Part shown: positions 1 through 64,000 of the stretch, piece by piece | Layout: every line of letters starts with the position of its first letter | How positions within the stretch are numbered: the stretch's first letter is position 1 | Assembly: GCA_017447165.1 (NCBI GenBank) | Contig: JAFSOD010000004.1 | Location: forward strand, 243,267-307,266 | DNA: 64,000 nucleotides | DNA from: Bacilli bacterium | GTDB lineage: Bacteria; Bacillota_I; Bacilli_A; RFN20; CAG-826 | Direction: 5' to 3' | Notes under the pieces: generated by a model | Seen by the model: the letters and a program-made list of their open reading frames with translations, nothing else | Databases searched by the model: none | What the model was told of the DNA's origin: nothing | Position numbers and translations under genes: made by a program

Positions 1-2
1 TC

Positions 3-584
3 AATAGATTCTATGATATCGCGGATGGCAAGATCCGTTATGATGGAATCAACATTAATAAAATTAAAAAGGCTGACTTAAGAAAGTCTTTAGGTATTGT
101 TTTACAAGACACTAACTTATTTACCGGTACCGTTATGGAAAATATTAGATACGGTCGATTAGAGGCAAGTGATGAAGAATGTATCGAAGCCGCAAAGATC
201 GCTAACGCCCATGACTTTATTTCGCGTTTACCTGATGGTTATAACACTATGTTAACTGGTGATGGAGCTAACCTTTCTCAAGGTCAAAGACAATTACTTT
301 CTATCGCTAGAGCAGCGGTCGCTGATGCTCCAGTCATGATTTTAGATGAAGCGACCTCTAGTATTGATACTAGAACCGAAAAGATTGTCCAAAAAGGTAT
401 GGATCAATTGATGGAAGGTAGAACCGTCTTTGTTATCGCTCATAGATTATCAACAGTACAAAACTCTGACGCGATTATGGTTTTAGACCACGGTAAGATT
501 ATCGAACGTGGTAGCCATGATGATTTAATCAAACAAAAAGGCGTGTATTATAAGCTATATACAGGCGCCTTTGAATTAGAATAG
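3..584 (+). CDS. ABC exporter ATP-binding domain (5' truncated by window edge)
   Basis: The reading frame is open from base 3, so the gene begins before the window; 193 C-terminal residues are visible. Seen in order: Q-loop (VLQDTNLF, Q at visible residue 35), ABC signature LSQGQ (91-95), Walker B VMILDE (111-116) and the H-loop histidine (IAHR, 147). The Walker A motif and any membrane domain lie upstream. The spacing and wording match the C-terminal ATPase half of MsbA/LmrA-type fused or half-size exporters, which hydrolyse ATP to drive export of lipid, drug or peptide. The substrate cannot be told. A strong hairpin terminator follows the stop codon. Confidence 0.93.
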   Translation, partial: NRFYDIADGKIRYDGININKIKKADLRKSLGIVLQDTNLFTGTVMENIRYGRLEASDEECIEAAKIANAHDFISRLPDGYNTMLTGDGANLSQGQRQLLSIARAAVADAPVMILDEATSSIDTRTEKIVQKGMDQLMEGRTVFVIAHRLSTVQNSDAIMVLDHGKIIERGSHDDLIKQKGVYYKLYTGAFELE

Positions 585-594
585 AACAAAAGAA

Positions 595-620
595 AACGCT
601 TCAAGTGAAGCGTTCTTTTT
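595..620. terminator. Bidirectional Rho-independent terminator
   Basis: An 8-bp stem AACGCTTC/GAAGCGTT (595-602 and 607-614) is followed by CTTTTTT on the plus strand and by an A-rich run on the other side. It separates the convergent ABC exporter and fakA genes and could serve both. Confidence 0.85.
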
Positions 621-2305
621 TATTCAATGGAGAATAGGTAATCGTAGACGTCTTGCCCACCATCCATCACTCCACACTCTAAGTATGGGAATGATTCAGC
701 AAGCATTTCTTGAAGTTGCTCTTTTTCTTCTTCGCTAACATTCTTGCCGCATAAGACAATAAGCACTTCTTTATCTGTGATATTCTTCACTTTATATAAT
801 AAAGATTTGAATGTCTCAATCTTATCCGCACTACTTACTAAGAGTTTGCCGTCCAAGATACCAATATAGTCACCTTTTTTGATATCCACTTTATTAACAG
901 TGGTATTTCTAATGGAGGTGGTGATTTCTCCACTACTGACGCCGTCGATGGCTTCTTTGAAGTTACCAACAATGATTGTTAAGTCATCGCTAGAGAAATC
1001 AATCATTGTTAAGGCGCTATAGCATTGAGGAATAGTTGTAGAGTTAATAACTTCGACGTGACTGCCCTTATATAAAGCTGCAGCTTGTTTAGCGGCCATA
1101 ATAATATTTTTATTATTTGGGAAGACAATGATATTCTCTGCATCTAGTGATTTAAAGGCTTTAATAAAGTCTTCAGTAGATGGGTTCATCGATTGTCCGC
1201 CATCGATAATGACATCAACACCAAATTCAGTGAATTGCTCTTTAATGCCGTTTCCAGTTGCCACTGCCACAAGAGCGTATTTCTTATGTTCTTTAAGTCT
1301 TTCTTGTTCTAACTCAGAATCTCCAATTTGTTCGTTGTGTTGAAGAGCCATATTTTCAATCTTAATGGTGAGGAATTCACCAAACTTACGCATATGGTCT
1401 AACACTTTTCCTGGATCCTTAGTGTGAACGTGAACTTTCACTACTGAGTCATCACTTAAAGCGACAATTGAGTCACCTTTAATGTCATCTCCATTAAGGA
1501 CATCAATCACTTCTTGAATATCAAAATGTTCAATATCAACTTTGGAGTTTTGAAGTCTTAAAATGAACTCAGTGCAGTAGCCAAATTTTAACTCATCATC
1601 TGGTCCAAAAGCCGAGAAGTCAATGGGAGCGCTAGACTCCACACTGGTCTCGCCTTTTGCTTCTTCTACAAAGGAGAGATCAACCTCTTCTCCTTCTAAG
1701 CATTTAATCATGCCTTCAACGATATAAACATAGCCCGCTCCACCAGAGTCAATAACACCTGCTTCTTTTAAAACAGGGAGTAAATTTATGGTATTTGCTA
1801 AACTTTTAGCGGCTTTTTGAAGGTGAAAATGATAAAAATCGTTAATTGAGCTATTAAAGTCAATATGTTCTGCTGCGTATTCAGTAGCCTCTCTAAAGAC
1901 GGTTAAAATTGTTCCTTCTACAGGGGTCACAACCGCACCATAAGCTTGTTTAACTCCAAGCTCATAGGCTCTTACTAAATCAACTGCAGTAGCTTCTTCT
2001 TTATCTTGAAGACCCTTACAAATTCCTCTAAAAATTTGACTTAAAATAACGCCTGAATTTCCTCTTGCCCCAAGTAGCATTCCGCTACTCATTGGCTTAC
2101 AGATTTCGGATAGTTTTTCGGACTTAATTCCTTTAACTGAAGAGATACCTCCTTCAATAGTGTGACACATGTTCGTGCCAGTATCTCCATCAGGTACAGG
2201 GAAAACATTTAAGTTATTAACTTCTTCGATATTATCTCTTAAGCATTTGGCTCCAGAGACAACGAGTGATTTAAAAGTTTTTCCGTTTAATGTTTTAGTG
2301 ATCAT
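620..2305 (-). CDS. fakA: Fatty acid kinase FakA (DhaL/DAK2 domain protein, YloV-like)
   Basis: A 561-residue protein of the usual FakA length. The N-terminal DhaL-type nucleotide-binding domain carries FPVPDGDTGTNM (about 35-46) and GARGNSGVILSQ (79-90), the metal/ATP-binding signatures. The middle and C-terminal domains are those of the YloV family. Known role: FakA phosphorylates fatty acids presented by FakB, giving acyl-phosphate for phospholipid synthesis in the cytoplasm. The start lies 5 nt after the stop of the DegV gene, which indicates translational coupling. A GGTGAA element overlapping the upstream stop serves as its ribosome binding site. Confidence 0.9.
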   Translation of the reverse strand: MITKTLNGKTFKSLVVSGAKCLRDNIEEVNNLNVFPVPDGDTGTNMCHTIEGGISSVKGIKSEKLSEICKPMSSGMLLGARGNSGVILSQIFRGICKGLQDKEEATAVDLVRAYELGVKQAYGAVVTPVEGTILTVFREATEYAAEHIDFNSSINDFYHFHLQKAAKSLANTINLLPVLKEAGVIDSGGAGYVYIVEGMIKCLEGEEVDLSFVEEAKGETSVESSAPIDFSAFGPDDELKFGYCTEFILRLQNSKVDIEHFDIQEVIDVLNGDDIKGDSIVALSDDSVVKVHVHTKDPGKVLDHMRKFGEFLTIKIENMALQHNEQIGDSELEQERLKEHKKYALVAVATGNGIKEQFTEFGVDVIIDGGQSMNPSTEDFIKAFKSLDAENIIVFPNNKNIIMAAKQAAALYKGSHVEVINSTTIPQCYSALTMIDFSSDDLTIIVGNFKEAIDGVSSGEITTSIRNTTVNKVDIKKGDYIGILDGKLLVSSADKIETFKSLLYKVKNITDKEVLIVLCGKNVSEEEKEQLQEMLAESFPYLECGVMDGGQDVYDYLFSIE

Positions 2306-2310
2306 TTTAA

Positions 2311-3219
2311 TTATTCACCAACAACTTCAACTTTCTTACCAAAGAAGTACACACCAATGGTGCCTTTACCAGTTGTACCACCAATGATTGGTCCCATAGG
2401 AACAACGTTGATTTCTTTGAATTTCACAACGCTCTTTAAGTTAGAGACTAATAATTCGATGTCTTCTGGTTTACATTCAGCTTCAGAAATCCAACAAACA
2501 CTCTTGGTTGGTTCGATTGCTAATTCTTTTGCCATTTCAACGATTCTTAATAAGGCATTTCTCCTGCCCTTTTGCTTTTCAATCGCGTAGTTATTACCGT
2601 TCGCGTCAGAGATTAACATTGGTTTAACACCAAATAAGTTACCAAAGAAAGCTTTAGATGCTTTAACTCTACCAGCATTCTTTAATGTGGTTAAATTTTC
2701 AACAGTAGCGATTTGGTTGTATTCAAGTTTATGTTCTTCAATCCAGGCAGCGGTTTCAACAACGCTCTTACCTTCTTTTCTCATTTCATCAGCTTTTAAA
2801 AGCATCATACCTTGACCCATACAGGAGTTAAGTGGGTCAACGATAATGACCTTTCTTCCTGGGTATTGTTTTTCGTATTTAGCGACTAACTTAGTGGCGA
2901 GTTTAACAGAAGCACTTAAAGCAGAACTACAGGAGATATATAAAACATCTTCCCCTTCTTTTAAGTGACGACCAAAGACTTCGTCATATTCTTGTTCACT
3001 AACTTGGCTTGTGAACACTCTAGTTCCACTGGCGAGCATATCAAAGTATTCTTTGTGAGTAATACCTTCTTGCCAGTCTAAGGAAGCCCACACTTCGTGT
3101 TCTTTCTTATCTTTAGAAGTCCAAGAGACTCTCATTCTCGCATAGTCAATATCATGTTGTTTTCTTAATTCTGGGGTGAGATCACAAGTTGAGTCACCGA
3201 TAATTGCAAATTTTGACAT
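2311..3219 (-). CDS. fakB: DegV family fatty-acid-binding protein (FakB)
   Basis: A 302-residue DegV-fold protein. The N-terminal GDSTCDLTPE segment and the central ISCSSALSAS segment are typical lipid-headgroup-binding loops of the family. DegV/FakB proteins hold one fatty acid and present it to FakA. Co-transcription directly upstream of fakA makes this job likely; chain specificity cannot be told. The start is supported by a strong AAGGAGGA site (3226-3234) and by a consensus promoter upstream. Confidence 0.9.
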   Translation of the reverse strand: MSKFAIIGDSTCDLTPELRKQHDIDYARMRVSWTSKDKKEHEVWASLDWQEGITHKEYFDMLASGTRVFTSQVSEQEYDEVFGRHLKEGEDVLYISCSSALSASVKLATKLVAKYEKQYPGRKVIIVDPLNSCMGQGMMLLKADEMRKEGKSVVETAAWIEEHKLEYNQIATVENLTTLKNAGRVKASKAFFGNLFGVKPMLISDANGNNYAIEKQKGRRNALLRIVEMAKELAIEPTKSVCWISEAECKPEDIELLVSNLKSVVKFKEINVVPMGPIIGGTTGKGTIGVYFFGKKVEVVGE

Positions 3220-3251
3220 TATATGTCCTCCTTATTTTGCACGACGGATTA

Positions 3252-3280
3252 TTTATATATAAATATAGTTAAATTATCAA
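3252..3280 (-). promoter_or_regulatory. Sigma-A-type promoter of fakB-fakA
   Basis: Read on the minus strand: TTGATA (3275-3280), 17-bp spacer, TATAAA (3252-3257). This leaves a leader of about 25 nt containing the AAGGAGGA ribosome binding site. It faces away from the TetR-family gene, which may bind this shared region. Confidence 0.7.
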
Positions 3281-3291
3281 TAGACAATAAT

Positions 3292-3320
3292 TAGCATTTG
3301 CCTATTAAGCGACATATATA
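3292..3320 (+). promoter_or_regulatory. Putative promoter of the divergent TetR gene
   Basis: TAGCAT (3292-3297), 17-bp spacer, TATATA (3315-3320). The predicted start of transcription falls on the ATG at 3326, so the message would be leaderless. No Shine-Dalgarno sequence is present. The -35 match is weak. Confidence 0.4.
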
Positions 3321-3325
3321 GTAAA

Positions 3326-3895
3326 ATGCCTAGTATGGAAGACTTAAGAATTAGAAAAACAAAAAACGCGATTGAAAGCGCAATGATGGAGTTAATCGAA
3401 CTAAAAGGTTACTCAAAAGTTAAGATTATTGACATCGCAAATAAAGCACAGGTTAATCGAAATACGATTTACCTTCACTACGAATCAAAAGAAGATATCG
3501 CTTTATCTATTGTTAAAAACACCTATGGAGAAAGTGCGTTTATTAGCGATATTGATTCTTTGTTTGTTAAAAGGATTCATAAGTCTGACTTATATAACCT
3601 TTTTGAAAAATTAATTAACAAAATCGACGCTAATATCGAGTTATACCGTATCTTTTTAACTGATAATAGTCTTAGTGGCTACTCCATTAACATTATTTCC
3701 AATATTCAAAAGCATCTAAAAAAATATTTGTTAGATTCTCCTAATAACACGAATAGAGTTATCTATATTCTTTCTGGAATTTATGGAGTGATGTCTAGGT
3801 GGATTGTCTACGCGAAAGGCAACAAAGAAGATATTGTTAAAGAGTTAACCGATCTCACTTATTCAAATATCTTCAAATTAGAAGTCAAAAAATAA
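3326..3895 (+). CDS. TetR/AcrR family transcriptional regulator
   Basis: A 189-residue protein with an N-terminal TetR helix-turn-helix (about residues 29-58; the VNRNTIYLHYESKEDI recognition region is diagnostic). The C-terminal ligand domain is divergent. It is divergent from fakB-fakA with only about 100 bp between, so it may control the fatty-acid kinase genes or an unseen target. That link is inference. A second in-frame ATG at 3335 is an alternative start. Confidence 0.85.
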   Translation: MPSMEDLRIRKTKNAIESAMMELIELKGYSKVKIIDIANKAQVNRNTIYLHYESKEDIALSIVKNTYGESAFISDIDSLFVKRIHKSDLYNLFEKLINKIDANIELYRIFLTDNSLSGYSINIISNIQKHLKKYLLDSPNNTNRVIYILSGIYGVMSRWIVYAKGNKEDIVKELTDLTYSNIFKLEVKK

Positions 3896-3920
3896 TCCCG
3901 CATAAATGTGAGATTTTTTT
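3895..3920 (+). terminator. Putative terminator of the TetR gene
   Basis: An imperfect stem ATCCCGCA/TGTGAGAT (3895-3902, 3907-3914; one mismatch, one G-U) is followed directly by a run of seven T. Confidence 0.55.
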
Positions 3921-3974
3921 ATACGTAGTATAAGAATATGTTTTTTTGTGTTATAGATAACTTTTTTCACAAAT

Positions 3975-4002
3975 TTTACAAAAAAGACAGTCTTTATATA
4001 AT
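3975..4002 (+). promoter_or_regulatory. Promoter of the structured leader/small peptide transcript
   Basis: TTTACA (3975-3980), 16-bp spacer, perfect TATAAT (3997-4002). Transcription should start near 4009, giving a leader of about 145 nt before the small reading frame at 4154. Confidence 0.7.
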
Positions 4003-4008
4003 GTAGGG

Positions 4009-4153
4009 GCTTATCATAACTGGTTGCAGTTAGAGGGTTTCTACTCTTCTAGGTAAGTGAGTAGCTTACTGAAGAGAATGTTCTTTGTTGGTCTTACTTC
4101 TATATCTTCGGTAGTGAAAACTACTTAGAAGGAATGTGAATGGAGGTATTGCT
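4009..4153 (+). promoter_or_regulatory. Structured 5' leader of the small peptide gene
   Basis: Two clear hairpins lie here. The first is CTCTTC/GAAGAG enclosing GTAAG/CTTAC, at about 4041-4076. The second is CTTCTA/TAGAAG enclosing GTAGT-GAAA-ACTAC, at about 4098-4133. A TGGAGGT ribosome binding site follows at 4141-4147. Long, folded leaders are typical of type I toxin messages, but a riboswitch or leader RNA cannot be excluded. I do not recognise a known riboswitch consensus. Confidence 0.5.
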
Positions 4154-4228
4154 ATGGAAACATATCTAATATTGTTCCTATTGTGTCTGCTCGTCAGCAT
4201 AATAAAAGGCCCAACCCGTAAGGATTAG
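4154..4228 (+). CDS. 24-residue hydrophobic peptide, candidate type I toxin
   Basis: ATG 7 nt after TGGAGGT opens a frame of 24 codons. The peptide has a single hydrophobic stretch (YLILFLLCLLVSII) followed by a short polar, basic tail (KGPTRKD), the layout of Fst/Ldr/TxpA-like membrane toxins. No family match is claimed. It has its own consensus promoter and folded leader, and it is overlapped by a convergent transcription unit with a strong -35 box and terminator. A leader peptide or other small membrane protein is possible. Confidence 0.5.
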   Translation: METYLILFLLCLLVSIIKGPTRKD

Positions 4229-4240
4229 GCACAAACCACA
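4202..4240 (-). ncRNA. Predicted small antisense RNA overlapping the small peptide gene
   Basis: Minus-strand promoter TTGACA (4269-4274), 17-bp spacer, TACTTT (4246-4251). A 9-bp hairpin GCCTAATCC-TTAC-GGGTTGGGC (4230 to 4209) follows, then TTTTATT. The stem closes perfectly only on the minus strand, through G-U pairs; the plus strand has two mismatches. It is therefore a minus-strand terminator. The RNA would be about 40 nt and complementary to the 3' end of the peptide message, as expected of an RNA antitoxin. Confidence 0.5.
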
Positions 4241-4245
4241 TCATT

Positions 4246-4274
4246 AAAGTAAACCATCGCGAGCGAATTGTCAA
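4246..4274 (-). promoter_or_regulatory. Promoter of the predicted antisense RNA
   Basis: Perfect TTGACA at 4269-4274 and TACTTT at 4246-4251, spaced 17 bp, reading toward the small peptide gene. No protein-coding frame lies directly downstream on this strand. Confidence 0.6.
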
Positions 4275-4293
4275 TATATCCTTATTATAGCCA

Positions 4294-4324
4294 TAAAAAA
4301 CTCCCAACTTACATGCTGGGAGTT
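4294..4324 (-). terminator. Terminator of the sugar-utilisation operon
   Basis: ACTCCCA/TGGGAGT stem (4300-4306 and 4317-4323), with a T run on the minus strand. It lies just past the stop codon at 4338. Confidence 0.8.
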
Positions 4325-4337
4325 AAGTTAGTTAATA

Positions 4338-5765
4338 TTATTTACCAACTGCGAGCTTAACGCATTCATAAGCGCCGTTATAATGGCCTTGTTTCTTAAG
4401 TTCATCAATACGGTCACATAAGTGTGGAATAAGTTCTTTATCGTTAATCACACGGTCAAGCATCTCATTAGCTTCCTTTTTGGTTGGACATTCTGGAGTG
4501 GAATCTCCGTTTTCTTGTCCGTTAACCGCTCCATAGACTTCGTGCCCACCGATGTGGCGCATAAAGAGTTTAGGAATTGGGTAATAGGCTAATTCGCTTG
4601 GTTTAGTGACTAACAAGTCAGTAACTGGCATTAATAAGTTAGTAGAGTAGACTGCCTCAAAGATATCTTTGTTATAAATACAGTAAATACCTTCTGCATC
4701 ACCTTCTTTAATGTCTTTAACTAATTCTTTTAATTTAGCGTATTCATTAAAGTAGTTCTTTGTTTCCACTTCGACTTTCTTAATCATCTTTTCATAAACA
4801 TTTAAGTGATCACCAAAGTTGATAAATAAGGCCACTTTCTTTTCCTTAACATAAGGTAAGAGGTGTCTCACCATTGATAAGAACATATCAAATCCGGCAC
4901 CGGCTCCACCTACGGTCATAAGGATTCTAAGCGGTTTGCCGCTAGAAATTCTATCTTTTCTACGCTTATTATCGCCTTCTAGATCCACTAAAAGCTCGTG
5001 GTCAATAAAACAACCCACCATCTTAAGTTGATCCTCAGGAATACCGTTTAATGGCTTTTTATCAAAGCCTCTTAAAGTCTTATAGCCAAAATAGGCAAAT
5101 GGGGTTTGAACAGTGTGAATAGCTCCTTCTGATAAATGTAAGCCCATAGGCCAGTTATCTGGAATAGCGTTCACAACGTGAGTTATACCTGCATGGATTG
5201 CTCCTTGAGATGGCCAGACGTGAGTGGCGATATAAGGAATATCTTTTGGAATATTTCTAAATATAGGCACTAAGAGTTCACTATTAGCTTGGTCTTTCGC
5301 GTTATAAGAAATCTTTTTAAAGCCTTCAGAGTTAAGTGGCTCCCAGACAATCTTATTAAATATTTTAGATTTTTGAGAGATGCGGCTCGCTAAAGAATAC
5401 ATGTCATTTTGTTTTCTAATCATTTTTGAGCCAGTAGCGTCAAAACTTGCTAAGTCTAACCAATAAGGCTTATAACCTAACGCGCGAGCGGCGCTAACCA
5501 TCGCAATAGAAATACGGTAATGACCAAATCCCATTCTGATATTTCCAACAATTAATGCTTTCTTATCAAATTCTTGGTTCTCTTCACCAAAGACAATATT
5601 AGAAGCACCAATAAAATCTAAAGTAGGGATTTCTTTAAAGGAAATCTTATAGTCTTTAGAAGAATCATCTCCATAAGACTTAATAAATTTCTTTTTGCTT
5701 TTATAAGCTTTTTTGACAACCTTTTTAGGTTGAGGATTGTTAAAAATTGAACTTGTTTTACTCAT
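4338..5765 (-). CDS. GT-B-like glycosyltransferase family protein
   Basis: About 475 residues. The start is set at 5765, because AAGGAG lies 7 nt upstream and the frame then overlaps the preceding gene by 8 nt; an upstream in-frame ATG at 5813 lies inside the GH36 gene. After a basic N-terminus, a first domain begins with GNIRMGFGHYRIS, resembling the glycine-rich GxGH entry of MGDG-synthase/MurG-like enzymes. The second domain ends with LLVTKPSELAYYPIP, like the nucleotide-sugar site of GT-B enzymes. The exact family and acceptor are not recognised. Its place in the galactoside operon suggests a role with sugars or glycolipids (inference). Confidence 0.6.
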   Translation of the reverse strand: MSKTSSIFNNPQPKKVVKKAYKSKKKFIKSYGDDSSKDYKISFKEIPTLDFIGASNIVFGEENQEFDKKALIVGNIRMGFGHYRISIAMVSAARALGYKPYWLDLASFDATGSKMIRKQNDMYSLASRISQKSKIFNKIVWEPLNSEGFKKISYNAKDQANSELLVPIFRNIPKDIPYIATHVWPSQGAIHAGITHVVNAIPDNWPMGLHLSEGAIHTVQTPFAYFGYKTLRGFDKKPLNGIPEDQLKMVGCFIDHELLVDLEGDNKRRKDRISSGKPLRILMTVGGAGAGFDMFLSMVRHLLPYVKEKKVALFINFGDHLNVYEKMIKKVEVETKNYFNEYAKLKELVKDIKEGDAEGIYCIYNKDIFEAVYSTNLLMPVTDLLVTKPSELAYYPIPKLFMRHIGGHEVYGAVNGQENGDSTPECPTKKEANEMLDRVINDKELIPHLCDRIDELKKQGHYNGAYECVKLAVGK

Positions 5766-7368
5766 GTAACACTCCTTTTTTGGTGTTATACACCATATGA
5801 CGACTTTCGCCATCTAATTCATATTCGATAGCGATTTTCTTTTTATTTAAACGGTTCACATTAATGACTTTTCCGTTTTTAAATAGACGTAAAGCCTCTT
5901 CTAAGATTTCTTTTTTCTTATCATCATAAGTCGCGATATCGTCGCTAGTCATAAGGACACTACCAAACAAAGCGTTAATCTTAGTTAAGGCATATCTTTG
6001 TTTATTTGAAAGTTTGATATTATCGTCTCTAAGAAGGAAGACATCTGGGTCATTGCCAAATAAACGTTGATCAAAGATATGACGATATATCGTATTTTGA
6101 AGAGTAACTTTTGTGGAGATTCTTTCTCTATGGAACATTCTCATAAAAGCGACATCATCAAAAACTAAAGAGACGTCTGGTCCGATTCTTAAATAATCAA
6201 AGTTCTTATAAGAATTAATGATATTAGCCCCACACCCTAAGATTAATTTATCTTTTAAGGTGTCTCTTAATAATTTATAGGCATCTAATTGATTTTGACA
6301 TCTACTCTTTCCCTTACAAGGGATTAAGCTAGATGCATATAAGAAATCTAATTTAAAGAATTCAAAGCCCATATCCATATAATGCTTTAAGCATTTTTTG
6401 ATATATTCTTTAGCTTGAGGATTATAAATATCTAAAGAATAAAATCCAGACCAGTTACCACCAGTTTTAAGTGGTTTCCCTTTTTTATCTTTGATTAACC
6501 AGTCTTGATGTTCTTTAAAGATTTTAGATTTAGTCTCAACCGCAAAAGGAGCGAGCCAGATACCTGGTTTATATCCTTTTTCTTTAATTTTATTAACGAT
6601 AGGTTCTAATCCATTAGGAAATTTAGTTTTATCAACTTCTAACCAATCTCCAACATATCTTTCATAGCCATCATCAATCTGGAAGACGTTAAATCTATTA
6701 TCTAAAGCGTCTAAATCTCTTAATATGATTTCTTCATTGATGTTTTGATAATAGTTATACCAAGAAGTATAGCCAAAGATTTTCTCTTTATTTAAAAGTG
6801 GAAAGTCTTCATTAAATTCTTCTATCCCTTCTTCATAAGAATTAAAGAAACGATAATCAAAGATTGTGACCTCTTCACCTTCTTTAACTTCAATCCCTTT
6901 AACATCAGAGATAAGTTTTAGACATCTTTGGTCTTTAAATAATTCAATAATTAAATACGCAGTCTCATAGTTCAAAGAATATAAGAACGATTCAAATGTC
7001 CCTTTAGAGTAGAAAATATCGTAACCATGACTTTTTCTAATAGAATATCGATAAAAGGAAGAGTCTCCATATTTATCCATCGCAAACATATGGGTAATGA
7101 TATGCGGGGACTTTTTAATGTTTCTTTCTCTTTTAGATAAATAAAATTCTGCAGTGTCGGTCCAAGATTGATAGCCGTTTAAGAAATACTTATCTTTATG
7201 ATTTACATAGAACGCAATCTTGTGGTCCGCTTTTAATAGAGTCAAATCTTTTTTAGCTTTAATTTTCACTACATGACGAGCGTGATGATGAGTTGAAAAG
7301 ACTTTCATGTCAGAGTTTGACACGGAAGTCTTCAACTTCTTATTATTTTTTAAATAATAAATTTGCAT
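5758..7368 (-). CDS. Alpha-galactosidase, glycoside hydrolase family 36-like
   Basis: A 536-residue protein without a signal peptide, hence cytoplasmic. A beta-sandwich-like N-terminus precedes the TIM barrel. Seen: QIDDGYERYVGDW (230-242), KPGIWLAPF (267-275), the nucleophile segment FFKLDF (Asp341), CGAN (379-382) and RIGPDVS with probable acid/base Asp398, all GH36/GH-D features. It releases galactose from melibiose/raffinose-type alpha-galactosides. It lies 4 nt after the symporter gene, which would import such sugars. Confidence 0.87.
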   Translation of the reverse strand: MQIYYLKNNKKLKTSVSNSDMKVFSTHHHARHVVKIKAKKDLTLLKADHKIAFYVNHKDKYFLNGYQSWTDTAEFYLSKRERNIKKSPHIITHMFAMDKYGDSSFYRYSIRKSHGYDIFYSKGTFESFLYSLNYETAYLIIELFKDQRCLKLISDVKGIEVKEGEEVTIFDYRFFNSYEEGIEEFNEDFPLLNKEKIFGYTSWYNYYQNINEEIILRDLDALDNRFNVFQIDDGYERYVGDWLEVDKTKFPNGLEPIVNKIKEKGYKPGIWLAPFAVETKSKIFKEHQDWLIKDKKGKPLKTGGNWSGFYSLDIYNPQAKEYIKKCLKHYMDMGFEFFKLDFLYASSLIPCKGKSRCQNQLDAYKLLRDTLKDKLILGCGANIINSYKNFDYLRIGPDVSLVFDDVAFMRMFHRERISTKVTLQNTIYRHIFDQRLFGNDPDVFLLRDDNIKLSNKQRYALTKINALFGSVLMTSDDIATYDDKKKEILEEALRLFKNGKVINVNRLNKKKIAIEYELDGESRHMVYNTKKGVLHE

Positions 7369-7372
7369 GTTA

Positions 7373-8887
7373 TTATTCTTTTTGACTTTCGATGGCCTTT
7401 AAGAATTCGGCATCTTCTTCTTTAGCGATAATCTTCATGACTTTCTTTTCTCTATAGAACATGAGGATGACAGCGCCTAAAACGCAGAAGGCCACAGCGA
7501 CAAGGGCGGCGATTAACATACCAGTTTTAGCAGGATATAAATCGTTTTCTACTTCAACACCACCAATTAAGGCGATAGAAGTGAATAAAAGCATAGCGAT
7601 AGATTGACCAAATTTCATTGCAAATGTACGAGCAGCGAAGAACATACCTTCTCTATTTTGTCCAGTAGTCTTGGCTTCAGCTTCCGCAACGTCAGCAACG
7701 ATAGATTGAGGAATAATTCCAAGTAAGGCCATTGGTAAAGAGGATAAAAGCATGATCACAATACCGAATACCCAGCTTAAGCCGTTAGCTTCTCCTTCTC
7801 CAGGAAGTAAGCCTGGAATAGAGCTAATCGCGGTAATCGCATAACAAAGCGCTAATCCTAAGAAACCAGCAATAACAAGTTTCTTTTTACCCCATTTCTT
7901 CACGAATTTAGTGACGAATGGATAGAACACTGCCGCTAAAATGGACATACCACCCATAAAGACAATAACTAGTCCCGCGTCAAAGCCCATTGAAACTTTA
8001 ACAAAGAACGGTAAACCAGTTTGGAACATCGTAAGTCCAACCCAGTACATAATGTCACTACCAGCAAAAACTCTGAAGTCTTTATTTTTAAAAGTAGAGA
8101 CTAAAGATCTAAAGACATTTTCATTTGTTGGTTTTGGATCAATAAATTCAGTTTCTTTAAGTTTGAAAGCAGGTAAAAGCATCATCACTGCCGCAATAAC
8201 CGCTAAAATAATGAAACAAATTCTAAAGCTCCAAGCATAGGCTGAGGAATAATCCATACCTATTTTGTAAAGTAAACCAGTAAATAGTTTTGGAGTTGGA
8301 TCATCAGTAGTTTTATCAACTCCACCACCAGCAAGAACGAATGGTAAATAAGCAAATAAGGTACCAAATAAGTAAGTAAATGAAATAGAAGTAGAAATGA
8401 ACATTCTATCTTTTTGGTTTTGGCCAAATTCAGAAATTAAAGCATTGTATGGGGTACAATACATTGTCATAAATAAATAGAATAAGACAATCATAATAGA
8501 GACCCATAAAATATTGGCCCAGCTACCAGCACCAAAGTCGATACAGAATAATAAGACTGTAACTACTGCAAATGGGATGGCAGCAAATTGCATAAATGGA
8601 ATTCTTCTTCCACGTTTGTTTGTGCTTCTGTCACTTAAAGAAGCAATAAGAGGATCAGTTACAGCGTCAAAAATACGGCTTAATGCAGTAATTAATCCGA
8701 TGATGGTTAAAAATCCTCCAATCACAAGTCCACCAGTAATGAATTGAGTTGCTCCTGCAGCTCTATCAGCAGCGGTAGGCATGAAGAAGGTAACTAACCA
8801 AGCTGAGATGATTCCTCCAAGTAATGACCAACCAAATTGGCCAAGAGAAAAGATAATCATCTGTTTCTTCGTTAATCTTTTTTTCAT
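7373..8887 (-). CDS. GPH-family sugar:cation symporter (MelB-like, MFS)
   Basis: A 504-residue polytopic membrane protein with about 12 hydrophobic segments. The segment SRIFDAVTDPLIASLSDR is the classic glycoside-pentoside-hexuronide signature, followed by NKRGRRIPFM. It imports a glycoside with Na+ or H+, probably an alpha-galactoside given the GH36 neighbour. No good ribosome binding site is adjacent to the ATG; a purine-rich AAAGGAGAG lies about 35 nt upstream. Confidence 0.88.
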   Translation of the reverse strand: MKKRLTKKQMIIFSLGQFGWSLLGGIISAWLVTFFMPTAADRAAGATQFITGGLVIGGFLTIIGLITALSRIFDAVTDPLIASLSDRSTNKRGRRIPFMQFAAIPFAVVTVLLFCIDFGAGSWANILWVSIMIVLFYLFMTMYCTPYNALISEFGQNQKDRMFISTSISFTYLFGTLFAYLPFVLAGGGVDKTTDDPTPKLFTGLLYKIGMDYSSAYAWSFRICFIILAVIAAVMMLLPAFKLKETEFIDPKPTNENVFRSLVSTFKNKDFRVFAGSDIMYWVGLTMFQTGLPFFVKVSMGFDAGLVIVFMGGMSILAAVFYPFVTKFVKKWGKKKLVIAGFLGLALCYAITAISSIPGLLPGEGEANGLSWVFGIVIMLLSSLPMALLGIIPQSIVADVAEAEAKTTGQNREGMFFAARTFAMKFGQSIAMLLFTSIALIGGVEVENDLYPAKTGMLIAALVAVAFCVLGAVILMFYREKKVMKIIAKEEDAEFLKAIESQKE

Positions 8888-8950
8888 GATGTTTATTGTG
8901 CGTTTAGTCTAAATTCCCGCACTCTCCTTTTTTTATTTAACTCGCTTAGA

Positions 8951-9559
8951 CTACGAGTTTTTAACAGTGGCTAAAAATACATTAATTAAGCATTTGATTT
9001 CGTTTGTTTTCACTATCTTTTCATCTTGAGGAAGTACTCCTTTAGAGTAAGATAGCTTTTTACATAGCTCAATTAATGCATGAGTGGAAGTGAAATAGAA
9101 TAATTCTAAATCGCTCACTTTCTTCACACTTTTATCTTTAATTCCAGTGTAATAACTAGAAAAATAAACGTTTTTAAATTTATCTAGTTCTTCTTCATAA
9201 TCTTGAAGTATAGAACTATCTTCATTAATCATATAAGTATCAAAATCTTTGATAAATTTGAAGAATTCTGGTCGATTAGTAAATACATTTAAGAAAGTGT
9301 TATAGAAACTTTCTAGCATCTCATATCCAGTCTTAGAGGTATCAACTTTAAAATAATCAGTAAAAACAACATCTTGAAGTTGCATAACAGCTTCGGTGAC
9401 AATACTAGTCTTTTTACCAAAATAACGATAAATAGTCATCTCTCCTACACCTGCTTCATTAGCAATGTCTTTGATGGTGACTTTATCGATACTTTCGGAT
9501 AAGAAAAGCTTAATCGCAGTGTCGATCAAAAAAATCTTTTTAACATCTTTCAGTTTCAA
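8951..9559 (-). CDS. TetR family regulator of the galactoside operon
   Basis: 202 residues. The N-terminal TetR helix-turn-helix spans about 22-58 (VTIKDIANEAGVGEMTIYRYF). The C-terminal domain is unassigned. It is first in a same-strand run with the symporter, GH36 and glycosyltransferase genes, so it probably represses its own operon. A palindrome ATGATA-N7-TATCAT lies just upstream at 9581-9599. Confidence 0.85.
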   Translation of the reverse strand: MKLKDVKKIFLIDTAIKLFLSESIDKVTIKDIANEAGVGEMTIYRYFGKKTSIVTEAVMQLQDVVFTDYFKVDTSKTGYEMLESFYNTFLNVFTNRPEFFKFIKDFDTYMINEDSSILQDYEEELDKFKNVYFSSYYTGIKDKSVKKVSDLELFYFTSTHALIELCKKLSYSKGVLPQDEKIVKTNEIKCLINVFLATVKNS

Positions 9560-9580
9560 AATGGTAGTTTAACTCCCAAT

Positions 9581-9599
9581 ATGATATTAAATCTATCAT
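9581..9599. promoter_or_regulatory. Candidate TetR operator
   Basis: A perfect 6-bp-arm palindrome ATGATA-TTAAATC-TATCAT lies 22 bp upstream of the tetR start. A minus-strand promoter (TTGTCA, 17 bp, TAATAT) overlaps it. Autoregulation is inferred. Confidence 0.45.
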
Positions 9600-9732
9600 T
9601 ATATTAGTATTTATAAATTAATATGACAATAGAAAATTTTTTATTACTTAGTAATAATGAACTAACCATACGACTTCTTTTACAAAAATCCCTTCTATCT
9701 AATGTCAGAGCTTATCTTAGCCAAAACGAAGT

Positions 9733-9758
9733 TAAAAAAGCCTATCTTTTAGATAGGC
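9733..9758 (-). terminator. Terminator of the membrane-protein gene
   Basis: 8-bp stem GCCTATCT/AGATAGGC with a 3-nt loop (9740-9758) and a six-T run on the minus strand, downstream of the gene ending at 9808. Confidence 0.85.
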
Positions 9759-9807
9759 AAACATCTCATCATTAGAAACTATCGCTAGTAAAAAGTATCT
9801 AGATAAG

Positions 9808-10947
9808 TTATACACCAGCCCAGATAACCTGGTTAAAGAACTGATATATAACTTCTACATATACAAGTACGGATATCCCAATTCCTGCAAGTGGAAGAAT
9901 GACATCCACAACACCATTTTTATGACTTCTTGTGTAACTATAAAGCATAATAAATGGTATTGCTAAAACTAGAGGAATAACTTGGCCAATAGATAAGTTA
10001 TATAAATGCAAGATAGTAACATCATAACCAAGTTTTGCCGCCATAACACCTATAATAATAATTTCTATAAACGCAACGATACCGATTAAAGAAGAAAGCA
10101 TTATAGAGAAAGATAACGAATTACGATTAGTCTTTAAATATTCGTGATATTGAAGTCTAGATAAACCAAGTTTTTTAAATTTGTATTCACGATATTTAAA
10201 CCATAATGAAGCAAAAACAAATAGCATAAACACCATTGGAGGTTTAGTAGCAACAAAAGGAACAATAGCAAATGGAACATCAATTGTTCCATAACCTGCT
10301 AAAGCTTTAAGAATATAAGAAACTAAAACGAACGCTAATGGGAATACAACAAATGAACGGAAAATATATATTTTCTTACCAGTAAAATATTTCTTTGGAT
10401 GATAAGTAACAAAAAAGTGAAATAAACAGAACGCTAATAAATCACCAAAGACATTAGCCTTTACAATAAATCCAATAGAAGACACAACACTAGTAGCAGC
10501 GGCGTTAGATCTTAATATGCCTAATAAATATCGATAGTAAAAAATATTTAAACCAACCGCCATCCCAACATATGCCACCGCATAAAATAGAATCATGCTC
10601 TTAAAGGTTTTACTTCTACTTAATACTAGTCCAAAGGCAGCAATAATAAATAATGGGGTTCCTAAATCAGCAAAAATGGTAAGCATTTGGAAAACTGGAT
10701 TAGGAAGGAATTTCCAATCAAGAATAGGGTTAGAGAAAATACCATATAAAGAAACTAATTGCGCCATAGCAAAAGCAATCCACGCAATAACTCTTAAATA
10801 TCGATAAGACAAAGGTCCGCGATATTTAATATCCTCAGTGTTAGTGTACTTAGCAACCAACTTAGCGTTTCTTTTTGTTTTGATCTTTAATAATTGCTCT
10901 TTTGGTATACCGACAAATATCCATTTTAATTTGGTTAAGAATTTCAT
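9808..10947 (-). CDS. Multi-pass membrane protein, function unknown
   Basis: A 379-residue protein not recognised by family. A basic N-terminus (about 55 residues) precedes about eight to nine hydrophobic helices. A cytoplasmic-looking basic segment (FKYREYKFKKLGLSRLQYHEY) sits two thirds along. Upstream, TATAAT ends 9 nt before the ATG without a ribosome binding site, so the message is probably near-leaderless. It is monocistronic, with its own terminator. Confidence 0.7.
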   Translation of the reverse strand: MKFLTKLKWIFVGIPKEQLLKIKTKRNAKLVAKYTNTEDIKYRGPLSYRYLRVIAWIAFAMAQLVSLYGIFSNPILDWKFLPNPVFQMLTIFADLGTPLFIIAAFGLVLSRSKTFKSMILFYAVAYVGMAVGLNIFYYRYLLGILRSNAAATSVVSSIGFIVKANVFGDLLAFCLFHFFVTYHPKKYFTGKKIYIFRSFVVFPLAFVLVSYILKALAGYGTIDVPFAIVPFVATKPPMVFMLFVFASLWFKYREYKFKKLGLSRLQYHEYLKTNRNSLSFSIMLSSLIGIVAFIEIIIIGVMAAKLGYDVTILHLYNLSIGQVIPLVLAIPFIMLYSYTRSHKNGVVDVILPLAGIGISVLVYVEVIYQFFNQVIWAGV

Positions 10948-11014
10948 ACTTTTGATATTATAACATTAAATTTTAAAAAAATGCTCATATAATCAAAATA
11001 TATATTTTGTTTTC

Positions 11015-11044
11015 AAAAAAAGAAGTAGGGATTTACTCTACTTC
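11015..11044 (-). terminator. Terminator downstream of the phosphopantetheinyl transferase
   Basis: Stem GAAGTAG/CTACTTC (11022-11028, 11038-11044) with a T run on the minus strand. Between it and the gene (11053-11109) an out-of-frame reading on the minus strand ends in NQEEYEEKRKKYVDSL-stop. It could be the tail of a lost gene. Confidence 0.75.
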
Positions 11045-11112
11045 CAATTATTAGATAAATACTTTATAAAGAGTCGACGTATTTTTTACGTTTCTCTTCG
11101 TACTCTTCTTGA

Positions 11113-11706
11113 TTAAATAGTTTCTTCTAGAATTTCAATTTCAAATGGTTCACTAGAGGCTCTAGTAACTGTAATAATAGAGTTCTTATATTTTATAGAT
11201 TTTGAATAGAAATAACGTTTATCAAAAAACTTAATGTTGTTAAAAGGCAAAGAAGGAACTTTATCCATAGAGGATTTCATTCCTAAGCCTAAACATTTTA
11301 ATAAGGATTCTTTATTAGTCCAAATCATGAAGAATGTCTCATCATCATGAATTAACTTCTTTTCATCTTTAGAAGAGATAAATTCTTTAAAATCAATATC
11401 TACTGGTCTAATTACTTCTAGATCCACTCCCACATCTTTATTAGAAATTGCTAAACAAACAATGCCTTTAGAGTGAGAGATATTAAAGTGTTTGCCTTTC
11501 GCTAAAGGTTTGCCTCTACTAGAAATAGTGCATTTTCCAATATATTTATTTCTCAATATATTCGCGACCGCTCTTTCTTTTTTATTCTCTGTTCTTAAAT
11601 ATTTTAAAGAGTCAGCTTCATCTTTTTCAGATAGCAAAGGATTATTTAAAAGATCATCAAGCTTATGTGGCTTGGAGTCTACAATTCTAAGTAATACTTT
11701 TTCCAT
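11113..11706 (-). CDS. 4'-phosphopantetheinyl transferase superfamily protein (Sfp-like)
   Basis: About 197 residues from the ATG at 11706; a TTG six codons upstream is a less likely start. Numbered from that TTG, the family motifs are FNISHSKG (80-87), GVDLE with Mg ligands Asp101 and Glu103, and WTNKESLLKCLG (135-146) with Glu139 and Lys143. The family transfers phosphopantetheine from CoA to a serine of carrier proteins. The carrier partner is not in this window. Confidence 0.85.
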   Translation of the reverse strand: MEKVLLRIVDSKPHKLDDLLNNPLLSEKDEADSLKYLRTENKKERAVANILRNKYIGKCTISSRGKPLAKGKHFNISHSKGIVCLAISNKDVGVDLEVIRPVDIDFKEFISSKDEKKLIHDDETFFMIWTNKESLLKCLGLGMKSSMDKVPSLPFNNIKFFDKRYFYSKSIKYKNSIITVTRASSEPFEIEILEETI

Positions 11707-11772
11707 AAAAAAATGATAATCCAAATTATATTTTAGTTCAATGTGTTGACTGAAAAATGTATCATAATCTCC

Positions 11773-12435
11773 ATGAAATATTTTCTAGCAGTCTATAAAG
11801 GTATTTTAGCGGGTCTAGCTATTGGATTAGGTGGATTCTTGTTTACTCTTATGACTTATGCCTTACCAAATGAGTTAGGAAAAATCTTAGGAGCGTTACT
11901 CTTCCCTATTGGATTAAGTATTGTCTGTATATTTAAACTTTTCTTATTCACTGGAAAAATTGGTTTAGTGTTTGAATCAAAACAAACTAAAGACTTTTAT
12001 ATCAATCTCCCACTTATGTATATCGGTAACATTATTGGCTCATTAATCTTAGGATATATTTGCTATGCAATATTTAGAAACACTGACTTGTTCTCTAGAA
12101 TCAGTGCGATTGCTATCAATAAAACAAACTTTGACGCTGGATATGAATATTATCTAATGTTAATTGTTAAGTCATTAATCACTGGATTATGTGTCTATTT
12201 AGCAGTCAAATCCTATGGACTTATTAAAAATAAAATAATTGGAGTTTTTCTAATCTTTGTCTTTATCTTTATTTTCGTTTATATAGGCGGAGATCACTGT
12301 GTCGCTAATATGTATTATTTTAGTTTCGCTAACTCTTGGACGGGCTACGCTTTCTTAAATATCGTTTTAGCAACAATTTGTAACTCTATCGGAACTATTC
12401 CAGGTGTGTTACTATTTAAGGCATTCAAAAAATAG
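11773..12435 (+). CDS. Formate/nitrite transporter (FNT) family channel
   Basis: About 220 residues with six hydrophobic helices. Helix starts such as YKGILAGLAIGLGGF and the GGDHCVANMYYFSF segment near residue 175 match FNT channels, which pass formate, nitrite or related anions. The ATG at 11773 is preferred over the GTG at 11743, because the protein family begins at this point. No ribosome binding site is seen. It is divergent from the phosphopantetheinyl transferase gene. Confidence 0.8.
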   Translation: MKYFLAVYKGILAGLAIGLGGFLFTLMTYALPNELGKILGALLFPIGLSIVCIFKLFLFTGKIGLVFESKQTKDFYINLPLMYIGNIIGSLILGYICYAIFRNTDLFSRISAIAINKTNFDAGYEYYLMLIVKSLITGLCVYLAVKSYGLIKNKIIGVFLIFVFIFIFVYIGGDHCVANMYYFSFANSWTGYAFLNIVLATICNSIGTIPGVLLFKAFKK

Positions 12436-12459
12436 ATTTTTGCTACATTAGAAAAAATT

Positions 12460-12478
12460 CAGGGTAACACCTGTTTTT
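12460..12478 (+). terminator. Terminator of the FNT gene
   Basis: Short CAGG/CCTG stem followed by TTTTT, 25 nt past the stop codon. Confidence 0.5.
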
Positions 12479-12494
12479 ATTTATAAAGATTGCA

Positions 12495-12527
12495 TTATGA
12501 TAAAGTTATGATAAAATTATGATAGAA
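12495..12527. promoter_or_regulatory. Triple 11-bp repeat in the promoter of the orphan antitoxin
   Basis: TTATGATAAAG, TTATGATAAAA and TTATGATAGAA start at 12495, 12506 and 12517, an exact 11-bp period (one helical turn). They overlap a TTGCAT-16-TAAAAT promoter. This looks like a cooperative operator for Phd/YefM-type autoregulation. Confidence 0.5.
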
Positions 12528-12542
12528 AAAGAGGAAATAGGT

Positions 12543-12794
12543 ATGATGGATATTAGACCAGTGTCAGACTTAAGAAACAATTATCCTGAAATTGAAAAAG
12601 CAGTTCAAGCAAATGGACATGTTTTCTTAACAAAGAATGGTTACGGAAGTATGGTTGTGATCTCAATTGAAGAATATTCAAGACTTGTCAATAATGTCGA
12701 ATTGGCATTAGATGAAGCTGACAAAGCGGCAAAAAGTAGTTCCAAAAGACTAAGCCATAGTGATGTATTCTCACATTTAAAAAAAATAATATGA
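12543..12794 (+). CDS. Phd/YefM family antitoxin without a toxin partner
   Basis: About 83 residues. DIRPVSDLRNNYPEI and VFLTKNGYGSMVVISIEEY are the Phd/YefM DNA-binding and dimer segments. The start at 12543 is chosen because AGAGGAAA lies 8 nt upstream; the longer frame from 12519 begins inside the operator repeats. The stop overlaps an ATGA that opens only 10 codons (12791-12823), so the toxin gene normally coupled here is missing. Confidence 0.8.
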   Translation: MMDIRPVSDLRNNYPEIEKAVQANGHVFLTKNGYGSMVVISIEEYSRLVNNVELALDEADKAAKSSSKRLSHSDVFSHLKKII

Positions 12795-12857
12795 AAGGAA
12801 CAGTAATAAGACTTCTTGCTTAAAAAAGTAAAATACTGGGAAAGAGCATAGCTTTAA

Positions 12858-13511
12858 TTAAGCTTCATTAGAAGGTGCATCAGATGCATCTTCTTTTTTA
12901 TTTTGATGAGTTCTTAATATTAGTTCAATTGCTATCAAAATAGCCGCTAATAAGAAGAAAATCGCGTATAGAATAAAATGAATTGACGCTTTATTAATAA
13001 TAGAAGCATAAACACTAATTAATGTTGAAGCGGTAATAGAGGCAACACTAGACAAAGAGAAAGCAAAGCTTAAATGCTTATTTGCTAAAAATCTCTCTAC
13101 TAAAATTGAATTAACAATAGATAATAAACCTAAGGCTAGTATCACAATATTAACAATACCGACAATTGAAATATCTGAGTCCATTGTTCTTTTCGCGGTA
13201 ATCGCACTAGCGACTACAAAATATAATCTTTCTAATATCGCTACTCCAATAGGAATAATAGAAACACTAAATAGGGGCATCTTTTTATCTTTGTTCATTA
13301 ATATGAAACTCACTAAACAAGACACCATGATTAAAGCAATAAAGAAATAATCAATCTTATAAATCTTTCCCATCACTAATAAATAATTACTTGGATCAGT
13401 TAAAGCACTAATAGCCTTCACGTAACCGTTAACTTCAAATAGTCTAAAGAAATAAGCAGCGAACACTAGTAAGATTCCAAAGATTGAAAAATATTTAAAT
13501 AATCTATTCAT
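12858..13511 (-). CDS. Membrane protein, function unknown
   Basis: 217 residues with about six hydrophobic helices and a charged C-terminal tail (RTHQNKKEDASDAPSNEA). No family was recognised. It is divergent from the unknown soluble gene at 13564 with only 52 bp between, so both may share control. Confidence 0.65.
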   Translation of the reverse strand: MNRLFKYFSIFGILLVFAAYFFRLFEVNGYVKAISALTDPSNYLLVMGKIYKIDYFFIALIMVSCLVSFILMNKDKKMPLFSVSIIPIGVAILERLYFVVASAITAKRTMDSDISIVGIVNIVILALGLLSIVNSILVERFLANKHLSFAFSLSSVASITASTLISVYASIINKASIHFILYAIFFLLAAILIAIELILRTHQNKKEDASDAPSNEA

Positions 13512-13563
13512 AACGCAAATAGAATACTACAATAGATAAGGAAAAAGGAAGATATATAAATAT

Positions 13564-14094
13564 ATGTTATTTGGAAAAGAACTTGCTCATGATGAATCCT
13601 ATATTAAGGAATATGGGGATTATAAGATTGTTGGCTCATATACAGTCTATGAAGCCTACATTGAAAAAATGCATGACAAAGAAGGAAAGTTAATGACTAA
13701 TAAAGATGGCTCTCCTCGATATAGATATATCGATGACAGAGACTTATCTACTTTAAAAGAAGATAAATTAGTTAAAGAAATTAGACCTAACTTCTATAAA
13801 GATGTTTATCAAGTTAATAGTGATTACGTTGAAAAAGTTGAAAAAGAGGACGGCAAAAGAATCTACTTTGTCGTTGACCCTAGTAAAGTTAAAACCTTAG
13901 CGAAAGACACTAGAGCAATTATTAAAAATGGAACCTATAGAGTTCTTCAAGAAGTAGGCTATGTCCTAGTAGATGATTACGATATCGAGAATCCAAAAGT
14001 GATCGCAGTAAGAAAATTTAAAACTGAAGATCACGAATCAGAAGCTAAAGAGATTGTTAGAAACAAACTCAAAAGAATCACTGGTGAGGATTAA
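13564..14094 (+). CDS. Soluble protein, function unknown
   Basis: 176 residues, highly charged (rich in Lys, Asp, Glu), with no signal peptide or membrane segment. The sequence is probably mixed alpha/beta, with a basic C-terminal helix (EAKEIVRNKLKRITGED). AAGGAAG lies 11 nt upstream of the ATG. A clean terminator follows. No function is proposed. Confidence 0.65.
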   Translation: MLFGKELAHDESYIKEYGDYKIVGSYTVYEAYIEKMHDKEGKLMTNKDGSPRYRYIDDRDLSTLKEDKLVKEIRPNFYKDVYQVNSDYVEKVEKEDGKRIYFVVDPSKVKTLAKDTRAIIKNGTYRVLQEVGYVLVDDYDIENPKVIAVRKFKTEDHESEAKEIVRNKLKRITGED

Positions 14095-14099
14095 GAAAT

Positions 14100-14120
14100 A
14101 CTGGGTTATCCCAGTTTTTT
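14100..14120 (+). terminator. Rho-independent terminator
   Basis: ACTGGG-TTAT-CCCAGT stem followed by TTTTTT, directly after the unknown gene ending at 14094. Confidence 0.88.
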
Positions 14121-14130
14121 CTTTATTCAT

Positions 14131-14739
14131 CTATAAAATCTCCAATTCCGCTATTGTTTCAGGTCTCACGTTAAAAACATTAGATATTTTTATAATCGTA
14201 GCAAAGCTTGCCTTTTCTGCTTCTCTTCTTCTTTGCTTAATGCTGTATAAAGTTTCATAGGAAATGCCAGTATTTTCGCTTATCTTATTTAATGAATATT
14301 TGTATTTTTTTAACAGTTTAGAAAAGACAGATTCCTGTTCAAATAATCTTTGAAATTCTTTCACAATATGAGAAAAATCCATTTCGTGATATAAAGGAAA
14401 ATACTCATACATTTTATTAATTGGGATAAATAAAAATATTGCTTCAAATGTCAGATGTGTCTTTAGTTGTATATGCATATAGCTTTCACTAGCCCATAAA
14501 CATTGATTATATGTTGGTAAATCCTCTAGATTATCTTCTTCTTTAGAAAAGATCTCTTTAATAATAGCCTTATCCGTAGCAATAGGAGGAAATCCGTAAC
14601 TATCTTTTTCTATCTTTTGAAAAAATGATGAATAAGAAATGCCCCTTTCCACAAAAGGGGTAGCGTATTTCCTATTATATGCATAAGAAAGAACACGTTC
14701 TAATATATCGACATAATCATAAAAATAATTATCGTTCAT
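14131..14739 (-). CDS. Antitoxin-like protein with C-terminal XRE helix-turn-helix
   Basis: 202 residues. The last third holds an XRE-type helix-turn-helix (KYSLNKISENTGISYETLYS, about 146-165). The first 140 residues are unassigned. It overlaps the 3' end of the DUF3990 gene by 11 nt, so the two are translationally coupled. The likely job is neutralising the DUF3990 protein and repressing the pair. In this locus the toxin-like gene comes first, which is the reverse of the module at 61.4 kb. Confidence 0.65.
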   Translation of the reverse strand: MNDNYFYDYVDILERVLSYAYNRKYATPFVERGISYSSFFQKIEKDSYGFPPIATDKAIIKEIFSKEEDNLEDLPTYNQCLWASESYMHIQLKTHLTFEAIFLFIPINKMYEYFPLYHEMDFSHIVKEFQRLFEQESVFSKLLKKYKYSLNKISENTGISYETLYSIKQRRREAEKASFATIIKISNVFNVRPETIAELEIL

Positions 14740-15391
14740 TCATTTCCCTCATCAAATCCAAAATATATTTTTTATTAGGATCTCTTGGTCTTTCTAAAAG
14801 TTCATTAAAAGCAGTACTTGCTCCAGTGACGATTGAGTAATAATGTCCAAGATATTTTTCTTCACATTCAATTACTTTCTCAAACTTCAATAATTTGATA
14901 GCCCTTTCAGACATAAACGCATATTGAACACCTAGATTCCCAGACATAAATATGTCATGAAGGTCATCAAAGGCTAAATCGTTAGATATAAAACGTATCG
15001 GGAATTTAAAATACGAATCATCAGCGCGATAGCCAATAACGACATCATATTCACAAACATCAATATAGAATTTTTCTAACCACTCAAGAATTATTTTATT
15101 ATCCCTTTTAAAGCTTGATGTAAGTTCGCGGAAATGCATTAATATTGCCATCCAGTTTAAAACACTATATCTATCATTATTTGTGAGATCTAATATTTTT
15201 AATTTTTGAAATGCCTTTTCATCGAGATAATATTCGTTAACAACACCAACAGAACTATTTTTACACGTCCAAGATTTAGCGGCCTCTAAATCTAATGTCA
15301 AATAAAAGGACGGCCCATAATCATTTTGTGGATCAGATCCGTTCACTATCGGTGAGTTAATGACATTTTTACTTCCGTGATATATTTTCAT
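14729..15391 (-). CDS. DUF3990 protein, predicted ADP-ribosyltransferase-like toxin
   Basis: 220 residues. The N-terminus MKIYHGSKNVI, then NDYGPSFYLTLD and A-KSW, follows the DUF3990 pattern (HGS ... D-GP-FYLT ... A-W). The C-terminal QYAFMSERAIKLLKF closes it. The family has been linked by sequence to ADP-ribosyltransferase folds and usually sits in toxin-antitoxin-like pairs; activity here is inferred. It is paired with the downstream HTH gene. A palindrome (15438-15451) lies upstream. Confidence 0.7.
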   Translation of the reverse strand: MKIYHGSKNVINSPIVNGSDPQNDYGPSFYLTLDLEAAKSWTCKNSSVGVVNEYYLDEKAFQKLKILDLTNNDRYSVLNWMAILMHFRELTSSFKRDNKIILEWLEKFYIDVCEYDVVIGYRADDSYFKFPIRFISNDLAFDDLHDIFMSGNLGVQYAFMSERAIKLLKFEKVIECEEKYLGHYYSIVTGASTAFNELLERPRDPNKKYILDLMREMNER

Positions 15392-15437
15392 AATTGTCTT
15401 TATTATACATAAAAAATGACATTTTCAATAGTTTTTT

Positions 15438-15451
15438 CGTACTACAGTACG
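15438..15451. promoter_or_regulatory. Palindrome upstream of the DUF3990-HTH pair
   Basis: CGTAC-TACA-GTACG lies about 50 bp before the DUF3990 start, just upstream of a TATAAT box. It is a candidate operator for the HTH antitoxin, or for the carbonic anhydrase terminator region. Confidence 0.35.
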
Positions 15452-15474
15452 GAATTTTACTATTTTATACACTG

Positions 15475-15978
15475 TTAATACAAAATAGATGTTTCTATAT
15501 CGTATATCTTATATTCTATAGTTCCTTGATAATCAGGGAACATTTCTTTTAAATATTCTACTTCTTTAGAAGCGTTAACTTTACTCGCGGTTTTTTCATC
15601 TACGATATCTAGGATATTATGCTTAATTCTTTTAGCGATAGGATCTGAATATAAAAATCCTTCATTATGGATAACTGCGTGAATCGCTCCACAGTGGGTA
15701 TGACCCATTATTAAAATATGATTGATATTTAAATGCTCTATCGCATAAGAAATACTAGCGAGTTCACCTTCATTAATTACATTACCTGCGGTTCTAATTA
15801 CAAATATCTCTCCTAAAGAGCAAGATAATATCTTTTCAGGTACCACTCTAGAATCAGAACAGCACACTACTAGTAAAGATGGATGTTGTCCTTTTACTAG
15901 ATTATCCCTAGTAGCCTTTAATTGTTTATTAGAGTTAATCTCATCAATAAATAGTTTGTTTCTTTTAGAAATATCCAT
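15475..15978 (-). CDS. Beta-class carbonic anhydrase
   Basis: 167 residues. The zinc site is complete: CSDSR (Cys40, Asp42, Arg44) and GHTHCGA (His94, Cys97). It interconverts CO2 and bicarbonate in the cytoplasm. It is shorter than typical 190-220-residue forms, with a compact C-terminus. It stands alone between two toxin-antitoxin-like loci on the same strand. Confidence 0.9.
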   Translation of the reverse strand: MDISKRNKLFIDEINSNKQLKATRDNLVKGQHPSLLVVCCSDSRVVPEKILSCSLGEIFVIRTAGNVINEGELASISYAIEHLNINHILIMGHTHCGAIHAVIHNEGFLYSDPIAKRIKHNILDIVDEKTASKVNASKEVEYLKEMFPDYQGTIEYKIYDIETSILY

Positions 15979-16072
15979 AGGCTTACTAGTACCATTTTAC
16001 CTGTTTTTGAGTAGTTTTCCACCAAATTATAACAATGAAAAAAAGATTATATGAGACAAAAATATATTAATT

Positions 16073-16092
16073 ATTTGTTATTAATAACAAAT
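16073..16092. repeat. Perfect 20-bp palindrome
   Basis: ATTTGTTAT-TA-ATAACAAAT lies between the carbonic anhydrase and the AbiEii gene. It could be a regulator site or a hairpin. The remainder of 15979-16249 is AT-rich without a coding frame. Confidence 0.5.
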
Positions 16093-16125
16093 CTTCATTA
16101 ATTAATATAGCCATTCGAAATAAAA

Positions 16126-16141
16126 TGTAGCATTTGCTACA
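16126..16141. repeat. TGTAGC-ATTT-GCTACA palindrome
   Basis: A 6-bp-arm palindrome. A related element (TTTGTTGCATATGCTACAAA, 49530-49549) lies upstream of the lipase-like lipoprotein gene. The pair may be binding sites of one regulator (inference). Confidence 0.4.
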
Positions 16142-16249
16142 ATTTGTTTCTAAATGGTTTATGCAAGAACTCATAGCAATCATCAAATCAACGGAAAAGC
16201 TTAGAATATCGCCATTTTTATAATCAATAAACATTGACGAAATTATGAT

Positions 16250-17242
16250 TTATATTGTTTTGAGTTCTTCTTCTATTTGTTTTAATCCGTTTATAACTTC
16301 TTCAAAAGAAGGTGGTGTTTCAAAAAACATTTCCATCATCTTTTTATAATCTAATTCTATGATTTTTAATCTCTCTTTTGATGGTAATAAAGCAATATTA
16401 TTTAAGGTGACTCCTTCGATACCAGACCAAGAAGTACGATAATTCTTTGTTTTAAATAACTTAACTTCTTCAAAAAGGTCCTTTTGATTAACAATATCTT
16501 TGAAGAACTTTGATTTATAAATCATATAGATATCGTAATAATGTCTTGAATATCTATTTGGTGTCTTTTTATCCATCGGTCTATTGCATTCAGCGAATAA
16601 AATTAATAGTTTTTCCCAAAACGTTCTAGCAATGGTGACAATGTTAACTTCAAATGGTTTTTTATTATCAACATTGAAATATCTAAAACAATAAGGTTCT
16701 ACATAAGAGACTTCTGTTGGGGTTTTGGACGCAACCGGACCAATTTCTAATTTAACAGCTTGCTCAATATAATCGTCTTTATAGGAGTTCGGATAATAGA
16801 CAAGTAAAATCATTGGGTCGTTTGGATTAGATTCTATTTTCATTCCCTTTATTGATGCGGCCAAATTGTTAGAAAGGTCTTCCTTTAACTCGTTTTGAAT
16901 AAATTCAGAACCTCTTTTATTCATTAATGTTTCAAATTTGTAATCCTGATTTTTGCTTCTACTTAAAAATACGTCTTCATCTTTAAAACCAATTTTATCC
17001 CATCTAAGGATTAGATCAACGTCTTCAGAAAACCTTTTTATAACATCATAACATTTAGACAAAGATGTGCCGCCTTTAAAAATGAAATAATCTCTATATT
17101 GCGATTCATTCAATAAATAGTTCAAAACAACACATACCCAAAAATCCTTTTCAACAATCACACTAGATACTTTCATTTCTCTGGCGGTTGTTTCAAAGAG
17201 CAACTGTCTTCTTTCTTGGCTTAAATTAATAATCCGCTTCAT
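16250..17242 (-). CDS. AbiEii-type nucleotidyltransferase toxin
   Basis: 330 residues, full length for the AbiEii/AbiGii family. FKGGTSLSK (55-63) and SEDVDL (72-77) are the nucleotidyltransferase GS...D-D motifs. A C-terminal helical region includes the RHYYDIYMI motif. AbiE systems are type IV toxin-antitoxin and phage-abortive-infection modules; MenT-type relatives modify tRNA with NTPs. The start overlaps the AbiEi stop by 4 nt (ATGA). Confidence 0.85.
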   Translation of the reverse strand: MKRIINLSQERRQLLFETTAREMKVSSVIVEKDFWVCVVLNYLLNESQYRDYFIFKGGTSLSKCYDVIKRFSEDVDLILRWDKIGFKDEDVFLSRSKNQDYKFETLMNKRGSEFIQNELKEDLSNNLAASIKGMKIESNPNDPMILLVYYPNSYKDDYIEQAVKLEIGPVASKTPTEVSYVEPYCFRYFNVDNKKPFEVNIVTIARTFWEKLLILFAECNRPMDKKTPNRYSRHYYDIYMIYKSKFFKDIVNQKDLFEEVKLFKTKNYRTSWSGIEGVTLNNIALLPSKERLKIIELDYKKMMEMFFETPPSFEEVINGLKQIEEELKTI

Positions 17243-17847
17243 AGTTTTTCTTTACAAATACTGACAATAATGTCTCTAATCCATATGGTGGTAGCTAGTG
17301 TTTCTTTTAAAGCTTTTTCTTTATCTTCATTAGAAAGTTTGTTTTTTAAAAGAATTATCACGTCATTGTTTATGTTTTCTTTACCTAAGGTTTTAATACA
17401 TTGAATCAAAAGCAATGTTTTATATGAATAATTGATTATTTCCTTCGCCATCGTTCTTTTAAAACATAGCTTGTTACTATAAATAAAGTATTCTTTATAA
17501 GGACCACTACTGAGATAAGAATAAGTGGCAGGAACTTGAGTTGATAAACCCATTATATTAAGAGCAAGATTACCAGATGGACAAATAGACCATTTGTGTT
17601 TCCTCGCAATACAATTAGCCACATCATCGATTGAAGGTAGAATTGGGAGTTTTAAAACCTCATCAAACAAAGAAAGACAATAGACACCATATATAATTCT
17701 TTTGATTTCTCCAGCATCTTCCATTCTTTCTAGACTTTTACTAATCGTTTTATAAGGAGCGATATCAACAAAATCATAACAAGAAAAGGATTTCAGGTTA
17801 GTTTTTTTAATTTTTTGTAATATTAGTGATTTTAGTTCTGTTTTCAT
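17239..17847 (-). CDS. AbiEi-type antitoxin (winged-helix, DUF6088-like)
   Basis: 202 residues. The N-terminal winged helix (about 1-65) includes KTISKSLERMEDAGEIKRIIYGVYCL, the usual AbiEi wing. It represses its operon and counters the coupled AbiEii gene. TACAAT ends 10 nt before the ATG and no Shine-Dalgarno is present, so the message is close to leaderless. Confidence 0.8.
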   Translation of the reverse strand: MKTELKSLILQKIKKTNLKSFSCYDFVDIAPYKTISKSLERMEDAGEIKRIIYGVYCLSLFDEVLKLPILPSIDDVANCIARKHKWSICPSGNLALNIMGLSTQVPATYSYLSSGPYKEYFIYSNKLCFKRTMAKEIINYSYKTLLLIQCIKTLGKENINNDVIILLKNKLSNEDKEKALKETLATTIWIRDIIVSICKEKL

Positions 17848-18005
17848 TGTCGTAATTATTGTATTCTTTTTGCGACATTACTTCAATATATTTTCCATTT
17901 TATTTATACGTGTCCATTTGCGTAATTTGGTAATCTTGAGTGATTTCTTTTCATTTGCTGATTCAATGTTCTTGTCTTAACAGGGGCTTCTCACTCAATA
18001 AATGA

Positions 18006-18035
18006 AAAGTACCCCAAGTGTCAAAGGGATACTTT
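18006..18035 (-). terminator. Terminator of the three-gene exported-protein operon
   Basis: A 10-bp stem (18006-18015 with 18026-18035), perfect on the minus strand with one G-U, followed by TCATTTATT. Confidence 0.75.
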
Positions 18036-18052
18036 TTGTTATATAAAACTAA

Positions 18053-20125
18053 TTAAAGTGGAATCTCCACAAAGTGACCAGAGCCGTCAATAACATGGAT
18101 TGTGGTAATAGAGGTATTATAGAACACATTAGCACCAATATAGCCACCACTCTTTAAAGAGTTCCATTCTTCTTCTGTGCCGTAATAATAAACACTTTCT
18201 AAATTTGGACAATTAGCGAATCCATAATGTGGTAAACAAGTTAATCTAGGGAAATCCACTCTAGTGACTCTAGCATCACCTTCAAAAGCGTAGCTAGGGA
18301 AATAGGCTCTAAATTCTTTTTCTGAGAGCATACTCTCTAACTGTTTAGTAACATTGTTAAAATCAAAGATAGATCCTAACTCATCACTCACATCAGTATA
18401 GAAGACACCAGGATCAGTTGGATCAGTATAGACATCTTCCTCCATCATATAGAATGAGCAATTAAATAATTCAGTAGGAGCAGGGTCAGAAGTAGGAAAG
18501 AAGTTCTCATATGCTCTTCCGGCACCCATATTCCAGTCACTTGGCCATTGTAATTCACTTGGTCGGCCATGGATTAAGAATGTTGCTCTATAGCAATCTT
18601 TAAAAGCGAAGTGACCGATATAGTTATCAGTTGGTCTAATATCATAGTTATTAAATCTCACGATTCTTAAATTAGTCATCCCTTCCATCGCTCGATTGGT
18701 GATTCTGGCAACAAGCATTTCAGTATCATCAACTACTAAAGTTTTAGGAATAGTGATATTAGTAGCCTCAGGATTAACTCCTACGACCACTAAAGACAAT
18801 GATTGGTCAGAGTTCTTAACAACATCATAGATGATGTTATCAACTTCCACTGTCTTTTGATATCCATACGTATATGGACGATAGTCTGGATTACCAGTGA
18901 CATTATCTAAATCTAAGTTGAAGTCAGAATACTCACATCTAATGAATAAGTTAGAACATCCCGCAAAAGCGGCAGTGCCCACTGTGGAACAAGAATTAGG
19001 TAATAATAAATCCGTTAAAGCGGAACAATTACCAAATGCTCCATCACCGATTCTGACGAAATCACAATATAAGTTAATTGTATCAATCATCTCATTACAG
19101 CCGTAGAAAGCATAATCAGGAATTGATGTTTCTTCTTCAAATCCGAGTACATCGATATTACATCCATTAACAGTGATTGTGTGTAATGATTTTGGTATAT
19201 ACCAAATTTGATATCCAGAGGCCCCACTCTTTTGTTGAATTGGGCGATATTGGATATGAGCTTTATTCGCTCCAAAGATACTCGCAAAGTTATAAGAATA
19301 TCCTTCAGTGCTTAAATATTTAGTGCCACCCACAAATGGTAGATAGAGATGTTCAACCCAAGGGACATTATCATAGACTCCTGCGTTAATTCTCGTGACT
19401 ACTTTATTATCAATCTTATCAGGAACAAATAACACTTTTCCTTCAGGGATATCATGTCCTTCCATTGAGAAATCCGTAATGGTGATTGATTGACCTGAAA
19501 TATCATCATTAGCCTCATATGTATAAGTTCCTACTGGAGTAGTTGGATCTCCACTAGGAGAACAAGTAAAGTAGAATTTTAAGCTTTTAATAATATGACT
19601 AGCAGCATCTTGATTAGTGGATAATTTAAAATAACTTGGTGGAACATGATATTGACTCACTAAAGAATCAAATTCATAGGTACCACTAGTCAAAGTGCCA
19701 CCAATATGGATGGTGTCACTAGCAATATAAGTAGCAAGAGAATAACCAACCTCAATAGTTAAATCACAATCAGCCTCATAATCCATCTTAATTAATCCGT
19801 TAACTGGGCTAGCTAATTCAATATAGTTATGCTCAGTACTAGTAAAGTCAACAAAGCAATCCGCTGCACTATAATGACTAATATCAGGGGAAAGACGGAG
19901 ATCAATTTTAGAACCCATATCGGTATAAATTGATCCTGTGGCATAGTTATCGGAATCTGGATCAGCATAATCAACAACCTTATGATCTTTATCTAAAGTC
20001 ATCGTGTAAGGACTCTTATAAGAGCTACCTAATTCAAAATTAGGACTACTAATAATGGTGATTGCACTAACAGCAACACCAGATAACGCCATTAGACTAG
20101 TTAAGAGTAATACTTTCTTTTTCAT
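18053..20125 (-). CDS. Secreted BspA-type leucine-rich repeat protein
   Basis: 690 residues. A signal peptide (KKKVLLLTSLMALSGVAVSA) is followed by a beta-rich region and then BspA-like LRR units, each with 'AF-C--L--I-LP' wording (for example GDGAFGNCSALTDLLLP and GTAAFAGCSNL). A final repeat near the end, CPNLESVYYYGTEEEWN, is typical of gut bacterial LRR proteins. It probably binds a surface or host ligand. It lies 12 nt after the lipoprotein gene, in the same operon. Confidence 0.8.
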   Translation of the reverse strand: MKKKVLLLTSLMALSGVAVSAITIISSPNFELGSSYKSPYTMTLDKDHKVVDYADPDSDNYATGSIYTDMGSKIDLRLSPDISHYSAADCFVDFTSTEHNYIELASPVNGLIKMDYEADCDLTIEVGYSLATYIASDTIHIGGTLTSGTYEFDSLVSQYHVPPSYFKLSTNQDAASHIIKSLKFYFTCSPSGDPTTPVGTYTYEANDDISGQSITITDFSMEGHDIPEGKVLFVPDKIDNKVVTRINAGVYDNVPWVEHLYLPFVGGTKYLSTEGYSYNFASIFGANKAHIQYRPIQQKSGASGYQIWYIPKSLHTITVNGCNIDVLGFEEETSIPDYAFYGCNEMIDTINLYCDFVRIGDGAFGNCSALTDLLLPNSCSTVGTAAFAGCSNLFIRCEYSDFNLDLDNVTGNPDYRPYTYGYQKTVEVDNIIYDVVKNSDQSLSLVVVGVNPEATNITIPKTLVVDDTEMLVARITNRAMEGMTNLRIVRFNNYDIRPTDNYIGHFAFKDCYRATFLIHGRPSELQWPSDWNMGAGRAYENFFPTSDPAPTELFNCSFYMMEEDVYTDPTDPGVFYTDVSDELGSIFDFNNVTKQLESMLSEKEFRAYFPSYAFEGDARVTRVDFPRLTCLPHYGFANCPNLESVYYYGTEEEWNSLKSGGYIGANVFYNTSITTIHVIDGSGHFVEIPL

Positions 20126-20137
20126 CTCTATTACCTC

Positions 20138-21490
20138 CTACCAATCTAAAGAATCCGCGAGATGATAAAGCATCTCGTTAGTGATTTTAAGTCTATGCTC
20201 AAATGGCGCGTCAAAAATCTCACCTTCACTATATTGAAGGACCACTTGTTTGCTTTGAATAACTGGAGAGAAATGAAAACTCGATCCTTGAAGTAACTCA
20301 TAACGATGATCCGCTAATTTGATATAGGAAGTTGATAAATAAATGTCATAGGCCATTGTTAAACCTATACGATAATATCCAGTGATATCATCATCATTAA
20401 CAGTTTTGGTATATGTTAAGTATTGACTAGCGATATCATATGATTTTGTGTAACAAGGTTCTACTGATAAATCCACTATAGCCTCATCTTCTAAAGTTAC
20501 GTGACCTCCAGGAATCTCACCTTGTTCATTGCGGTAGATATTTTCAAAATCTGCTAAGAAAGTTGTGGAGTTAGAAAATGCTCCAGTCGTGCCATATAAT
20601 AAGCCGTTATATTTAGGAACAGCTTCATATTCTAAACCATATGTAAATGTATAATCATTTAACTCATTCCACATATCGTTATATGGATTTAATTTGTTAA
20701 ACGCTAATTCATTTTCAACAGTCTCACCTTGCTTATGATATATCGCATTGCCGTGGTTTAGGGTGATACACTGCATTCTCCCTAAATAAGTTAATGCGTG
20801 AATCGTATCATCTTTTCTATATGTTTTTTGTAGATGGAAATCAGTTTCATCGTTTCTTACTGCGCGGCCATAATATCTTTTTTCTGCTGTTCTAAATTTA
20901 TTTCTAAATTCCATATCTTGATGAATCGCGTTAAGAGAATAATCCCAACCAATAAATGTTTTCACGTTATTATCATCAATGACTTCATCTGGGAAATCTT
21001 CTCCAGTATATTCCACTGATTGATAATATCCAACAGTGGTTTCTTGTATCACTGGTTCATCTTCAAATCTCGTATCAATAAATTTACAGTTATATCCATG
21101 GAAATCAGGGTTATTGATAATATCAAAACCAAAGGTCACATCCACTCCGTTAATAGCGATGTCTAAAGAGTGATGACCAATCTCCCCTAAGAAATGACGA
21201 TAGTCCACAGGAATATGTTTTTCTAAGAAATCAAATGATTGATGTGTTAAATCGTTATACATCACATCAAGTTCAATATTACATTCATCCCAACCAGCGA
21301 TTTTAATACCACTACTAGGGATATTAATAACATTAATAGAGGCAATCTCTACTCCTTCTTTACCCACTCTTATAAGAGCTTCTTCTGGAGGGGTATATGC
21401 CCACTTAGGAGAGGATTTAGGCTCTTCTATGCCACAACTAATTAATGTAGTAGTGAGGCTAATAGTAAATAGAATAGATAACTTTTTCAT
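20138..21490 (-). CDS. Lipoprotein, function unknown
   Basis: About 450 residues. The ATG at 21490 is chosen because AGGTGA lies just upstream; the longer frame starts with that GTG. The lipoprotein signal is MKKLSILFTISLTTTLISC, with the lipobox cysteine at 19. The mature part is beta-rich with many Tyr and Asp; no family was recognised. It is anchored on the outer face of the membrane and sits between two other exported proteins in one operon. Confidence 0.72.
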   Translation of the reverse strand: MKKLSILFTISLTTTLISCGIEEPKSSPKWAYTPPEEALIRVGKEGVEIASINVINIPSSGIKIAGWDECNIELDVMYNDLTHQSFDFLEKHIPVDYRHFLGEIGHHSLDIAINGVDVTFGFDIINNPDFHGYNCKFIDTRFEDEPVIQETTVGYYQSVEYTGEDFPDEVIDDNNVKTFIGWDYSLNAIHQDMEFRNKFRTAEKRYYGRAVRNDETDFHLQKTYRKDDTIHALTYLGRMQCITLNHGNAIYHKQGETVENELAFNKLNPYNDMWNELNDYTFTYGLEYEAVPKYNGLLYGTTGAFSNSTTFLADFENIYRNEQGEIPGGHVTLEDEAIVDLSVEPCYTKSYDIASQYLTYTKTVNDDDITGYYRIGLTMAYDIYLSTSYIKLADHRYELLQGSSFHFSPVIQSKQVVLQYSEGEIFDAPFEHRLKITNEMLYHLADSLDW

Positions 21491-21499
21491 ATCGCTCAC

Positions 21500-24274
21500 C
21501 TACCTCACTTGCATATAGATACCACGGACAATCAGATCGCTTGTCACGTGGACAAAGGACTTATCCCAACCAACGAAGAAATATCCTTCCATATATTGGT
21601 CTCTTATTTCTGGAGTTGGTTCACTAGATGTCGTGTTCTCTTCGACCTTAGAGTCGACATAGACCACATTATTATGTCCGTCTAAGAAATAGACGGTGTA
21701 ATAGATAATCTTATGCCAATTAATATCAATATATAAATCTTGTCCTTCAATCATCTCTAAGGTGTCACCAACATTTAAGGTTTGATCTCCACTTGGGAAA
21801 TGGACTAGATATGATTCAAAGCGATATCCATCTCTTTTCTCTGGGAGCTTTAAAGTGTATTCAGCTCCTGGACGATATTTACCCATATCGATATATTGTC
21901 CAGTATTATCGTCTTTAATATAAATATTATGAGCGTCAGGAGCATCAAAATTAATAGTAATCACCTTATCTTCAATAAAGCCCACTAAAGGATTAACTTT
22001 CACAGTAAATTTCGCAGTAAACTGAGCCTCAGTCGCATAGGCAACTTGAATCTCACCTGAATCAGTAATAGTGATCAAATCTTTACTTGCCTCATCTACT
22101 TCAAAAGTGAACATCTTAAATGATAAATCACCTAACCAGCTTTCAATTAAATAGACTTCACTATCTGGGGCCATTTTTTGGACATCAGTTCTCATCCTCA
22201 CTCCATCCCAAGTACGGAACTTCAAGATGTCATAATCATTAATATTCGCGATCGTTTTATCTAAATCAATCGTATCCACTGAGTCATCAGAATAACATTC
22301 TAGGTCATTAGAGAAATGGACACGTAATATGTATGTTTTGAATAAGTCTATGGAGAAGTCGATATCAAAGATCGCGATAACAATATCTAGCCCAACCTTC
22401 GCCCCCATTAAGACATATAAATCAATAGAGACATTACCAGTTAACTTTTCTCCTTCACTACTATTAGTGATTGTCGCTGATAAGTTACCTTGAATACCAA
22501 TCTTCACATAGAATTCTGCGTATAGCTCTACGTGTAAGAATTTATATGTTCCTTTGATATATAACGCACCTGATAATCTAAAGGCCACTCTAAATTCTGC
22601 TAGACCCATGAAATAGAAATCCCAGGAACTAGCTTCTTTTACATCTTGATGGGTATCACTATCTCCTCCACTCTTATTAGAGAAGTTAAGTACTACACGA
22701 TTTGATTTCCACTGTTTTTTAACAAAGAACATCGCTTCGACTGTTAAATCAATAATGAGTTCCATTCTAAATTGGAACATTAATGGTTCATATACAGGAA
22801 CCTCTATTTCAAATAGAGGAATTGTGGTTTTATTGCCTTCAGTTTTTGCTTTCGCCTCATCACTTTCGTTAACTTTCTTAAAGAAGTTATCGTTACCGGC
22901 TTTCGCGTTATTGACTTCGTTAGCTAAATCGTTTTTGATTTTCTCACTAGATTCATCTTGGATGTTCTGATCATTGATAATGACATAGAAGGTATGCGAT
23001 TCTTCAATATCTTCCACCATCTTCACTTTATAAGAGACACCAACAGGGACAATCCATTTCTTTTTTAGTCCAACATCAAAATCAATATGATACTCACTGA
23101 TTCTGGTATATTCATATTTTAAAGTGAGGAATAAGCCTGCTGTTCCCTCTTCATTCTTACAGAGTTCGATATTACTCACATAGATAGAGAATGAGAAAGT
23201 AAACTTCCCATCATAATAGTTAAATGTAAAATCAAAATGTAATTGATCTAAGATTCCACCTAAAACATTACTATCAGTGCTCTTAGTTTCTTTAGCAAAG
23301 AATGAGAGCAAAGCTCTAGAAGTATCAGAATATCTAATTTGTCTTTGAAGTGTATCTTCATCCACTAAGATATTCACATTAGTGAAATCGATAAGCTCTA
23401 CTGATTTTCTTCTTAATTTCTTATAGATCTTATCTCCTTCAGGTTCTTCATAATAGATACGAGTGGTCCCGTCTCCATTATCAACTTGTTTAACAAACTC
23501 TCCATAGAAATCAATTATTCCCAGCTCATCATTAGAGACATCTTGTTTCACTAAGAAGATTTCTCCAGGAGTGAGGCTAGGGAGGGAACCACTATAATCG
23601 AAGGAATAGATAGAGTTCTCATCGACATCTTCATTAGTGACATAAGATAAGCCAAGTACAGGAATAGAACTATCAAGTTCATATTCATCGATAGTCTCTG
23701 GTTCACTTGGGTCATCTTCTATTTCAATAGTGAGTCTTCTAATAGAAGGATCTTTAGATTCAAAGCTAAGATTCTCATCATAGAGATTCACAAAATAGAT
23801 CTCTCCATAATGGAAAGAATCATTTAAAGTCACAGATAAACGATTATCTTCTGCGTAATATAAAACATCTAATATGTCATTATCCACATTAGTAACTGTT
23901 AAATAATCACTAGCGTTATTTCTATAGATAATCTTTTGATATTCACTTTTTAAAGTACGAGGCCCTCTAACTTCATTTACATTAGAGAATACTATTCCGA
24001 CTTTAGAGTTTCTTTTCGCGTCTAATATAGATGAAGATAATCGAGCTTGTTTATTTTCTGGAATCTCTTCAAAGTCTCCGTCTAACACTGGCTTAAAGTT
24101 TTCATCATGAGTAACATGAACTTCAGGATTCCATCCTGTTAAGATATCTAGCATCTGATCATCATCTAAGTGATAATCAGAATTATCATCACTCTTAAGA
24201 GTAAAAGGGGTGCATGAACTCACTAGCATCGCTAAGAGTGATGCACCTAGGAATAATGATCTAAACTTTTTCAC
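21500..24274 (-). CDS. Large lipoprotein with C-terminal InlB-like repeat
   Basis: About 924 residues. The true start is the GTG at 24274: TGGAGGT (24282-24287) lies 7 nt upstream, inside the longer frame. The lipobox is LVSSC (Cys21). The mature part is beta-rich. The C-terminal 100 residues hold two InlB/Listeria-Bacteroides-type units (GYRFESYLV and then YTVYFLDGHNN ... GYFFVGWDKS). It is a cell-surface protein, first of a three-gene operon (lipoprotein, lipoprotein, LRR). Its promoter region overlaps the end of a truncated AbiEii gene. Confidence 0.75.
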   Translation of the reverse strand: MKKFRSLFLGASLLAMLVSSCTPFTLKSDDNSDYHLDDDQMLDILTGWNPEVHVTHDENFKPVLDGDFEEIPENKQARLSSSILDAKRNSKVGIVFSNVNEVRGPRTLKSEYQKIIYRNNASDYLTVTNVDNDILDVLYYAEDNRLSVTLNDSFHYGEIYFVNLYDENLSFESKDPSIRRLTIEIEDDPSEPETIDEYELDSSIPVLGLSYVTNEDVDENSIYSFDYSGSLPSLTPGEIFLVKQDVSNDELGIIDFYGEFVKQVDNGDGTTRIYYEEPEGDKIYKKLRRKSVELIDFTNVNILVDEDTLQRQIRYSDTSRALLSFFAKETKSTDSNVLGGILDQLHFDFTFNYYDGKFTFSFSIYVSNIELCKNEEGTAGLFLTLKYEYTRISEYHIDFDVGLKKKWIVPVGVSYKVKMVEDIEESHTFYVIINDQNIQDESSEKIKNDLANEVNNAKAGNDNFFKKVNESDEAKAKTEGNKTTIPLFEIEVPVYEPLMFQFRMELIIDLTVEAMFFVKKQWKSNRVVLNFSNKSGGDSDTHQDVKEASSWDFYFMGLAEFRVAFRLSGALYIKGTYKFLHVELYAEFYVKIGIQGNLSATITNSSEGEKLTGNVSIDLYVLMGAKVGLDIVIAIFDIDFSIDLFKTYILRVHFSNDLECYSDDSVDTIDLDKTIANINDYDILKFRTWDGVRMRTDVQKMAPDSEVYLIESWLGDLSFKMFTFEVDEASKDLITITDSGEIQVAYATEAQFTAKFTVKVNPLVGFIEDKVITINFDAPDAHNIYIKDDNTGQYIDMGKYRPGAEYTLKLPEKRDGYRFESYLVHFPSGDQTLNVGDTLEMIEGQDLYIDINWHKIIYYTVYFLDGHNNVVYVDSKVEENTTSSEPTPEIRDQYMEGYFFVGWDKSFVHVTSDLIVRGIYMQVR

Positions 24275-24279
24275 TATAG

Positions 24280-24867
24280 TTACCTCCAATATTGAAAGCT
24301 TTTATGAAATAAACTGACAATAATATGACAAATTGTATGTGGAGCAAATGCTGTTAATTTATCAGCAAGCATTTCCTCGACAGATGGTGTTTTTACAATT
24401 ACGTCATCGCCACTACAAATAAGGAGGTTACTTTTAATAGGTCTTTGTTCTAATTTTTTATAACGATTATTAGCAAACAACACATCAACTATAATAGTTA
24501 CTTCTCTTTCTGTTCTTGGTGACGCATATTTGATGCGAAAATGTTTTTTAGAAATTGTTTTATTGGTGCTTCTGATTGATTCCTCAAACGATAAAAATGG
24601 AAATATTCTAGATGCTTTATTTATATAAGATTCAATGTCATAGCCTGGTTCAACTAATATGTCAACATCGGTAGATAGTCTTTTAGGCGTTTCATTTAAT
24701 AGCATTAAACTTGAGCCACCTTTAAATATGAAATCAGTACCAACCATAGACAATGTTTCAACTAAACCCAGAGCAAAAATAGATCTTTGAGCAAGTTCTG
24801 GATCAACGTTATATTTGTCTTTTATTCTTTTAATATTCTCTAGTGAGTATGTTTCTTTTTGTATCAT
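24280..24867 (-). pseudogene. AbiEii-like toxin truncated at its C-terminus
   Basis: 195 residues, against about 300 for intact relatives. The nucleotidyltransferase core is kept: FKGGSSL (48-54), STDVDI (65-70), and SVEEMLADKLTAFAPHT near the end. It then runs into an unrelated tail (CHIIVSLFHKSFQYWR) that coincides with the leader of the downstream lipoprotein. This looks like a rearrangement that removed the last third. Whether the remnant is active is unknown. It overlaps the AbiEi stop by 4 nt. Confidence 0.65.
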
Positions 24868-25574
24868 TTAAATAACTCCTTTTTGTCATCGTTAAGATTA
24901 TTAAGTAAGTTTTTATAGGCGTTTCTTCTTTTCGCATAAGCCACAATTGTTTTGTATCTTAAAACATAATCAGTAACTATATTGTTTACCATAATTGGTA
25001 CTTCTGCCCCTTCATAAAAAGAATTGAGAAAACGGTCACAAATAATATCAACAAATAGTTTTTCGATTGTGGTAGCATGCTTTTTCAAATTAATTGGTGC
25101 CTTGCTGACATATGGTCTTACAACAATAGTACAATCATCACCATAATGATATAATTCATCACTGCTTGGATTAAGTAGGACAGAATTAAACTGGTTTGAA
25201 TCTCTTATTTCAAAAAAAACATGTTCTACATAATAATTAGGGACTTCAACAACTATTATTGTTTTAGCAAGAAGGTGATTCAAAAACTGATTTAAGATGG
25301 TACTTTCATAAATAATAAACTCAAAATCATCACCATATCTTGTTGTTAAAAACGTTTTTAATCTAATTGAGTCGTCATAATGCAAATCATCATCGAAAAT
25401 ATTCTTTTTTTGGTTAGCACAATAAAAACCACGTTCTAATCTAATAATCTCGTCATTTTTAATCATTTTATTGATTGCTTTGTAGAACGCAATTTTGCTT
25501 TCCCCTTTGTGAGAATCAAAATAAAGTTCCTTTAGTTCATCCAATTTATATATTTTTTCTTTTTCTAACACCAT
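24864..25574 (-). CDS. AbiEi-like antitoxin (winged-helix)
   Basis: About 236 residues from the ATG at 25574. The winged-helix N-terminus includes SKIAFYKAINKMIKNDEIIRLERGFYC. The C-terminal half is typical of AbiEi-like proteins coupled to nucleotidyltransferases. A perfect TATAAT (25581-25586) places the transcription start on the A of this ATG, so an upstream in-frame start at 25595 is rejected. Its toxin partner is truncated. Confidence 0.72.
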   Translation of the reverse strand: MVLEKEKIYKLDELKELYFDSHKGESKIAFYKAINKMIKNDEIIRLERGFYCANQKKNIFDDDLHYDDSIRLKTFLTTRYGDDFEFIIYESTILNQFLNHLLAKTIIVVEVPNYYVEHVFFEIRDSNQFNSVLLNPSSDELYHYGDDCTIVVRPYVSKAPINLKKHATTIEKLFVDIICDRFLNSFYEGAEVPIMVNNIVTDYVLRYKTIVAYAKRRNAYKNLLNNLNDDKKELFK

Positions 25575-25580
25575 GCAACC

Positions 25581-25586
25581 ATTATA
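25581..25586 (-). promoter_or_regulatory. -10 box giving a leaderless AbiEi message
   Basis: Minus-strand TATAAT ends exactly 6 nt before the ATG at 25574, which is the geometry expected for transcription starting on the start codon. The -35 is poor. Confidence 0.45.
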
Positions 25587-25595
25587 TACCAACAA

Positions 25596-25771
25596 AAAAC
25601 AAATAGTTATACTTTTTCCACTTTTTTATATTTATGGAGAAAGTTAACCTTATTTGTACACTAAACAATCTAAGTGGCCTACACTCAATGTGGGAGACTT
25701 TTTGTTTGAATGCGTTTATTCAATCAAAGTGATTTGCAATTTTTCGTCGGAGTGATTTGCAATCTTTTTGG
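25596..25771. other. Non-coding stretch with a short tandem repeat
   Basis: No gene was seen. AGTGATTTGCAAT occurs twice, at 25729 and 25751 (22-bp period, unit AGTGATTTGCAATTTTTCGTCGG), the second copy diverging at its end. It may be what is left of a start-region array like those upstream of the DUF4143 ATPases. A weak hairpin (CCTACAC/GTGGGAG) lies at about 25680-25700. Confidence 0.4.
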
Positions 25772-25998
25772 ACATCCTAATTAAGAAAAGATTCTAGTTA
25801 TTTTTTGAATATGTTTCAAAGCTGCTATTAAACGGGAAACAAGTCACTAAATCATGAGGTGGCTCCATAGAATAGAAAAATAGATAATCTTTATATAATC
25901 TAAGAGTCTTACCTCTTTTCTTATTTTGTTGATATTGTAAGAACTTAAACATCTTAGGATCACTCTCAAGATAATTAACAGAGTTCTTCCCTTCTTTT
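25772..25998 (-). pseudogene. Duplicated 3' fragment of the unknown gene at 28.8 kb
   Basis: This stretch is nearly identical, in the same orientation, to 28763-28990, the last ~65 codons and downstream flank of the unknown gene at 28786-29889. The frame matches KFLQYQQNKKRGKTLRLYKDY with a few substitutions. Similarity stops abruptly at 25998. It is a segmental duplication about 3 kb from its source, on the far side of the AbiE genes. Confidence 0.85.
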
Positions 25999-26007
25999 CA
26001 GTAAAAC

Positions 26008-26036
26008 TTTACATATTTGTAGAGTTATGCTTAAAT
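26008..26036 (+). promoter_or_regulatory. Promoter of the orphan AbiEi gene (leaderless geometry)
   Basis: TTTACA (26008-26013), 17-bp spacer, TTAAAT (26031-26036). The expected transcription start is 26043, the A of the start codon. Confidence 0.5.
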
Positions 26037-26042
26037 TATGGT

Positions 26043-26777
26043 ATGAAAATAATACCAGAAATATTTACTTATGAAGATGTTGAAGAATTATATCCAAATA
26101 TAAAAAACTTTTATGCGTTCGTGAATCGTGCAGCAAAAAGAGGAGAAATAAAGAAAATAAAAAAAGGCCTATATGCCTTAGTGGATCGTTCTACAGGTGG
26201 GATATATGTTTCTAGATTCCAAATAGCGTCTCGCCTATTTAACGACTCATATTTTTCCTATCATGAGGCACTTGAATACTATGGTCTAACAACTCAAGTA
26301 TTTGTGTCACGTTTCACATACTTAACGCATGTATATGTTAATGACTTGGAATTTGAAAACATTGTCTACTCTTCAAAAATGAGCATGTGCAATTTAGAAA
26401 TAATTGATCGTATGAAAGAAAATGGAATTAGAGTGGTTTCATTAGAACGTGCGATTGTTGATTCAATTGATAATCCTGGCTATGCTGGTGGATTAGAAGA
26501 AATAGAATACGCTCTAGATGCTTGTAGAGATTTACATTTGGATAAAGTAATCAAGATGCTTGAATACTATGATAAAGCATATCTATATCAGAAAGTTGGC
26601 TATCTATTTGAAAAACACTTTTGGAATAGAGTGCCAGAGTCCTTCTATCAATTATGTTTATCTAAGTCAGGCAACAAAATCCAATACTTTGAATCAAAAG
26701 TAGGCTTTGCCAAATTAGTACTTAAATGGAAACTAATGGTGCCAATAGAAAGGAGTATGCCTGATGAAATATTCTAA
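26043..26777 (+). CDS. AbiEi-type antitoxin, paralogue without toxin
   Basis: 244 residues, clearly homologous over its whole length to the AbiEi at 27819-28553 (shared FQIASRLF, YFSYHEALEYYGL, RVVSLERAI and LYQKVGYLFEKHF). The N-terminal winged helix covers about 1-60. The gene ends as in the intact pair, but the toxin frame that should overlap it stops after six codons. It is therefore an orphan antitoxin, possibly still a regulator or an anti-addiction factor. Confidence 0.82.
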   Translation: MKIIPEIFTYEDVEELYPNIKNFYAFVNRAAKRGEIKKIKKGLYALVDRSTGGIYVSRFQIASRLFNDSYFSYHEALEYYGLTTQVFVSRFTYLTHVYVNDLEFENIVYSSKMSMCNLEIIDRMKENGIRVVSLERAIVDSIDNPGYAGGLEEIEYALDACRDLHLDKVIKMLEYYDKAYLYQKVGYLFEKHFWNRVPESFYQLCLSKSGNKIQYFESKVGFAKLVLKWKLMVPIERSMPDEIF

Positions 26778-26784
26778 ATCATGA
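26764..26784 (+). pseudogene. Six-codon remnant of an AbiEii toxin start
   Basis: ATGAAATATTCT overlaps the antitoxin stop by 14 nt, exactly as ATGAACTATTCT does in the intact pair at 27832. The frame ends at TGA after MKYSKS, where sequence resembling the duplicated element (AAATCATGAGGTG) begins. The toxin gene appears to have been lost at this junction. Confidence 0.65.
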
Positions 26785-26890
26785 GGTGTTTCCACAAAAT
26801 AACGACACTTAGCAATCCACGATTAAAACAGTGGCATGTTTTTCGTCTTAATGATAATAAAACCCTTCCACTTGTTTCATGTCCATTTGG

Positions 26891-27832
26891 CTACCTCTTT
26901 AGATTTGCTGCTCTCCACTTAGCCATTGGATGTTTAGCGGCTCTTTCTGCGTCATTTGGCTCAAATAAAAGATATGGGTCAAAGTTTCCTTTTGAGAATT
27001 CTTCTAGGTATTTATTCTCTTTGTCGCTAAGTGTGAGCAATTCTTTTAAGAAATTTATGACTTCTTCTTTTGCGACATTTAAATCAAACATGTATCCTTT
27101 AGCAAGAACCGGCTGTAATTCTTTTTTTATTGAGTCTTGTGTAATTTTATTAACATTATCAAAAGTAGCTTCATTGAGCTCAAAAATGCCATCTAATGAT
27201 AAATAGAATACTGCAAGTTTTCTAACTCTATCCTTATCTAAATAAGGCATGTATCCTTTTAGTTTATAAATATCAAATAAATCTCTCGGTTTATGTCTAT
27301 CAATAAGAGCGGCAATTTTCATGCCTAAAAGTTCAGCTTCCAAAGGAGTCTGCACCATCACTTCTTTATCGAAGTATTTAACTTTCTTTCTTATGCTTGG
27401 GCAAACATGAATTCTATCGATATAATTGATTTCAACCTTGATGTTATCTCTATTGCCAAAAGCATTTGTGTAAGAATAAGTTCTGCTCGCTAAGATAACA
27501 CTACCTCTAGATTTTTCTGGTGAGACGGCGTAACCCTCTTTTGACATAAAGTTATCTAGAGCAGACATAATAGCGTCTCTATCAACGCTCATCTTCTCTT
27601 TATCAAGGCTACCAATATAATCTAAATCGATATCAACACTTAAACGAGCGAGGTTTGTAATCATTAAATTAATCGCAGTGCCGCCTTTTAAAACAAGTTT
27701 TTCATGATATGGATCTAAATCAGAATTGATAAAGGCAAGGATATCTAAAAGCCTAATAACTTTTTCAATATTAGAATTGATAAATCCGGTTTGTTTTCCA
27801 AAATTAGAAATATAGTCTTCAGAATAGTTCAT
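26891..27832 (-). CDS. AbiEii-type nucleotidyltransferase toxin
   Basis: 313 residues, full length. LKGGTAINL (48-56) and SVDIDLDY (65-72) are the nucleotidyltransferase motifs, and RHKPRDLFDIYKL in the second half is a family signature. It overlaps its antitoxin gene by 14 nt. It is the only complete AbiE pair in this cluster. Its predicted action is NTP-dependent modification of RNA (family knowledge), held in check by AbiEi. Confidence 0.85.
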   Translation of the reverse strand: MNYSEDYISNFGKQTGFINSNIEKVIRLLDILAFINSDLDPYHEKLVLKGGTAINLMITNLARLSVDIDLDYIGSLDKEKMSVDRDAIMSALDNFMSKEGYAVSPEKSRGSVILASRTYSYTNAFGNRDNIKVEINYIDRIHVCPSIRKKVKYFDKEVMVQTPLEAELLGMKIAALIDRHKPRDLFDIYKLKGYMPYLDKDRVRKLAVFYLSLDGIFELNEATFDNVNKITQDSIKKELQPVLAKGYMFDLNVAKEEVINFLKELLTLSDKENKYLEEFSKGNFDPYLLFEPNDAERAAKHPMAKWRAANLKR

Positions 27833-28553
27833 TAGGTAGGTCTCCTTCCTCTTTTGTCATTAATTTCCATTTAGCATTTAGTTTGCCTTCACCAGGATTG
27901 CATTCTAGATATATCACCGTATTTCCCGAATGTTTTAAACACTCTTTATAGAATTCTTCAGGTATGTCATTACCAAAGTGTTTCTCAAATAAATAGCCAA
28001 CCTTCTGGTATAAAAGGTTTTTATCATAGGCTTTTAGGAGTAGCAGTACATCTTTAGGGTTTAGTTTAGGGCAGTTATCAAGAGCGTATTCCACTTCTTC
28101 TAAGCCGCCCGCTAAAGATAAACAGTCTATTGAATCTATGATAGCACGCTCTAAAGATACTACACGTACCCCTTCTTCTTTCATTCTATCGCGTATGAAT
28201 AAATCACTATTAGATTTCTTAGCTTTATATGTAACATCTTCGAATTCTAAATCGCGGGCATGTGACTTAGTTAAATAAGTAAATATAGAAACGAATGACT
28301 GATTTGCTAAGCCATAATATTCAAGAGCGTCATGATAAGAGAAATAAGCATCATCAAATAAGCGACTGGCTATTTGGAATTTAGTAGCAAAGATCATTCC
28401 GGTCGATGGATTAACTAATGCATATAGACCTCTTTTAACTTGCTTTACATCGCCTCTTTTTATTGCACGATAAACAAACACAGAAAAATCAGATGCCGTC
28501 TTGTAGGTATCTTTTAACTCATTAAAAGAAAATAGCTTAGGTAACTGTTTCAC
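27819..28553 (-). CDS. AbiEi-type antitoxin of the intact pair (GTG start)
   Basis: About 244 residues from GTG at 28553. This start aligns with the ATG of the paralogue at 26043. The promoter TTGCAA (28584-28589), 17 bp, TATATT (28561-28566) puts transcription within 1-2 nt of the GTG. The longer frame from the ATG at 28589 would begin inside the -35 box. A winged helix at about 1-60 includes RAIKRGDVKQVKRGLYALV. It represses and neutralises the downstream AbiEii. Confidence 0.82.
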   Translation of the reverse strand: MKQLPKLFSFNELKDTYKTASDFSVFVYRAIKRGDVKQVKRGLYALVNPSTGMIFATKFQIASRLFDDAYFSYHDALEYYGLANQSFVSIFTYLTKSHARDLEFEDVTYKAKKSNSDLFIRDRMKEEGVRVVSLERAIIDSIDCLSLAGGLEEVEYALDNCPKLNPKDVLLLLKAYDKNLLYQKVGYLFEKHFGNDIPEEFYKECLKHSGNTVIYLECNPGEGKLNAKWKLMTKEEGDLPNELF

Positions 28554-28560
28554 ATATAAT

Positions 28561-28589
28561 AATATAACCATAATATTACATTTTTGCAA
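28561..28589 (-). promoter_or_regulatory. Leaderless promoter of the intact AbiE pair
   Basis: TTGCAA-17-TATATT on the minus strand, with the start of transcription at the GTG start codon. No Shine-Dalgarno sequence lies between. Confidence 0.55.
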
Positions 28590-28785
28590 TACTTTGGTAG
28601 TTTTTTTATAATTTTGTCATTTTATCATAAAAACAGCATTTTTTTGGTCATTTGTGCTGCTTAATTGTTTTCTTCTAATAGATAAATCTATTATGAAACT
28701 GGCTAAAAACAATAAGACTATATGGCACGGGTTGTGAGTCTTGTGTACTCTAATAGCATTTAGACACCCTAGTTAAGAAAAGATC

Positions 28786-29889
28786 CTAGTTATTTTTTGA
28801 ATATGTTTCAAAGCTACTATTAAATGGGAAACAAGTCACTAAATCATGAGGTGGTTCCATAGAATAGAAAAATAGATAGTCTTTGTATAATCTAAGAGTC
28901 TTACCTCTTTTCTTATTTTGTTGATATTGTAAAAACTTAAACATTTTAGGATCACTCTCTAGATAATTAACAGAGTTCTTTCCTTCTTCATAGGCAACTT
29001 TAGCAAGTATTAGCATTTCACTATCTTCTAATTGACCAATTCTTTCTAATATACGGGTATGACCGTGAAAGGTCACTCCGATATCACTCTTATAACGTTT
29101 AGCTTTGTATATAGATTTAAACTCATTAATGAATTCAAGGAGTTTAGCTTTTGCTTTAATCTTACCAAACTCTAAGATATTAAATTCTTTAATGATATCA
29201 GTTTCAAATTCTTCTTCAGCTTCAAAAGAAGTATATTCATTATAGAAATTATCATATCTTTTTTTAGCGAACTCTTTAGAGGCTAAGTTACTAGCCTTTT
29301 TATATTTAATATCTTTTAATTCGCTTGTGGCTAATAATCTATTAAAAGATATATCTTCTTTAATAAATAAGAATTCATCATGACCAAGATTCTTAAATAA
29401 ATAATAGTGATTAATAAAGTATTCTTTATAAGTGAATATAAAGTATTCAATATCTTTACTAGCGGAATTTATAAATAAGCAGTCTTTACGATGAGAATTA
29501 TTCTTTCTCATCATCTCTAAAGTTAATACTTTATTTGATAGCGCATTATTATTCACCACTCTTATGGAGTGGTTATTACATAGATAAACAAAATCAGTGG
29601 TGAATAAGTTATTAGATTCAAATAATAGTCTATAGATATCTGAATTTAAATCGATATTATCTTTAATATCGCTACTATATAGATTTTCAAAATAATTAAT
29701 ATTCTCTATTAAAGAAGAATCACCTTCTCCATAATAATTAATCTTCCCTTTACTTTTAGAATGAGATTCAAAGTCTAATATTAAACTAGATAAATCCTTA
29801 GAGATATATTTTTGATTAATGTTTAATTTATGTTCATCTTGATGATCTATCTTAAATAGATAGTAGAGCCCACTTCTAGAGGATAACAC
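28786..29889 (-). CDS. Unknown protein with degenerate 5' end
   Basis: 367 residues from a GTG at 29889, but the same frame stays open without any ATG back to a stop at 30019-30021. A coding-like reading (EFGKSQKEPNNIPYINRAIEPHL) continues upstream to about 30085 in another frame. One base shift near 30015 would join them, so the gene is probably frameshifted or 5'-damaged. It is charged and alpha-helical. The C-terminus VTFHGHTRILERIG, KRGKTLRLYKDYLFF and PPHDLVTCFP resembles small phage/cargo proteins that I cannot name. Its 3' end is duplicated at 25.8 kb. Confidence 0.55.
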   Translation of the reverse strand: MLSSRSGLYYLFKIDHQDEHKLNINQKYISKDLSSLILDFESHSKSKGKINYYGEGDSSLIENINYFENLYSSDIKDNIDLNSDIYRLLFESNNLFTTDFVYLCNNHSIRVVNNNALSNKVLTLEMMRKNNSHRKDCLFINSASKDIEYFIFTYKEYFINHYYLFKNLGHDEFLFIKEDISFNRLLATSELKDIKYKKASNLASKEFAKKRYDNFYNEYTSFEAEEEFETDIIKEFNILEFGKIKAKAKLLEFINEFKSIYKAKRYKSDIGVTFHGHTRILERIGQLEDSEMLILAKVAYEEGKNSVNYLESDPKMFKFLQYQQNKKRGKTLRLYKDYLFFYSMEPPHDLVTCFPFNSSFETYSKNN

Positions 29890-30135
29890 TAAAGCTTTTA
29901 GATGTAATGAATCATCTAGATAGATAACTTCTACTTTAGTGGTGACACTTTTAAAGTCTACTTCATTATTAATAGATCTAATGTTTCTTGTAGAAAATTT
30001 ACCTTTATCAAGTGCGGTTCAATTGCTCTATTAATATAAGGTATATTGTTTGGTTCCTTTTGACTTTTTCCGAATTCAATTAGGTTTTAGTCAAAAGCAA
30101 AAAAATCAGAGCAAAATCCACCAGTGCTTAATATC

Positions 30136-30208
30136 AAAACTATTCCCTGATACAAAGTTATTTATGCACTATATATCATAGGCGACTAGTGTATCAGGGA
30201 ATAGGTTT
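30136..30208. repeat. Long perfect inverted repeat
   Basis: CTATTCCCTGATACA (30140-30154) is matched exactly by its reverse complement at 30190-30204, enclosing 35 nt. Three further pairs follow outside one mismatch. There is no T run, so it is not an ordinary terminator. It lies alone in the 290-nt gap between the damaged unknown gene and fic; the rest of the gap shows no gene. Confidence 0.8.
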
Positions 30209-30308
30209 ATATGCAATTTTAATATTATTTAATATTAATTTAAAATCCCAGTATAGTCTTTTTTACTACCCGAAACAAAGTATGACGAGCCTTTTTAGGC
30301 GATTAACA

Positions 30309-31349
30309 CTATTTGCGGTAATACATCGCATCTTTATAAGAACCAATTTTAACAATTTTATCTTCTTTGGTTAATTTTGAAAGAACCATTTCAATCAATT
30401 GTTCGCTGATGTCCGGAAGTTGATTTTGAATAGATCTTTTAGAAATAGGAACAAAAGCATTTAATAGAAGTTTTTCTATTCTTTCTGTCTTTGATAACTT
30501 TTTGTCAATTTGAGAGAAAACATTCTCATCTAATTTTATATAACACTCATATAGAATCTGAATCATGAATAGCATGAAGGGTTCATATGTGTTTTTGCCA
30601 TCCCGCCAATTGACAGATGATTCTTGAAGCGTTCGATAATACTCGCCCTTGTTCTCGTTAATCATATTTTCTATTGAAATGAATCTTCCAATATCAAAAC
30701 CACTTTTATAAAGCAGCAACAACGTTAATAGTCTAGACATTCTTCCGTTTCCATCATCAAATGGGTGGACGCAAAGAAAGTCCAAGATAAAGCATGAGAT
30801 CAACAATAACGGATTGATGTTTGGGTTATGCTTTGCTTCATAAAACGCAATTAGCATTTGATCAATTGACTCTTCAACATCCTTGGGTGCTGTAGGCACA
30901 AAGATAACGTTTTTTTTGCCATTTCTAGTCTCGCTAATAAAGTTTGGTTCTTTTTTAAAATGGCCCCTATTTTCGCTCTCGGCGATATCTAATAATTGTT
31001 TGTGAAGTGATAAAATGCTCGCTTTATCAAAAATGATATTGTCGTTGTATTCGTGAATGTCGTTAAGAGCATTTCTATAACCAATGATCTCCTTTTCTGG
31101 GTGACTAAAAGCTTTATTATCACCAGCGGCTATTTCGTCAATACGTTTTTCTGTGGTGTGAATATTTTCAATAGCATTGCTACCTTTAATTGAATCTCTA
31201 ATAGCTTTTTCTTTTAACTTTTTAAAAAGTCTTGGATTATCGTGTAAACGAACGCTTTCCTTGCCTTTTATATCATAAATAATAGCTGTGAGATTTAATA
31301 ATCTAGCTGGCACTTGATTTTCTAAAAACGAATAGTCGAATTTTCTCAT
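30309..31349 (-). CDS. Fic family protein (AMP-transferase type, class II inhibition motif)
   Basis: 346 residues. An N-terminal inhibitory helix contains SNAIEN (57-62), the S-x3-E-N class II motif whose Glu blocks ATP. The Fic core motif HPFDDGNGRMSR (195-206) is complete. A C-terminal winged-helix-like part (RSIQNQLPDISEQLIEMVLSKL) follows. It is predicted to transfer AMP, or another nucleotide-derived group, to a target protein hydroxyl. A strong promoter overlapped by a palindrome lies upstream, so it is tightly regulated. Confidence 0.88.
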   Translation of the reverse strand: MRKFDYSFLENQVPARLLNLTAIIYDIKGKESVRLHDNPRLFKKLKEKAIRDSIKGSNAIENIHTTEKRIDEIAAGDNKAFSHPEKEIIGYRNALNDIHEYNDNIIFDKASILSLHKQLLDIAESENRGHFKKEPNFISETRNGKKNVIFVPTAPKDVEESIDQMLIAFYEAKHNPNINPLLLISCFILDFLCVHPFDDGNGRMSRLLTLLLLYKSGFDIGRFISIENMINENKGEYYRTLQESSVNWRDGKNTYEPFMLFMIQILYECYIKLDENVFSQIDKKLSKTERIEKLLLNAFVPISKRSIQNQLPDISEQLIEMVLSKLTKEDKIVKIGSYKDAMYYRK

Positions 31350-31365
31350 TAATGATTGCTCTTTT

Positions 31366-31401
31366 CTGCATAAATTATATCACATTTTATGCAGTAAACA
31401 A
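31366..31401 (-). promoter_or_regulatory. fic promoter overlapped by a 9-bp-arm palindrome
   Basis: Minus strand: TTGTTT (31396-31401), 16 bp, TATAAT (31374-31379) with an extended TG. The inverted repeat CTGCATAAA/TTTATGCAG (31366-31374 and 31386-31394) straddles the -10 box. This is a typical repressor operator; the binding protein is unknown. Confidence 0.6.
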
Positions 31402-31430
31402 TCTTTTTTAGGCAATATTTGGAGGTTTTG

Positions 31431-31505
31431 GTCTACTTTCCAGTTTTCACTATCGAATAAAAAAGATAATAGCATACTATCATCACCTGTTATTCTTAAT
31501 ATTAA
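31431..31505. repeat. Element A, shared with 40637-40735
   Basis: GTCTACTTT...ATAATAGCATACTATCATCAC...TTCTTAATA is clearly similar (about 70% by eye) to 40637-40710, in the same orientation. Here it lies directly upstream of the large RNA. At 40.6 kb no such RNA follows. Confidence 0.55.
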
Positions 31506-31519
31506 TACTTTATTATATA

Positions 31520-31525
31520 TATAAT
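31520..31525 (+). promoter_or_regulatory. -10 box of the large structured RNA
   Basis: Perfect TATAAT at 31520-31525, with only a weak -35 (TTAATA at 31496-31501, 18-bp spacer). Transcription would start near 31532, just before the 5' strand of the closing stem. Confidence 0.5.
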
Positions 31526-31527
31526 AA

Positions 31528-32180
31528 GTGATAGGCCTATCGCTCTTTTAGTTGTAGGCATGCTGCAGTGTGAACATTGATGGTTACACTGAATATATTT
31601 GAGGACAAATCATGTCCTCTCATAATCCATTGACACTGAGATAAACTATAAGCACATTGGAACCCAGTGAAGTCATCCTGCTGATGGCTGGGGCCCAGCC
31701 AAAAGAGGAAAATGATATGGGATACTGTATCACTAGTACAAGACCAGCAATGGTTTCCGGAAATAAAACACCGCTTTGGTTGGTGGCGCATTACGCTCTT
31801 CGATGTAAACAACTACTAGGTTAGGCACGACAAGAGGCTCCGTAGTAATACGTCCCATGATATGATGCTAGTGTGAGAAGCTAATGTCTACGTTCTCAAA
31901 GGAAGTGCACGCTTTGACGGGTGGTAACATCCTATAACTGACTTAGTAGGTACAAGTAGGAGAACAGCGGACTGCGATCTTATTAATGAGATAAAATGTC
32001 ATTTAGCTGAAGCTCTTCGAACGTTGGAGGACTATTTGATTCCTCCCTAGGAATGGTTAGCAATAACCCATTCCGGAAGTATAGGGGTCGCTACCTTATG
32101 CTCAGCCCGGCGTGCTAGTGTGTGAACAACAAATTAGAGTAAGTATTGTATGACGAAGGTCGCCGATGTCTTTTTTTATT
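31528..32180 (+). ncRNA. Large ornate structured RNA, ROOL/GOLLD/OLE-like size class
   Basis: About 650 nt, visibly richer in GC than its surroundings, with no plausible reading frame. Seen stems: CAGTGT/ACACTG (31566/31586), GAGGAC/GTCCTC (31601/31614), GGCTGG/CCAGCC (31686/31695), GGAGGA/TCCTCC (32026/32041). A 10-bp stem GGAATGGTTA with a GCAA tetraloop and one bulge spans 32050-32074. The two ends pair: GGCCT-A-TCG (31534-31542) with CGAAGGTC (32154-32161), closing the whole molecule, followed by a T-rich tail (32170-32185). TATAAT precedes it. Size and layout fit ROOL RNA, known from rumen and Firmicutes genomes, but I cannot confirm the family. RNase P, tmRNA and 6S were not matched. 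Confidence 0.7.
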
Positions 32181-32209
32181 TTTAAAACTAAACAAAATTA
32201 AAAGACATC
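32165..32209. repeat. Inverted repeat joining the 3' ends of the large RNA and xre
   Basis: GATGTCTTTT (32165-32174) and AAAAGACATC (32200-32209) surround an AT-rich loop. The first arm lies in the tail of the RNA and the second in the last codons of xre. It may act as a terminator for both converging units. Confidence 0.5.
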
Positions 32210-32419
32210 CCCGTTAAGGATGTCTAATGCAGAAACCTCGAAGGTCGCTGCGAATGTATTGACAACGTCAATACTCATGGTTCCATCGTTTTCGATACGA
32301 CGTAAGTTCCTTACACTATATCCAACGATGTCGGCAAGTTGGTCTTGAGTCAAGTTCCTACTTACCCTGAGGTGTTTAATGGTTTGACCCACTAAACGCG
32401 AGTTGATTAGTTTTCTCAT
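32198..32419 (-). CDS. Small XRE-family repressor
   Basis: 73 residues, almost all of it one Cro/C1-type helix-turn-helix (KHLRVSRNLTQDQLADIVGY, 16-35). The start is set by TTGGAGGACGAACT upstream. The promoter is TTGTCT-17-TAGAAT (32512-32540). Base composition is richer in GC than its neighbours and like that of the adjacent RNA. It is convergent with the large RNA and divergent from the TIR-STAND gene, so it may regulate either or both. Confidence 0.85.
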   Translation of the reverse strand: MRKLINSRLVGQTIKHLRVSRNLTQDQLADIVGYSVRNLRRIENDGTMSIDVVNTFAATFEVSALDILNGDVF

Positions 32420-32511
32420 AGTTCGTCCTCCAATTAATCAATAGCTTTGATTCTTAGATCTTTTAGTTTTTTTAGTTTTATCAAACTCGCTACGAACTAA
32501 TGAGCGTTACC

Positions 32512-32540
32512 ATTCTACTGAATAAAGTATAAATAGACAA
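32512..32540 (-). promoter_or_regulatory. Promoter of the xre gene
   Basis: Minus strand TTGTCT (32535-32540), 17-bp spacer, TAGAAT (32512-32517). It gives a leader of about 85 nt. Confidence 0.6.
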
Positions 32541-32564
32541 TATAATTGTCATTAAAGCTTAAAA

Positions 32565-32583
32565 GCGGACAAAAGATGTCCGC
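32565..32583. terminator. Stable hairpin between xre and the TIR-STAND gene
   Basis: GCGGACA-AAAGA-TGTCCGC, 7 bp. On the minus strand it is followed by TTTTAAGCTTT, so it could end transcription entering xre. It may instead insulate the two divergent genes. Confidence 0.45.
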
Positions 32584-32619
32584 CTCTAATTAAAATACAA
32601 GTCTTATTTATATAAATGT

Positions 32620-32625
32620 TATAAT
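32620..32625 (+). promoter_or_regulatory. Extended -10 promoter of the TIR-STAND gene
   Basis: TGTTATAAT is a full TGnTATAAT extended -10 (TG at 32617-32618). The transcription start is predicted near 32632, a few bases before the ATG at 32636. The ATG at 32627 would lie upstream of the start of transcription. Confidence 0.55.
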
Positions 32626-32635
32626 AATGTCGATT

Positions 32636-35014
32636 ATGGCAAATGAGAACAATGATGTCTTTATTAGTTTTTCTTTTAAAGACTATGACAAAGCAAAAGA
32701 GATAGTCGATATATTAGAGAAAAAATATGGTTTAAAGGTTTGGATGTGTTCCAAAGAACTTTTAGGTGGAGATAAATATTATGCGATTATCCCAGGAGTG
32801 ATTCGGGATTCCAAAGTCTTTATTTTAATTCAAAGTGAAAATGCTTTGAAATCAAAAGAGATACCAAGCGAGATTCTTGTTGCAAGAAATGCTAGAAAAA
32901 CGATTATCCCTTTTGTTATTGATAATGTTGATATCGAAGATAGTGAGATTGAATATTTCTTATTGCCTCTACAGTATATTGATGCGACTGTTCCTACTCT
33001 AGAAAAAAGAATCGATGAATTGTCTCAGTCTATATATTCTGTTATTTCACAAAAAGGAGACGTGCTAGGATTAAATATTGTTTTTAGAAACAAATTATTA
33101 TCATCTAATAAAGTATTCCCTGTTAAAACTTTTGTTGGAAGAGAGTCATTAATTGAAGATATTCATCGTTATTATATAGAGGGGCATAATGTCGTCTTCA
33201 TCTCTGGAATTGGGGGAATAGGAAAAACTGAGATTGCGAAAAAATACGCTTATGATCATAAAGAAGAATATGACACGGTTATCTATCTTACCTATGAAGA
33301 TAGTTTCCAATCATTAATTATTAACGAATCAAACTTTAAAGCGGACCCAGAAATCAATCGGAAAATCAAATCTAATGGAGAGCTAGAAACTGATGAAGAA
33401 TTCTTTAATAGAAAATTAAAAGTGATTAAAGCTTTATCAAATAATAGAACTCTAATTATTATTGATAATTTCCCTGAAGAATATAAAGAAGAATACGAAC
33501 AATTATTTGAAGGACCATATCGTTTATTAATCACAACTCGTGGGGATTATTCTTCTAGTGATTATCCTGTAGTCTATGTTAACCCGCTAGATAAGCCTGA
33601 AGAATTAAAGGCCCTATTCTTTAATAACTACGAAGAAAATGTTGTTAATAAAAGTGATAATGAATTATTAACACTATTTGAATTAGTGAAAAATCATACA
33701 TATACGATTAAGTTAATCGCTAAACATATGGATATGTCTTTAGAAACCACTAATGAGATGATTAAAGCATTAAGTAAAGAAGGTATTAAATCACTAAACG
33801 AAGAGATTAAAGACGAAAAGAGCCACACTTCTACTGCCTATAACAATCTTTTAAAGATGTATCAATTATCAAAATTATCTCCACTAGAAATAGATGCATT
33901 GAGATTTATGTTATTCACCCCAATCGAAGGCCTACCATCTATTTATATCAAAAGGTGGGGAGGCAGTGATATCTATCACACAATAAAAGAGTTAGAGAAA
34001 AGAAGCTGGGTTTTGAAAACAAACACTGGTTATTCTTTGCATCCAATAGTTTACGAGATTGTTAAAAATAATGTTTCTTTAGATTATTCTTCTTGTAAGG
34101 ATTTCTTAAGTAATTATCAAGGATATATCCATCAAGAAAGTTCTTGGAACTTCTTAATGATGGAAAAAGAAATCTACGCTTCTTTTGCCTATAAGTTTTT
34201 AGAGTATTTCCCAAAGATTACTCCAGAAATAGAGGAACTATATTATGATATCGAATGTCTATTATCTTTCTCTGTTAATCCGGTTAAATCTTTAGAATTA
34301 TCTCATCTTTTATATGATTATTTTCTCATGAAAGTTGGAGAAGATGATTATTATACGGTTAGAAGTGCCTATAAGATTGGTTGGAACCATATTTTTAATC
34401 GTCAATTACCTGATTCTTTAAGCGAAGCAAGAAAATGGATTATCTTAGCGTTTAATAAATTCCAAAAGATTAATCGCCCTTTATCAACATACGAAAAGAT
34501 GGTCTATTATAACTGCTATAGACATATTGCTAAGGTTTATCAATTTAGCTATCAACTAGATCATCAAGAAGAAGATTATAAACTCGCATTAAAATACGCT
34601 TTAGAAAGTGTCGATAAATTGACTAAAGAAAGCGATGAAGAATTAAAAATAAGCCGCTTACCTAGTATGTATATCCAAGTCGCTGATGTCTATTTAGCTC
34701 ATAAAGAATATGAAGAAGCATTAAAATATGAAATCTTCTCTGAAGAAAGTTATGGAAGAGAAGATGATGACTTATTATATCGCTTAACAAGAAAAGCAAA
34801 ATGTTATGTTGGTCTAAAACGTTATAAAGAAGCGTTAGAACTCGCTAACGAATGCATCAGTGGATATTTAGAAAAAGATGGCAAATACCATATCACTACT
34901 TTAGAAACATATAACATCATTTTGGATTGTCATAAAGCCTTAGGAAACATCGAGCAGGCAAAAGACATTGAAAGTATAATCGCTTCAATCCGTAAGGCAC
35001 TTTTTGTTGAATAA
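32636..35014 (+). CDS. TIR-NB-ARC-TPR protein (NLR-like STAND NTPase)
   Basis: 792 residues from the ATG at 32636 (numbering below from an in-frame ATG at 32627). TIR domain at 9-145: VFISFSFKDYDKA, then WMCSKELLGGD, with a possible NADase glutamate at 82. NB-ARC/STAND domain: FVGRESLIEDI (169-179), P-loop GIGGIGKT (194-201), Walker B TLIIIDNF (275-282), sensor LLITTR (300-305), then a winged-helix-like part. TPR-like helices fill about 550-795. Bacterial TIR-STAND proteins are antiphage sensors: target binding by the repeats triggers oligomerisation and NAD+ breakdown. The target is unknown. The gene is monocistronic and divergent from xre. Confidence 0.85.
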   Translation: MANENNDVFISFSFKDYDKAKEIVDILEKKYGLKVWMCSKELLGGDKYYAIIPGVIRDSKVFILIQSENALKSKEIPSEILVARNARKTIIPFVIDNVDIEDSEIEYFLLPLQYIDATVPTLEKRIDELSQSIYSVISQKGDVLGLNIVFRNKLLSSNKVFPVKTFVGRESLIEDIHRYYIEGHNVVFISGIGGIGKTEIAKKYAYDHKEEYDTVIYLTYEDSFQSLIINESNFKADPEINRKIKSNGELETDEEFFNRKLKVIKALSNNRTLIIIDNFPEEYKEEYEQLFEGPYRLLITTRGDYSSSDYPVVYVNPLDKPEELKALFFNNYEENVVNKSDNELLTLFELVKNHTYTIKLIAKHMDMSLETTNEMIKALSKEGIKSLNEEIKDEKSHTSTAYNNLLKMYQLSKLSPLEIDALRFMLFTPIEGLPSIYIKRWGGSDIYHTIKELEKRSWVLKTNTGYSLHPIVYEIVKNNVSLDYSSCKDFLSNYQGYIHQESSWNFLMMEKEIYASFAYKFLEYFPKITPEIEELYYDIECLLSFSVNPVKSLELSHLLYDYFLMKVGEDDYYTVRSAYKIGWNHIFNRQLPDSLSEARKWIILAFNKFQKINRPLSTYEKMVYYNCYRHIAKVYQFSYQLDHQEEDYKLALKYALESVDKLTKESDEELKISRLPSMYIQVADVYLAHKEYEEALKYEIFSEESYGREDDDLLYRLTRKAKCYVGLKRYKEALELANECISGYLEKDGKYHITTLETYNIILDCHKALGNIEQAKDIESIIASIRKALFVE

Positions 35015-35163
35015 TTACATTTAATATATAGAAGTTGTTCTTTTTTACTAGAAAGTATCGCAAAGACAAATATCACCATATAGCAAATAGTCTTAGGAAA
35101 CATCATAAAAATAAAAATGGTAGAGTTTAACCACTTTATTAATTTTTGGTCGTTTTCTACCAT
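34930..35163 (-). pseudogene. Possible small membrane ORF, remnant of a membrane-protein paralogue
   Basis: A 77-codon frame with a good AAGAAGGAATG site before its ATG at 35163. Its segment MMFPKTICYMVIFVFAILSSKK resembles the C-terminal end (MMLPKTICYMYIGVL) of the membrane protein at 41496-42149. The last third runs antisense into the TIR-STAND gene and is not protein-like. Probably a decayed gene piece; a real small protein is less likely. Confidence 0.4.
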
Positions 35164-35208
35164 AAATCATTCCTTCTTTTGCTTATATTTATAATATAAA
35201 AATTAGTG

Positions 35209-35336
35209 TTGCACGTTTTTTAATTTAATTTCGTACATCATTGCACGTTTTTTAATTTAATTTCGTACATCATTGCACGTTTTTTAATTTAATTTCGTAC
35301 AACTTTGCACGTTTTTAAATCATAATCGCTTTATAA
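35209..35336. repeat. Tandem array of a 32-nt unit
   Basis: TTGCACGTTTTTTAATTTAA... units begin at 35209, 35241, 35273 and 35305, exact 32-nt period. The first three are virtually identical and the fourth diverges after TTGCACGTTTTT. There are no spacers, so it is not CRISPR. A further copy of the fourth unit's start (TTGCACGTTTTTAAATCA) lies at 38944, beyond the DUF4062 gene. From 35337 to 35448 nothing was recognised. Confidence 0.9.
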
Positions 35337-35448
35337 ATGGAATAGGCAAGATTGCCACTCTATTATAAAAAAAGATGATTGAGAACACTAATATCTTCTA
35401 TTACGCGTTATTGATAAAGAATTATTTTGCCAAATAGGCACAAAGTCG

Positions 35449-38400
35449 TTAGGAATAATAATTCTTTATTTGCTCAAATATTAAATTATATTTCCTAACC
35501 ATTCTATTATATGTACGATCATTCATGATTATATTATATGCATTAATAACCGCATCTATATGGTTGCTATTACCAAATCCAGAGACCACTACTAGATGAT
35601 TAATAAATAAGGTCATTAATAAAGGATATGTCGTATCTTGCATCATTTCATTAACGATATTATTCACCATCTTATAGCAACGATCTTGATCAATTTCTTT
35701 CATTATCAATACATAATACATTAAGCCAAAATAAGCATCATAAAATAATGTTGGATTATCTTCCACGTTTCTTGTTACATATGGGAGATATCTTTCAAAT
35801 TGAGAAAAGATATAAGAAGCCCGATCAAAATTATCTCCGTTATGGATTGAGAATAATTCCCAACCTAAAGCTTCAAGATATTTAGAATATTCCACTTCTG
35901 TATTTAATATAGTCGCAGCTAGTGCCTCGGATTCTTCATATCGACGATAGGCGCTTAAGAATTCTTTGCTACCTAAATCTAATGTGCCAATTAATGATTT
36001 AAGAGAGGTATTTAAACCAAAATACGTTCTCATATTAGAGTGTTTAACACCTGTATGAATAAAATCTAAAGCTTTAGAAGAATACCTGTAATCATTTAAA
36101 GATGGATAGCAATACATCAATATCTCTGATAGATAGATATAGTCTTCATAAGACATCACTCTTATCACGTCATTAAGAGGATTAAGCTGTAAATAATTAA
36201 GCAGATACGTTGCAGCCTTAATGATTTGTGCGGAGCCAGTTTCGACATCGATATTGCTTTCAAGTAATAAGCGACCAGATTCAAATAAGGCGTAGTTACG
36301 TGTTAATTCATAATAATATTTTTCTAATGCTTCCATATTCTCGTTAGAAACTAGTCTAGCGATATCATTAGGGTTTAAATCCTCATTATCGTTACGGAAT
36401 AAAGCCTTAAACGGATTAGATAATACTTTATCACTCATCCCAAATAGATATGGATTATTCATTCCTACTTCATTAAATAATCTCATCCATTCCATATAAA
36501 TCATATATACGGATGAGTTAGAGTCTAATGTATCTGCGAGTAATAAGGCTGTTTTTAAAGTATTAATCACTCTTTCACGGTGATAATAATTAGATTCAAA
36601 GACTGCCTTCCTTAAGGAGATATAAGCGTACGTTAATCTTTGAGTTTTATTCAATGTTCCTTTTTCTTTATAAAATTCATCTAGTACTTCGAATAGATGC
36701 TCGATAGTCTTGACTTCTTCTTTACTAAGGAATCTCGCTGGAATCATTCTTACATAATAAGTCATATCGATATCACTACAGGTATCTAATATTTGTTTAA
36801 AACACATCGCTCCTAGTTCGTTTTCATTTAAAATCATCTTTACGATGTTTTTACTAATCATAGATTTTCTATAAGCGTGAATGTCATTATTTAATGCTTC
36901 TTTAGCGATTCTTCCACATAAGTCATATCGATTACCATAATAGAAGACATTAAATCGGTTATTATATAAGGTTGGATAATCTTTCTCATTTATGGATAAA
37001 ACAAAGTTGAGATATTCATCTTTGATTTGGTCTACTTGATCTTCTAAATAGCAAATAAGAGACCAGACATATAGATGGTTATCTTTTAATTTATAAATAT
37101 CCTTATCTCTATTAACAGTGAACAAAGACTGTAAGCCTCTAATGATGAGGGTGAAATCTAATTCTGAGAACTTCACTCCTAAACCTTTAAAGATATCTTG
37201 GATTTCCGCTTTCGAAAAACTGCATCTAGAATAAGTAAGAATCGTTAATAAAGTAATCGCAAATTTACGATCCACTCTCTCACAAATGATTCTTAATAAG
37301 TCAGTGATAATCTTACCGATTTCCTTATATTCGTGATAAATAAGGTTCTCACAATATCTGATAAACCCAGCAGTACCTTCATTATTTTGGTTAATTAGTT
37401 GGAAATCTTTCGCATCTAAAAGAACGAGTCTATCTAATAAGATATTGAGATATAAGGGATTATTCGCTTGTTTTTGAAGGGCGATAAATTTCACTAATTC
37501 ATCTGGGATAACTTTACGGTTAAATCGGGCAATGGATCTAATATAGTCATGAATAGAGTCTTGTGGGATTTTCTTTGGTAAAGAAATAATATTCCCGTAT
37601 TCTAAGCCCGGTAATATAGCGGGTTCTTCTGTTCCATTTTTACAAGCGAAATAAATATCTAATTTTTGATAACAGGGGATTTTAAGCAATAACCCCGCTG
37701 ATTCAAATGATTTGTAGATTTTAAATAACGTTACTAGACAATCTTCATCACATTCATCCGCGATAACGTAGACCGGCTTTTCGCATTCATCTAATAAATC
37801 GATAAATTTATCAACAAGAGAGTCAACATCTAACTCTTCTTCGCTTTGTTCGTGAGGAGAATAACCAAAATTTTCTCTTATTTTATAAAGCATCATCAAT
37901 AAGAGGGACTTGCTATCTTTAGTGAATGGGTCTAATTGATGGATATATGGGATAATAATCACATCATCTTGATGGTTCTTATATAAATTTTCATAGAAAT
38001 GAGATAAATAGAATGTCTTTCCACTTTTCTCTTCTCCTTTGATAAGGAATACTTTTTGTTCCTCTAATAATGGTTTGGTGTATTCCGGTAACGCTAAAGG
38101 AGTGTAGAACTTCGCATTTTCTAAGTATCTTCTACTCGCATTATTAATCGCGATTTGTTCTATATCTAAATGCCCTTTTTGTGAACCTAAATCTTTTTCA
38201 AATATATCGAGCAAGTCTTTTTCTACTTGTCTTTCAAAATCTTCTAGTCCAATGACACGGTGATTTTGAGCGTCCCACTTCGCTTTATAGGTTCTCACAT
38301 ATTGAGGGTAGAGGGATTTGATTCTTTCTTTGAGATTAAAAATTCTTGTTTTATGTTCCGAAGATTCTGCTTCATATTTTTTCTTATCTTCTTCACTCAT

Positions 38401-38823
38401 ATTAGACTTATCTAATTCTCTAAAATAGAAGATAATTCTTCCTTCTAAATCCGGATTAAGTAACGCGCCATATTCGATTTCAAGTTCAGTGACTGACATC
38501 TCTTCATTTATCTCGATCCCTTTAAGTAAGGCAGCTTCTTTTAATAATTCTTTTTGAGGAATCCAGCCATATCTTTCACCGATAAAGACAATCATATATG
38601 GTTTACAACCATCAATCTCATCTAAACAAGAATTTAAGACTTTTTTCGAGGATTCTAATTCACTTAATTCCGAAGTATCCACTCCCCATCTTAAATCACC
38701 AAAATAGACACGTTCTCCATATTGTGATAAAGCATTATCTAAATAGGGTGAAATACGTGAATGCAAAAGATCTCTTTCTTGTTGCATATCAACAAATGTT
38801 GAAGAAGCAAATACGAGTCTCAT
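35449..38823 (-). CDS. DUF4062-STAND NTPase (large NLR-like protein)
   Basis: 1124 residues. The N-terminal DUF4062 domain (1-135) holds VFASSTFVDMQQERDLL, VYFGDLRWGVD, IVFIGERYGW and VTELEIEYG; the last two resemble TIR-like folds. The STAND ATPase has P-loop GEEKSGKT (263-270), Walker B VYVIADECDED (351-361) and winged-helix-like segments to about 600. The rest is helical repeats. Such proteins are predicted conflict or abortive-infection sensors. No Shine-Dalgarno is present, and a TAAAAT box lies close to the ATG. It is flanked by direct repeats and is convergent with the TIR-STAND gene. Confidence 0.8.
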   Translation of the reverse strand: MRLVFASSTFVDMQQERDLLHSRISPYLDNALSQYGERVYFGDLRWGVDTSELSELESSKKVLNSCLDEIDGCKPYMIVFIGERYGWIPQKELLKEAALLKGIEINEEMSVTELEIEYGALLNPDLEGRIIFYFRELDKSNMSEEDKKKYEAESSEHKTRIFNLKERIKSLYPQYVRTYKAKWDAQNHRVIGLEDFERQVEKDLLDIFEKDLGSQKGHLDIEQIAINNASRRYLENAKFYTPLALPEYTKPLLEEQKVFLIKGEEKSGKTFYLSHFYENLYKNHQDDVIIIPYIHQLDPFTKDSKSLLLMMLYKIRENFGYSPHEQSEEELDVDSLVDKFIDLLDECEKPVYVIADECDEDCLVTLFKIYKSFESAGLLLKIPCYQKLDIYFACKNGTEEPAILPGLEYGNIISLPKKIPQDSIHDYIRSIARFNRKVIPDELVKFIALQKQANNPLYLNILLDRLVLLDAKDFQLINQNNEGTAGFIRYCENLIYHEYKEIGKIITDLLRIICERVDRKFAITLLTILTYSRCSFSKAEIQDIFKGLGVKFSELDFTLIIRGLQSLFTVNRDKDIYKLKDNHLYVWSLICYLEDQVDQIKDEYLNFVLSINEKDYPTLYNNRFNVFYYGNRYDLCGRIAKEALNNDIHAYRKSMISKNIVKMILNENELGAMCFKQILDTCSDIDMTYYVRMIPARFLSKEEVKTIEHLFEVLDEFYKEKGTLNKTQRLTYAYISLRKAVFESNYYHRERVINTLKTALLLADTLDSNSSVYMIYMEWMRLFNEVGMNNPYLFGMSDKVLSNPFKALFRNDNEDLNPNDIARLVSNENMEALEKYYYELTRNYALFESGRLLLESNIDVETGSAQIIKAATYLLNYLQLNPLNDVIRVMSYEDYIYLSEILMYCYPSLNDYRYSSKALDFIHTGVKHSNMRTYFGLNTSLKSLIGTLDLGSKEFLSAYRRYEESEALAATILNTEVEYSKYLEALGWELFSIHNGDNFDRASYIFSQFERYLPYVTRNVEDNPTLFYDAYFGLMYYVLIMKEIDQDRCYKMVNNIVNEMMQDTTYPLLMTLFINHLVVVSGFGNSNHIDAVINAYNIIMNDRTYNRMVRKYNLIFEQIKNYYS

Positions 38824-39032
38824 TTAAATATTATTTTACATTTACAATAATTATTTAAAAAGCAAATGTAGCGAAACAAGTTAGACAAAATAAAGTTTTT
38901 ATACATACAATAATTAAAAACCATTTGTGCTGCTACCAATATGTTGCACGTTTTTAAATCAAAATCTTTATAGTTATCAGCTGTTATAATTAGTTTAAAC
39001 TGTCTTTTGTTTTCATTATATTTTTCAAATGA
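38824..39032. other. Non-coding AT-rich gap with a TTGCACG repeat copy
   Basis: No gene was seen. TTGCACGTTTTTAAATCA at 38944-38961 matches the fourth unit of the array at 35305. ATTTGTGCTGCT (about 38924) also occurs at about 28650. The gap contains the presumed upstream region of the DUF4062 gene. Confidence 0.5.
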
Positions 39033-39158
39033 AACACTAATAAATATCAAACTGCAGCGTATAACTATTTAAAAGCAGCTGAATTAACTGACACTCAGTT
39101 AGAACAGTGTATTCAAAAGTTAATTGCAAAAAAATATATCTTAGTTCAACGAATCTAA
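39033..39158 (+). pseudogene. C-terminal remnant of a lost gene
   Basis: A 41-codon open stretch without a start codon reads as a plausible helical protein tail (AAYNYLKAAELTDTQLEQCI, IAKKYILVQRI, stop). It is possibly the end of a winged-helix protein. It overlaps the 3' end of the DUF4143 gene by 18 nt, in the opposite direction. Confidence 0.4.
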
Positions 39159-40484
39159 ATAAAACGAAAAATAATAAAAAGGTAATGTCAGTAGTTTTTT
39201 GCTTTCATTATAACCATATTGATTGGATGATACTTTAATAGCCAATCCTGTTTTATTATGCGTCCTAAATTCATTCAAAGATTCCAATCTATCTTTGCCT
39301 TTTTCGACATCAATTGGAACTATTTCCCCATTAATATCAATAACAAATTCCAACTCACTATTCCTTTTTCCCTTCCAATAGAATAATTCTCTTCTTCTAG
39401 CAACCAATTCAGTAGCAACATAGTTTTCATAGAATATTCCTGATAACGCATTGTCCTTATCAATAAGAAATTTCTCAAAGCTTAGTCCACTTTGATGAGT
39501 AAACATGCCAACATCGGATAAGTACACTCTGAACAAGGAATCTTCATTTCTAATTAAAGGCGATGTGACTTTTTCTTTTAACAAAAAAGATTCCAAAATT
39601 ACATTTGAGGAATTTAGCCAAAAGAATGGATTAATGGCATCCCTATTTTTAGCTCCTTCGACAACTTGAGAAATCTTATAGTTTTTATTTTCCTTATTTA
39701 ACTGTTTATAGATGTTTCCATAAATCAATCTAGAACGAATAATTGATTTAGTTGAAGTCTGGTATAAGCCCATATCATCAAGATAATCATCGTAAATTTC
39801 TCTAATTTTTTTACTAACCATTTTTAAGGCTTTGATCTTATCATCTTTATAATTCAAAAAAGTATCAACAGACTCAGGCATTCCGCCTACGAACATATAA
39901 GTTCTAAAATCATCAATTAACTCCTTATGAATAATTGGATCAATTGCTTCTTTTGATTCAAAATGGCTTTTTACATAATTGTATTTATTTTCGTCAAAGT
40001 TTAATAAATATTCATCGAAAGTCATAGGGAATACATATAATTGATTTATTTTACCGACAGGGAATAAAAACTTTTTATTAGTCTTTTTACCATCACGATG
40101 GATTCTTGTCCTCACCAATGAGCCACTAACAATAACTGGTATATCTCTTCTTTTTTCACAAAAGTGTTTCATCATTTTTAATATTGATGGGCATTCCTGA
40201 ACTTCATCAAAAAATAACAGATGATTATTATCAGGAGTAAAGTGGTAGTGTAATGATATATACTCTAAAACTTTATCAAGATTACTATTTTGTTCGGCGA
40301 ATAAAGAGAATTCATTATCATCTGATAAATCTATTTTTAAGTATCTGTTTTTGTAATATACTTTAGCGAATAATTCTTCCACTAAATAGGACTTTCCAAC
40401 TTGTCTAGCCCCCCATATCATTAACGGTTTTCTTTGCTTATCTATATTCCATTCAATTAATTGTTCGAGATATTTTCTTTTCAT
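39141..40484 (-). CDS. AAA+ ATPase of the AAA_14/DUF4143 family
   Basis: 447 residues. AAA domain: WGARQVGKS (24-32, Walker A), LLFFDEVQ (89-96, Walker B), sensor VIVSGS. The segment PMTFDEYL with FVGGMPE is a family hallmark. The C-terminal DUF4143 domain has a PD-(D/E)xK-like arrangement (ELEFVIDINGEIVPIDVEKGK), with catalytic-type residues only partly kept. The function of the family is unknown. The gene start lies in the last unit of a 34-nt tandem array (40488-40571), and AAAAAGGTG in that unit is its ribosome binding site. Confidence 0.85.
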   Translation of the reverse strand: MKRKYLEQLIEWNIDKQRKPLMIWGARQVGKSYLVEELFAKVYYKNRYLKIDLSDDNEFSLFAEQNSNLDKVLEYISLHYHFTPDNNHLLFFDEVQECPSILKMMKHFCEKRRDIPVIVSGSLVRTRIHRDGKKTNKKFLFPVGKINQLYVFPMTFDEYLLNFDENKYNYVKSHFESKEAIDPIIHKELIDDFRTYMFVGGMPESVDTFLNYKDDKIKALKMVSKKIREIYDDYLDDMGLYQTSTKSIIRSRLIYGNIYKQLNKENKNYKISQVVEGAKNRDAINPFFWLNSSNVILESFLLKEKVTSPLIRNEDSLFRVYLSDVGMFTHQSGLSFEKFLIDKDNALSGIFYENYVATELVARRRELFYWKGKRNSELEFVIDINGEIVPIDVEKGKDRLESLNEFRTHNKTGLAIKVSSNQYGYNESKKLLTLPFYYFSFYLDSLN

Positions 40485-40487
40485 TCT

Positions 40488-40571
40488 TTTACACCTTTTT
40501 GCATATTAATTCTAATACCAATTTACACCTTTTTGCAATATTTTGTTATTACCAATTTACACCTTTTTGCA
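40488..40571. repeat. 34-nt tandem array covering the DUF4143 start region
   Basis: TTTACACCTTTTTGCA recurs at 40488, 40522 and 40556, an exact 34-nt period. On the minus strand each unit carries TGCAAAAAGGTGTAAA, the same purine-rich block that forms the ribosome binding site of the gene in the unit nearest the ATG. Confidence 0.9.
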
Positions 40572-40939
40572 GCTGTTTCTCATGCATTATGGGATGGCAT
40601 GTACACTTTAAAGTCTACTTTTTAGTCTACTTTTTAGTCTACTTTTCATTTTTAATTATTAAACAAAGAAATAGATAACAGCATACCACCATCACATATT
40701 CTTCTTAATAATATTTGATATATCAAATTTAAAAAGAATAAGGCATTTTTATTTATTATTTCAAAACCGCACGCACTGAGTGCGGAATTAAGTTGGAGTT
40801 ATTAAGACTTTTAAAAGTGAACGCAGTGCGTACACAATTTATATAAATGACAGCATATTTTAAATTTGGTCCACAGTGAGGGCCAAATTACATTAAAGTT
40901 AATGATTGCCTTAATTCTTTTGTAGCAATTGAATGACTA
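40572..40939. other. Non-coding stretch with hairpins, a 12-nt triplet and element B
   Basis: AGTCTACTTTTT is repeated three times (40612, 40624, 40636). Element B (40637-40735) resembles the region upstream of the large RNA. Hairpins follow: CCGCAC/GTGCGG at about 40770-40790, ACGCAGTGCGT at about 40820, and TTTGGTCC/GGGCCAAA at about 40865-40890, which could serve the operon ending at 40940. No coding frame is supported. Confidence 0.55.
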
Positions 40940-41491
40940 TTATTTCTTGCCAACCGCGTATTTTAACTCTATAGAATGGATATATCTAACGTCAGTGTTA
41001 TTTAATGTGACTTTATAGGATTTAGATTCACTATTATATTCTGTTTCGTATTCGTTTAGTTGATAGATATCACCAGGATCATCATCTGAAATCATAATCT
41101 TAGTTATTGCTACTGCTGATAAATAATATGTTTCATCTTCAATAGTTAATGTATATGAAATACTATTTCCAGCATATAAATAACTATCAGCGTGACCATA
41201 CGCTCCAATAGAGGCATTATTAGTGGCCACAAAAGTCATTACTTCATGATATTTGATATCACTACTAGCGATATAGGTTTTACCATCACTTTCTAAAGTT
41301 GAGGAACTAGTTAAATTAGAGTTATCTATTTTATAACTATAATAAGTTGGAGTAGGTGCATCTCCACCTCTTCCAATCTTAAAGACACCCAAAGCGATAA
41401 TACCAATAATGAAAATAACTAATAGGACTATCGCTATAGAGATATAGACTCTTTTATTAGAGATCATTGAATTGTTTATTTTATTTTTCAT
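40940..41491 (-). CDS. Membrane-anchored exported protein, function unknown
   Basis: 183 residues. A short basic cytoplasmic start is followed by one hydrophobic helix (about 18-38, IAIVLLVIFIIGIIALGVF) and a beta-rich Ser/Thr/Tyr-rich outer domain. No family was recognised. It lies 4 nt after the membrane protein gene at 41496 and is probably co-transcribed with it. Confidence 0.65.
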   Translation of the reverse strand: MKNKINNSMISNKRVYISIAIVLLVIFIIGIIALGVFKIGRGGDAPTPTYYSYKIDNSNLTSSSTLESDGKTYIASSDIKYHEVMTFVATNNASIGAYGHADSYLYAGNSISYTLTIEDETYYLSAVAITKIMISDDDPGDIYQLNEYETEYNSESKSYKVTLNNTDVRYIHSIELKYAVGKK

Positions 41492-41495
41492 ATTT

Positions 41496-42149
41496 CTAGT
41501 TTCTTTTCGCGTCTAAATATCCAAGAACACCAATATACATATAGCAGATAGTCTTTGGTAGCATCATCATTCCTACCCAAGAATATGTACCCGCTAATAG
41601 AACCACTAATAAATAAAAGATAAAGGATAATATAACTGCAATCCACATCGTGGATAAGTATTTCTCTTTTCTGAAATATTTAAATAATAAGAACACCACT
41701 AAAGCGCCTAATAAGACAAATGGAATATTTCTATATATACCCCAATATAAATCATTACCATTCGTGGTCCACTGGTTTTGTGGATAACAAAGCAAGATGA
41801 TTCTAGCGATAAATAAGGCTACCACTACTAAATCAACATAAATGTTTCTCGCTTTATTAGTACGCTTATAGATAAACAAATATAAAAGAACATAAAACAC
41901 TGTCATAGTGATCGATGTTATTAATTTACCAACCCCTAAATATAAAGCTAAAGTCGCACTAGGATTATCTAATGTTTTAGTGTATAAGCCTATCGCTCTA
42001 GGGATAAGGTGAAATGCATCGCCCAAACCTAAAATAACGCAGGCAATCGCAAAATATGCACTCTTCTTTTTAATAAGAAGGTAGATACCTAATCCAATAA
42101 TAAATATTAAATATAAATAATAGAATCCTGTTTCAAATATTGCTCTCAT
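41496..42149 (-). CDS. Seven-helix membrane protein, function unknown
   Basis: 217 residues with about seven hydrophobic helices. Conserved-looking features are GLGDAFHLIPR in the second helix region and MLPKTICYMYIGVLGYL near the end. A related C-terminal fragment lies at 35.1 kb. It sits 52 nt after the 5'-nucleotidase gene on the same strand. Confidence 0.7.
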   Translation of the reverse strand: MRAIFETGFYYLYLIFIIGLGIYLLIKKKSAYFAIACVILGLGDAFHLIPRAIGLYTKTLDNPSATLALYLGVGKLITSITMTVFYVLLYLFIYKRTNKARNIYVDLVVVALFIARIILLCYPQNQWTTNGNDLYWGIYRNIPFVLLGALVVFLLFKYFRKEKYLSTMWIAVILSFIFYLLVVLLAGTYSWVGMMMLPKTICYMYIGVLGYLDAKRN

Positions 42150-42201
42150 AAATATGTATTTTGTTTTTACTAAGGACGTCTTTAGTATATCTTTTTTTTG
42201 C

Positions 42202-44520
42202 TTAACTATAATAATAAAACTGAAGTGACGTAAGTTTAAAATCTAATTCTCCACGACTTTCAATAAGATAGTTGTCATATTTAGTAAAATTTAAGCCCAC
42301 TAATTTACTTGTACCTTCGGTTAAGGCCCAATAGGAGGCTCTATATACAGTATCTTCACTATCGACATATTGTTTTATGGTGTAATAGTTACCTGCAGCG
42401 GTATTTCCACCTGGGAATAATGTATCTCCATAATTCCCACCAGAGTGTTCATAAATCTGCTTATAAGGAACTTTATTTAAGCTAGAATAAAAATCATCCT
42501 CAGTTAATTTATCATCTCTAGCAAATTTAATTTCATAATCAATCCAGTTAAAGACTGTGGCGTGAGTGGTATAAGCGACATCAAATCTACTTAACTTATC
42601 AAAATAAAATAAGATGTTAAAGTTATACGCTTGAGATGTATTTGATGTATTTTTAATGCCAAAAGCATCTAATAAAGTTTCTCCAACATATTGATGGCCA
42701 CAATCTCTAAAGATAATTGCACCTTCAATATATTTACCATTTCCTACATCAATAGTGAACTTCTTATCACTTTCGTCCTTACTATATTCTTTATCAGGAT
42801 GACGATAATCATATAACTTCGCGTTATATAACATATCTTTATTAACGGTGATGATTCTTCCATCATCTCCACCTTCAGGTATGATGGTGATACGGTTATT
42901 TGCTTTTGAATAAGATTCCGCTAAATGGCCTTTTAGGACATCGACAATATAATAAACTAATAGCTCATAATCTAAATAAGGTGAAGAGGCTACTGTTTCA
43001 TCATCTTTAAACATAATGGCGCCACCTCCACCAGCATCTAAAAGGTGTTCATGAGATGTAATCGTGTATGTTTTAGCATCAACTAAATCGACATAAGTAT
43101 CATTTTCTAATATTTGGATGTCTTTAACTCTTCTATCTCCCGCTACTTCTACAAAGTCTCCTGTAGTGGTGGTTACTACAGTGCTTTCAATTGTGGTATC
43201 AATTTTAAATCTAATTCCCGATACTTGGGCAAATCCTCCAATTGGATTTTCTTTTGGAGTGTCAGTAACGTTCCTACAGACAAACTCTAAATAGTCTCTA
43301 ATTTTGCTACCGGTTGTTTTCTTTTTCACCATTTTGTTACCAAATGGATGGACATTCATGATGTCTTCATAAGTGACATCACCTTTTTTAAGGCCATCTC
43401 TAATGCCTCCTCCATTGACCACTCCAATATCAGACTCGCCACAATATCGATAAGCGTCAGCGATTAAATCACCTAAAGGGGTTTCTCTAGTTCTGACATA
43501 GGTTTTTTCTCCGTCTAAATCAACATCGATATTCGCGACAACTTTTTTACCTTCTTTATCTGCTTTATCTTTAATAGATTTCACAAAAGCGTCCATATCA
43601 GGGTCAACTTGTTCATATTCATTAATATAGTCATAAGAGAAAGTGCCATCGATTTTAATTGTAAAAGAAGCAAATTCATTTAATTTATATCCAGTGTCCA
43701 CTAAATAGGTATCTTCATTATCTTTATTCTTTTTAGTGGTCCAAGGTAAATCAGCATGCGCATGTCCATCTAAAAATGCGGTTACTCCAGTCGTGTTTTC
43801 AATCACATCAATTGAAGAAAACGGTTTATAAGAATCTAGACTACCTAAATGCGATAAAGCGATAACGTAATCCGCGCCTTCAGCTTTACATTTATCAATA
43901 TTAGATTGAATTAAATTATAAAAGTCTTGTTCTGTTTTAGCCCCAAAGTCATAGACAACTTCTCCATCTTCAATAAAAGATCTTGAATCAGAAGATGTTA
44001 GTGTTTTTGGGGTGGTTATACCAAGAAAAGCCACTTTTTTAATGCCGTACTCTTTAATCACATATGGCTTAACCATATTTAATTTATTTTCTTTATGACC
44101 GGTATAGGAGATATTACAAGACACAACATCTCCTTCAAATTCAGTTAATCTACTATGAAGAATATCCATTCCATAATCAAATTCATGGTTACCTAAGGTG
44201 ATAACGTCATAATTCATTTCATTAATGACTTCCATGACATATTCACCTTTAGAGATCGCTCCAATAAATTCACCTTGTAAATAATCTCCAGAATCCACTA
44301 AAGCGACATAATTAGTTTCTTGTAGACTCTTTTTATAAGCTTCTACTTTTGCATAACCTAGATATCCTTGTTCGCTGTCTTCATCAATCGCACAGTGTAC
44401 ATCAGTGGTGTAGATAATCGATATGTCTTTATCTTGTACTTTAGGTGTATCTCCTCCACAGCTAAATAAAGTGGTAGAAACTAAAGACACAATAAATATT
44501 GAAATAAGCGATTTTTTCAT
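42202..44520 (-). CDS. 5'-nucleotidase/cyclic phosphodiesterase lipoprotein (UshA family)
   Basis: 772 residues. Lipoprotein signal with lipobox LFSC (Cys21). The metallophosphatase domain has YTTDVH (Asp40, His42), DSGDYLQG (Asp79), GNHEFDYG (Asn111, His112), and GHAHAD further on. The 5'-nucleotidase C-terminal domain follows with VVNGGGIRDGLKKGDVT and PFGN. An extra C-terminal domain of about 230 residues is unassigned. It hydrolyses extracellular nucleotides for salvage. It is anchored outside the membrane. Confidence 0.9.
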   Translation of the reverse strand: MKKSLISIFIVSLVSTTLFSCGGDTPKVQDKDISIIYTTDVHCAIDEDSEQGYLGYAKVEAYKKSLQETNYVALVDSGDYLQGEFIGAISKGEYVMEVINEMNYDVITLGNHEFDYGMDILHSRLTEFEGDVVSCNISYTGHKENKLNMVKPYVIKEYGIKKVAFLGITTPKTLTSSDSRSFIEDGEVVYDFGAKTEQDFYNLIQSNIDKCKAEGADYVIALSHLGSLDSYKPFSSIDVIENTTGVTAFLDGHAHADLPWTTKKNKDNEDTYLVDTGYKLNEFASFTIKIDGTFSYDYINEYEQVDPDMDAFVKSIKDKADKEGKKVVANIDVDLDGEKTYVRTRETPLGDLIADAYRYCGESDIGVVNGGGIRDGLKKGDVTYEDIMNVHPFGNKMVKKKTTGSKIRDYLEFVCRNVTDTPKENPIGGFAQVSGIRFKIDTTIESTVVTTTTGDFVEVAGDRRVKDIQILENDTYVDLVDAKTYTITSHEHLLDAGGGGAIMFKDDETVASSPYLDYELLVYYIVDVLKGHLAESYSKANNRITIIPEGGDDGRIITVNKDMLYNAKLYDYRHPDKEYSKDESDKKFTIDVGNGKYIEGAIIFRDCGHQYVGETLLDAFGIKNTSNTSQAYNFNILFYFDKLSRFDVAYTTHATVFNWIDYEIKFARDDKLTEDDFYSSLNKVPYKQIYEHSGGNYGDTLFPGGNTAAGNYYTIKQYVDSEDTVYRASYWALTEGTSKLVGLNFTKYDNYLIESRGELDFKLTSLQFYYYS

Positions 44521-44619
44521 AGATTAGTTCGTCCTTTTTAGCCACTAACAAAATACCATTTTTTATGAATAATAAAAAGATTATTCTATTATGACTTATT
44601 CATACTAAAATTATCTAAG

Positions 44620-45414
44620 ATGGAAGAATTTATTCATTTTCTACAAGGTGAGATGGAAGTTCCAGGATTATTTTCTTGGTTCCATTTTGTGATGTTAATA
44701 CCAATTATTGAATTAACTATTTTTATCTCTATGTTTTTTAAAAACACTTCTGAGAAAGTGTATAAAAGGATTCTATTAATATTCTGGATTATTTTACTTG
44801 TACTAGAGTTATTTAAGCAGTTAATTAAGTCATTCCACTACGGCTCTCCTTCATACTGGGAATATAGTGTTAGAGACTTCCCATTTTCTATATGCTCCAT
44901 GATTTATTATTTCATTCCAATAATTCTCTTTATAAATAAAGAGAAACATCCTAAGATTGTGGACACTGCCGTGGGCTATCTAAGCTTTATATCTTTAACC
45001 ATGGGACTAGTAGTTTGTATATATACAAATATGGTGATGTCTAATCTCATATTTATAAATATCCAATCAATGATTCATCATGGATCACAAATAATACTAG
45101 GGGTATTTATCTATGTTTATAATAGGAAGACTATTTCTATTAAGACTGTATATAGAACTTTAATCGCGTTTTTAATTACCGCGGTGATCGCCATTATCAT
45201 TAATGTGAGCTTTTATCCTCACTTTATTAATATGTTCTTTATTACCCCAATGTATATCACTAATTTGCCAATTGGAAATATTGTACAAGAAAAGGCCGGC
45301 TACGCGACCTATTTAATCTTGTTCTTACATCTAATAGGAGGAATAACATTCCTTACTTATTTTGTAGAAACATCTATTTATAAGTTAGTTATAAAGAAAA
45401 AAGCATCAAGTTAA
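44620..45414 (+). CDS. YwaF/TIGR02206-like integral membrane protein
   Basis: 264 residues with about seven helices. FSWFHFVMLIPI, YSVRDFPFSICSM and SMIHHGSQIILG match the conserved segments of the YwaF-type family, whose function is unknown. TAAAAT (44606-44611) ends 8 nt before the ATG, with no ribosome binding site. A strong terminator includes the stop codon. Confidence 0.68.
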   Translation: MEEFIHFLQGEMEVPGLFSWFHFVMLIPIIELTIFISMFFKNTSEKVYKRILLIFWIILLVLELFKQLIKSFHYGSPSYWEYSVRDFPFSICSMIYYFIPIILFINKEKHPKIVDTAVGYLSFISLTMGLVVCIYTNMVMSNLIFINIQSMIHHGSQIILGVFIYVYNRKTISIKTVYRTLIAFLITAVIAIIINVSFYPHFINMFFITPMYITNLPIGNIVQEKAGYATYLILFLHLIGGITFLTYFVETSIYKLVIKKKASS

Positions 45415-45426
45415 TGATGCTTTATT
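45401..45426 (+). terminator. Terminator overlapping the stop codon of the YwaF-like gene
   Basis: AAGCATCA/TGATGCTT stem (45401-45408, 45415-45422), then ATTTTT. The TAA stop is in the loop. Confidence 0.85.
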
Positions 45427-45478
45427 TTTAAAGGTTCTTTAAATTCGTTAGCGTTTAATTGAAAGAAAAATCTTAAGA

Positions 45479-47179
45479 TTACCCAATTAACACATAATGT
45501 AATTTAGCAGATCCATCATATGACACTTGGAAATATAGATCTCCTTCATATCCTTCTGAAATAGAGGTAATCGTGTTCCCATTTTCATCATTAAAGGTGA
45601 TAGATAATCCGGTTTTATCTAATTCTTGTAACTGGGAGATATTACTAGTAGTTAATAAGTGATCAATTTGATAGTCTTTGTACTCTAATTGGAAATTAGA
45701 TTTCTTGATATCCTTAACATTAATCTTATACCAACAACTCGCGGAATTATCAAAGTTCCTTAAATAAATGCCATCACTATTGTTAATAGAGTTAACTTCT
45801 AATACAGGGACAGCATTTTTAAAGCTATAGCCATCATTACTTGAGTATTTTCTAGTTATGTGGTTATAGGTGTGATAGTTGCCACTAGCAAATGAGGCTG
45901 TGTATGTATCATATGATGAGCCATCTAATGTTACTGACATGATTTTATATTTGTTTTCAACATTTCTAAGAGGTAGTTCAATTTGCTCATTGAACGCATA
46001 TGTATGAAAACCAATATAACGATATAAGTTCTCTTGATAATATAACTTGTTATATAGCTCTGGAGACATTAAATCCCCTGGTAAAGCCACTGTTTCACTA
46101 GTCGTGTCGGTGATGAATACATAATAGCCATCTTTAACCGACACTTTGATATATAAATCTTTTTGATATTCATCACTCACTAAAGATGTCACTTCTTGAG
46201 TTAATTCTTCATCTAAATAGAATCCCAATACATCAACTTGATAATGTTCTTCCACATAACTTTTAATTGAGGCAAAATCAACATTACTTCCAATAGAGAT
46301 ATATTGATTAGTGAGCATACATCCTTGAACGATAAAGTTCACAACATTTTTACTTTCACTTTGAGATGGTAAATCTTCCGCTAAAAGTTCAGCTTTATAA
46401 TTGTTATATTTTGTTTCATCAAAAGATAGGGAATATGTAAATAACTGATTAATGTTATAGCTAGATGATTCTACTTCACCAGTGAATGATTTAAGTGACA
46501 TTTTAGAGTCAATTAAATATAGATACTCTTCATCAAATTCGATAGAGACATTACTCTCATAAGTGACACTAGGGTGTTCACCTTTCGGGGCGACATATCC
46601 TGCTCGAGAAACAATACATGTAAATTTATATTTACCACTAGTGGTGGAGAATCCATATCTAAAAGATAATGGGTCCATTTCCACATCTTGAGTGCCCGCC
46701 ATCATCATTATATACATAGAGGAATTATATTCTTCGTATTCTTTTAATAATGAAGGGGAATCCGCTAATACGAGATAGGATAAGAAACCGCCGCATTCTG
46801 TGTCATAGCTATGTTTATGTGCTTGTCTAGAATAGACACTTCTTTTCTTATAAGAAGAATTGCCTTTACAATATTCCATTCCAATTTTGGAATTTTCTAT
46901 TTCTGGAACAAAGACTGTCTTGCTATTAGATTTTTCACTTACTTTATAAAATCGACTTGTTTCTTTATCACAAGAACTATCATAAGCGTAACTAAAGTCA
47001 GTAGATCCTTCATTGCCACTTTCTAATAGATTAATAGTGAGTGGTCCTTCATAAGTCGCGATATTATTCATCATTGATCTAACTTTAGATAAATAATCCA
47101 CTTGAGGTGTATCACTACATCCACATGAGGATAATAAACCCACTACTCCAACTAGAGTTAAAATACCTTTTACTTTCAT
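45479..47179 (-). CDS. Lipoprotein, function unknown
   Basis: 566 residues. Lipoprotein signal MKVKGILTLVGVVGLLSSC with Cys19. The mature part is rich in Ser, Tyr and Asn and is beta-like throughout. No repeats or known domains were recognised. It has its own transcription unit, with two terminators in the upstream gap. Confidence 0.7.
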   Translation of the reverse strand: MKVKGILTLVGVVGLLSSCGCSDTPQVDYLSKVRSMMNNIATYEGPLTINLLESGNEGSTDFSYAYDSSCDKETSRFYKVSEKSNSKTVFVPEIENSKIGMEYCKGNSSYKKRSVYSRQAHKHSYDTECGGFLSYLVLADSPSLLKEYEEYNSSMYIMMMAGTQDVEMDPLSFRYGFSTTSGKYKFTCIVSRAGYVAPKGEHPSVTYESNVSIEFDEEYLYLIDSKMSLKSFTGEVESSSYNINQLFTYSLSFDETKYNNYKAELLAEDLPSQSESKNVVNFIVQGCMLTNQYISIGSNVDFASIKSYVEEHYQVDVLGFYLDEELTQEVTSLVSDEYQKDLYIKVSVKDGYYVFITDTTSETVALPGDLMSPELYNKLYYQENLYRYIGFHTYAFNEQIELPLRNVENKYKIMSVTLDGSSYDTYTASFASGNYHTYNHITRKYSSNDGYSFKNAVPVLEVNSINNSDGIYLRNFDNSASCWYKINVKDIKKSNFQLEYKDYQIDHLLTTSNISQLQELDKTGLSITFNDENGNTITSISEGYEGDLYFQVSYDGSAKLHYVLIG

Positions 47180-47214
47180 ATCTATAAGCCCCTCTTTATT
47201 TTCACTATATACGT

Positions 47215-47241
47215 AAAAAAAGAAATAGCAAACACTATTTC
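47215..47241 (-). terminator. Minus-strand terminator
   Basis: GAAATAG/CTATTTC stem (47222-47228, 47235-47241), followed on the minus strand by seven T. It lies upstream of the lipoprotein gene. Confidence 0.65.
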
Positions 47242-47284
47242 CTTTTATATTTACTTTGTCAAATAACAGATTATAAATTTTTGC

Positions 47285-47307
47285 AAAAAAAGAACGATTG
47301 ACGTTCT
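47285..47307 (-). terminator. Terminator following the zinc-ribbon paralogue remnant
   Basis: AGAACG-ATTGA-CGTTCT with six T on the minus strand. It is the original terminator of the truncated gene at 47330-47410. Confidence 0.75.
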
Positions 47308-47329
47308 ATCATGTATTATGTGATTTTAC

Positions 47330-47410
47330 TTATTCGTATTCTGGTTCTCTTGGTCTAAGTCTAAGCATGCTGAGGACGATAATTTCTTCAGCGATAACAA
47401 TAAATGATTA
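47330..47410 (-). pseudogene. C-terminal remnant of a zinc-ribbon membrane protein paralogue
   Basis: The minus strand reads FIVIAEEIIVLSMLRLRPREPEYE then stop, close to FVVAEEVIVMTALRLEPRRY at the end of the gene at 49612. An in-frame stop lies just before it and no start codon is available. The rest of the gene has been deleted and queT's promoter region now adjoins it. Confidence 0.75.
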
Positions 47411-47431
47411 GAGTTATTTATCTACTTAGTC

Positions 47432-47437
47432 TATAAT
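47432..47437 (+). promoter_or_regulatory. -10 box of queT (near-leaderless)
   Basis: Perfect TATAAT. The predicted transcription start, about 47444, is 3 nt before the ATG. No preQ1 riboswitch is seen, although one often precedes queT in other Firmicutes. Confidence 0.5.
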
Positions 47438-47446
47438 ACCCCAGGT

Positions 47447-48019
47447 ATGGAAGAAAAAGTCTCATTCTGGAAAAAGTATTTCACAGTCAAGAACATCGCT
47501 CTTAACGGAATTATCGCGGGGCTATATGTCGCTTTAACTATTGCCTGTGGTCCACTTAGTTATGAGTTTATGCAGTTTAGATTTTCTGAACTCTTTAACT
47601 TATTCGTTTTCTTTAATCCAACCACTACTGTTGGTTTAACTCTTGGTTGTTTATTATCAAACTTAGCGTCCACTGTTGGTCCATGGGATATTCTATTAGG
47701 TACTGGCACTACTTTTGTGGCCTGTATCTTAATGATTATCTATTCCAAGTTATTTAAGAATTTATTCACTACTGGTTTTATCCCAGTTTTAGCTAACGCT
47801 GCCGTAGTTCCATTTACTATTTACTTATCTTGTATGGGTACAAGTGAATCATTCGTTTTAGAGCCAGTTATTTACTTCACAATGTTTGGCTGGGTGGCCC
47901 TTGGTGAGTTCGTTTGTATCATCGGAGTGGGCTATCCAATATTCATGGCATTAACCAAAACAAATCCAAGTTTCTATAAGCTCATTGGAGCGACAAGAAA
48001 TATGGACTTTAGATGGTAA
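47447..48019 (+). CDS. queT: QueT-family queuosine precursor transporter
   Basis: 190 residues with five to six hydrophobic helices. The segment AGLYVALTIACGPLSYEFMQ followed by FRFSELFNL and GLTLGCLLSN matches QueT, the substrate-binding S component of an ECF transporter for queuine/preQ1-type bases. The energising EcfA/T subunits are not in this window. There is no other queuosine gene nearby. Confidence 0.85.
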   Translation: MEEKVSFWKKYFTVKNIALNGIIAGLYVALTIACGPLSYEFMQFRFSELFNLFVFFNPTTTVGLTLGCLLSNLASTVGPWDILLGTGTTFVACILMIIYSKLFKNLFTTGFIPVLANAAVVPFTIYLSCMGTSESFVLEPVIYFTMFGWVALGEFVCIIGVGYPIFMALTKTNPSFYKLIGATRNMDFRW

Positions 48020-48069
48020 AATTCGCGCAAATCGCGTGTTTTTTACTACAAAAACAAATTATTTCTATT

Positions 48070-48100
48070 AAAAAGACCACATCGCTGTGGCCTATTTTTT
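48070..48100. terminator. Bidirectional terminator between queT and the lipase-like gene
   Basis: GACCACA-TCGC-TGTGGCC stem with T runs on both strands (TATTTTTT on plus, TCTTTTT on minus). A small CGCG hairpin with six T just after queT (48022-48042) may end queT first. Confidence 0.8.
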
Positions 48101-49475
48101 AATTTGAAGAACTACACAAATTCTTTAATAAGATGTAGTCAACTTCAGGGAAATGAACCTTTGCTGCACGCTTTAAAGCATCACTCATATTGCCACCACT
48201 AACGATTGGTAAAATGGCAAGGACATTAGTCATAGCAAGCTTATATACGACTGTACAATCTGCTAATAAAACATCGGGATCATAAGCATATCCTGCTAAA
48301 TCTAAAAACGGCATGATGAAGTTACAAATCGCTTCTGGAGAACCAAGTAAAGTTAAGATATTCTCCATTGCTCCTTCAATCATTAAAGCAAGTACTTCAG
48401 CAGGTACAGAGAAGATAATTGAGAACACTGTTTGTAAGGTGTGTTGAACTTTATCTACATAGTCTTGACGAGTATGGAAATATAACTCGGAATCACTATC
48501 AGTGCCTTCTCTACTTAAATAGGTGATAAGAGATTGAATTCCTTCTTGTTCAGTAGCGACTTTTCTCGAACTATCAGTTAAGTCGTTATAAGGAACAAAT
48601 TTAGGCATATCGATGTCTTTATCAAACGCGGTTAGTTTGTCATTTAAATCTTGAGAAGATGTATATAAGTCATAATCAACGCCGCATCTCGCTAAACCTA
48701 ATTCTGCTGGAGCGAAATAAGTAATAATGTCACCTGAATAAATAACATTGAAAACATTCTCATAAGGAATTGCGTTTTCAGCCGCTAATCCTTTAGGAGC
48801 TTCAAATGTATATACAAACATGTCTTCTTGTTCAATCTCTATTTCATCTCTAGATAAGATGTAGTGAGATAAGACATTAGCGATCGCTGCCCCTCTAGAA
48901 TAACCACTAATCCAGAGTTTATAGTTTTCATAACCCGCTAAATAAGTTTTTAAGGAACTATAAATATCATTAGCACGCATAGAGAACCCTAGATGATCTC
49001 CAGATTCTCCAACTAAGAAGTTATTTTTCCATTCTAAGCCATAATCATGTCCACAGACCACTAAAGATACTAAATCGAATTCTTCAATCTTTATATGGGC
49101 AAAAGCATAGCTTACTGTATCTTCAGTTTTAACAGTGACATAGTGAGTTTCCACATTATCAAACTCTGCTTGGCTATAGAAATCTTTAATTGTTTTTTCA
49201 GACTCAGACATTAAAGACTTACCACAAGAGAGTAAGGCTAAGTCTTTATTAAATACTTTTGCGTCTTCTTTAAAATATTCATCTTTATAGAAAAAGGAAC
49301 AAAGATACTTACTAGTTTTTGTAGAAGTCTCTTTTCTTAACGTTGGAGTGTACTCATATCTAATTTCTCCAGGAATTGGTTCTGGAGGAGTTGGTTCTGG
49401 TGGTTCTGGAGTAGGAGTTTCTCCACAAGCCGCTAGTAATAATATAGGTAACATCAATAAAATTGCTTTCTTCAT
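48099..49475 (-). CDS. Lipoprotein with lipase class 3-like alpha/beta hydrolase domain
   Basis: 458 residues from the ATG at 49475, which GAGGTGA precedes; the in-frame GTG at 49484 is part of that site. Lipobox LLAAC (Cys17) is followed by a Pro/Glu linker. The hydrolase core has the nucleophile elbow GYSRGAA (Ser193), preceded by a VVCGHDYGLEWKNN strand. C-terminal part helical. Predicted lipid or ester hydrolysis at the cell surface; the rest of the triad is not assigned. Confidence 0.75.
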   Translation of the reverse strand: MKKAILLMLPILLLAACGETPTPEPPEPTPPEPIPGEIRYEYTPTLRKETSTKTSKYLCSFFYKDEYFKEDAKVFNKDLALLSCGKSLMSESEKTIKDFYSQAEFDNVETHYVTVKTEDTVSYAFAHIKIEEFDLVSLVVCGHDYGLEWKNNFLVGESGDHLGFSMRANDIYSSLKTYLAGYENYKLWISGYSRGAAIANVLSHYILSRDEIEIEQEDMFVYTFEAPKGLAAENAIPYENVFNVIYSGDIITYFAPAELGLARCGVDYDLYTSSQDLNDKLTAFDKDIDMPKFVPYNDLTDSSRKVATEQEGIQSLITYLSREGTDSDSELYFHTRQDYVDKVQHTLQTVFSIIFSVPAEVLALMIEGAMENILTLLGSPEAICNFIMPFLDLAGYAYDPDVLLADCTVVYKLAMTNVLAILPIVSGGNMSDALKRAAKVHFPEVDYILLKNLCSSSN

Positions 49476-49564
49476 ATTGCTCACCTCAAAATAATCTTAG
49501 TCAATTTTTCGTAATTATTCAAATCAACTTTGTTGCATATGCTACAAACTTGTTTTTAGGCATA

Positions 49565-49590
49565 TAAAAGGACCACTATGAAAGTGGCCC
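49565..49590 (-). terminator. Terminator of the zinc-ribbon membrane protein gene
   Basis: GGACCACT/AAGTGGCCC stem (49570-49590) with TTTT on the minus strand, 22 nt past the stop. Confidence 0.78.
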
Positions 49591-49611
49591 ATGTATTTAA
49601 TTGATTATGAA

Positions 49612-50376
49612 TTAGTATCTCCTTGGTTCTAAGCGAAGAGCGGTCATAACGATCACTTCTTCCGCAACGACAAAGCTCATCATGAAGAACATTAATACGA
49701 CTGTACCAATAGCTCCACCACCAAGAGAAACGTCACTATATTTAGTAGTTCCCGCAAAAGCATTAGTGCATAAGATCATCACGATAGAAACTAATAATAT
49801 AGAAGGCATTAAGATTAACCATAATAATGATTTCTTCTTTCTTTTCGCAACTTTCATTGTTCCTTCTTTAGCGTTAAAGAACTTAATATCATCGATAATT
49901 CTTGGAACAGATAAGCCAATCATCGCTAAAACCCCTAAGAAGCCTAATAATGGTCCAACACAAGTGGCTCCCCCTAAGTAAGCAATATTTCCACTGAAAT
50001 AGAACGCTAACTTATATCCAGAATGAGTTGTGTAGTTTTCAATAGACATGAAACTACCGATATAAGTTAATAAACAAATAAGAGCGAACAATCCTGTAGT
50101 TCCAGAAAACGCCATCATCAAGATTTTAAACACTAAAGCGTATTGTCTTGGTTTTCTCGCTCTAGGAGCGTGATTAGCATCGTAATATGGACGATCATCA
50201 TCGTCATATCTTGGTTTTGGTCTTTCTTCATACTCTGGCTCTGGTTCTTGTAAAACCTCCTTCGGAGCTGCAGGTTTAGCTTCTTCTTCAGGCCAAGTAA
50301 ACTTCTCACCACACTCTGGGCAGAATTTCACCTTTCCTTCAAATTGTGTTCCACATTTTGGGCAAACGTATTTCAT
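49612..50376 (-). CDS. Zinc-ribbon membrane protein
   Basis: 254 residues. An N-terminal zinc ribbon (Cys5, Cys8, Cys19, Cys22: CPKC and CPEC) is followed by a Pro/Glu/Tyr-rich linker and four hydrophobic helices. The C-terminal tail FVVAEEVIVMTALRLEP is shared with a remnant at 47.3 kb. Function unknown. A good GGAGG site precedes the ATG. Confidence 0.75.
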   Translation of the reverse strand: MKYVCPKCGTQFEGKVKFCPECGEKFTWPEEEAKPAAPKEVLQEPEPEYEERPKPRYDDDDRPYYDANHAPRARKPRQYALVFKILMMAFSGTTGLFALICLLTYIGSFMSIENYTTHSGYKLAFYFSGNIAYLGGATCVGPLLGFLGVLAMIGLSVPRIIDDIKFFNAKEGTMKVAKRKKKSLLWLILMPSILLVSIVMILCTNAFAGTTKYSDVSLGGGAIGTVVLMFFMMSFVVAEEVIVMTALRLEPRRY

Positions 50377-50407
50377 AATTTATATCCTCCTTAAAATTAG
50401 AACCTAA

Positions 50408-50899
50408 TTAATAATTTAAATAAGCTGGCATGTAGGCAAACGACACTGCATGTACTGTAGTACCATCAACCGTGCCACTATTTCCCAAGCACTGGATTTT
50501 TAACTGGTTAGTACTATCAACAGCGGTATAGATAGTGATGCCAGAATATACTTGGCTAGTCACAGTGTAATTCATATATGTAGAACAATATGAGCTAAAT
50601 CCGCTAGCAGCAGATTCTACTTCTGAAGCACTATTTAGATACGCGGCCACATGGAAAATATCAGTGGTGCCACCATCTTTAGAAATCATGTAGATGTAAC
50701 TAGTACCTCCAGTATAGTATGGAAATTCAACATCAGACGTTAAGAAAGTATCTAAATATGCTTGTAGTTCATTAAGAGGAAAAGTTGAAGATGTCTTGAC
50801 CCCATCTTGATTATTTCCACCAGGACCTAAAGTTTCACCATCTCCCCCACAGCTAGACAAAAGCATTAAAGGTATAAACAAAAGGAATCTAGCTTTCAC
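50408..50899 (-). CDS. Small lipoprotein, function unknown
   Basis: 163 residues from GTG at 50899. GGGGGAGGT lies 5-6 nt upstream and belongs to the longer frame starting at 50917, which is therefore rejected. Lipobox LLSSC (Cys17), then a Gly/Asp-rich linker and a small beta-rich domain. It lies 31 nt before the zinc-ribbon gene and is likely co-transcribed. Confidence 0.7.
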   Translation of the reverse strand: MKARFLLFIPLMLLSSCGGDGETLGPGGNNQDGVKTSSTFPLNELQAYLDTFLTSDVEFPYYTGGTSYIYMISKDGGTTDIFHVAAYLNSASEVESAASGFSSYCSTYMNYTVTSQVYSGITIYTAVDSTNQLKIQCLGNSGTVDGTTVHAVSFAYMPAYLNY

Positions 50900-51072
50900 G
50901 GTTTTAACCTCCCCCACGTTATGCGTGCCTATATGTTAAGTATAGATATAAGAAGAAGAAGAAGAAGCAAGCATATCATCCTTTGGAGTGCTAGCAGGCG
51001 ACTTTTTTGAGTGATATTATTAACCTATATTTATACTGATTACATCATACTATTTTGTTTTGTTTGAGCATG

Positions 51073-51098
51073 AAAAAAGGACCACTAAAAAGTGGCCC
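51073..51098 (-). terminator. Terminator of the MscS-type gene
   Basis: GGACCACT/AGTGGCCC stem (51079-51086, 51091-51098), followed on the minus strand by six T. Confidence 0.85.
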
Positions 51099-51119
51099 AT
51101 ATATTGTTAGAGGCATTAA

Positions 51120-52199
51120 TTATTTCTTAATATCAATATCTTTAGAAAGTTCTTTTTGTTCTTCGGTGAATTCTTCAGCCTTTTTAATAGTCTTTTGAGT
51201 GACTGTTTGATGGACATCATCTTCACCTTTATGAATAACAATTTGTGGGAATGGAATTCCGATATTATTGTTATCGAACATAATCTTGAGCTCTCTATTT
51301 AAGTCACGTTGAACTTGATAGATATCACTTTCTTTACATTTAGCAACAAAGAGCAAATCAACGGAGCTAGCCCCTAATTCGGCAACACCTTTATAGAAAG
51401 GACCTTCCACAATACCTGGAATCTTCTTTCCGATAGATTCGATGTTATCAGCGATAACAGCCTCAATGTTTTCAATACGGTCTTCGTATTTAGTAGAGAT
51501 ATAACATTTAGCGATAGAGAGTTCTTTAGTTTGGTTAATAATCGAACGAATATCACTATTGTTAACAATCTTAACGTTTCCACCAGCGTCGATTAATTTT
51601 GTGGTTCTCACTTCAATTGCTTGAATCTCACCTCTCCAACCATCAAGGATGACGATATCGCCAACTTGATAGTCACCTTCAAAGACAATGAAGATACCCG
51701 CTAAAATATCAGCGACAAGAGATTGTGAACCAAGACCTATGATAAGAGCAACGATACCAGCGCCAGCCGCGGAGAATTCGCTTCTTAATCCACAAGCGGA
51801 GAGAATCATGAAGATCGCTCCAATAACCACGACCCATTTTAAGAAGTTCACAACTAAGATGAAGATTGTTGTAGTTTTTTGGCTACCAATTTTTCTAACT
51901 TTACCAAGGTAATGTAAGACAATACCAATAGTGATTGCAATGCCGAGAATGACGATACATCTTAAGAACCCTGGAACACCTTCAGAGAAGAGAGTTTGAA
52001 GAGCAGCGTTATCAGACACTATTTGTGCAAACATTGGTTGATAATCCCACACTAAAGCTTTAGTTACTGGATCAATATGGCTAACACCATAAATCTCTTT
52101 CCAGAATACAAAGATAACAATAACCCCAACCATTAAGATTCCATATAGAACCCATGGGATAATCTTACCTGCTTTAATTTTTCCTTTTTCTTTTTTCAT
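51120..52199 (-). CDS. MscS-family mechanosensitive channel
   Basis: 359 residues. About four N-terminal helices precede the pore helix (AAGAGIVALIIGLGSQSLV, the Gly/Ala-packed TM3). The beta domain follows (VGDIVILDGWRGEIQAIEVRTTKL) and then a cytoplasmic vestibule. The C-terminal tail is charged. It opens on membrane tension to release solutes during hypo-osmotic shock. Gene in its own unit with AGGTAAT upstream of the ATG. Confidence 0.9.
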   Translation of the reverse strand: MKKEKGKIKAGKIIPWVLYGILMVGVIVIFVFWKEIYGVSHIDPVTKALVWDYQPMFAQIVSDNAALQTLFSEGVPGFLRCIVILGIAITIGIVLHYLGKVRKIGSQKTTTIFILVVNFLKWVVVIGAIFMILSACGLRSEFSAAGAGIVALIIGLGSQSLVADILAGIFIVFEGDYQVGDIVILDGWRGEIQAIEVRTTKLIDAGGNVKIVNNSDIRSIINQTKELSIAKCYISTKYEDRIENIEAVIADNIESIGKKIPGIVEGPFYKGVAELGASSVDLLFVAKCKESDIYQVQRDLNRELKIMFDNNNIGIPFPQIVIHKGEDDVHQTVTQKTIKKAEEFTEEQKELSKDIDIKK

Positions 52200-52233
52200 A
52201 ATTTATTACCTCCAAATTATGTATTAAATATTT

Positions 52234-55200
52234 TTATGCAAAGGTGAAGGATACACCTGTTTGAATAGATTTTTCTGCTTGTGTTGTGCCGTCATAATAA
52301 CTAATTACGACCTCAAACGTTTTACCTTCAAAAGCAGCTTTTAAAGTAGCGTAATCAGAAATAGTAGAACCAGTGCTCATCGCTGGACTTGTCATGTCAA
52401 TAGTTGGATAATTCTCAAAGTTAAAGTCATAACTATAAACTAAAGATGTATCACTAGTGTCAACAAACTTTATTTGTGGGCCTGTTGGAGTTTGTAATGG
52501 AGCTACATAGGCAAGAGAGAATTGCACACTAGTGGAATCTTGGCTTAATTCTGTATTTAATAAACTGCCACCATAAACAATGTTGGTATCAGCTTCTTTG
52601 ATATATACTGGGTCATTTGGATCACTTTCCCAAAGTGGATTTGATTGATCATCAAAATGATAAATCTTAATATCAAATGCAGCCCCGTCTGTTCCTCCAT
52701 TTTGAATATAAGTAATAACACTACTAACATCATTACCACTATAAGTTAAGTTTTGATAATTTTCTTCTTTGCTTGCTCCAGCAGAAATAGAAGGTGTAAC
52801 TCCATCAGTTGGACAAAGTTCAACATAGAAGCTCATAAATTTATCATAATCATCAGTGTAAAGAAGTTGGACTGGTAAAGTGAAGTCGCCAGTAGAAGCG
52901 TCTGTTGCAATTAAGTAGTCACTATTTAAACCATTAATTACACCTTCAGGATCAGTATCGGTAAATGTAATATCATCATGATAAATCTCTACTTGGGTAG
53001 CTAAAATCTCATATGAGCCAATTTCACCAAATTCAAAATCATAATCTATTTCTCCACCATCTTCAGTATATGGAAGGGTGATGGTTTGTTCAGTGGTGAC
53101 TGATTCTAACGAGATTGGTGCTGTACCTAAAGCATATTTATCAGCAGATGTATAAACATCATCATAGAATTGAATTGATAAATTGTCATATTGAGGATTA
53201 CTTGGATCATCCACAAAGTCTAAAGTGATATTGAATTGATGTGAATAGAAGCTAACTTCAGTAGGAATAGTAGCACTATTAAATGCTACTTTGTCTGTTT
53301 CAATTGTGGTTGAACTACCAACAACTTGAGAATTTCTAACTAAAGCAAGAGTATAAGTTGTTTCTGGAGTCAAATTACTCGCAGTAGCAGCACCAATTAA
53401 ATTATCACTAGTTTCTGATTCTGGATTAAGCGAGGATATTGTCAAAATATCAACAAGCGAGTCATCTTTTTTGACTTGAATTGATAGACTATTAATAGCC
53501 GCATCTGGGTCAGTATCGTAATCTAAATATGTTTTGCTAATGTTAAAGCTAATAGACGCTGTACTTGGAGTGGATTCAATTACTCCCCATGAGAATCCAG
53601 GATTTACACCTGAAGTGATAAATTCAGCGCTACCTAATAATTCAGGATCTTCATTATCCGGGAGATAATATACAGATAAAACGTATGTGGTGCCTGGAGT
53701 TAAATTACCAATTTCGCCTGAAGGGGCAATAACATACTCGGCATATGTTGATAAGGAAGCAAACCTATGTGTAGTTGGTGTTCCACCATCTTTTTCGACA
53801 ACACTTATAGATAAATGACTAATCACATCTGGAGTTTCTTCATCAGAAATATAGCCGATGTAAGATGCTCTCATTGAGATGGTAAAATTAGTGGATGTAT
53901 CTGACACGTCAGCGGATGGATTCTTTTGGAATTTAAATTCGTGGAATGTGTTAAACGATGTTGTGCCTAATGAAATTACTTCATTTTCTGTTGATAAGGA
54001 GATTTCTAACTCATATTCAGTGTTTGGAGTTAAACCACTAAACGAACCAGTACCTCTAACTGTGTTATCATCTACTTCTACAAAACTTTCAGCCCATGAA
54101 GAATCGTAATAAGCTCCGTCGGTAGACCTTACTTCGTATTGAACAGCAGGTACGTGAGTTGGATCATAATCAATATCTGCTTTATCAACTGTAAAGCTGA
54201 AAGCAACAGTATCTCTACCTGCCTCAACCTCTTCAAAAACAACTGAAGCAGTTCTTTCTAAAGTAGTAAAGGTTGCAGAACCTAATAAATTAGTTTCATC
54301 ATCTAAATAGATATCAATTGTGTATGTGGTTTCTGGGTTTAATCCACTGAAGTCTCCAAAAATCGTAACTCGCTTATCATCAATCATTTCATAACTGCTT
54401 AATGTTAATCTATCGTAGAATTGATCATCATCAACAATTGTTGCAAAGACATTTGGCATCGCAGGAGCATCAGGATTATATCCAAGATCCGATAAGTTAG
54501 CCTCAAAAGAGAAGCTCACGCTATTATATGTAACATCAAGAGGATTAAAGACAATCTTCTGTGCAAATGTCAAGGTTGTAAATGTTCTAAAAGCTAAATC
54601 AGTATATGTAGTAACTGGTTCTTGTTCCATAAAAGTGGTTTCCTCAAGCTGAACTGTTAAAGCATAACTGGTCCCTGCTGATAATCCATCAACATAAGAA
54701 TAGAAAATCAAAGTTGATTCATCATATTTCTCATATTGAACAGGCTCTGAATAATCAAAGCCATCACTATTTTTGACTGAAACAATTACTTGTTTTCTTG
54801 ATTCAACAGGTTCTTCATAGCTAAGAAGCATATTAGAAGGTAACGAGAAAGAACAATCAATGCTATTAGTGGTAACTTCACTAGATAAGAAAGTTACTAA
54901 ATCTGTTGATTGAGCACCAAAAACATTAACTCCAACAATGGTGCCAATAGCCGCAACAGAAACAGTAGCGGCGGCAACAATTCCTCCTAAAGCACCAGAG
55001 GCACCTGCACTAGAGGCTGCGGCGGTACTACTAGCAGTAGAGCTACTTGCAGCACTACTAGAAGAGGAACTACTTTCTAAGGCTTCAGATTCTTGTTTCT
55101 CTTTCTTCTTTTCTTTTTCCCTAGTGGATTTTAAAAGATTGTCCTCTACTTTATCATTAATTGTAGAGTTGTCGTTTAATTCATCTTTAATTGGATTTTT

Positions 55201-55308
55201 ATTTTCAGGTTGAAAAGAATATTCAACTTTTTGTGCTTTAGTATATTCAGCCTCAAAGTTGTTCTTTTCGTTAGTGATATTTACAATGTTGTATTCGTTA
55301 TTCTTCAT
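52234..55308 (-). CDS. Large surface protein with fibronectin III-like repeats
   Basis: 1024 residues. A charged cytoplasmic N-terminus (about 80) leads into a Ser/Ala low-complexity stretch (about 80-105) and a hydrophobic segment (GALGGIVAAATVSVAAIGTIVGVNVFG). At least six beta-sandwich units follow, each with the loop wording 'L-P-T-Y-L' (GLSAGTSYALTV, GLNPETTYTIDI, GLTPNTEYELEI, NLTPGTTYVLSV, NLTPETTYTLAL). It is an uncleaved type II-like anchor with an adhesive or structural outer domain. The Ser/Ala codon run could slip or vary in length. Confidence 0.75.
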   Translation of the reverse strand: MKNNEYNIVNITNEKNNFEAEYTKAQKVEYSFQPENKNPIKDELNDNSTINDKVEDNLLKSTREKEKKKEKQESEALESSSSSSSAASSSTASSTAAASSAGASGALGGIVAAATVSVAAIGTIVGVNVFGAQSTDLVTFLSSEVTTNSIDCSFSLPSNMLLSYEEPVESRKQVIVSVKNSDGFDYSEPVQYEKYDESTLIFYSYVDGLSAGTSYALTVQLEETTFMEQEPVTTYTDLAFRTFTTLTFAQKIVFNPLDVTYNSVSFSFEANLSDLGYNPDAPAMPNVFATIVDDDQFYDRLTLSSYEMIDDKRVTIFGDFSGLNPETTYTIDIYLDDETNLLGSATFTTLERTASVVFEEVEAGRDTVAFSFTVDKADIDYDPTHVPAVQYEVRSTDGAYYDSSWAESFVEVDDNTVRGTGSFSGLTPNTEYELEISLSTENEVISLGTTSFNTFHEFKFQKNPSADVSDTSTNFTISMRASYIGYISDEETPDVISHLSISVVEKDGGTPTTHRFASLSTYAEYVIAPSGEIGNLTPGTTYVLSVYYLPDNEDPELLGSAEFITSGVNPGFSWGVIESTPSTASISFNISKTYLDYDTDPDAAINSLSIQVKKDDSLVDILTISSLNPESETSDNLIGAATASNLTPETTYTLALVRNSQVVGSSTTIETDKVAFNSATIPTEVSFYSHQFNITLDFVDDPSNPQYDNLSIQFYDDVYTSADKYALGTAPISLESVTTEQTITLPYTEDGGEIDYDFEFGEIGSYEILATQVEIYHDDITFTDTDPEGVINGLNSDYLIATDASTGDFTLPVQLLYTDDYDKFMSFYVELCPTDGVTPSISAGASKEENYQNLTYSGNDVSSVITYIQNGGTDGAAFDIKIYHFDDQSNPLWESDPNDPVYIKEADTNIVYGGSLLNTELSQDSTSVQFSLAYVAPLQTPTGPQIKFVDTSDTSLVYSYDFNFENYPTIDMTSPAMSTGSTISDYATLKAAFEGKTFEVVISYYDGTTQAEKSIQTGVSFTFA

Positions 55309-55467
55309 CTAAATTAATATTTTAATACATTAATGTTTAAAATAGATATAAAAATCAACAGACCAAGTCTTATAAACAGGTCCCATTTATTGCAAAATTG
55401 TCTTTTTTATTAAAAACGCTATAGTTTATCGAGAGGTATAAAAAATTTACTTTTTTTTCATAAATAA

Positions 55468-55489
55468 CAAAAAAAGAAACAATGTCTCC
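55468..55489 (-). terminator. Weak terminator of the DUF1295 gene
   Basis: GAGAC/GTTTC stem with one G-U, followed on the minus strand by seven to eight T. Confidence 0.5.
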
Positions 55490-55500
55490 TTTTTATTATG

Positions 55501-56478
55501 TTATTCCTTATACTTCTCAGGTTTATATTTCCAGAGAGGTAAATACTTGCTGACATGAGCGAGATATAGCTCGTACTCAGGATATTTAGAACTTGATACA
55601 CCTTCTTGGAAAATTGAACTGCCTAAAAAGAGAAGTACTAAAACAAAGGATCCAATCATTGACCAATGGAAGATACCTTTTGAAGCTAATCCTGCTCCTA
55701 TAACAAATAAATATAAAGATAACCAAATACCTTGTTCGCCTAAATAGTTAGGGTGTCTACTTCTAAGCCATAAACCAGTAGTATTAAATCCTTTATTATA
55801 TGGGGCTGGTAATTCTTCTAAAGATTTACCTTCATTAAGCATTTTTCTTTTATTAGTGTGGAACGCCATTTGTTGTTCATCAGCAATAGTTTCAATAAAT
55901 AAGAATACTAAAGCAAAGCTGATAGCAAGATAATCAGCCCAGTTAAGAGCGACCATTCCGCTTTCCATAACTGCTAAAGAAGGTAAACAAATCGCTAACA
56001 CTAAAGCATTTTGATAAATAGAGATGAAGAATAAATCAAACATCATCCAAACTGGTCTTTTACCTAAAATCTTATTACTTCTTAAAACTTGCCATCTATA
56101 ATCTTCTTCACCAGTCCAAAATTTCCAGGAATAAGCTCCTTTGCGGGCAAAGTTATAAGTTAATCTAAGTCCCCATAAGGTAACAATAATAGTGAAGATT
56201 GTGGTTCTAGGAGAGAAATCCGCTTTAGTGGCAATTACCCAAGTGTAGGCAATTGGAAGAATACTCCATAATTTATCCATTTGAGAATTGTTCATAGTGA
56301 TTTCACCAACCACAAAACAATAAAGCGCACTGCCACCACAAATAATTCCAAGAATCATCAATGTGTCTAATTGTAATTGAGTTAAACCAAATTGAGATGC
56401 TGGTGGTAAAACAATTGCAAGTACACACACCGCAATAACCACTAATACTGTTAATACTGTTCCAAAATATTTTTTCAT
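55501..56478 (-). CDS. DUF1295/steroid 5-alpha-reductase-like membrane enzyme
   Basis: 325 residues with about eight helices. The family features are LWGLRLTYNFARKGAYSW, EDYRWQVLR, and the C-terminal NTTGLWLRSRHPNYLGEQGIW, the NAD(P)H/substrate-binding region of the isoprenylcysteine methyltransferase/5-alpha-reductase superfamily. The substrate is unknown; lipid reduction or methylation is possible. Gene alone in its unit. Confidence 0.82.
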   Translation of the reverse strand: MKKYFGTVLTVLVVIAVCVLAIVLPPASQFGLTQLQLDTLMILGIICGGSALYCFVVGEITMNNSQMDKLWSILPIAYTWVIATKADFSPRTTIFTIIVTLWGLRLTYNFARKGAYSWKFWTGEEDYRWQVLRSNKILGKRPVWMMFDLFFISIYQNALVLAICLPSLAVMESGMVALNWADYLAISFALVFLFIETIADEQQMAFHTNKRKMLNEGKSLEELPAPYNKGFNTTGLWLRSRHPNYLGEQGIWLSLYLFVIGAGLASKGIFHWSMIGSFVLVLLFLGSSIFQEGVSSSKYPEYELYLAHVSKYLPLWKYKPEKYKE

Positions 56479-56589
56479 GTTCTCGTCCTCTTAAAACACA
56501 AAAATCATAATCTATTTATATTTATAAACAAATAATAAAAAAATATATTAAGATGCAATCGATATTTTTATATGTGTGTTCATTGAATT

Positions 56590-56713
56590 TGTCAGTTTTG
56601 TGGTGAAACATAGCAAAATATATGTCAGTTTTGTGGTAACTATGCAATTTTTATTGTCAGTTTTGTGGTGAAATGGTATATTTTAGTTGTAAGTTTTGTG
56701 GGAGATTACAAAT
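56590..56713. repeat. 32-33-nt tandem array covering the second DUF4143 start region
   Basis: TGTCAGTTTTGTGGTGAAA begins at 56590, 56623 and 56655. A fourth, diverged unit TGTAAGTTTTGTGGGAGAT begins at 56688. The last unit supplies the GGGAG ribosome binding site of the gene starting at 56714. The earlier units look like copies of that start region. Confidence 0.88.
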
Positions 56714-58111
56714 ATGAGAGAGCTAGATGAGTATGAAATTGCTTTGCAATATGGTACATATATCGAAAGAGATATATATTCCAAACTAGTGGATTGGAAA
56801 AATGAAGACGCTAGAGAACATAAAAGCTTATTTTTAAGAGGAGCAAGAAGAGTTGGTAAATCATGCCTTGCTCTTGAATTTGCTCATAAAGAGTACAAAT
56901 CCTTTATTAAAATCTCCTTTGATAAAGCATCAACCGACATAAAAAATCTTTTTGTAAATTCTTTAGATGATTTGAATTATTTTTATGATCAATTATCAGT
57001 CGCTTATGAAACTAAATTATATAGCGGTCAATCTTTAATTATTCTTGATGAAATACAATTGTTTAAACCTGCAAGACAAGCAATCAAAACTCTTTTGCTA
57101 GATGGTAGATATGACATTTTAGAAACAGGGTCTTTAGCTTCTATTGTAAAAAAGAGTAAAGATGAAGATAAATACCTACTTCCTAGTGAAGAAGTTAAAA
57201 TAGATGTCTATCCAATTACTTTTAAAGAATATTTAAAGGCTAAAGGTAAAGAAGAAATGGCTAATTTTCTTGAAAAAAATTGTAAAGCCAATAAGCCTTA
57301 TGGAGCAGCATATAGAAACATATATAAAGAATTCAGAGAATATCTTTTTATAGGCGGCATGCCAAAATGTATAGCTACTTATTTAAAAACTGGTAGCCTA
57401 TCAAAAGTAGAGAAAGAGAAAAAAGGCATTGTTGAATTATATCGAGATGACTTTAAATTCCAAGAAAATGTAAATTCAATATACTTAACATCTATTTTTA
57501 ATCTTATTCCAAGCGAATTATCTAACCATGATAAGAGATTCAAATTATCACATATCAATAGCAACGCCAGAATAAGAGAGTATGGATCTGCGTTTCAATG
57601 GTTAAGTGATGCCTATATCGTAAATATTGCATATAATTCTACAGACCCATCAGTTGTTCCAATTTTAAACGCTAATGGAGATGACATAAAAGCTTATTTC
57701 ATCGATACTGGTTTATTATATACACTTTCAATATCAAAAGAAGAAGATGAACAGTTCTATAAATCAATAATTTTGGACAAGCTTCACATCAATGAAGGAA
57801 TGTATATGGAAAACTACGTAGCCCAAGTTTTAAAAACAAAAGGTTATACAGATTTATTCTTTTACGAAAAAAGAGATGAAAAAACATTTAAACCATTAAT
57901 GGAAATTGATTTCTTAACCATTAACAAAAAAAGAGTATTGCCTATTGAAGTAAAATCAACAGACAATTATTCTTTAACCTCGTTAAATAAATTTAAAACA
58001 AAATTTGACAGCAAAGTTTTGCCAGGAATTGTTATTCACGATGATGATTTTAAAATTGAAAATAACATCATATATATTCCAATTTTTGCAATTGACTGGT
58101 ATTTAAAATAG
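56714..58111 (+). CDS. AAA+ ATPase of the AAA_14/DUF4143 family, second copy
   Basis: 465 residues. The start at 56714 follows GGGAG by about 10 nt; an upstream TTG frame lies in the repeat. Walker A GARRVGKS (43-50), Walker B LIILDEIQ (108-115), then DVYPITFKEYL and FIGGMPKC as in the family. The C-terminal nuclease-like fold keeps EIDFLTINKKRVLPIEVKS, a better PD-(D/E)xK match than the copy at 39.1 kb. The two copies are only distantly similar. Function of the family unknown. Confidence 0.85.
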   Translation: MRELDEYEIALQYGTYIERDIYSKLVDWKNEDAREHKSLFLRGARRVGKSCLALEFAHKEYKSFIKISFDKASTDIKNLFVNSLDDLNYFYDQLSVAYETKLYSGQSLIILDEIQLFKPARQAIKTLLLDGRYDILETGSLASIVKKSKDEDKYLLPSEEVKIDVYPITFKEYLKAKGKEEMANFLEKNCKANKPYGAAYRNIYKEFREYLFIGGMPKCIATYLKTGSLSKVEKEKKGIVELYRDDFKFQENVNSIYLTSIFNLIPSELSNHDKRFKLSHINSNARIREYGSAFQWLSDAYIVNIAYNSTDPSVVPILNANGDDIKAYFIDTGLLYTLSISKEEDEQFYKSIILDKLHINEGMYMENYVAQVLKTKGYTDLFFYEKRDEKTFKPLMEIDFLTINKKRVLPIEVKSTDNYSLTSLNKFKTKFDSKVLPGIVIHDDDFKIENNIIYIPIFAIDWYLK

Positions 58112-58151
58112 AAGTTAAAATTGTTTCAATAATTGCAAAATAAAACATATT

Positions 58152-58200
58152 AAAAAACAGGAATTTTTCGTAGTTTTAGGTTAAATTCCTGTTTATTTTC
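58152..58200 (-). terminator. Terminator between the DUF4143 and FGGY kinase genes
   Basis: 11-bp stem AACAGGAATTT/AAATTCCTGTT (58156-58166, 58183-58193), with a T run on the minus strand and TTTATTTT on the plus strand. It can serve both converging genes. Confidence 0.8.
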
Positions 58201-59771
58201 TAATATCTTTTTGTAAATTTATTAATATCTTTATAAACGTTTTTAAGTTTAGGGAATATCTTTAAATAGACCTTTTTATATAATTCTTTATATTGAGACA
58301 CAGCGTTTGGATTTGGATAGAATATCACGGTTTTATGAGACATTGCTTCCATTGCTTCATTTACACTACTAAATTCTTTAAGAGCGACGAATGTTGATAT
58401 TGCTGCGCCTAATGAAGTTGTCTCAAAAGTTTGCACTCTAGAGACTGGTAAATTAAAGATGTCCGCGGTGATTTGACAGATGGCATCACTTTGAGACCCA
58501 CCACCAGAAATACGGATTTCTTTAACCTTGTGCCTTTGACTTTTTTCAATTCCGTCTAAGCCTTCTTTTAAGGCATAAGCGATACCTTCAATAATCGCTC
58601 TATATAAATGTTCTCTAGTATGAACATCACTAAATCCAATAATGCCACCTTTGGCTAATGGTCTTCTTAAGCCTGGTCCCCAATATGGTTGAAGGACTAA
58701 ACCATCACTTCCTGGAGGAATTTTTGATAAGTCTTTATTTAATATTTCCTCAACTGCCATGTTTTGAATTTTAGATTCATCAATTAATTCACTTGCGAAG
58801 TTTTTAGTGAACCATGAAAGCATCCAATATCCTCTATAAACTTGAACTTCCATGTTATACCAATTAGGTACAGCTGCAGGATACGCTGGTAAAAATGGTT
58901 CTGGTTCATGATATTTTTGGTTACTTACTTCAATAGAAGATGCAGTTCCATAAGATACCGCAGCGATATTTTTACTTAATGCACCTAAACCAATAGTCTC
59001 ACAAGCTTTATCACTACCAGAAGCATATAACTTAATACCGACTGGTAAACCAGTAGCCTTACAAATTTTTTCAGATATCTCTCCAATAACTTCTCCTGGT
59101 TGCTTTAGTGGAAATAACATTCTAGAAGGAATACCAAAGATCACTCCTTTAAGGGCTTTTTCTGACCACCATTTTCTTTTTTTGAAGTTAATTGGATAGT
59201 GACCGGTTAAATTAGCACAACTATCAGTTAATTCACCAGTAAGTTTATAAGTTAAATAAGTGGATATATTCACATATTTGACTGTTTTAGACCAAACATC
59301 TGGTTCATTTTCTTTGATCCAATGCGCCATTGTGCGACTTCTATTTAGTTTAATAGTGTCTTGCATACCTACAATAGAGAAAAGAGCGCTATAACCAAAT
59401 GGTAATTTTTCTTTTGCTTTAGCGAGTCTTTGATCTAACCAAAGAATAGATTTTCTTACTGGTTTATTATCTTTATCTAATTGCACTGAAGAATCTCTAA
59501 AGGTGGCAATTGTGCTACCTTTGATTCTATCTAATTTATCTTTTGATGATTTAACAAGTTCTTTTAAGCATTCAATAAGAATATTGTAGTAATAGTCAGG
59601 GTCTTGTTCAGCATATCCTTTTTCAATAGAAACATAAGCAGGAGAATATTTTCTTTTAACAATAGATTCAATTTCTCCAGACTTATTAATAAGAGCCACT
59701 CTTACTGATTGAGTGCCAAAATCCATTGTTAATACTAAAGGTGATTTATTTTCCATAATGAGGTCGTCCAT
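58200..59771 (-). CDS. FGGY-family carbohydrate kinase (xylulokinase-like)
   Basis: 523 residues. The N-terminal lobe begins LTMDFGTQSVRVALIN (phosphate 1) and includes WLDQR. The C-terminal lobe has GSDKACETIGLG, then VSYGTASS and RISGGGSQSDAICQITADI, the FGGY signature region. It phosphorylates a ketose or polyol with ATP; the exact sugar is not told. The start may be at 59771 or at the in-frame ATG 59756. It is divergent from the TrpB-like gene. Confidence 0.87.
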   Translation of the reverse strand: MDDLIMENKSPLVLTMDFGTQSVRVALINKSGEIESIVKRKYSPAYVSIEKGYAEQDPDYYYNILIECLKELVKSSKDKLDRIKGSTIATFRDSSVQLDKDNKPVRKSILWLDQRLAKAKEKLPFGYSALFSIVGMQDTIKLNRSRTMAHWIKENEPDVWSKTVKYVNISTYLTYKLTGELTDSCANLTGHYPINFKKRKWWSEKALKGVIFGIPSRMLFPLKQPGEVIGEISEKICKATGLPVGIKLYASGSDKACETIGLGALSKNIAAVSYGTASSIEVSNQKYHEPEPFLPAYPAAVPNWYNMEVQVYRGYWMLSWFTKNFASELIDESKIQNMAVEEILNKDLSKIPPGSDGLVLQPYWGPGLRRPLAKGGIIGFSDVHTREHLYRAIIEGIAYALKEGLDGIEKSQRHKVKEIRISGGGSQSDAICQITADIFNLPVSRVQTFETTSLGAAISTFVALKEFSSVNEAMEAMSHKTVIFYPNPNAVSQYKELYKKVYLKIFPKLKNVYKDINKFTKRY

Positions 59772-59816
59772 TCAATTACTTATTTTATATCTAAATTATT
59801 TATTTATAAATATCTA

Positions 59817-59844
59817 TTGATTAAGAAAAAATAATAACTATAAT
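59817..59844 (+). promoter_or_regulatory. Promoter of the HTH-TrpB gene
   Basis: TTGATT (59817-59822), 16-bp spacer, TATAAT (59839-59844), with a short leader containing AAAGGA 10 nt before the ATG. No T-box or tryptophan attenuator is visible. Confidence 0.6.
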
Positions 59845-59879
59845 AGGAATAAAGAATATACCGAAAGGACAATAAAGGT

Positions 59880-61292
59880 ATGAAGTATTTATCCGTAAGA
59901 GAAGTAGCAAAGAAATGGAATCTTAATGAAAGAAGAGTCCGTGTTTTAATTCAAGGAAAACGTATTGAAGGAGTGAAGTTAGAAGGTCATAAATATCTAA
60001 TTCCTGAAACTGCAGTTAAACCTTTAGATAGAAGATATAAAGGGCAAAGATGTTTTGAAGATTCTCCTTTAGACAAAATTAATTTTGATTTTAAGAATTA
60101 TCGCAAATTATTCCCAAATTCAGAAGGTTATTTTGGTCGCTTTGGTGGTAGATTTTTACCTCCAAATTTATCGAAAGCCATGGAGGAAATTTATAACGGT
60201 TATTTAACGATTGCTAAAAGTGCAAAATTCATCGCTGAACTTAGAGAAATTAGAAAGAATTATCAAGGTCGACCAACTCCGGTATATCACTGCCAGAATT
60301 TGAGTAATTATTTTGGTAAAGTACAAATTTATTTAAAAAGAGAAGACCTTAATCATGGAGGCGCCCATAAATTAAATAACGCGATGGGACAAGCTTTACT
60401 TGCTAAATATTTAGGCAAGAAAAAACTTATCGCTGAAACAGGAGCTGGAAGTCACGGCTCTGCTGTAGCTATGGCGGCAGCCTATTTCGGTCTTGAATGT
60501 GATATTTATATGGGTGAAGTTGATATGGAAAAACAAGCACCTAATGTAAATAGAATTAAAGTATTAGGCGCTAACGTTATTCCTGTAAAAGAAGGAACTA
60601 AAACATTAAAAGAAGCAGTAGATGCCGCTTTTGAAGCCTACGCTAAAGAATATAAAGATGCATTTTATTGTTTAGGAAGCGCGGTTGGACCTCATCCTTA
60701 TCCTTTAATTGTTAGAGACTTCCAAGAAATAATTGGTAGAGAAGCTAAACAACAATTTTTAGATATGACTGGAGAACTTCCAGATATCGTATGCGCTTGT
60801 GTAGGTGGAGGCTCAAATGCCATTGGAATGTTTGAAGCATTTTTAGAAGAACCAGTCCATATTGTAGGAGTTGAGCCAATGGGACAAGGAAGAGAAATTG
60901 GTAAAAACGCTGCCACAATTAGTCTTGGAAAAGAAAAAGTTCTCCACGGCTTTAATTCATTAGTATTAACTAAAGAAAACGGAGAACCTGCCGATGCTTA
61001 TTCTATCGCTAGCGGGCTAGACTATCCAGGTGTAGGACCAGAACACGCTTTCTTACATGAAATCGGTAGAGTGAAATATGAATCAGTTACTGATGAAGAA
61101 GCTGCTGAATCCTTCTTCTTACTCTCTAGATTAGAAGGAATAATACCGGCAATTGAATCTGCTCACGCATTAGCGTACGCCGTCAAATGCGCTCGCACTA
61201 TGCAAAGTGGATCAATCTTAGTTTGCTTAAGCGGACGCGGGGACAAAGACATGGAATTCATGTGTAAAAAGTATCCACATATGTTCCGTTAA
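59880..61292 (+). CDS. trpB: Tryptophan synthase beta chain with N-terminal HTH-like domain
   Basis: 470 residues against about 400 for a usual TrpB. Residues 1-55 read as an excisionase/MerR-type DNA-binding domain ([20 protein letters not shown], then [13 protein letters not shown]). TrpB begins near 82 ([13 protein letters not shown]). PLP lysine 164 in [14 protein letters not shown], catalytic AETGAGSHG (185-193), phosphate loop GGGSNAIG (309-316) and SGRGDKD near the end are all present. It should make tryptophan from indole and serine. There is no trpA or other trp gene here, so indole salvage with self-regulation or repurposing is possible. Confidence 0.88.
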
Positions 61293-61379
61293 TTACATTT
61301 TTAAACTATATTTATCCACATCAAATATAAGTAAAAATTATATATAATACCAATATTTTTGTTTTAATGTTAAATATAT

Positions 61380-61408
61380 TAGACATTATTTCTAATTATT
61401 AATATAAT
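61380..61408 (+). promoter_or_regulatory. Leaderless promoter of the second DUF3990 module
   Basis: TAGACA (61380-61385), 17-bp spacer, TATAAT (61403-61408). Transcription is predicted to begin exactly on the A of the ATG at 61415. Confidence 0.65.
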
Positions 61409-61414
61409 ATAGAC

Positions 61415-61867
61415 ATGGAATACAAATGCGAAATTGGAAGAAAAATAAAGGAGCAAAGACTTAGCCTAAATTTAAGCATGGATGAAGTCGCTCAAAAAAT
61501 CGGTGTTACCAGATCAACACTATGGTCAATTGAAAATGGCTCTGGAAATTATTCGATAGATTCATTAATAAAACTATTCAATTTATTGAATCTCTCGATT
61601 GAAATTAATAGTCCAAATAAAAGAAATAAAAGAAAAAGAGCGTCAAGAATAAATAGCAAACTAGATAAAAAGATTAATCGCTTTATTATTATGTCAATTG
61701 AACAATATGCTTCAAGCGTTAATAAAAGTAGTCAAGAAACATATCGTTTACTTAACAAATATGGGATTATAAAAGAGCTCGTTGATGATTATGAGGATAT
61801 GCATGGCATGTCCACATATTTAATAAACGAATATATAGATAAAAGATTAGAAGGTGAAATGTCATGA
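61415..61867 (+). CDS. XRE-type HTH antitoxin of the DUF3990 module
   Basis: 150 residues. The XRE helix-turn-helix is at about 5-60 (KIKEQRLSLNLSMDEVAQKI, TRSTLWSIENG). A basic linker follows, and then a helical C-terminus that probably binds the toxin. The gene is first in a three-gene operon, overlapping the DUF3990 gene by 4 nt (ATGA). Leaderless promoter. Confidence 0.8.
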   Translation: MEYKCEIGRKIKEQRLSLNLSMDEVAQKIGVTRSTLWSIENGSGNYSIDSLIKLFNLLNLSIEINSPNKRNKRKRASRINSKLDKKINRFIIMSIEQYASSVNKSSQETYRLLNKYGIIKELVDDYEDMHGMSTYLINEYIDKRLEGEMS

Positions 61868-62346
61868 TTTTATATCATGGATCAGATATTAAAGTTACAA
61901 AACCAAAGATAATAATAACTGATAAAGGAAGAGATTTTGGTCCCGCTTTTTATCTTACTCCGATTAAAGAGCAAGCAGAAAGAATGGCAAAAAGAAAATC
62001 AAAATTGAATAAAAGCAAACATGCGATAATAAGTGTTTTTGAATGGGATGAGAAAGCAAGTTTAAAATTAAAATTTAAAAAATTTAAAGATGCTGACTTA
62101 GAATGGCTAGATATGATTATAAGTTGTAGAACAAACCCTTCTTTTAAACATGGTTTTGATATTGTTGAAGGAAAAATAGCAGATGATTCTGTGGGTGAAA
62201 CTATTCTTTTTGTAATTGATGGTGTCATTAAAAAAGAAGATGCGATTGATAGACTTAAATTCCAAAAAATTAACGCACAAATAGCATTTTGTAGTGAGGA
62301 ATCGCTAAAATGCTTAAAATTCGTTACAAGTTATGAGGTCAAATAA
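61864..62346 (+). CDS. DUF3990 protein, predicted ADP-ribosyltransferase-like toxin
   Basis: 160 residues. MILYHGSDIKVTKPK, GRDFGPAFYLTP and the closing AQIAFCSEESLKCLKF match the family and the longer relative at 14.7 kb. Family links to ADP-ribosyltransferase folds suggest NAD+-dependent modification of a cell target; this is inference. Coupled on both sides (4-nt and 1-nt overlaps). Confidence 0.78.
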   Translation: MILYHGSDIKVTKPKIIITDKGRDFGPAFYLTPIKEQAERMAKRKSKLNKSKHAIISVFEWDEKASLKLKFKKFKDADLEWLDMIISCRTNPSFKHGFDIVEGKIADDSVGETILFVIDGVIKKEDAIDRLKFQKINAQIAFCSEESLKCLKFVTSYEVK

Positions 62347-62552
62347 TGAAACATGTTTTATCTAAAACAATTCTTATTACTCAAGTTGTTGAATTAATAG
62401 CAAAAGAATATAAGCTCTCTATTGAAGAGGCTAGGGATCGTTTTTATAAGTCTGAAGTGATTGATCTTCTTGATGATGATGAAACCGGATTATATGGTGA
62501 TTCAGCCTTATATATATTTTCGCTATTCAAAGCAAAAGAAAAGAAAAAATAA
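62346..62552 (+). CDS. DUF3791 protein
   Basis: 68 residues. TQVVELIAKEYKLSIEEARDRF, SEVIDLLDDDETGLYGDSAL and YIFSLF follow the DUF3791 pattern, a small family that habitually accompanies DUF3990. The start overlaps the previous stop by one base (TAATG). It could be an accessory antitoxin or a delivery partner. Confidence 0.75.
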   Translation: MKHVLSKTILITQVVELIAKEYKLSIEEARDRFYKSEVIDLLDDDETGLYGDSALYIFSLFKAKEKKK

Positions 62553-62581
62553 TTGATTTCATCGCACATATATACACCTGT

Positions 62582-62616
62582 AGAATGTCCACAAACAATT
62601 TTTTTGTGGAAATTCT
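62582..62616 (+). terminator. Hairpin at the end of the DUF3990 module
   Basis: TCCACAAA/TTTGTGGA (62588-62595, 62603-62610), extended by AGAAT/ATTCT after a 1x1 bulge, then TTTCC. It is probably a weak terminator before ppdK. Confidence 0.5.
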
Positions 62617-62625
62617 TTCCTATAC

Positions 62626-62696
62626 GGGCACATATGTAATAGAATAATAGCGCTGGTGAGCGAATACATATACGCTCTCTACGTGCCTTATAGGAG
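62626..62696 (+). promoter_or_regulatory. Possible pseudoknot leader of ppdK
   Basis: A closing stem GGCAC/GTGCC (62627-62631, 62683-62687) ends 4 nt before the AGGAGG ribosome binding site. Inside, GAGCG/CGCTC (62658-62662, 62673-62677) forms a hairpin. Its loop TACATAT (62665-62671) is exactly complementary to ATATGTA (62632-62638), which allows an H-type pseudoknot. No known riboswitch class was recognised. Confidence 0.4.
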
Positions 62697-62703
62697 GAAA
62701 AAT

Positions 62704-64000
62704 ATGGCTGAAAAGAAATATGTTTACCCCTTTGATGAAGCCTATGGATTAGGTAAAGAACTCTTAGGTGGTAAAGGTGCTGGTTTAGCAGAAATGACCC
62801 ATATCGGCGTTCCTGTTCCAGAAGGATTTACAATCACTACTGAAGCTTGCACCCTTTATTATGACAGTGGAAAGAAAATCCCAGAATTTGTTAAAGAACA
62901 AATCTTCGCGGCAATTAAAGATGTCGAAAAGAAAACCGGAAAAACATTCGGTGGAGAACATAATCCACTCTTAGTTTCTGTCAGATCTGGTGCTCGTGTC
63001 AGTATGCCAGGTATGATGGACACAATCTTAAACTTAGGTTTAAATGATGTTACTGCTGCTGCTCTTGCAAGAGAAACAGGCAACGAAAGATTTGCATTAG
63101 ACAGCTTCAGAAGATTCATCCTCATGTTCACAAACATCGCTAAAGGTCATCCAAGAACCGAAATGGATAAGATGCTTGATGATTTAAAAGAATCAAGAGG
63201 ATACAAATTAGACACAGAAGTCACTACAGAAGAATTAAAAGTTTTAGTGGCTAAATACAAGGAATACTACAAGAAAACATTCGGTGAAGAATTCCCAACT
63301 GATCCAAAAGATCAATTAATGGAAGCTGTTGCCGCGGTCTTTAGAAGCTGGGACAACCCAAGAGCGAATATTTACCGTATGCAATATTCCATTCCATATT
63401 CATGGGGAACTGCCGTTAACGTGCAATCCATGGCCTTTGGTAACAAGGGTGAGACTTCTGGTACAGGTGTTGCTTTCTCTAGAAACGCTGCAACTGGAGA
63501 AAAAGAAATCTCCGCTGAATATTTACCAAACGCTCAAGGTGAAGACGTTGTTGCTGGTATCCGTACCCCACTTCACATTGATGAATTAAAAAGAAGAATG
63601 CCTGAAGTCTATGAACAATTCGTCAAGACTATCAAAAACATGGAACTCCACTACCGCGATATGCAAGATATGGAATTCACTGTTGAAGAAGGCAAATTAT
63701 ACTTCTTACAAACTAGATCTGGAAAAAGAACACCTGCTGCAGCCTTAAAGATGGCGTGTGACATGGTTGATGAAGGATTAATTACCAAAGAAGAAGCTGT
63801 CTTAAGAATTGATCCAGTTTCATTTGATAAACTATTATTACCTAACTTCGATAAAGATGATTTAGCAAAAGCTAAAGACAGATTAGTCGCTAAAGGTAAC
63901 CCAGCTGGCCCAGGAGCAGGAACCGGTGCTATCGCCTTCACTGCTGAAGAAGCTGAAAGAAGACACGCTGCTGGAGAAAAGGTAGTTCTTGTTAGAGCAG
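62704..64000 (+). CDS. ppdK: Pyruvate phosphate dikinase, N-terminal part (cut by window edge)
   Basis: 432 codons of an enzyme normally near 880 residues. The ATP-grasp N-terminus is clear: YPFDEA, LLGGKGAGLAEM, GVPVPEGFTITT, VSVRSGARVSMPGMMDTILNLG, then SWGTAVNVQSMAFGN, and FLQTRSGKRT. The window ends just before the phosphohistidine domain. It interconverts pyruvate + ATP + Pi and PEP + AMP + PPi and is common in anaerobic glycolysis. A strong AGGAGG site and a folded leader precede it. Confidence 0.95.
   Translation, partial: MAEKKYVYPFDEAYGLGKELLGGKGAGLAEMTHIGVPVPEGFTITTEACTLYYDSGKKIPEFVKEQIFAAIKDVEKKTGKTFGGEHNPLLVSVRSGARVSMPGMMDTILNLGLNDVTAAALARETGNERFALDSFRRFILMFTNIAKGHPRTEMDKMLDDLKESRGYKLDTEVTTEELKVLVAKYKEYYKKTFGEEFPTDPKDQLMEAVAAVFRSWDNPRANIYRMQYSIPYSWGTAVNVQSMAFGNKGETSGTGVAFSRNAATGEKEISAEYLPNAQGEDVVAGIRTPLHIDELKRRMPEVYEQFVKTIKNMELHYRDMQDMEFTVEEGKLYFLQTRSGKRTPAAALKMACDMVDEGLITKEEAVLRIDPVSFDKLLLPNFDKDDLAKAKDRLVAKGNPAGPGAGTGAIAFTAEEAERRHAAGEKVVLVRA

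Follow-up and report, generated by a model that had tools for sequence, protein, structure and literature searches.

A chromosomal ROOL RNA and its convergent XRE-type neighbour, a probable dedicated transcription factor

The ROOL RNA and its covarying structure

The stretch of DNA analysed here (the window, 64 kb in length) carries a large non-coding RNA, a small gene of the XRE/Cro type that converges on it, and two palindromes, one upstream of each (Table 1). A cmscan search of the window against Rfam gave a single match, to ROOL (RF03087), at positions 31639-32182 of the plus strand. The match had a score of 208.4 bits, the cut-off being 99.1, and an E of 1.2e-45; it was end-complete over the whole model (1-574). 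With such a full-length, gathering-level match, the large RNA of the window is a member of the known family ROOL. An earlier, sequence-only reading of this DNA had rightly named ROOL among its candidates; the candidate new RNA class that it had also entertained was rejected, because the RNA is matched by the Rfam model of ROOL at gathering level and over its full length. With the covariance models of GOLLD, OLE and raiA no match at gathering score was obtained in the window, ROOL alone reaching one. The genome (1.30 Mb, 96% complete) contains one ROOL copy. A blastn search for close relatives of the window RNA in sequenced phages or plasmids returned none. One protein of the window shares 97% identity with a protein from the assembly "Erysipelotrichaceae bacterium isolate RUG11432", so that the host is a relative of that kind; RUG assemblies are presumably rumen-derived, and the host is taken here to be a rumen Erysipelotrichaceae-like bacterium.

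Table 1 Features of the ROOL/XRE locus (positions are those of the window)
Feature	Position	Strand	Remarks
Candidate operator AGGACA-AATCA-TGTCCT, upstream of ROOL	31602..31618	.	Same element before 19/19 copies of the order
Putative weak -35-like box CTCTCA	31617..31622	+	Touches operator; consensus in relatives CTCACA (4 of 6)
Predicted -10 box TAAACT	31642..31647	+	32 nt after operator centre; phasing test; TATAAT in most relatives
ROOL RNA (predicted)	31654..32177	+	About 524 nt; start from -10 phasing and P1, end from U-tract
Closing helix P1, 5' strand ACAUUGG	31654..31660	+	Helix 1; 7/7 pairs with double-sided changes
Hairpin-loop UGAGA	31874..31878	+	Pairs with junction UCUCA 31894-31898; 95% paired
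Non-nested pairing strands	31910..31913 with 31966..31969	+	97% paired, 25 double-changed cells, 19 sequences
Variable linker	31970..32005	+	Column identity 0.39 vs 0.70 elsewhere; least conserved part
Linker flank GCUGA	32006..32010	+	Pairs with UCAGC 32102-32106; 97% paired, 19 sequences
Terminal GAAG hairpin	32151..32162	+	Covarying, helix 22
Closing helix P1, 3' strand CCGAUGU	32163..32169	+	Helix 1
U-tract, predicted ROOL 3' end	32171..32177	+	Sequence
Small XRE/Cro-type helix-turn-helix protein, 73 aa	32198..32419	-	Convergent with ROOL; proposed ROOL transcription factor
XRE gene terminator hairpin	32203..32225	-	Formed by the last codons of the gene
Second candidate operator CGGACA-AAAGA-TGTCCG, upstream of XRE gene	32566..32582	.	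Exact genome site

The description of the RNA as GC-rich, strongly folded and non-coding was borne out. Its GC content is 0.449 as against 0.326 for the window, a value attained by 0.16% of equal-sized windows, and its single-sequence fold has a z of -3.1, with none of 20 shuffles as good. Across the copies no sign of a shared protein frame was seen, the stop-free stretches (46-120 aa) differing from copy to copy.

Covariation among homologues, by which the sequence-only reading had proposed to judge the RNA, is extensive. Nineteen ROOL copies of the same taxonomic order, including that of the window, were aligned (alignment A2); the 18 further copies all score above the gathering score. As the Rfam structure, projected via a single cmscan alignment, fitted poorly in places, RNAalifold was used on the 19-sequence alignment. 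It predicted 123 pairs, with 96.4% of the cells paired. Double-sided compensatory changes were observed in 88 of these pairs, compared with 53 (sd 3.4) in shuffled and 25-37 in slid controls, in a set of 19 loci that are not independent because related loci share ancestry. The covariation score was 0.566, versus 0.232 in the shuffles and at most 0.122 when slid.

The ends of the molecule differ from those initially proposed. A length of about 524 nt is favoured, because promoter, closing helix and tail fit that size, in place of the 650 nt and the 5' boundary given before. The ROOL of Lactobacillus salivarius is 520 nt long as determined by RACE (PMC5643018). A pairing that had been drawn between 31534-31542 and the 3' end at 32154-32161 does not hold, the 5' stretch being shared by no relative and the 3' stretch being part of the terminal hairpin. 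Likewise, the TATAAT at 31520-31525 that had been taken for the promoter is not a box at fixed spacing in the relatives, in which the conserved part corresponds to 31602-31647. The T-rich tail is present as described, and a terminator scan called no standard plus-strand terminator at this U-tract. The 10-bp stem with a GCAA loop at 32050-32074 is also present, albeit that in relatives only its upper half, GGTTA-GCAA-TAACC, is kept (alignment by eye).

Several contacts recall the published ROOL cages (PMC12286853, PMC12515178, PMC12191101), in which members of the family assemble into hollow particles of six or eight chains. In the cryo-EM structure, the counterpart of the variable linker lies disordered within the cage, and a contact between the linker and the internal loop J17/18 is named in the same paper (PMC12286853). 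By position, the partner of the linker flank would be J17/18, provided that the numbering has been matched correctly. The contact between the hairpin loop UGAGA and the junction UCUCA, with changes on both sides in three of five pairs, is of the same kind as the inter-chain kissing loop reported for ROOL, the numbering of the two not being mapped onto each other. The ROOL of the window probably forms a cage as well.

The XRE gene and the genomic setting

The convergent XRE gene, which is the constant partner of ROOL, and its operator had both gone unnoticed in the sequence-only reading. Its product matches HTH_3 of Pfam (3.8e-8; 33.7 bits, cut-off 23), and the nearest known proteins include the PezA antitoxin, the 434 repressor and SinR. 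Its last codons (DILNGDVF; 32198-32225) double as a terminator hairpin. LSL_1884 of L. salivarius (locus L159, 27914-28186), a protein gene of another subfamily, ends alike, with GACATCC...GGGGATGT followed by a T-run.

The genes flanking ROOL vary among the copies, the XRE gene being the sole constant neighbour. The two are convergent in 16 of 17 pairs located on the same contig. In most loci a gap of 9-50 nt separates the ROOL match from the 3' end of the XRE gene; elsewhere the gap reaches about 2.2 kb. Within the genus, where ROOL was sought with the covariance model, it was found in 3 of 19 genomes; the XRE gene occurs in the same three and in equal copy numbers (1, 1 and 2; Fisher p 0.001). 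The search for ROOL across the order relied on a 15-base motif and on the protein, as a consequence of which a ROOL without an XRE gene might have been missed outside the genus. The exact ROOL motif was present in 7 of the 279 genomes of the order, all seven of which encode the XRE protein. The protein alone led to nine more genomes, in eight of which cmscan located ROOL within 1.5 kb. In the ninth (G146), ROOL resides on another contig, some 20 nt behind an operator, and was located by an operator search and cmscan. Two further genomes, G070 and G071, came from a profile search in the class, and in both of them ROOL is adjacent to the gene. ROOL is present in each of the 18 genomes of the order that encode a close XRE homologue, and the RNA and protein distance matrices correlate (Mantel r 0.64, p 0.005). 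Weaker XRE relatives in the class (E above 1e-15) had no ROOL nearby in those tested, which makes the link specific to this XRE subfamily. Viral contigs yielded one weak match to the protein (40% over 50 residues), at a locus without ROOL. It is likely that the chromosomal ROOL gene is paired with a dedicated transcription factor in the form of this 73-aa XRE protein.

A defence island had been described around the RNA; it is real at the window locus (AbiE genes, SoFic, TIR-NB-ARC, DUF4062-STAND and PDC-S01) and is not a general property of related ROOL loci. The position of the window ROOL, between SoFic and the TIR-STAND gene and with several AbiE genes in the same island, might be read as a sign that ROOL and the defence genes constitute one anti-phage system, the more so as some other copies have Fic, DdmD-like, Druantia-like, HEPN and type I restriction genes beside them. 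This is unlikely, as for many copies no recognised defence gene was seen among the neighbours sampled and no defence family is constant beside ROOL, the XRE gene alone being so. The defence-free neighbours comprise aminotransferase, glycosidase, ABC transporter, nucleoside hydrolase, rpoB and ribosomal genes. Since many copies stand among such housekeeping genes, defence is not a constant theme. The TIR-STAND neighbour was sought in viral contigs and not found there.

Some details of the defence genes deserve mention in their own right. The AbiEi/AbiEii-type toxin-antitoxin genes of the window are clustered (16250-17242, 24280-24867, 26043-26777, 26891-27832 and 27819-28589), apparently as repeated pairs. 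A protein of 1124 aa (35449-38823), with a DUF4062 domain and a STAND-like region, has no PADLOC match and is encoded beside the TIR-NB-ARC-TPR gene; it is possible that it represents an undescribed defence gene. A TnsA-like endonuclease gene is located upstream of two ROOL loci, L071 (13255-14205), which also has a DdmD-like helicase, and L074 (426-1394), which has a Druantia DruE-like helicase.

Prophages and phages of many kinds are described as carrying ROOL (PMC12286853), and the distribution of ROOL in the genus is patchy (3 of 19). The copy of the window could thus have been left behind by a phage, as part of a decayed prophage. The odds are strongly against this: no phage structural or integrase gene was seen among the window neighbours tested, the window has no tRNA, the RNA structure is intact with compensatory changes, and promoter and partner gene are conserved over an order. 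A location in a phage or a tRNA array, which is a frequent though not a defining association of ROOL, does not apply to the window locus. For comparison, 33 viral ROOL loci were recovered by a sequence motif and kept on the basis of motif plus terminal hairpin, not each by cmscan. In the stretch examined, 31 of these 33 have tRNA genes around ROOL, and none of the 33 has the XRE protein or the palindrome. The cellular copies of the order are almost free of tRNA neighbours; the sole loci with a tRNA near ROOL are L156 (G070, at about 2.5 kb) and L149 (G085, at about 0.9 kb).

Operator, promoter and the sign of control

The palindrome upstream of ROOL precedes all 19 copies in the form (A/C)GGACA-N5-TGTCCTCAC or a near form. 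The 1.30-Mb genome has just two exact GGACANNNNNTGTCC sites, of which one (31603-31617) precedes ROOL and the other (32567-32581) the XRE gene; in G045, too, a near-identical palindrome stands in front of the XRE gene. In four genomes of other orders (loci L120-L123; G534, G357, G429 and G553), XRE relatives with no ROOL seen nearby have the same palindrome before their own gene. As these relatives keep it, the site is tied to the protein independently of ROOL. GGACA-N5-TGTCC is most likely the sequence bound by the XRE protein.

The distance from the operator centre to a TATAAT-like -10 box is 31-32 nt in nearly all 19 copies (34 and 36 in two), while the RNA body is separated from the operator by anything between 28 and 74 nt. 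For 18 copies, the -10 scores at the fixed offset add up to 94 of 108, as compared with a mean of 58 and a maximum of 66 in 2000 shuffles; in the remaining copy, that of G070, AGGACATAAAAAGTCCT is accompanied by TATAGT at 31, as judged by eye. The -10 box of the window itself is weak (4 of 6), and a better-matching TATAAG lies 5 nt downstream. A good -35 is absent from the ROOL promoters, the best being CTCACA at a spacer of 18-19 nt. The ROOL promoters have the layout of a class II activator promoter, with the operator at a nearly fixed distance from the -10 box and beside a poor -35.

The arms GAGGACA/TGTCCTC could in principle make a 7-bp hairpin at the 5' end of an RNA that starts further upstream, at the TATAAT of 31520 with its TTAATA at 18 nt, in which case the XRE protein would bind RNA or be unrelated. 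That is very improbable. The arms are invariant or carry uncompensated changes (GGCCA in G085, CGTCC in G034 and G014b), and this lack of covariation makes a protein-DNA site more likely than an RNA stem. Moreover, relatives do not share the sequence further upstream, the spacing of the palindrome is almost constant relative to the -10 box and variable relative to the RNA body, and the site also precedes XRE genes, including those without a ROOL nearby.

With the -10 box placed as in Table 1, transcription would begin near 31654, where P1 has its first base, and the operator centre would fall near -44. This is the place where proteins of the lambda CI type activate by touching the polymerase, lambda CI at PRM being a case of class II activation. 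The resemblance to that system includes a small XRE/CI-type protein, a palindrome near -42 to -44 with a weak -35 beside it, and an autoregulatory site; the differences are that the target in the window is a large RNA and that activation is here a proposal. In the proposed mechanism, a dimer of the XRE protein would sit on the palindrome, whose centre is some 44 bp upstream of the ROOL start and which adjoins the poor -35, and would recruit RNA polymerase as lambda CI does at the promoter of its own gene. The site before the XRE gene would provide feedback on the XRE protein itself. Once switched on, ROOL would fold via P1 and its conserved loop contacts and probably make a cage.

The sign of control could be the opposite one, with the XRE protein silencing ROOL, in prophage-repressor style, until it is removed by a signal. 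Many small XRE proteins act as repressors, PezA, the 434 repressor and SinR are among the nearest known proteins, the palindrome touches the -35 region, a placement that suits a repressor, and an autoregulatory site fits. Repression is a serious alternative, though a less probable one in view of the almost fixed spacing between operator and -10 box and of the poor -35 with its 18-19 nt spacer, as found in activator-dependent promoters. In addition, HTH and ROOL levels are positively correlated in L. salivarius, albeit for an HTH of a different subfamily: the four strains highest in expression of the neighbouring HTH gene are also highest in that of ROOL (PMC5643018). Because of the fixed spacing, the poor -35 and this correlation, the XRE protein would somewhat more likely be an activator than a repressor of ROOL.

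Comparison with known systems and meaning

A known counterpart for comparison is ROOL env-120, an octamer in cryo-EM (PMC12286853). The RNA of the window shares with it the full-length covariance match, the closing helix, the conserved loop UCGCU, a pseudoknot by the linker and a linker flank paired with the presumed J17/18. It is shorter (about 524 vs 659 nt) and, unlike env-120, it is located outside a tRNA array, with its own promoter, a conserved operator and an XRE partner gene.

A precedent for a small HTH gene beside ROOL exists: LSL_1884 was noted in this position in L. salivarius in 2017 (PMC5643018). As in the window, the ROOL of L. salivarius UCC118 is cellular and of similar size, and the HTH gene lies just downstream of it (PMC5643018); at this megaplasmid locus ROOL scores 130.4 bits. 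In contrast to the XRE gene of the window, LSL_1884 belongs to another XRE subfamily (it gave no match to the profile) and is on the same strand as ROOL, and the GGACA palindrome is absent from the ROOL/LSL_1884 locus. Besides LSL_1884 (PMC5643018), no earlier report of a regulator beside ROOL was found in the literature searched. For a convergent XRE gene and an operator conserved across an order no precedent was found either, in a literature search that lacked the original 2017 description of ROOL. With PezA, the 434 repressor and SinR the window protein has in common the XRE fold as judged by sequence; it differs from them in being a single-domain protein of 73 aa with no toxin partner seen. 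Its palindrome was compared within the window only.

ROOL ranks with the largest known natural assemblies made of RNA alone, and for it no protein binding partner had been identified (PMC12286853). A transcription factor dedicated to ROOL, with an operator that is nearly unique, would offer a genetic handle that reveals the timing of cage production, sets cellular ROOLs apart from those of phage tRNA arrays and allows controlled expression, and it would make the role of ROOL easier to test. The operator search has already exposed a ROOL that does not adjoin its regulator (G146). The ROOL of this order might, as a tentative view with somewhat less than even chances, be a domesticated cellular RNA rather than a phage one, a cage made on demand under a one-protein switch that controls almost nothing else in the genome. 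If so, the inducing signal and the function could be read from the switch.

The XRE relatives of other orders that carry the palindrome have a RING_SCO0854-like gene (L120), a phosphoesterase gene (L122) or a DUF2828/DUF7788 vWA gene (L123) downstream. These neighbours possibly form a common stress regulon, and the vWA- or RING-type genes beside the switch relatives hint at a shared stress signal.
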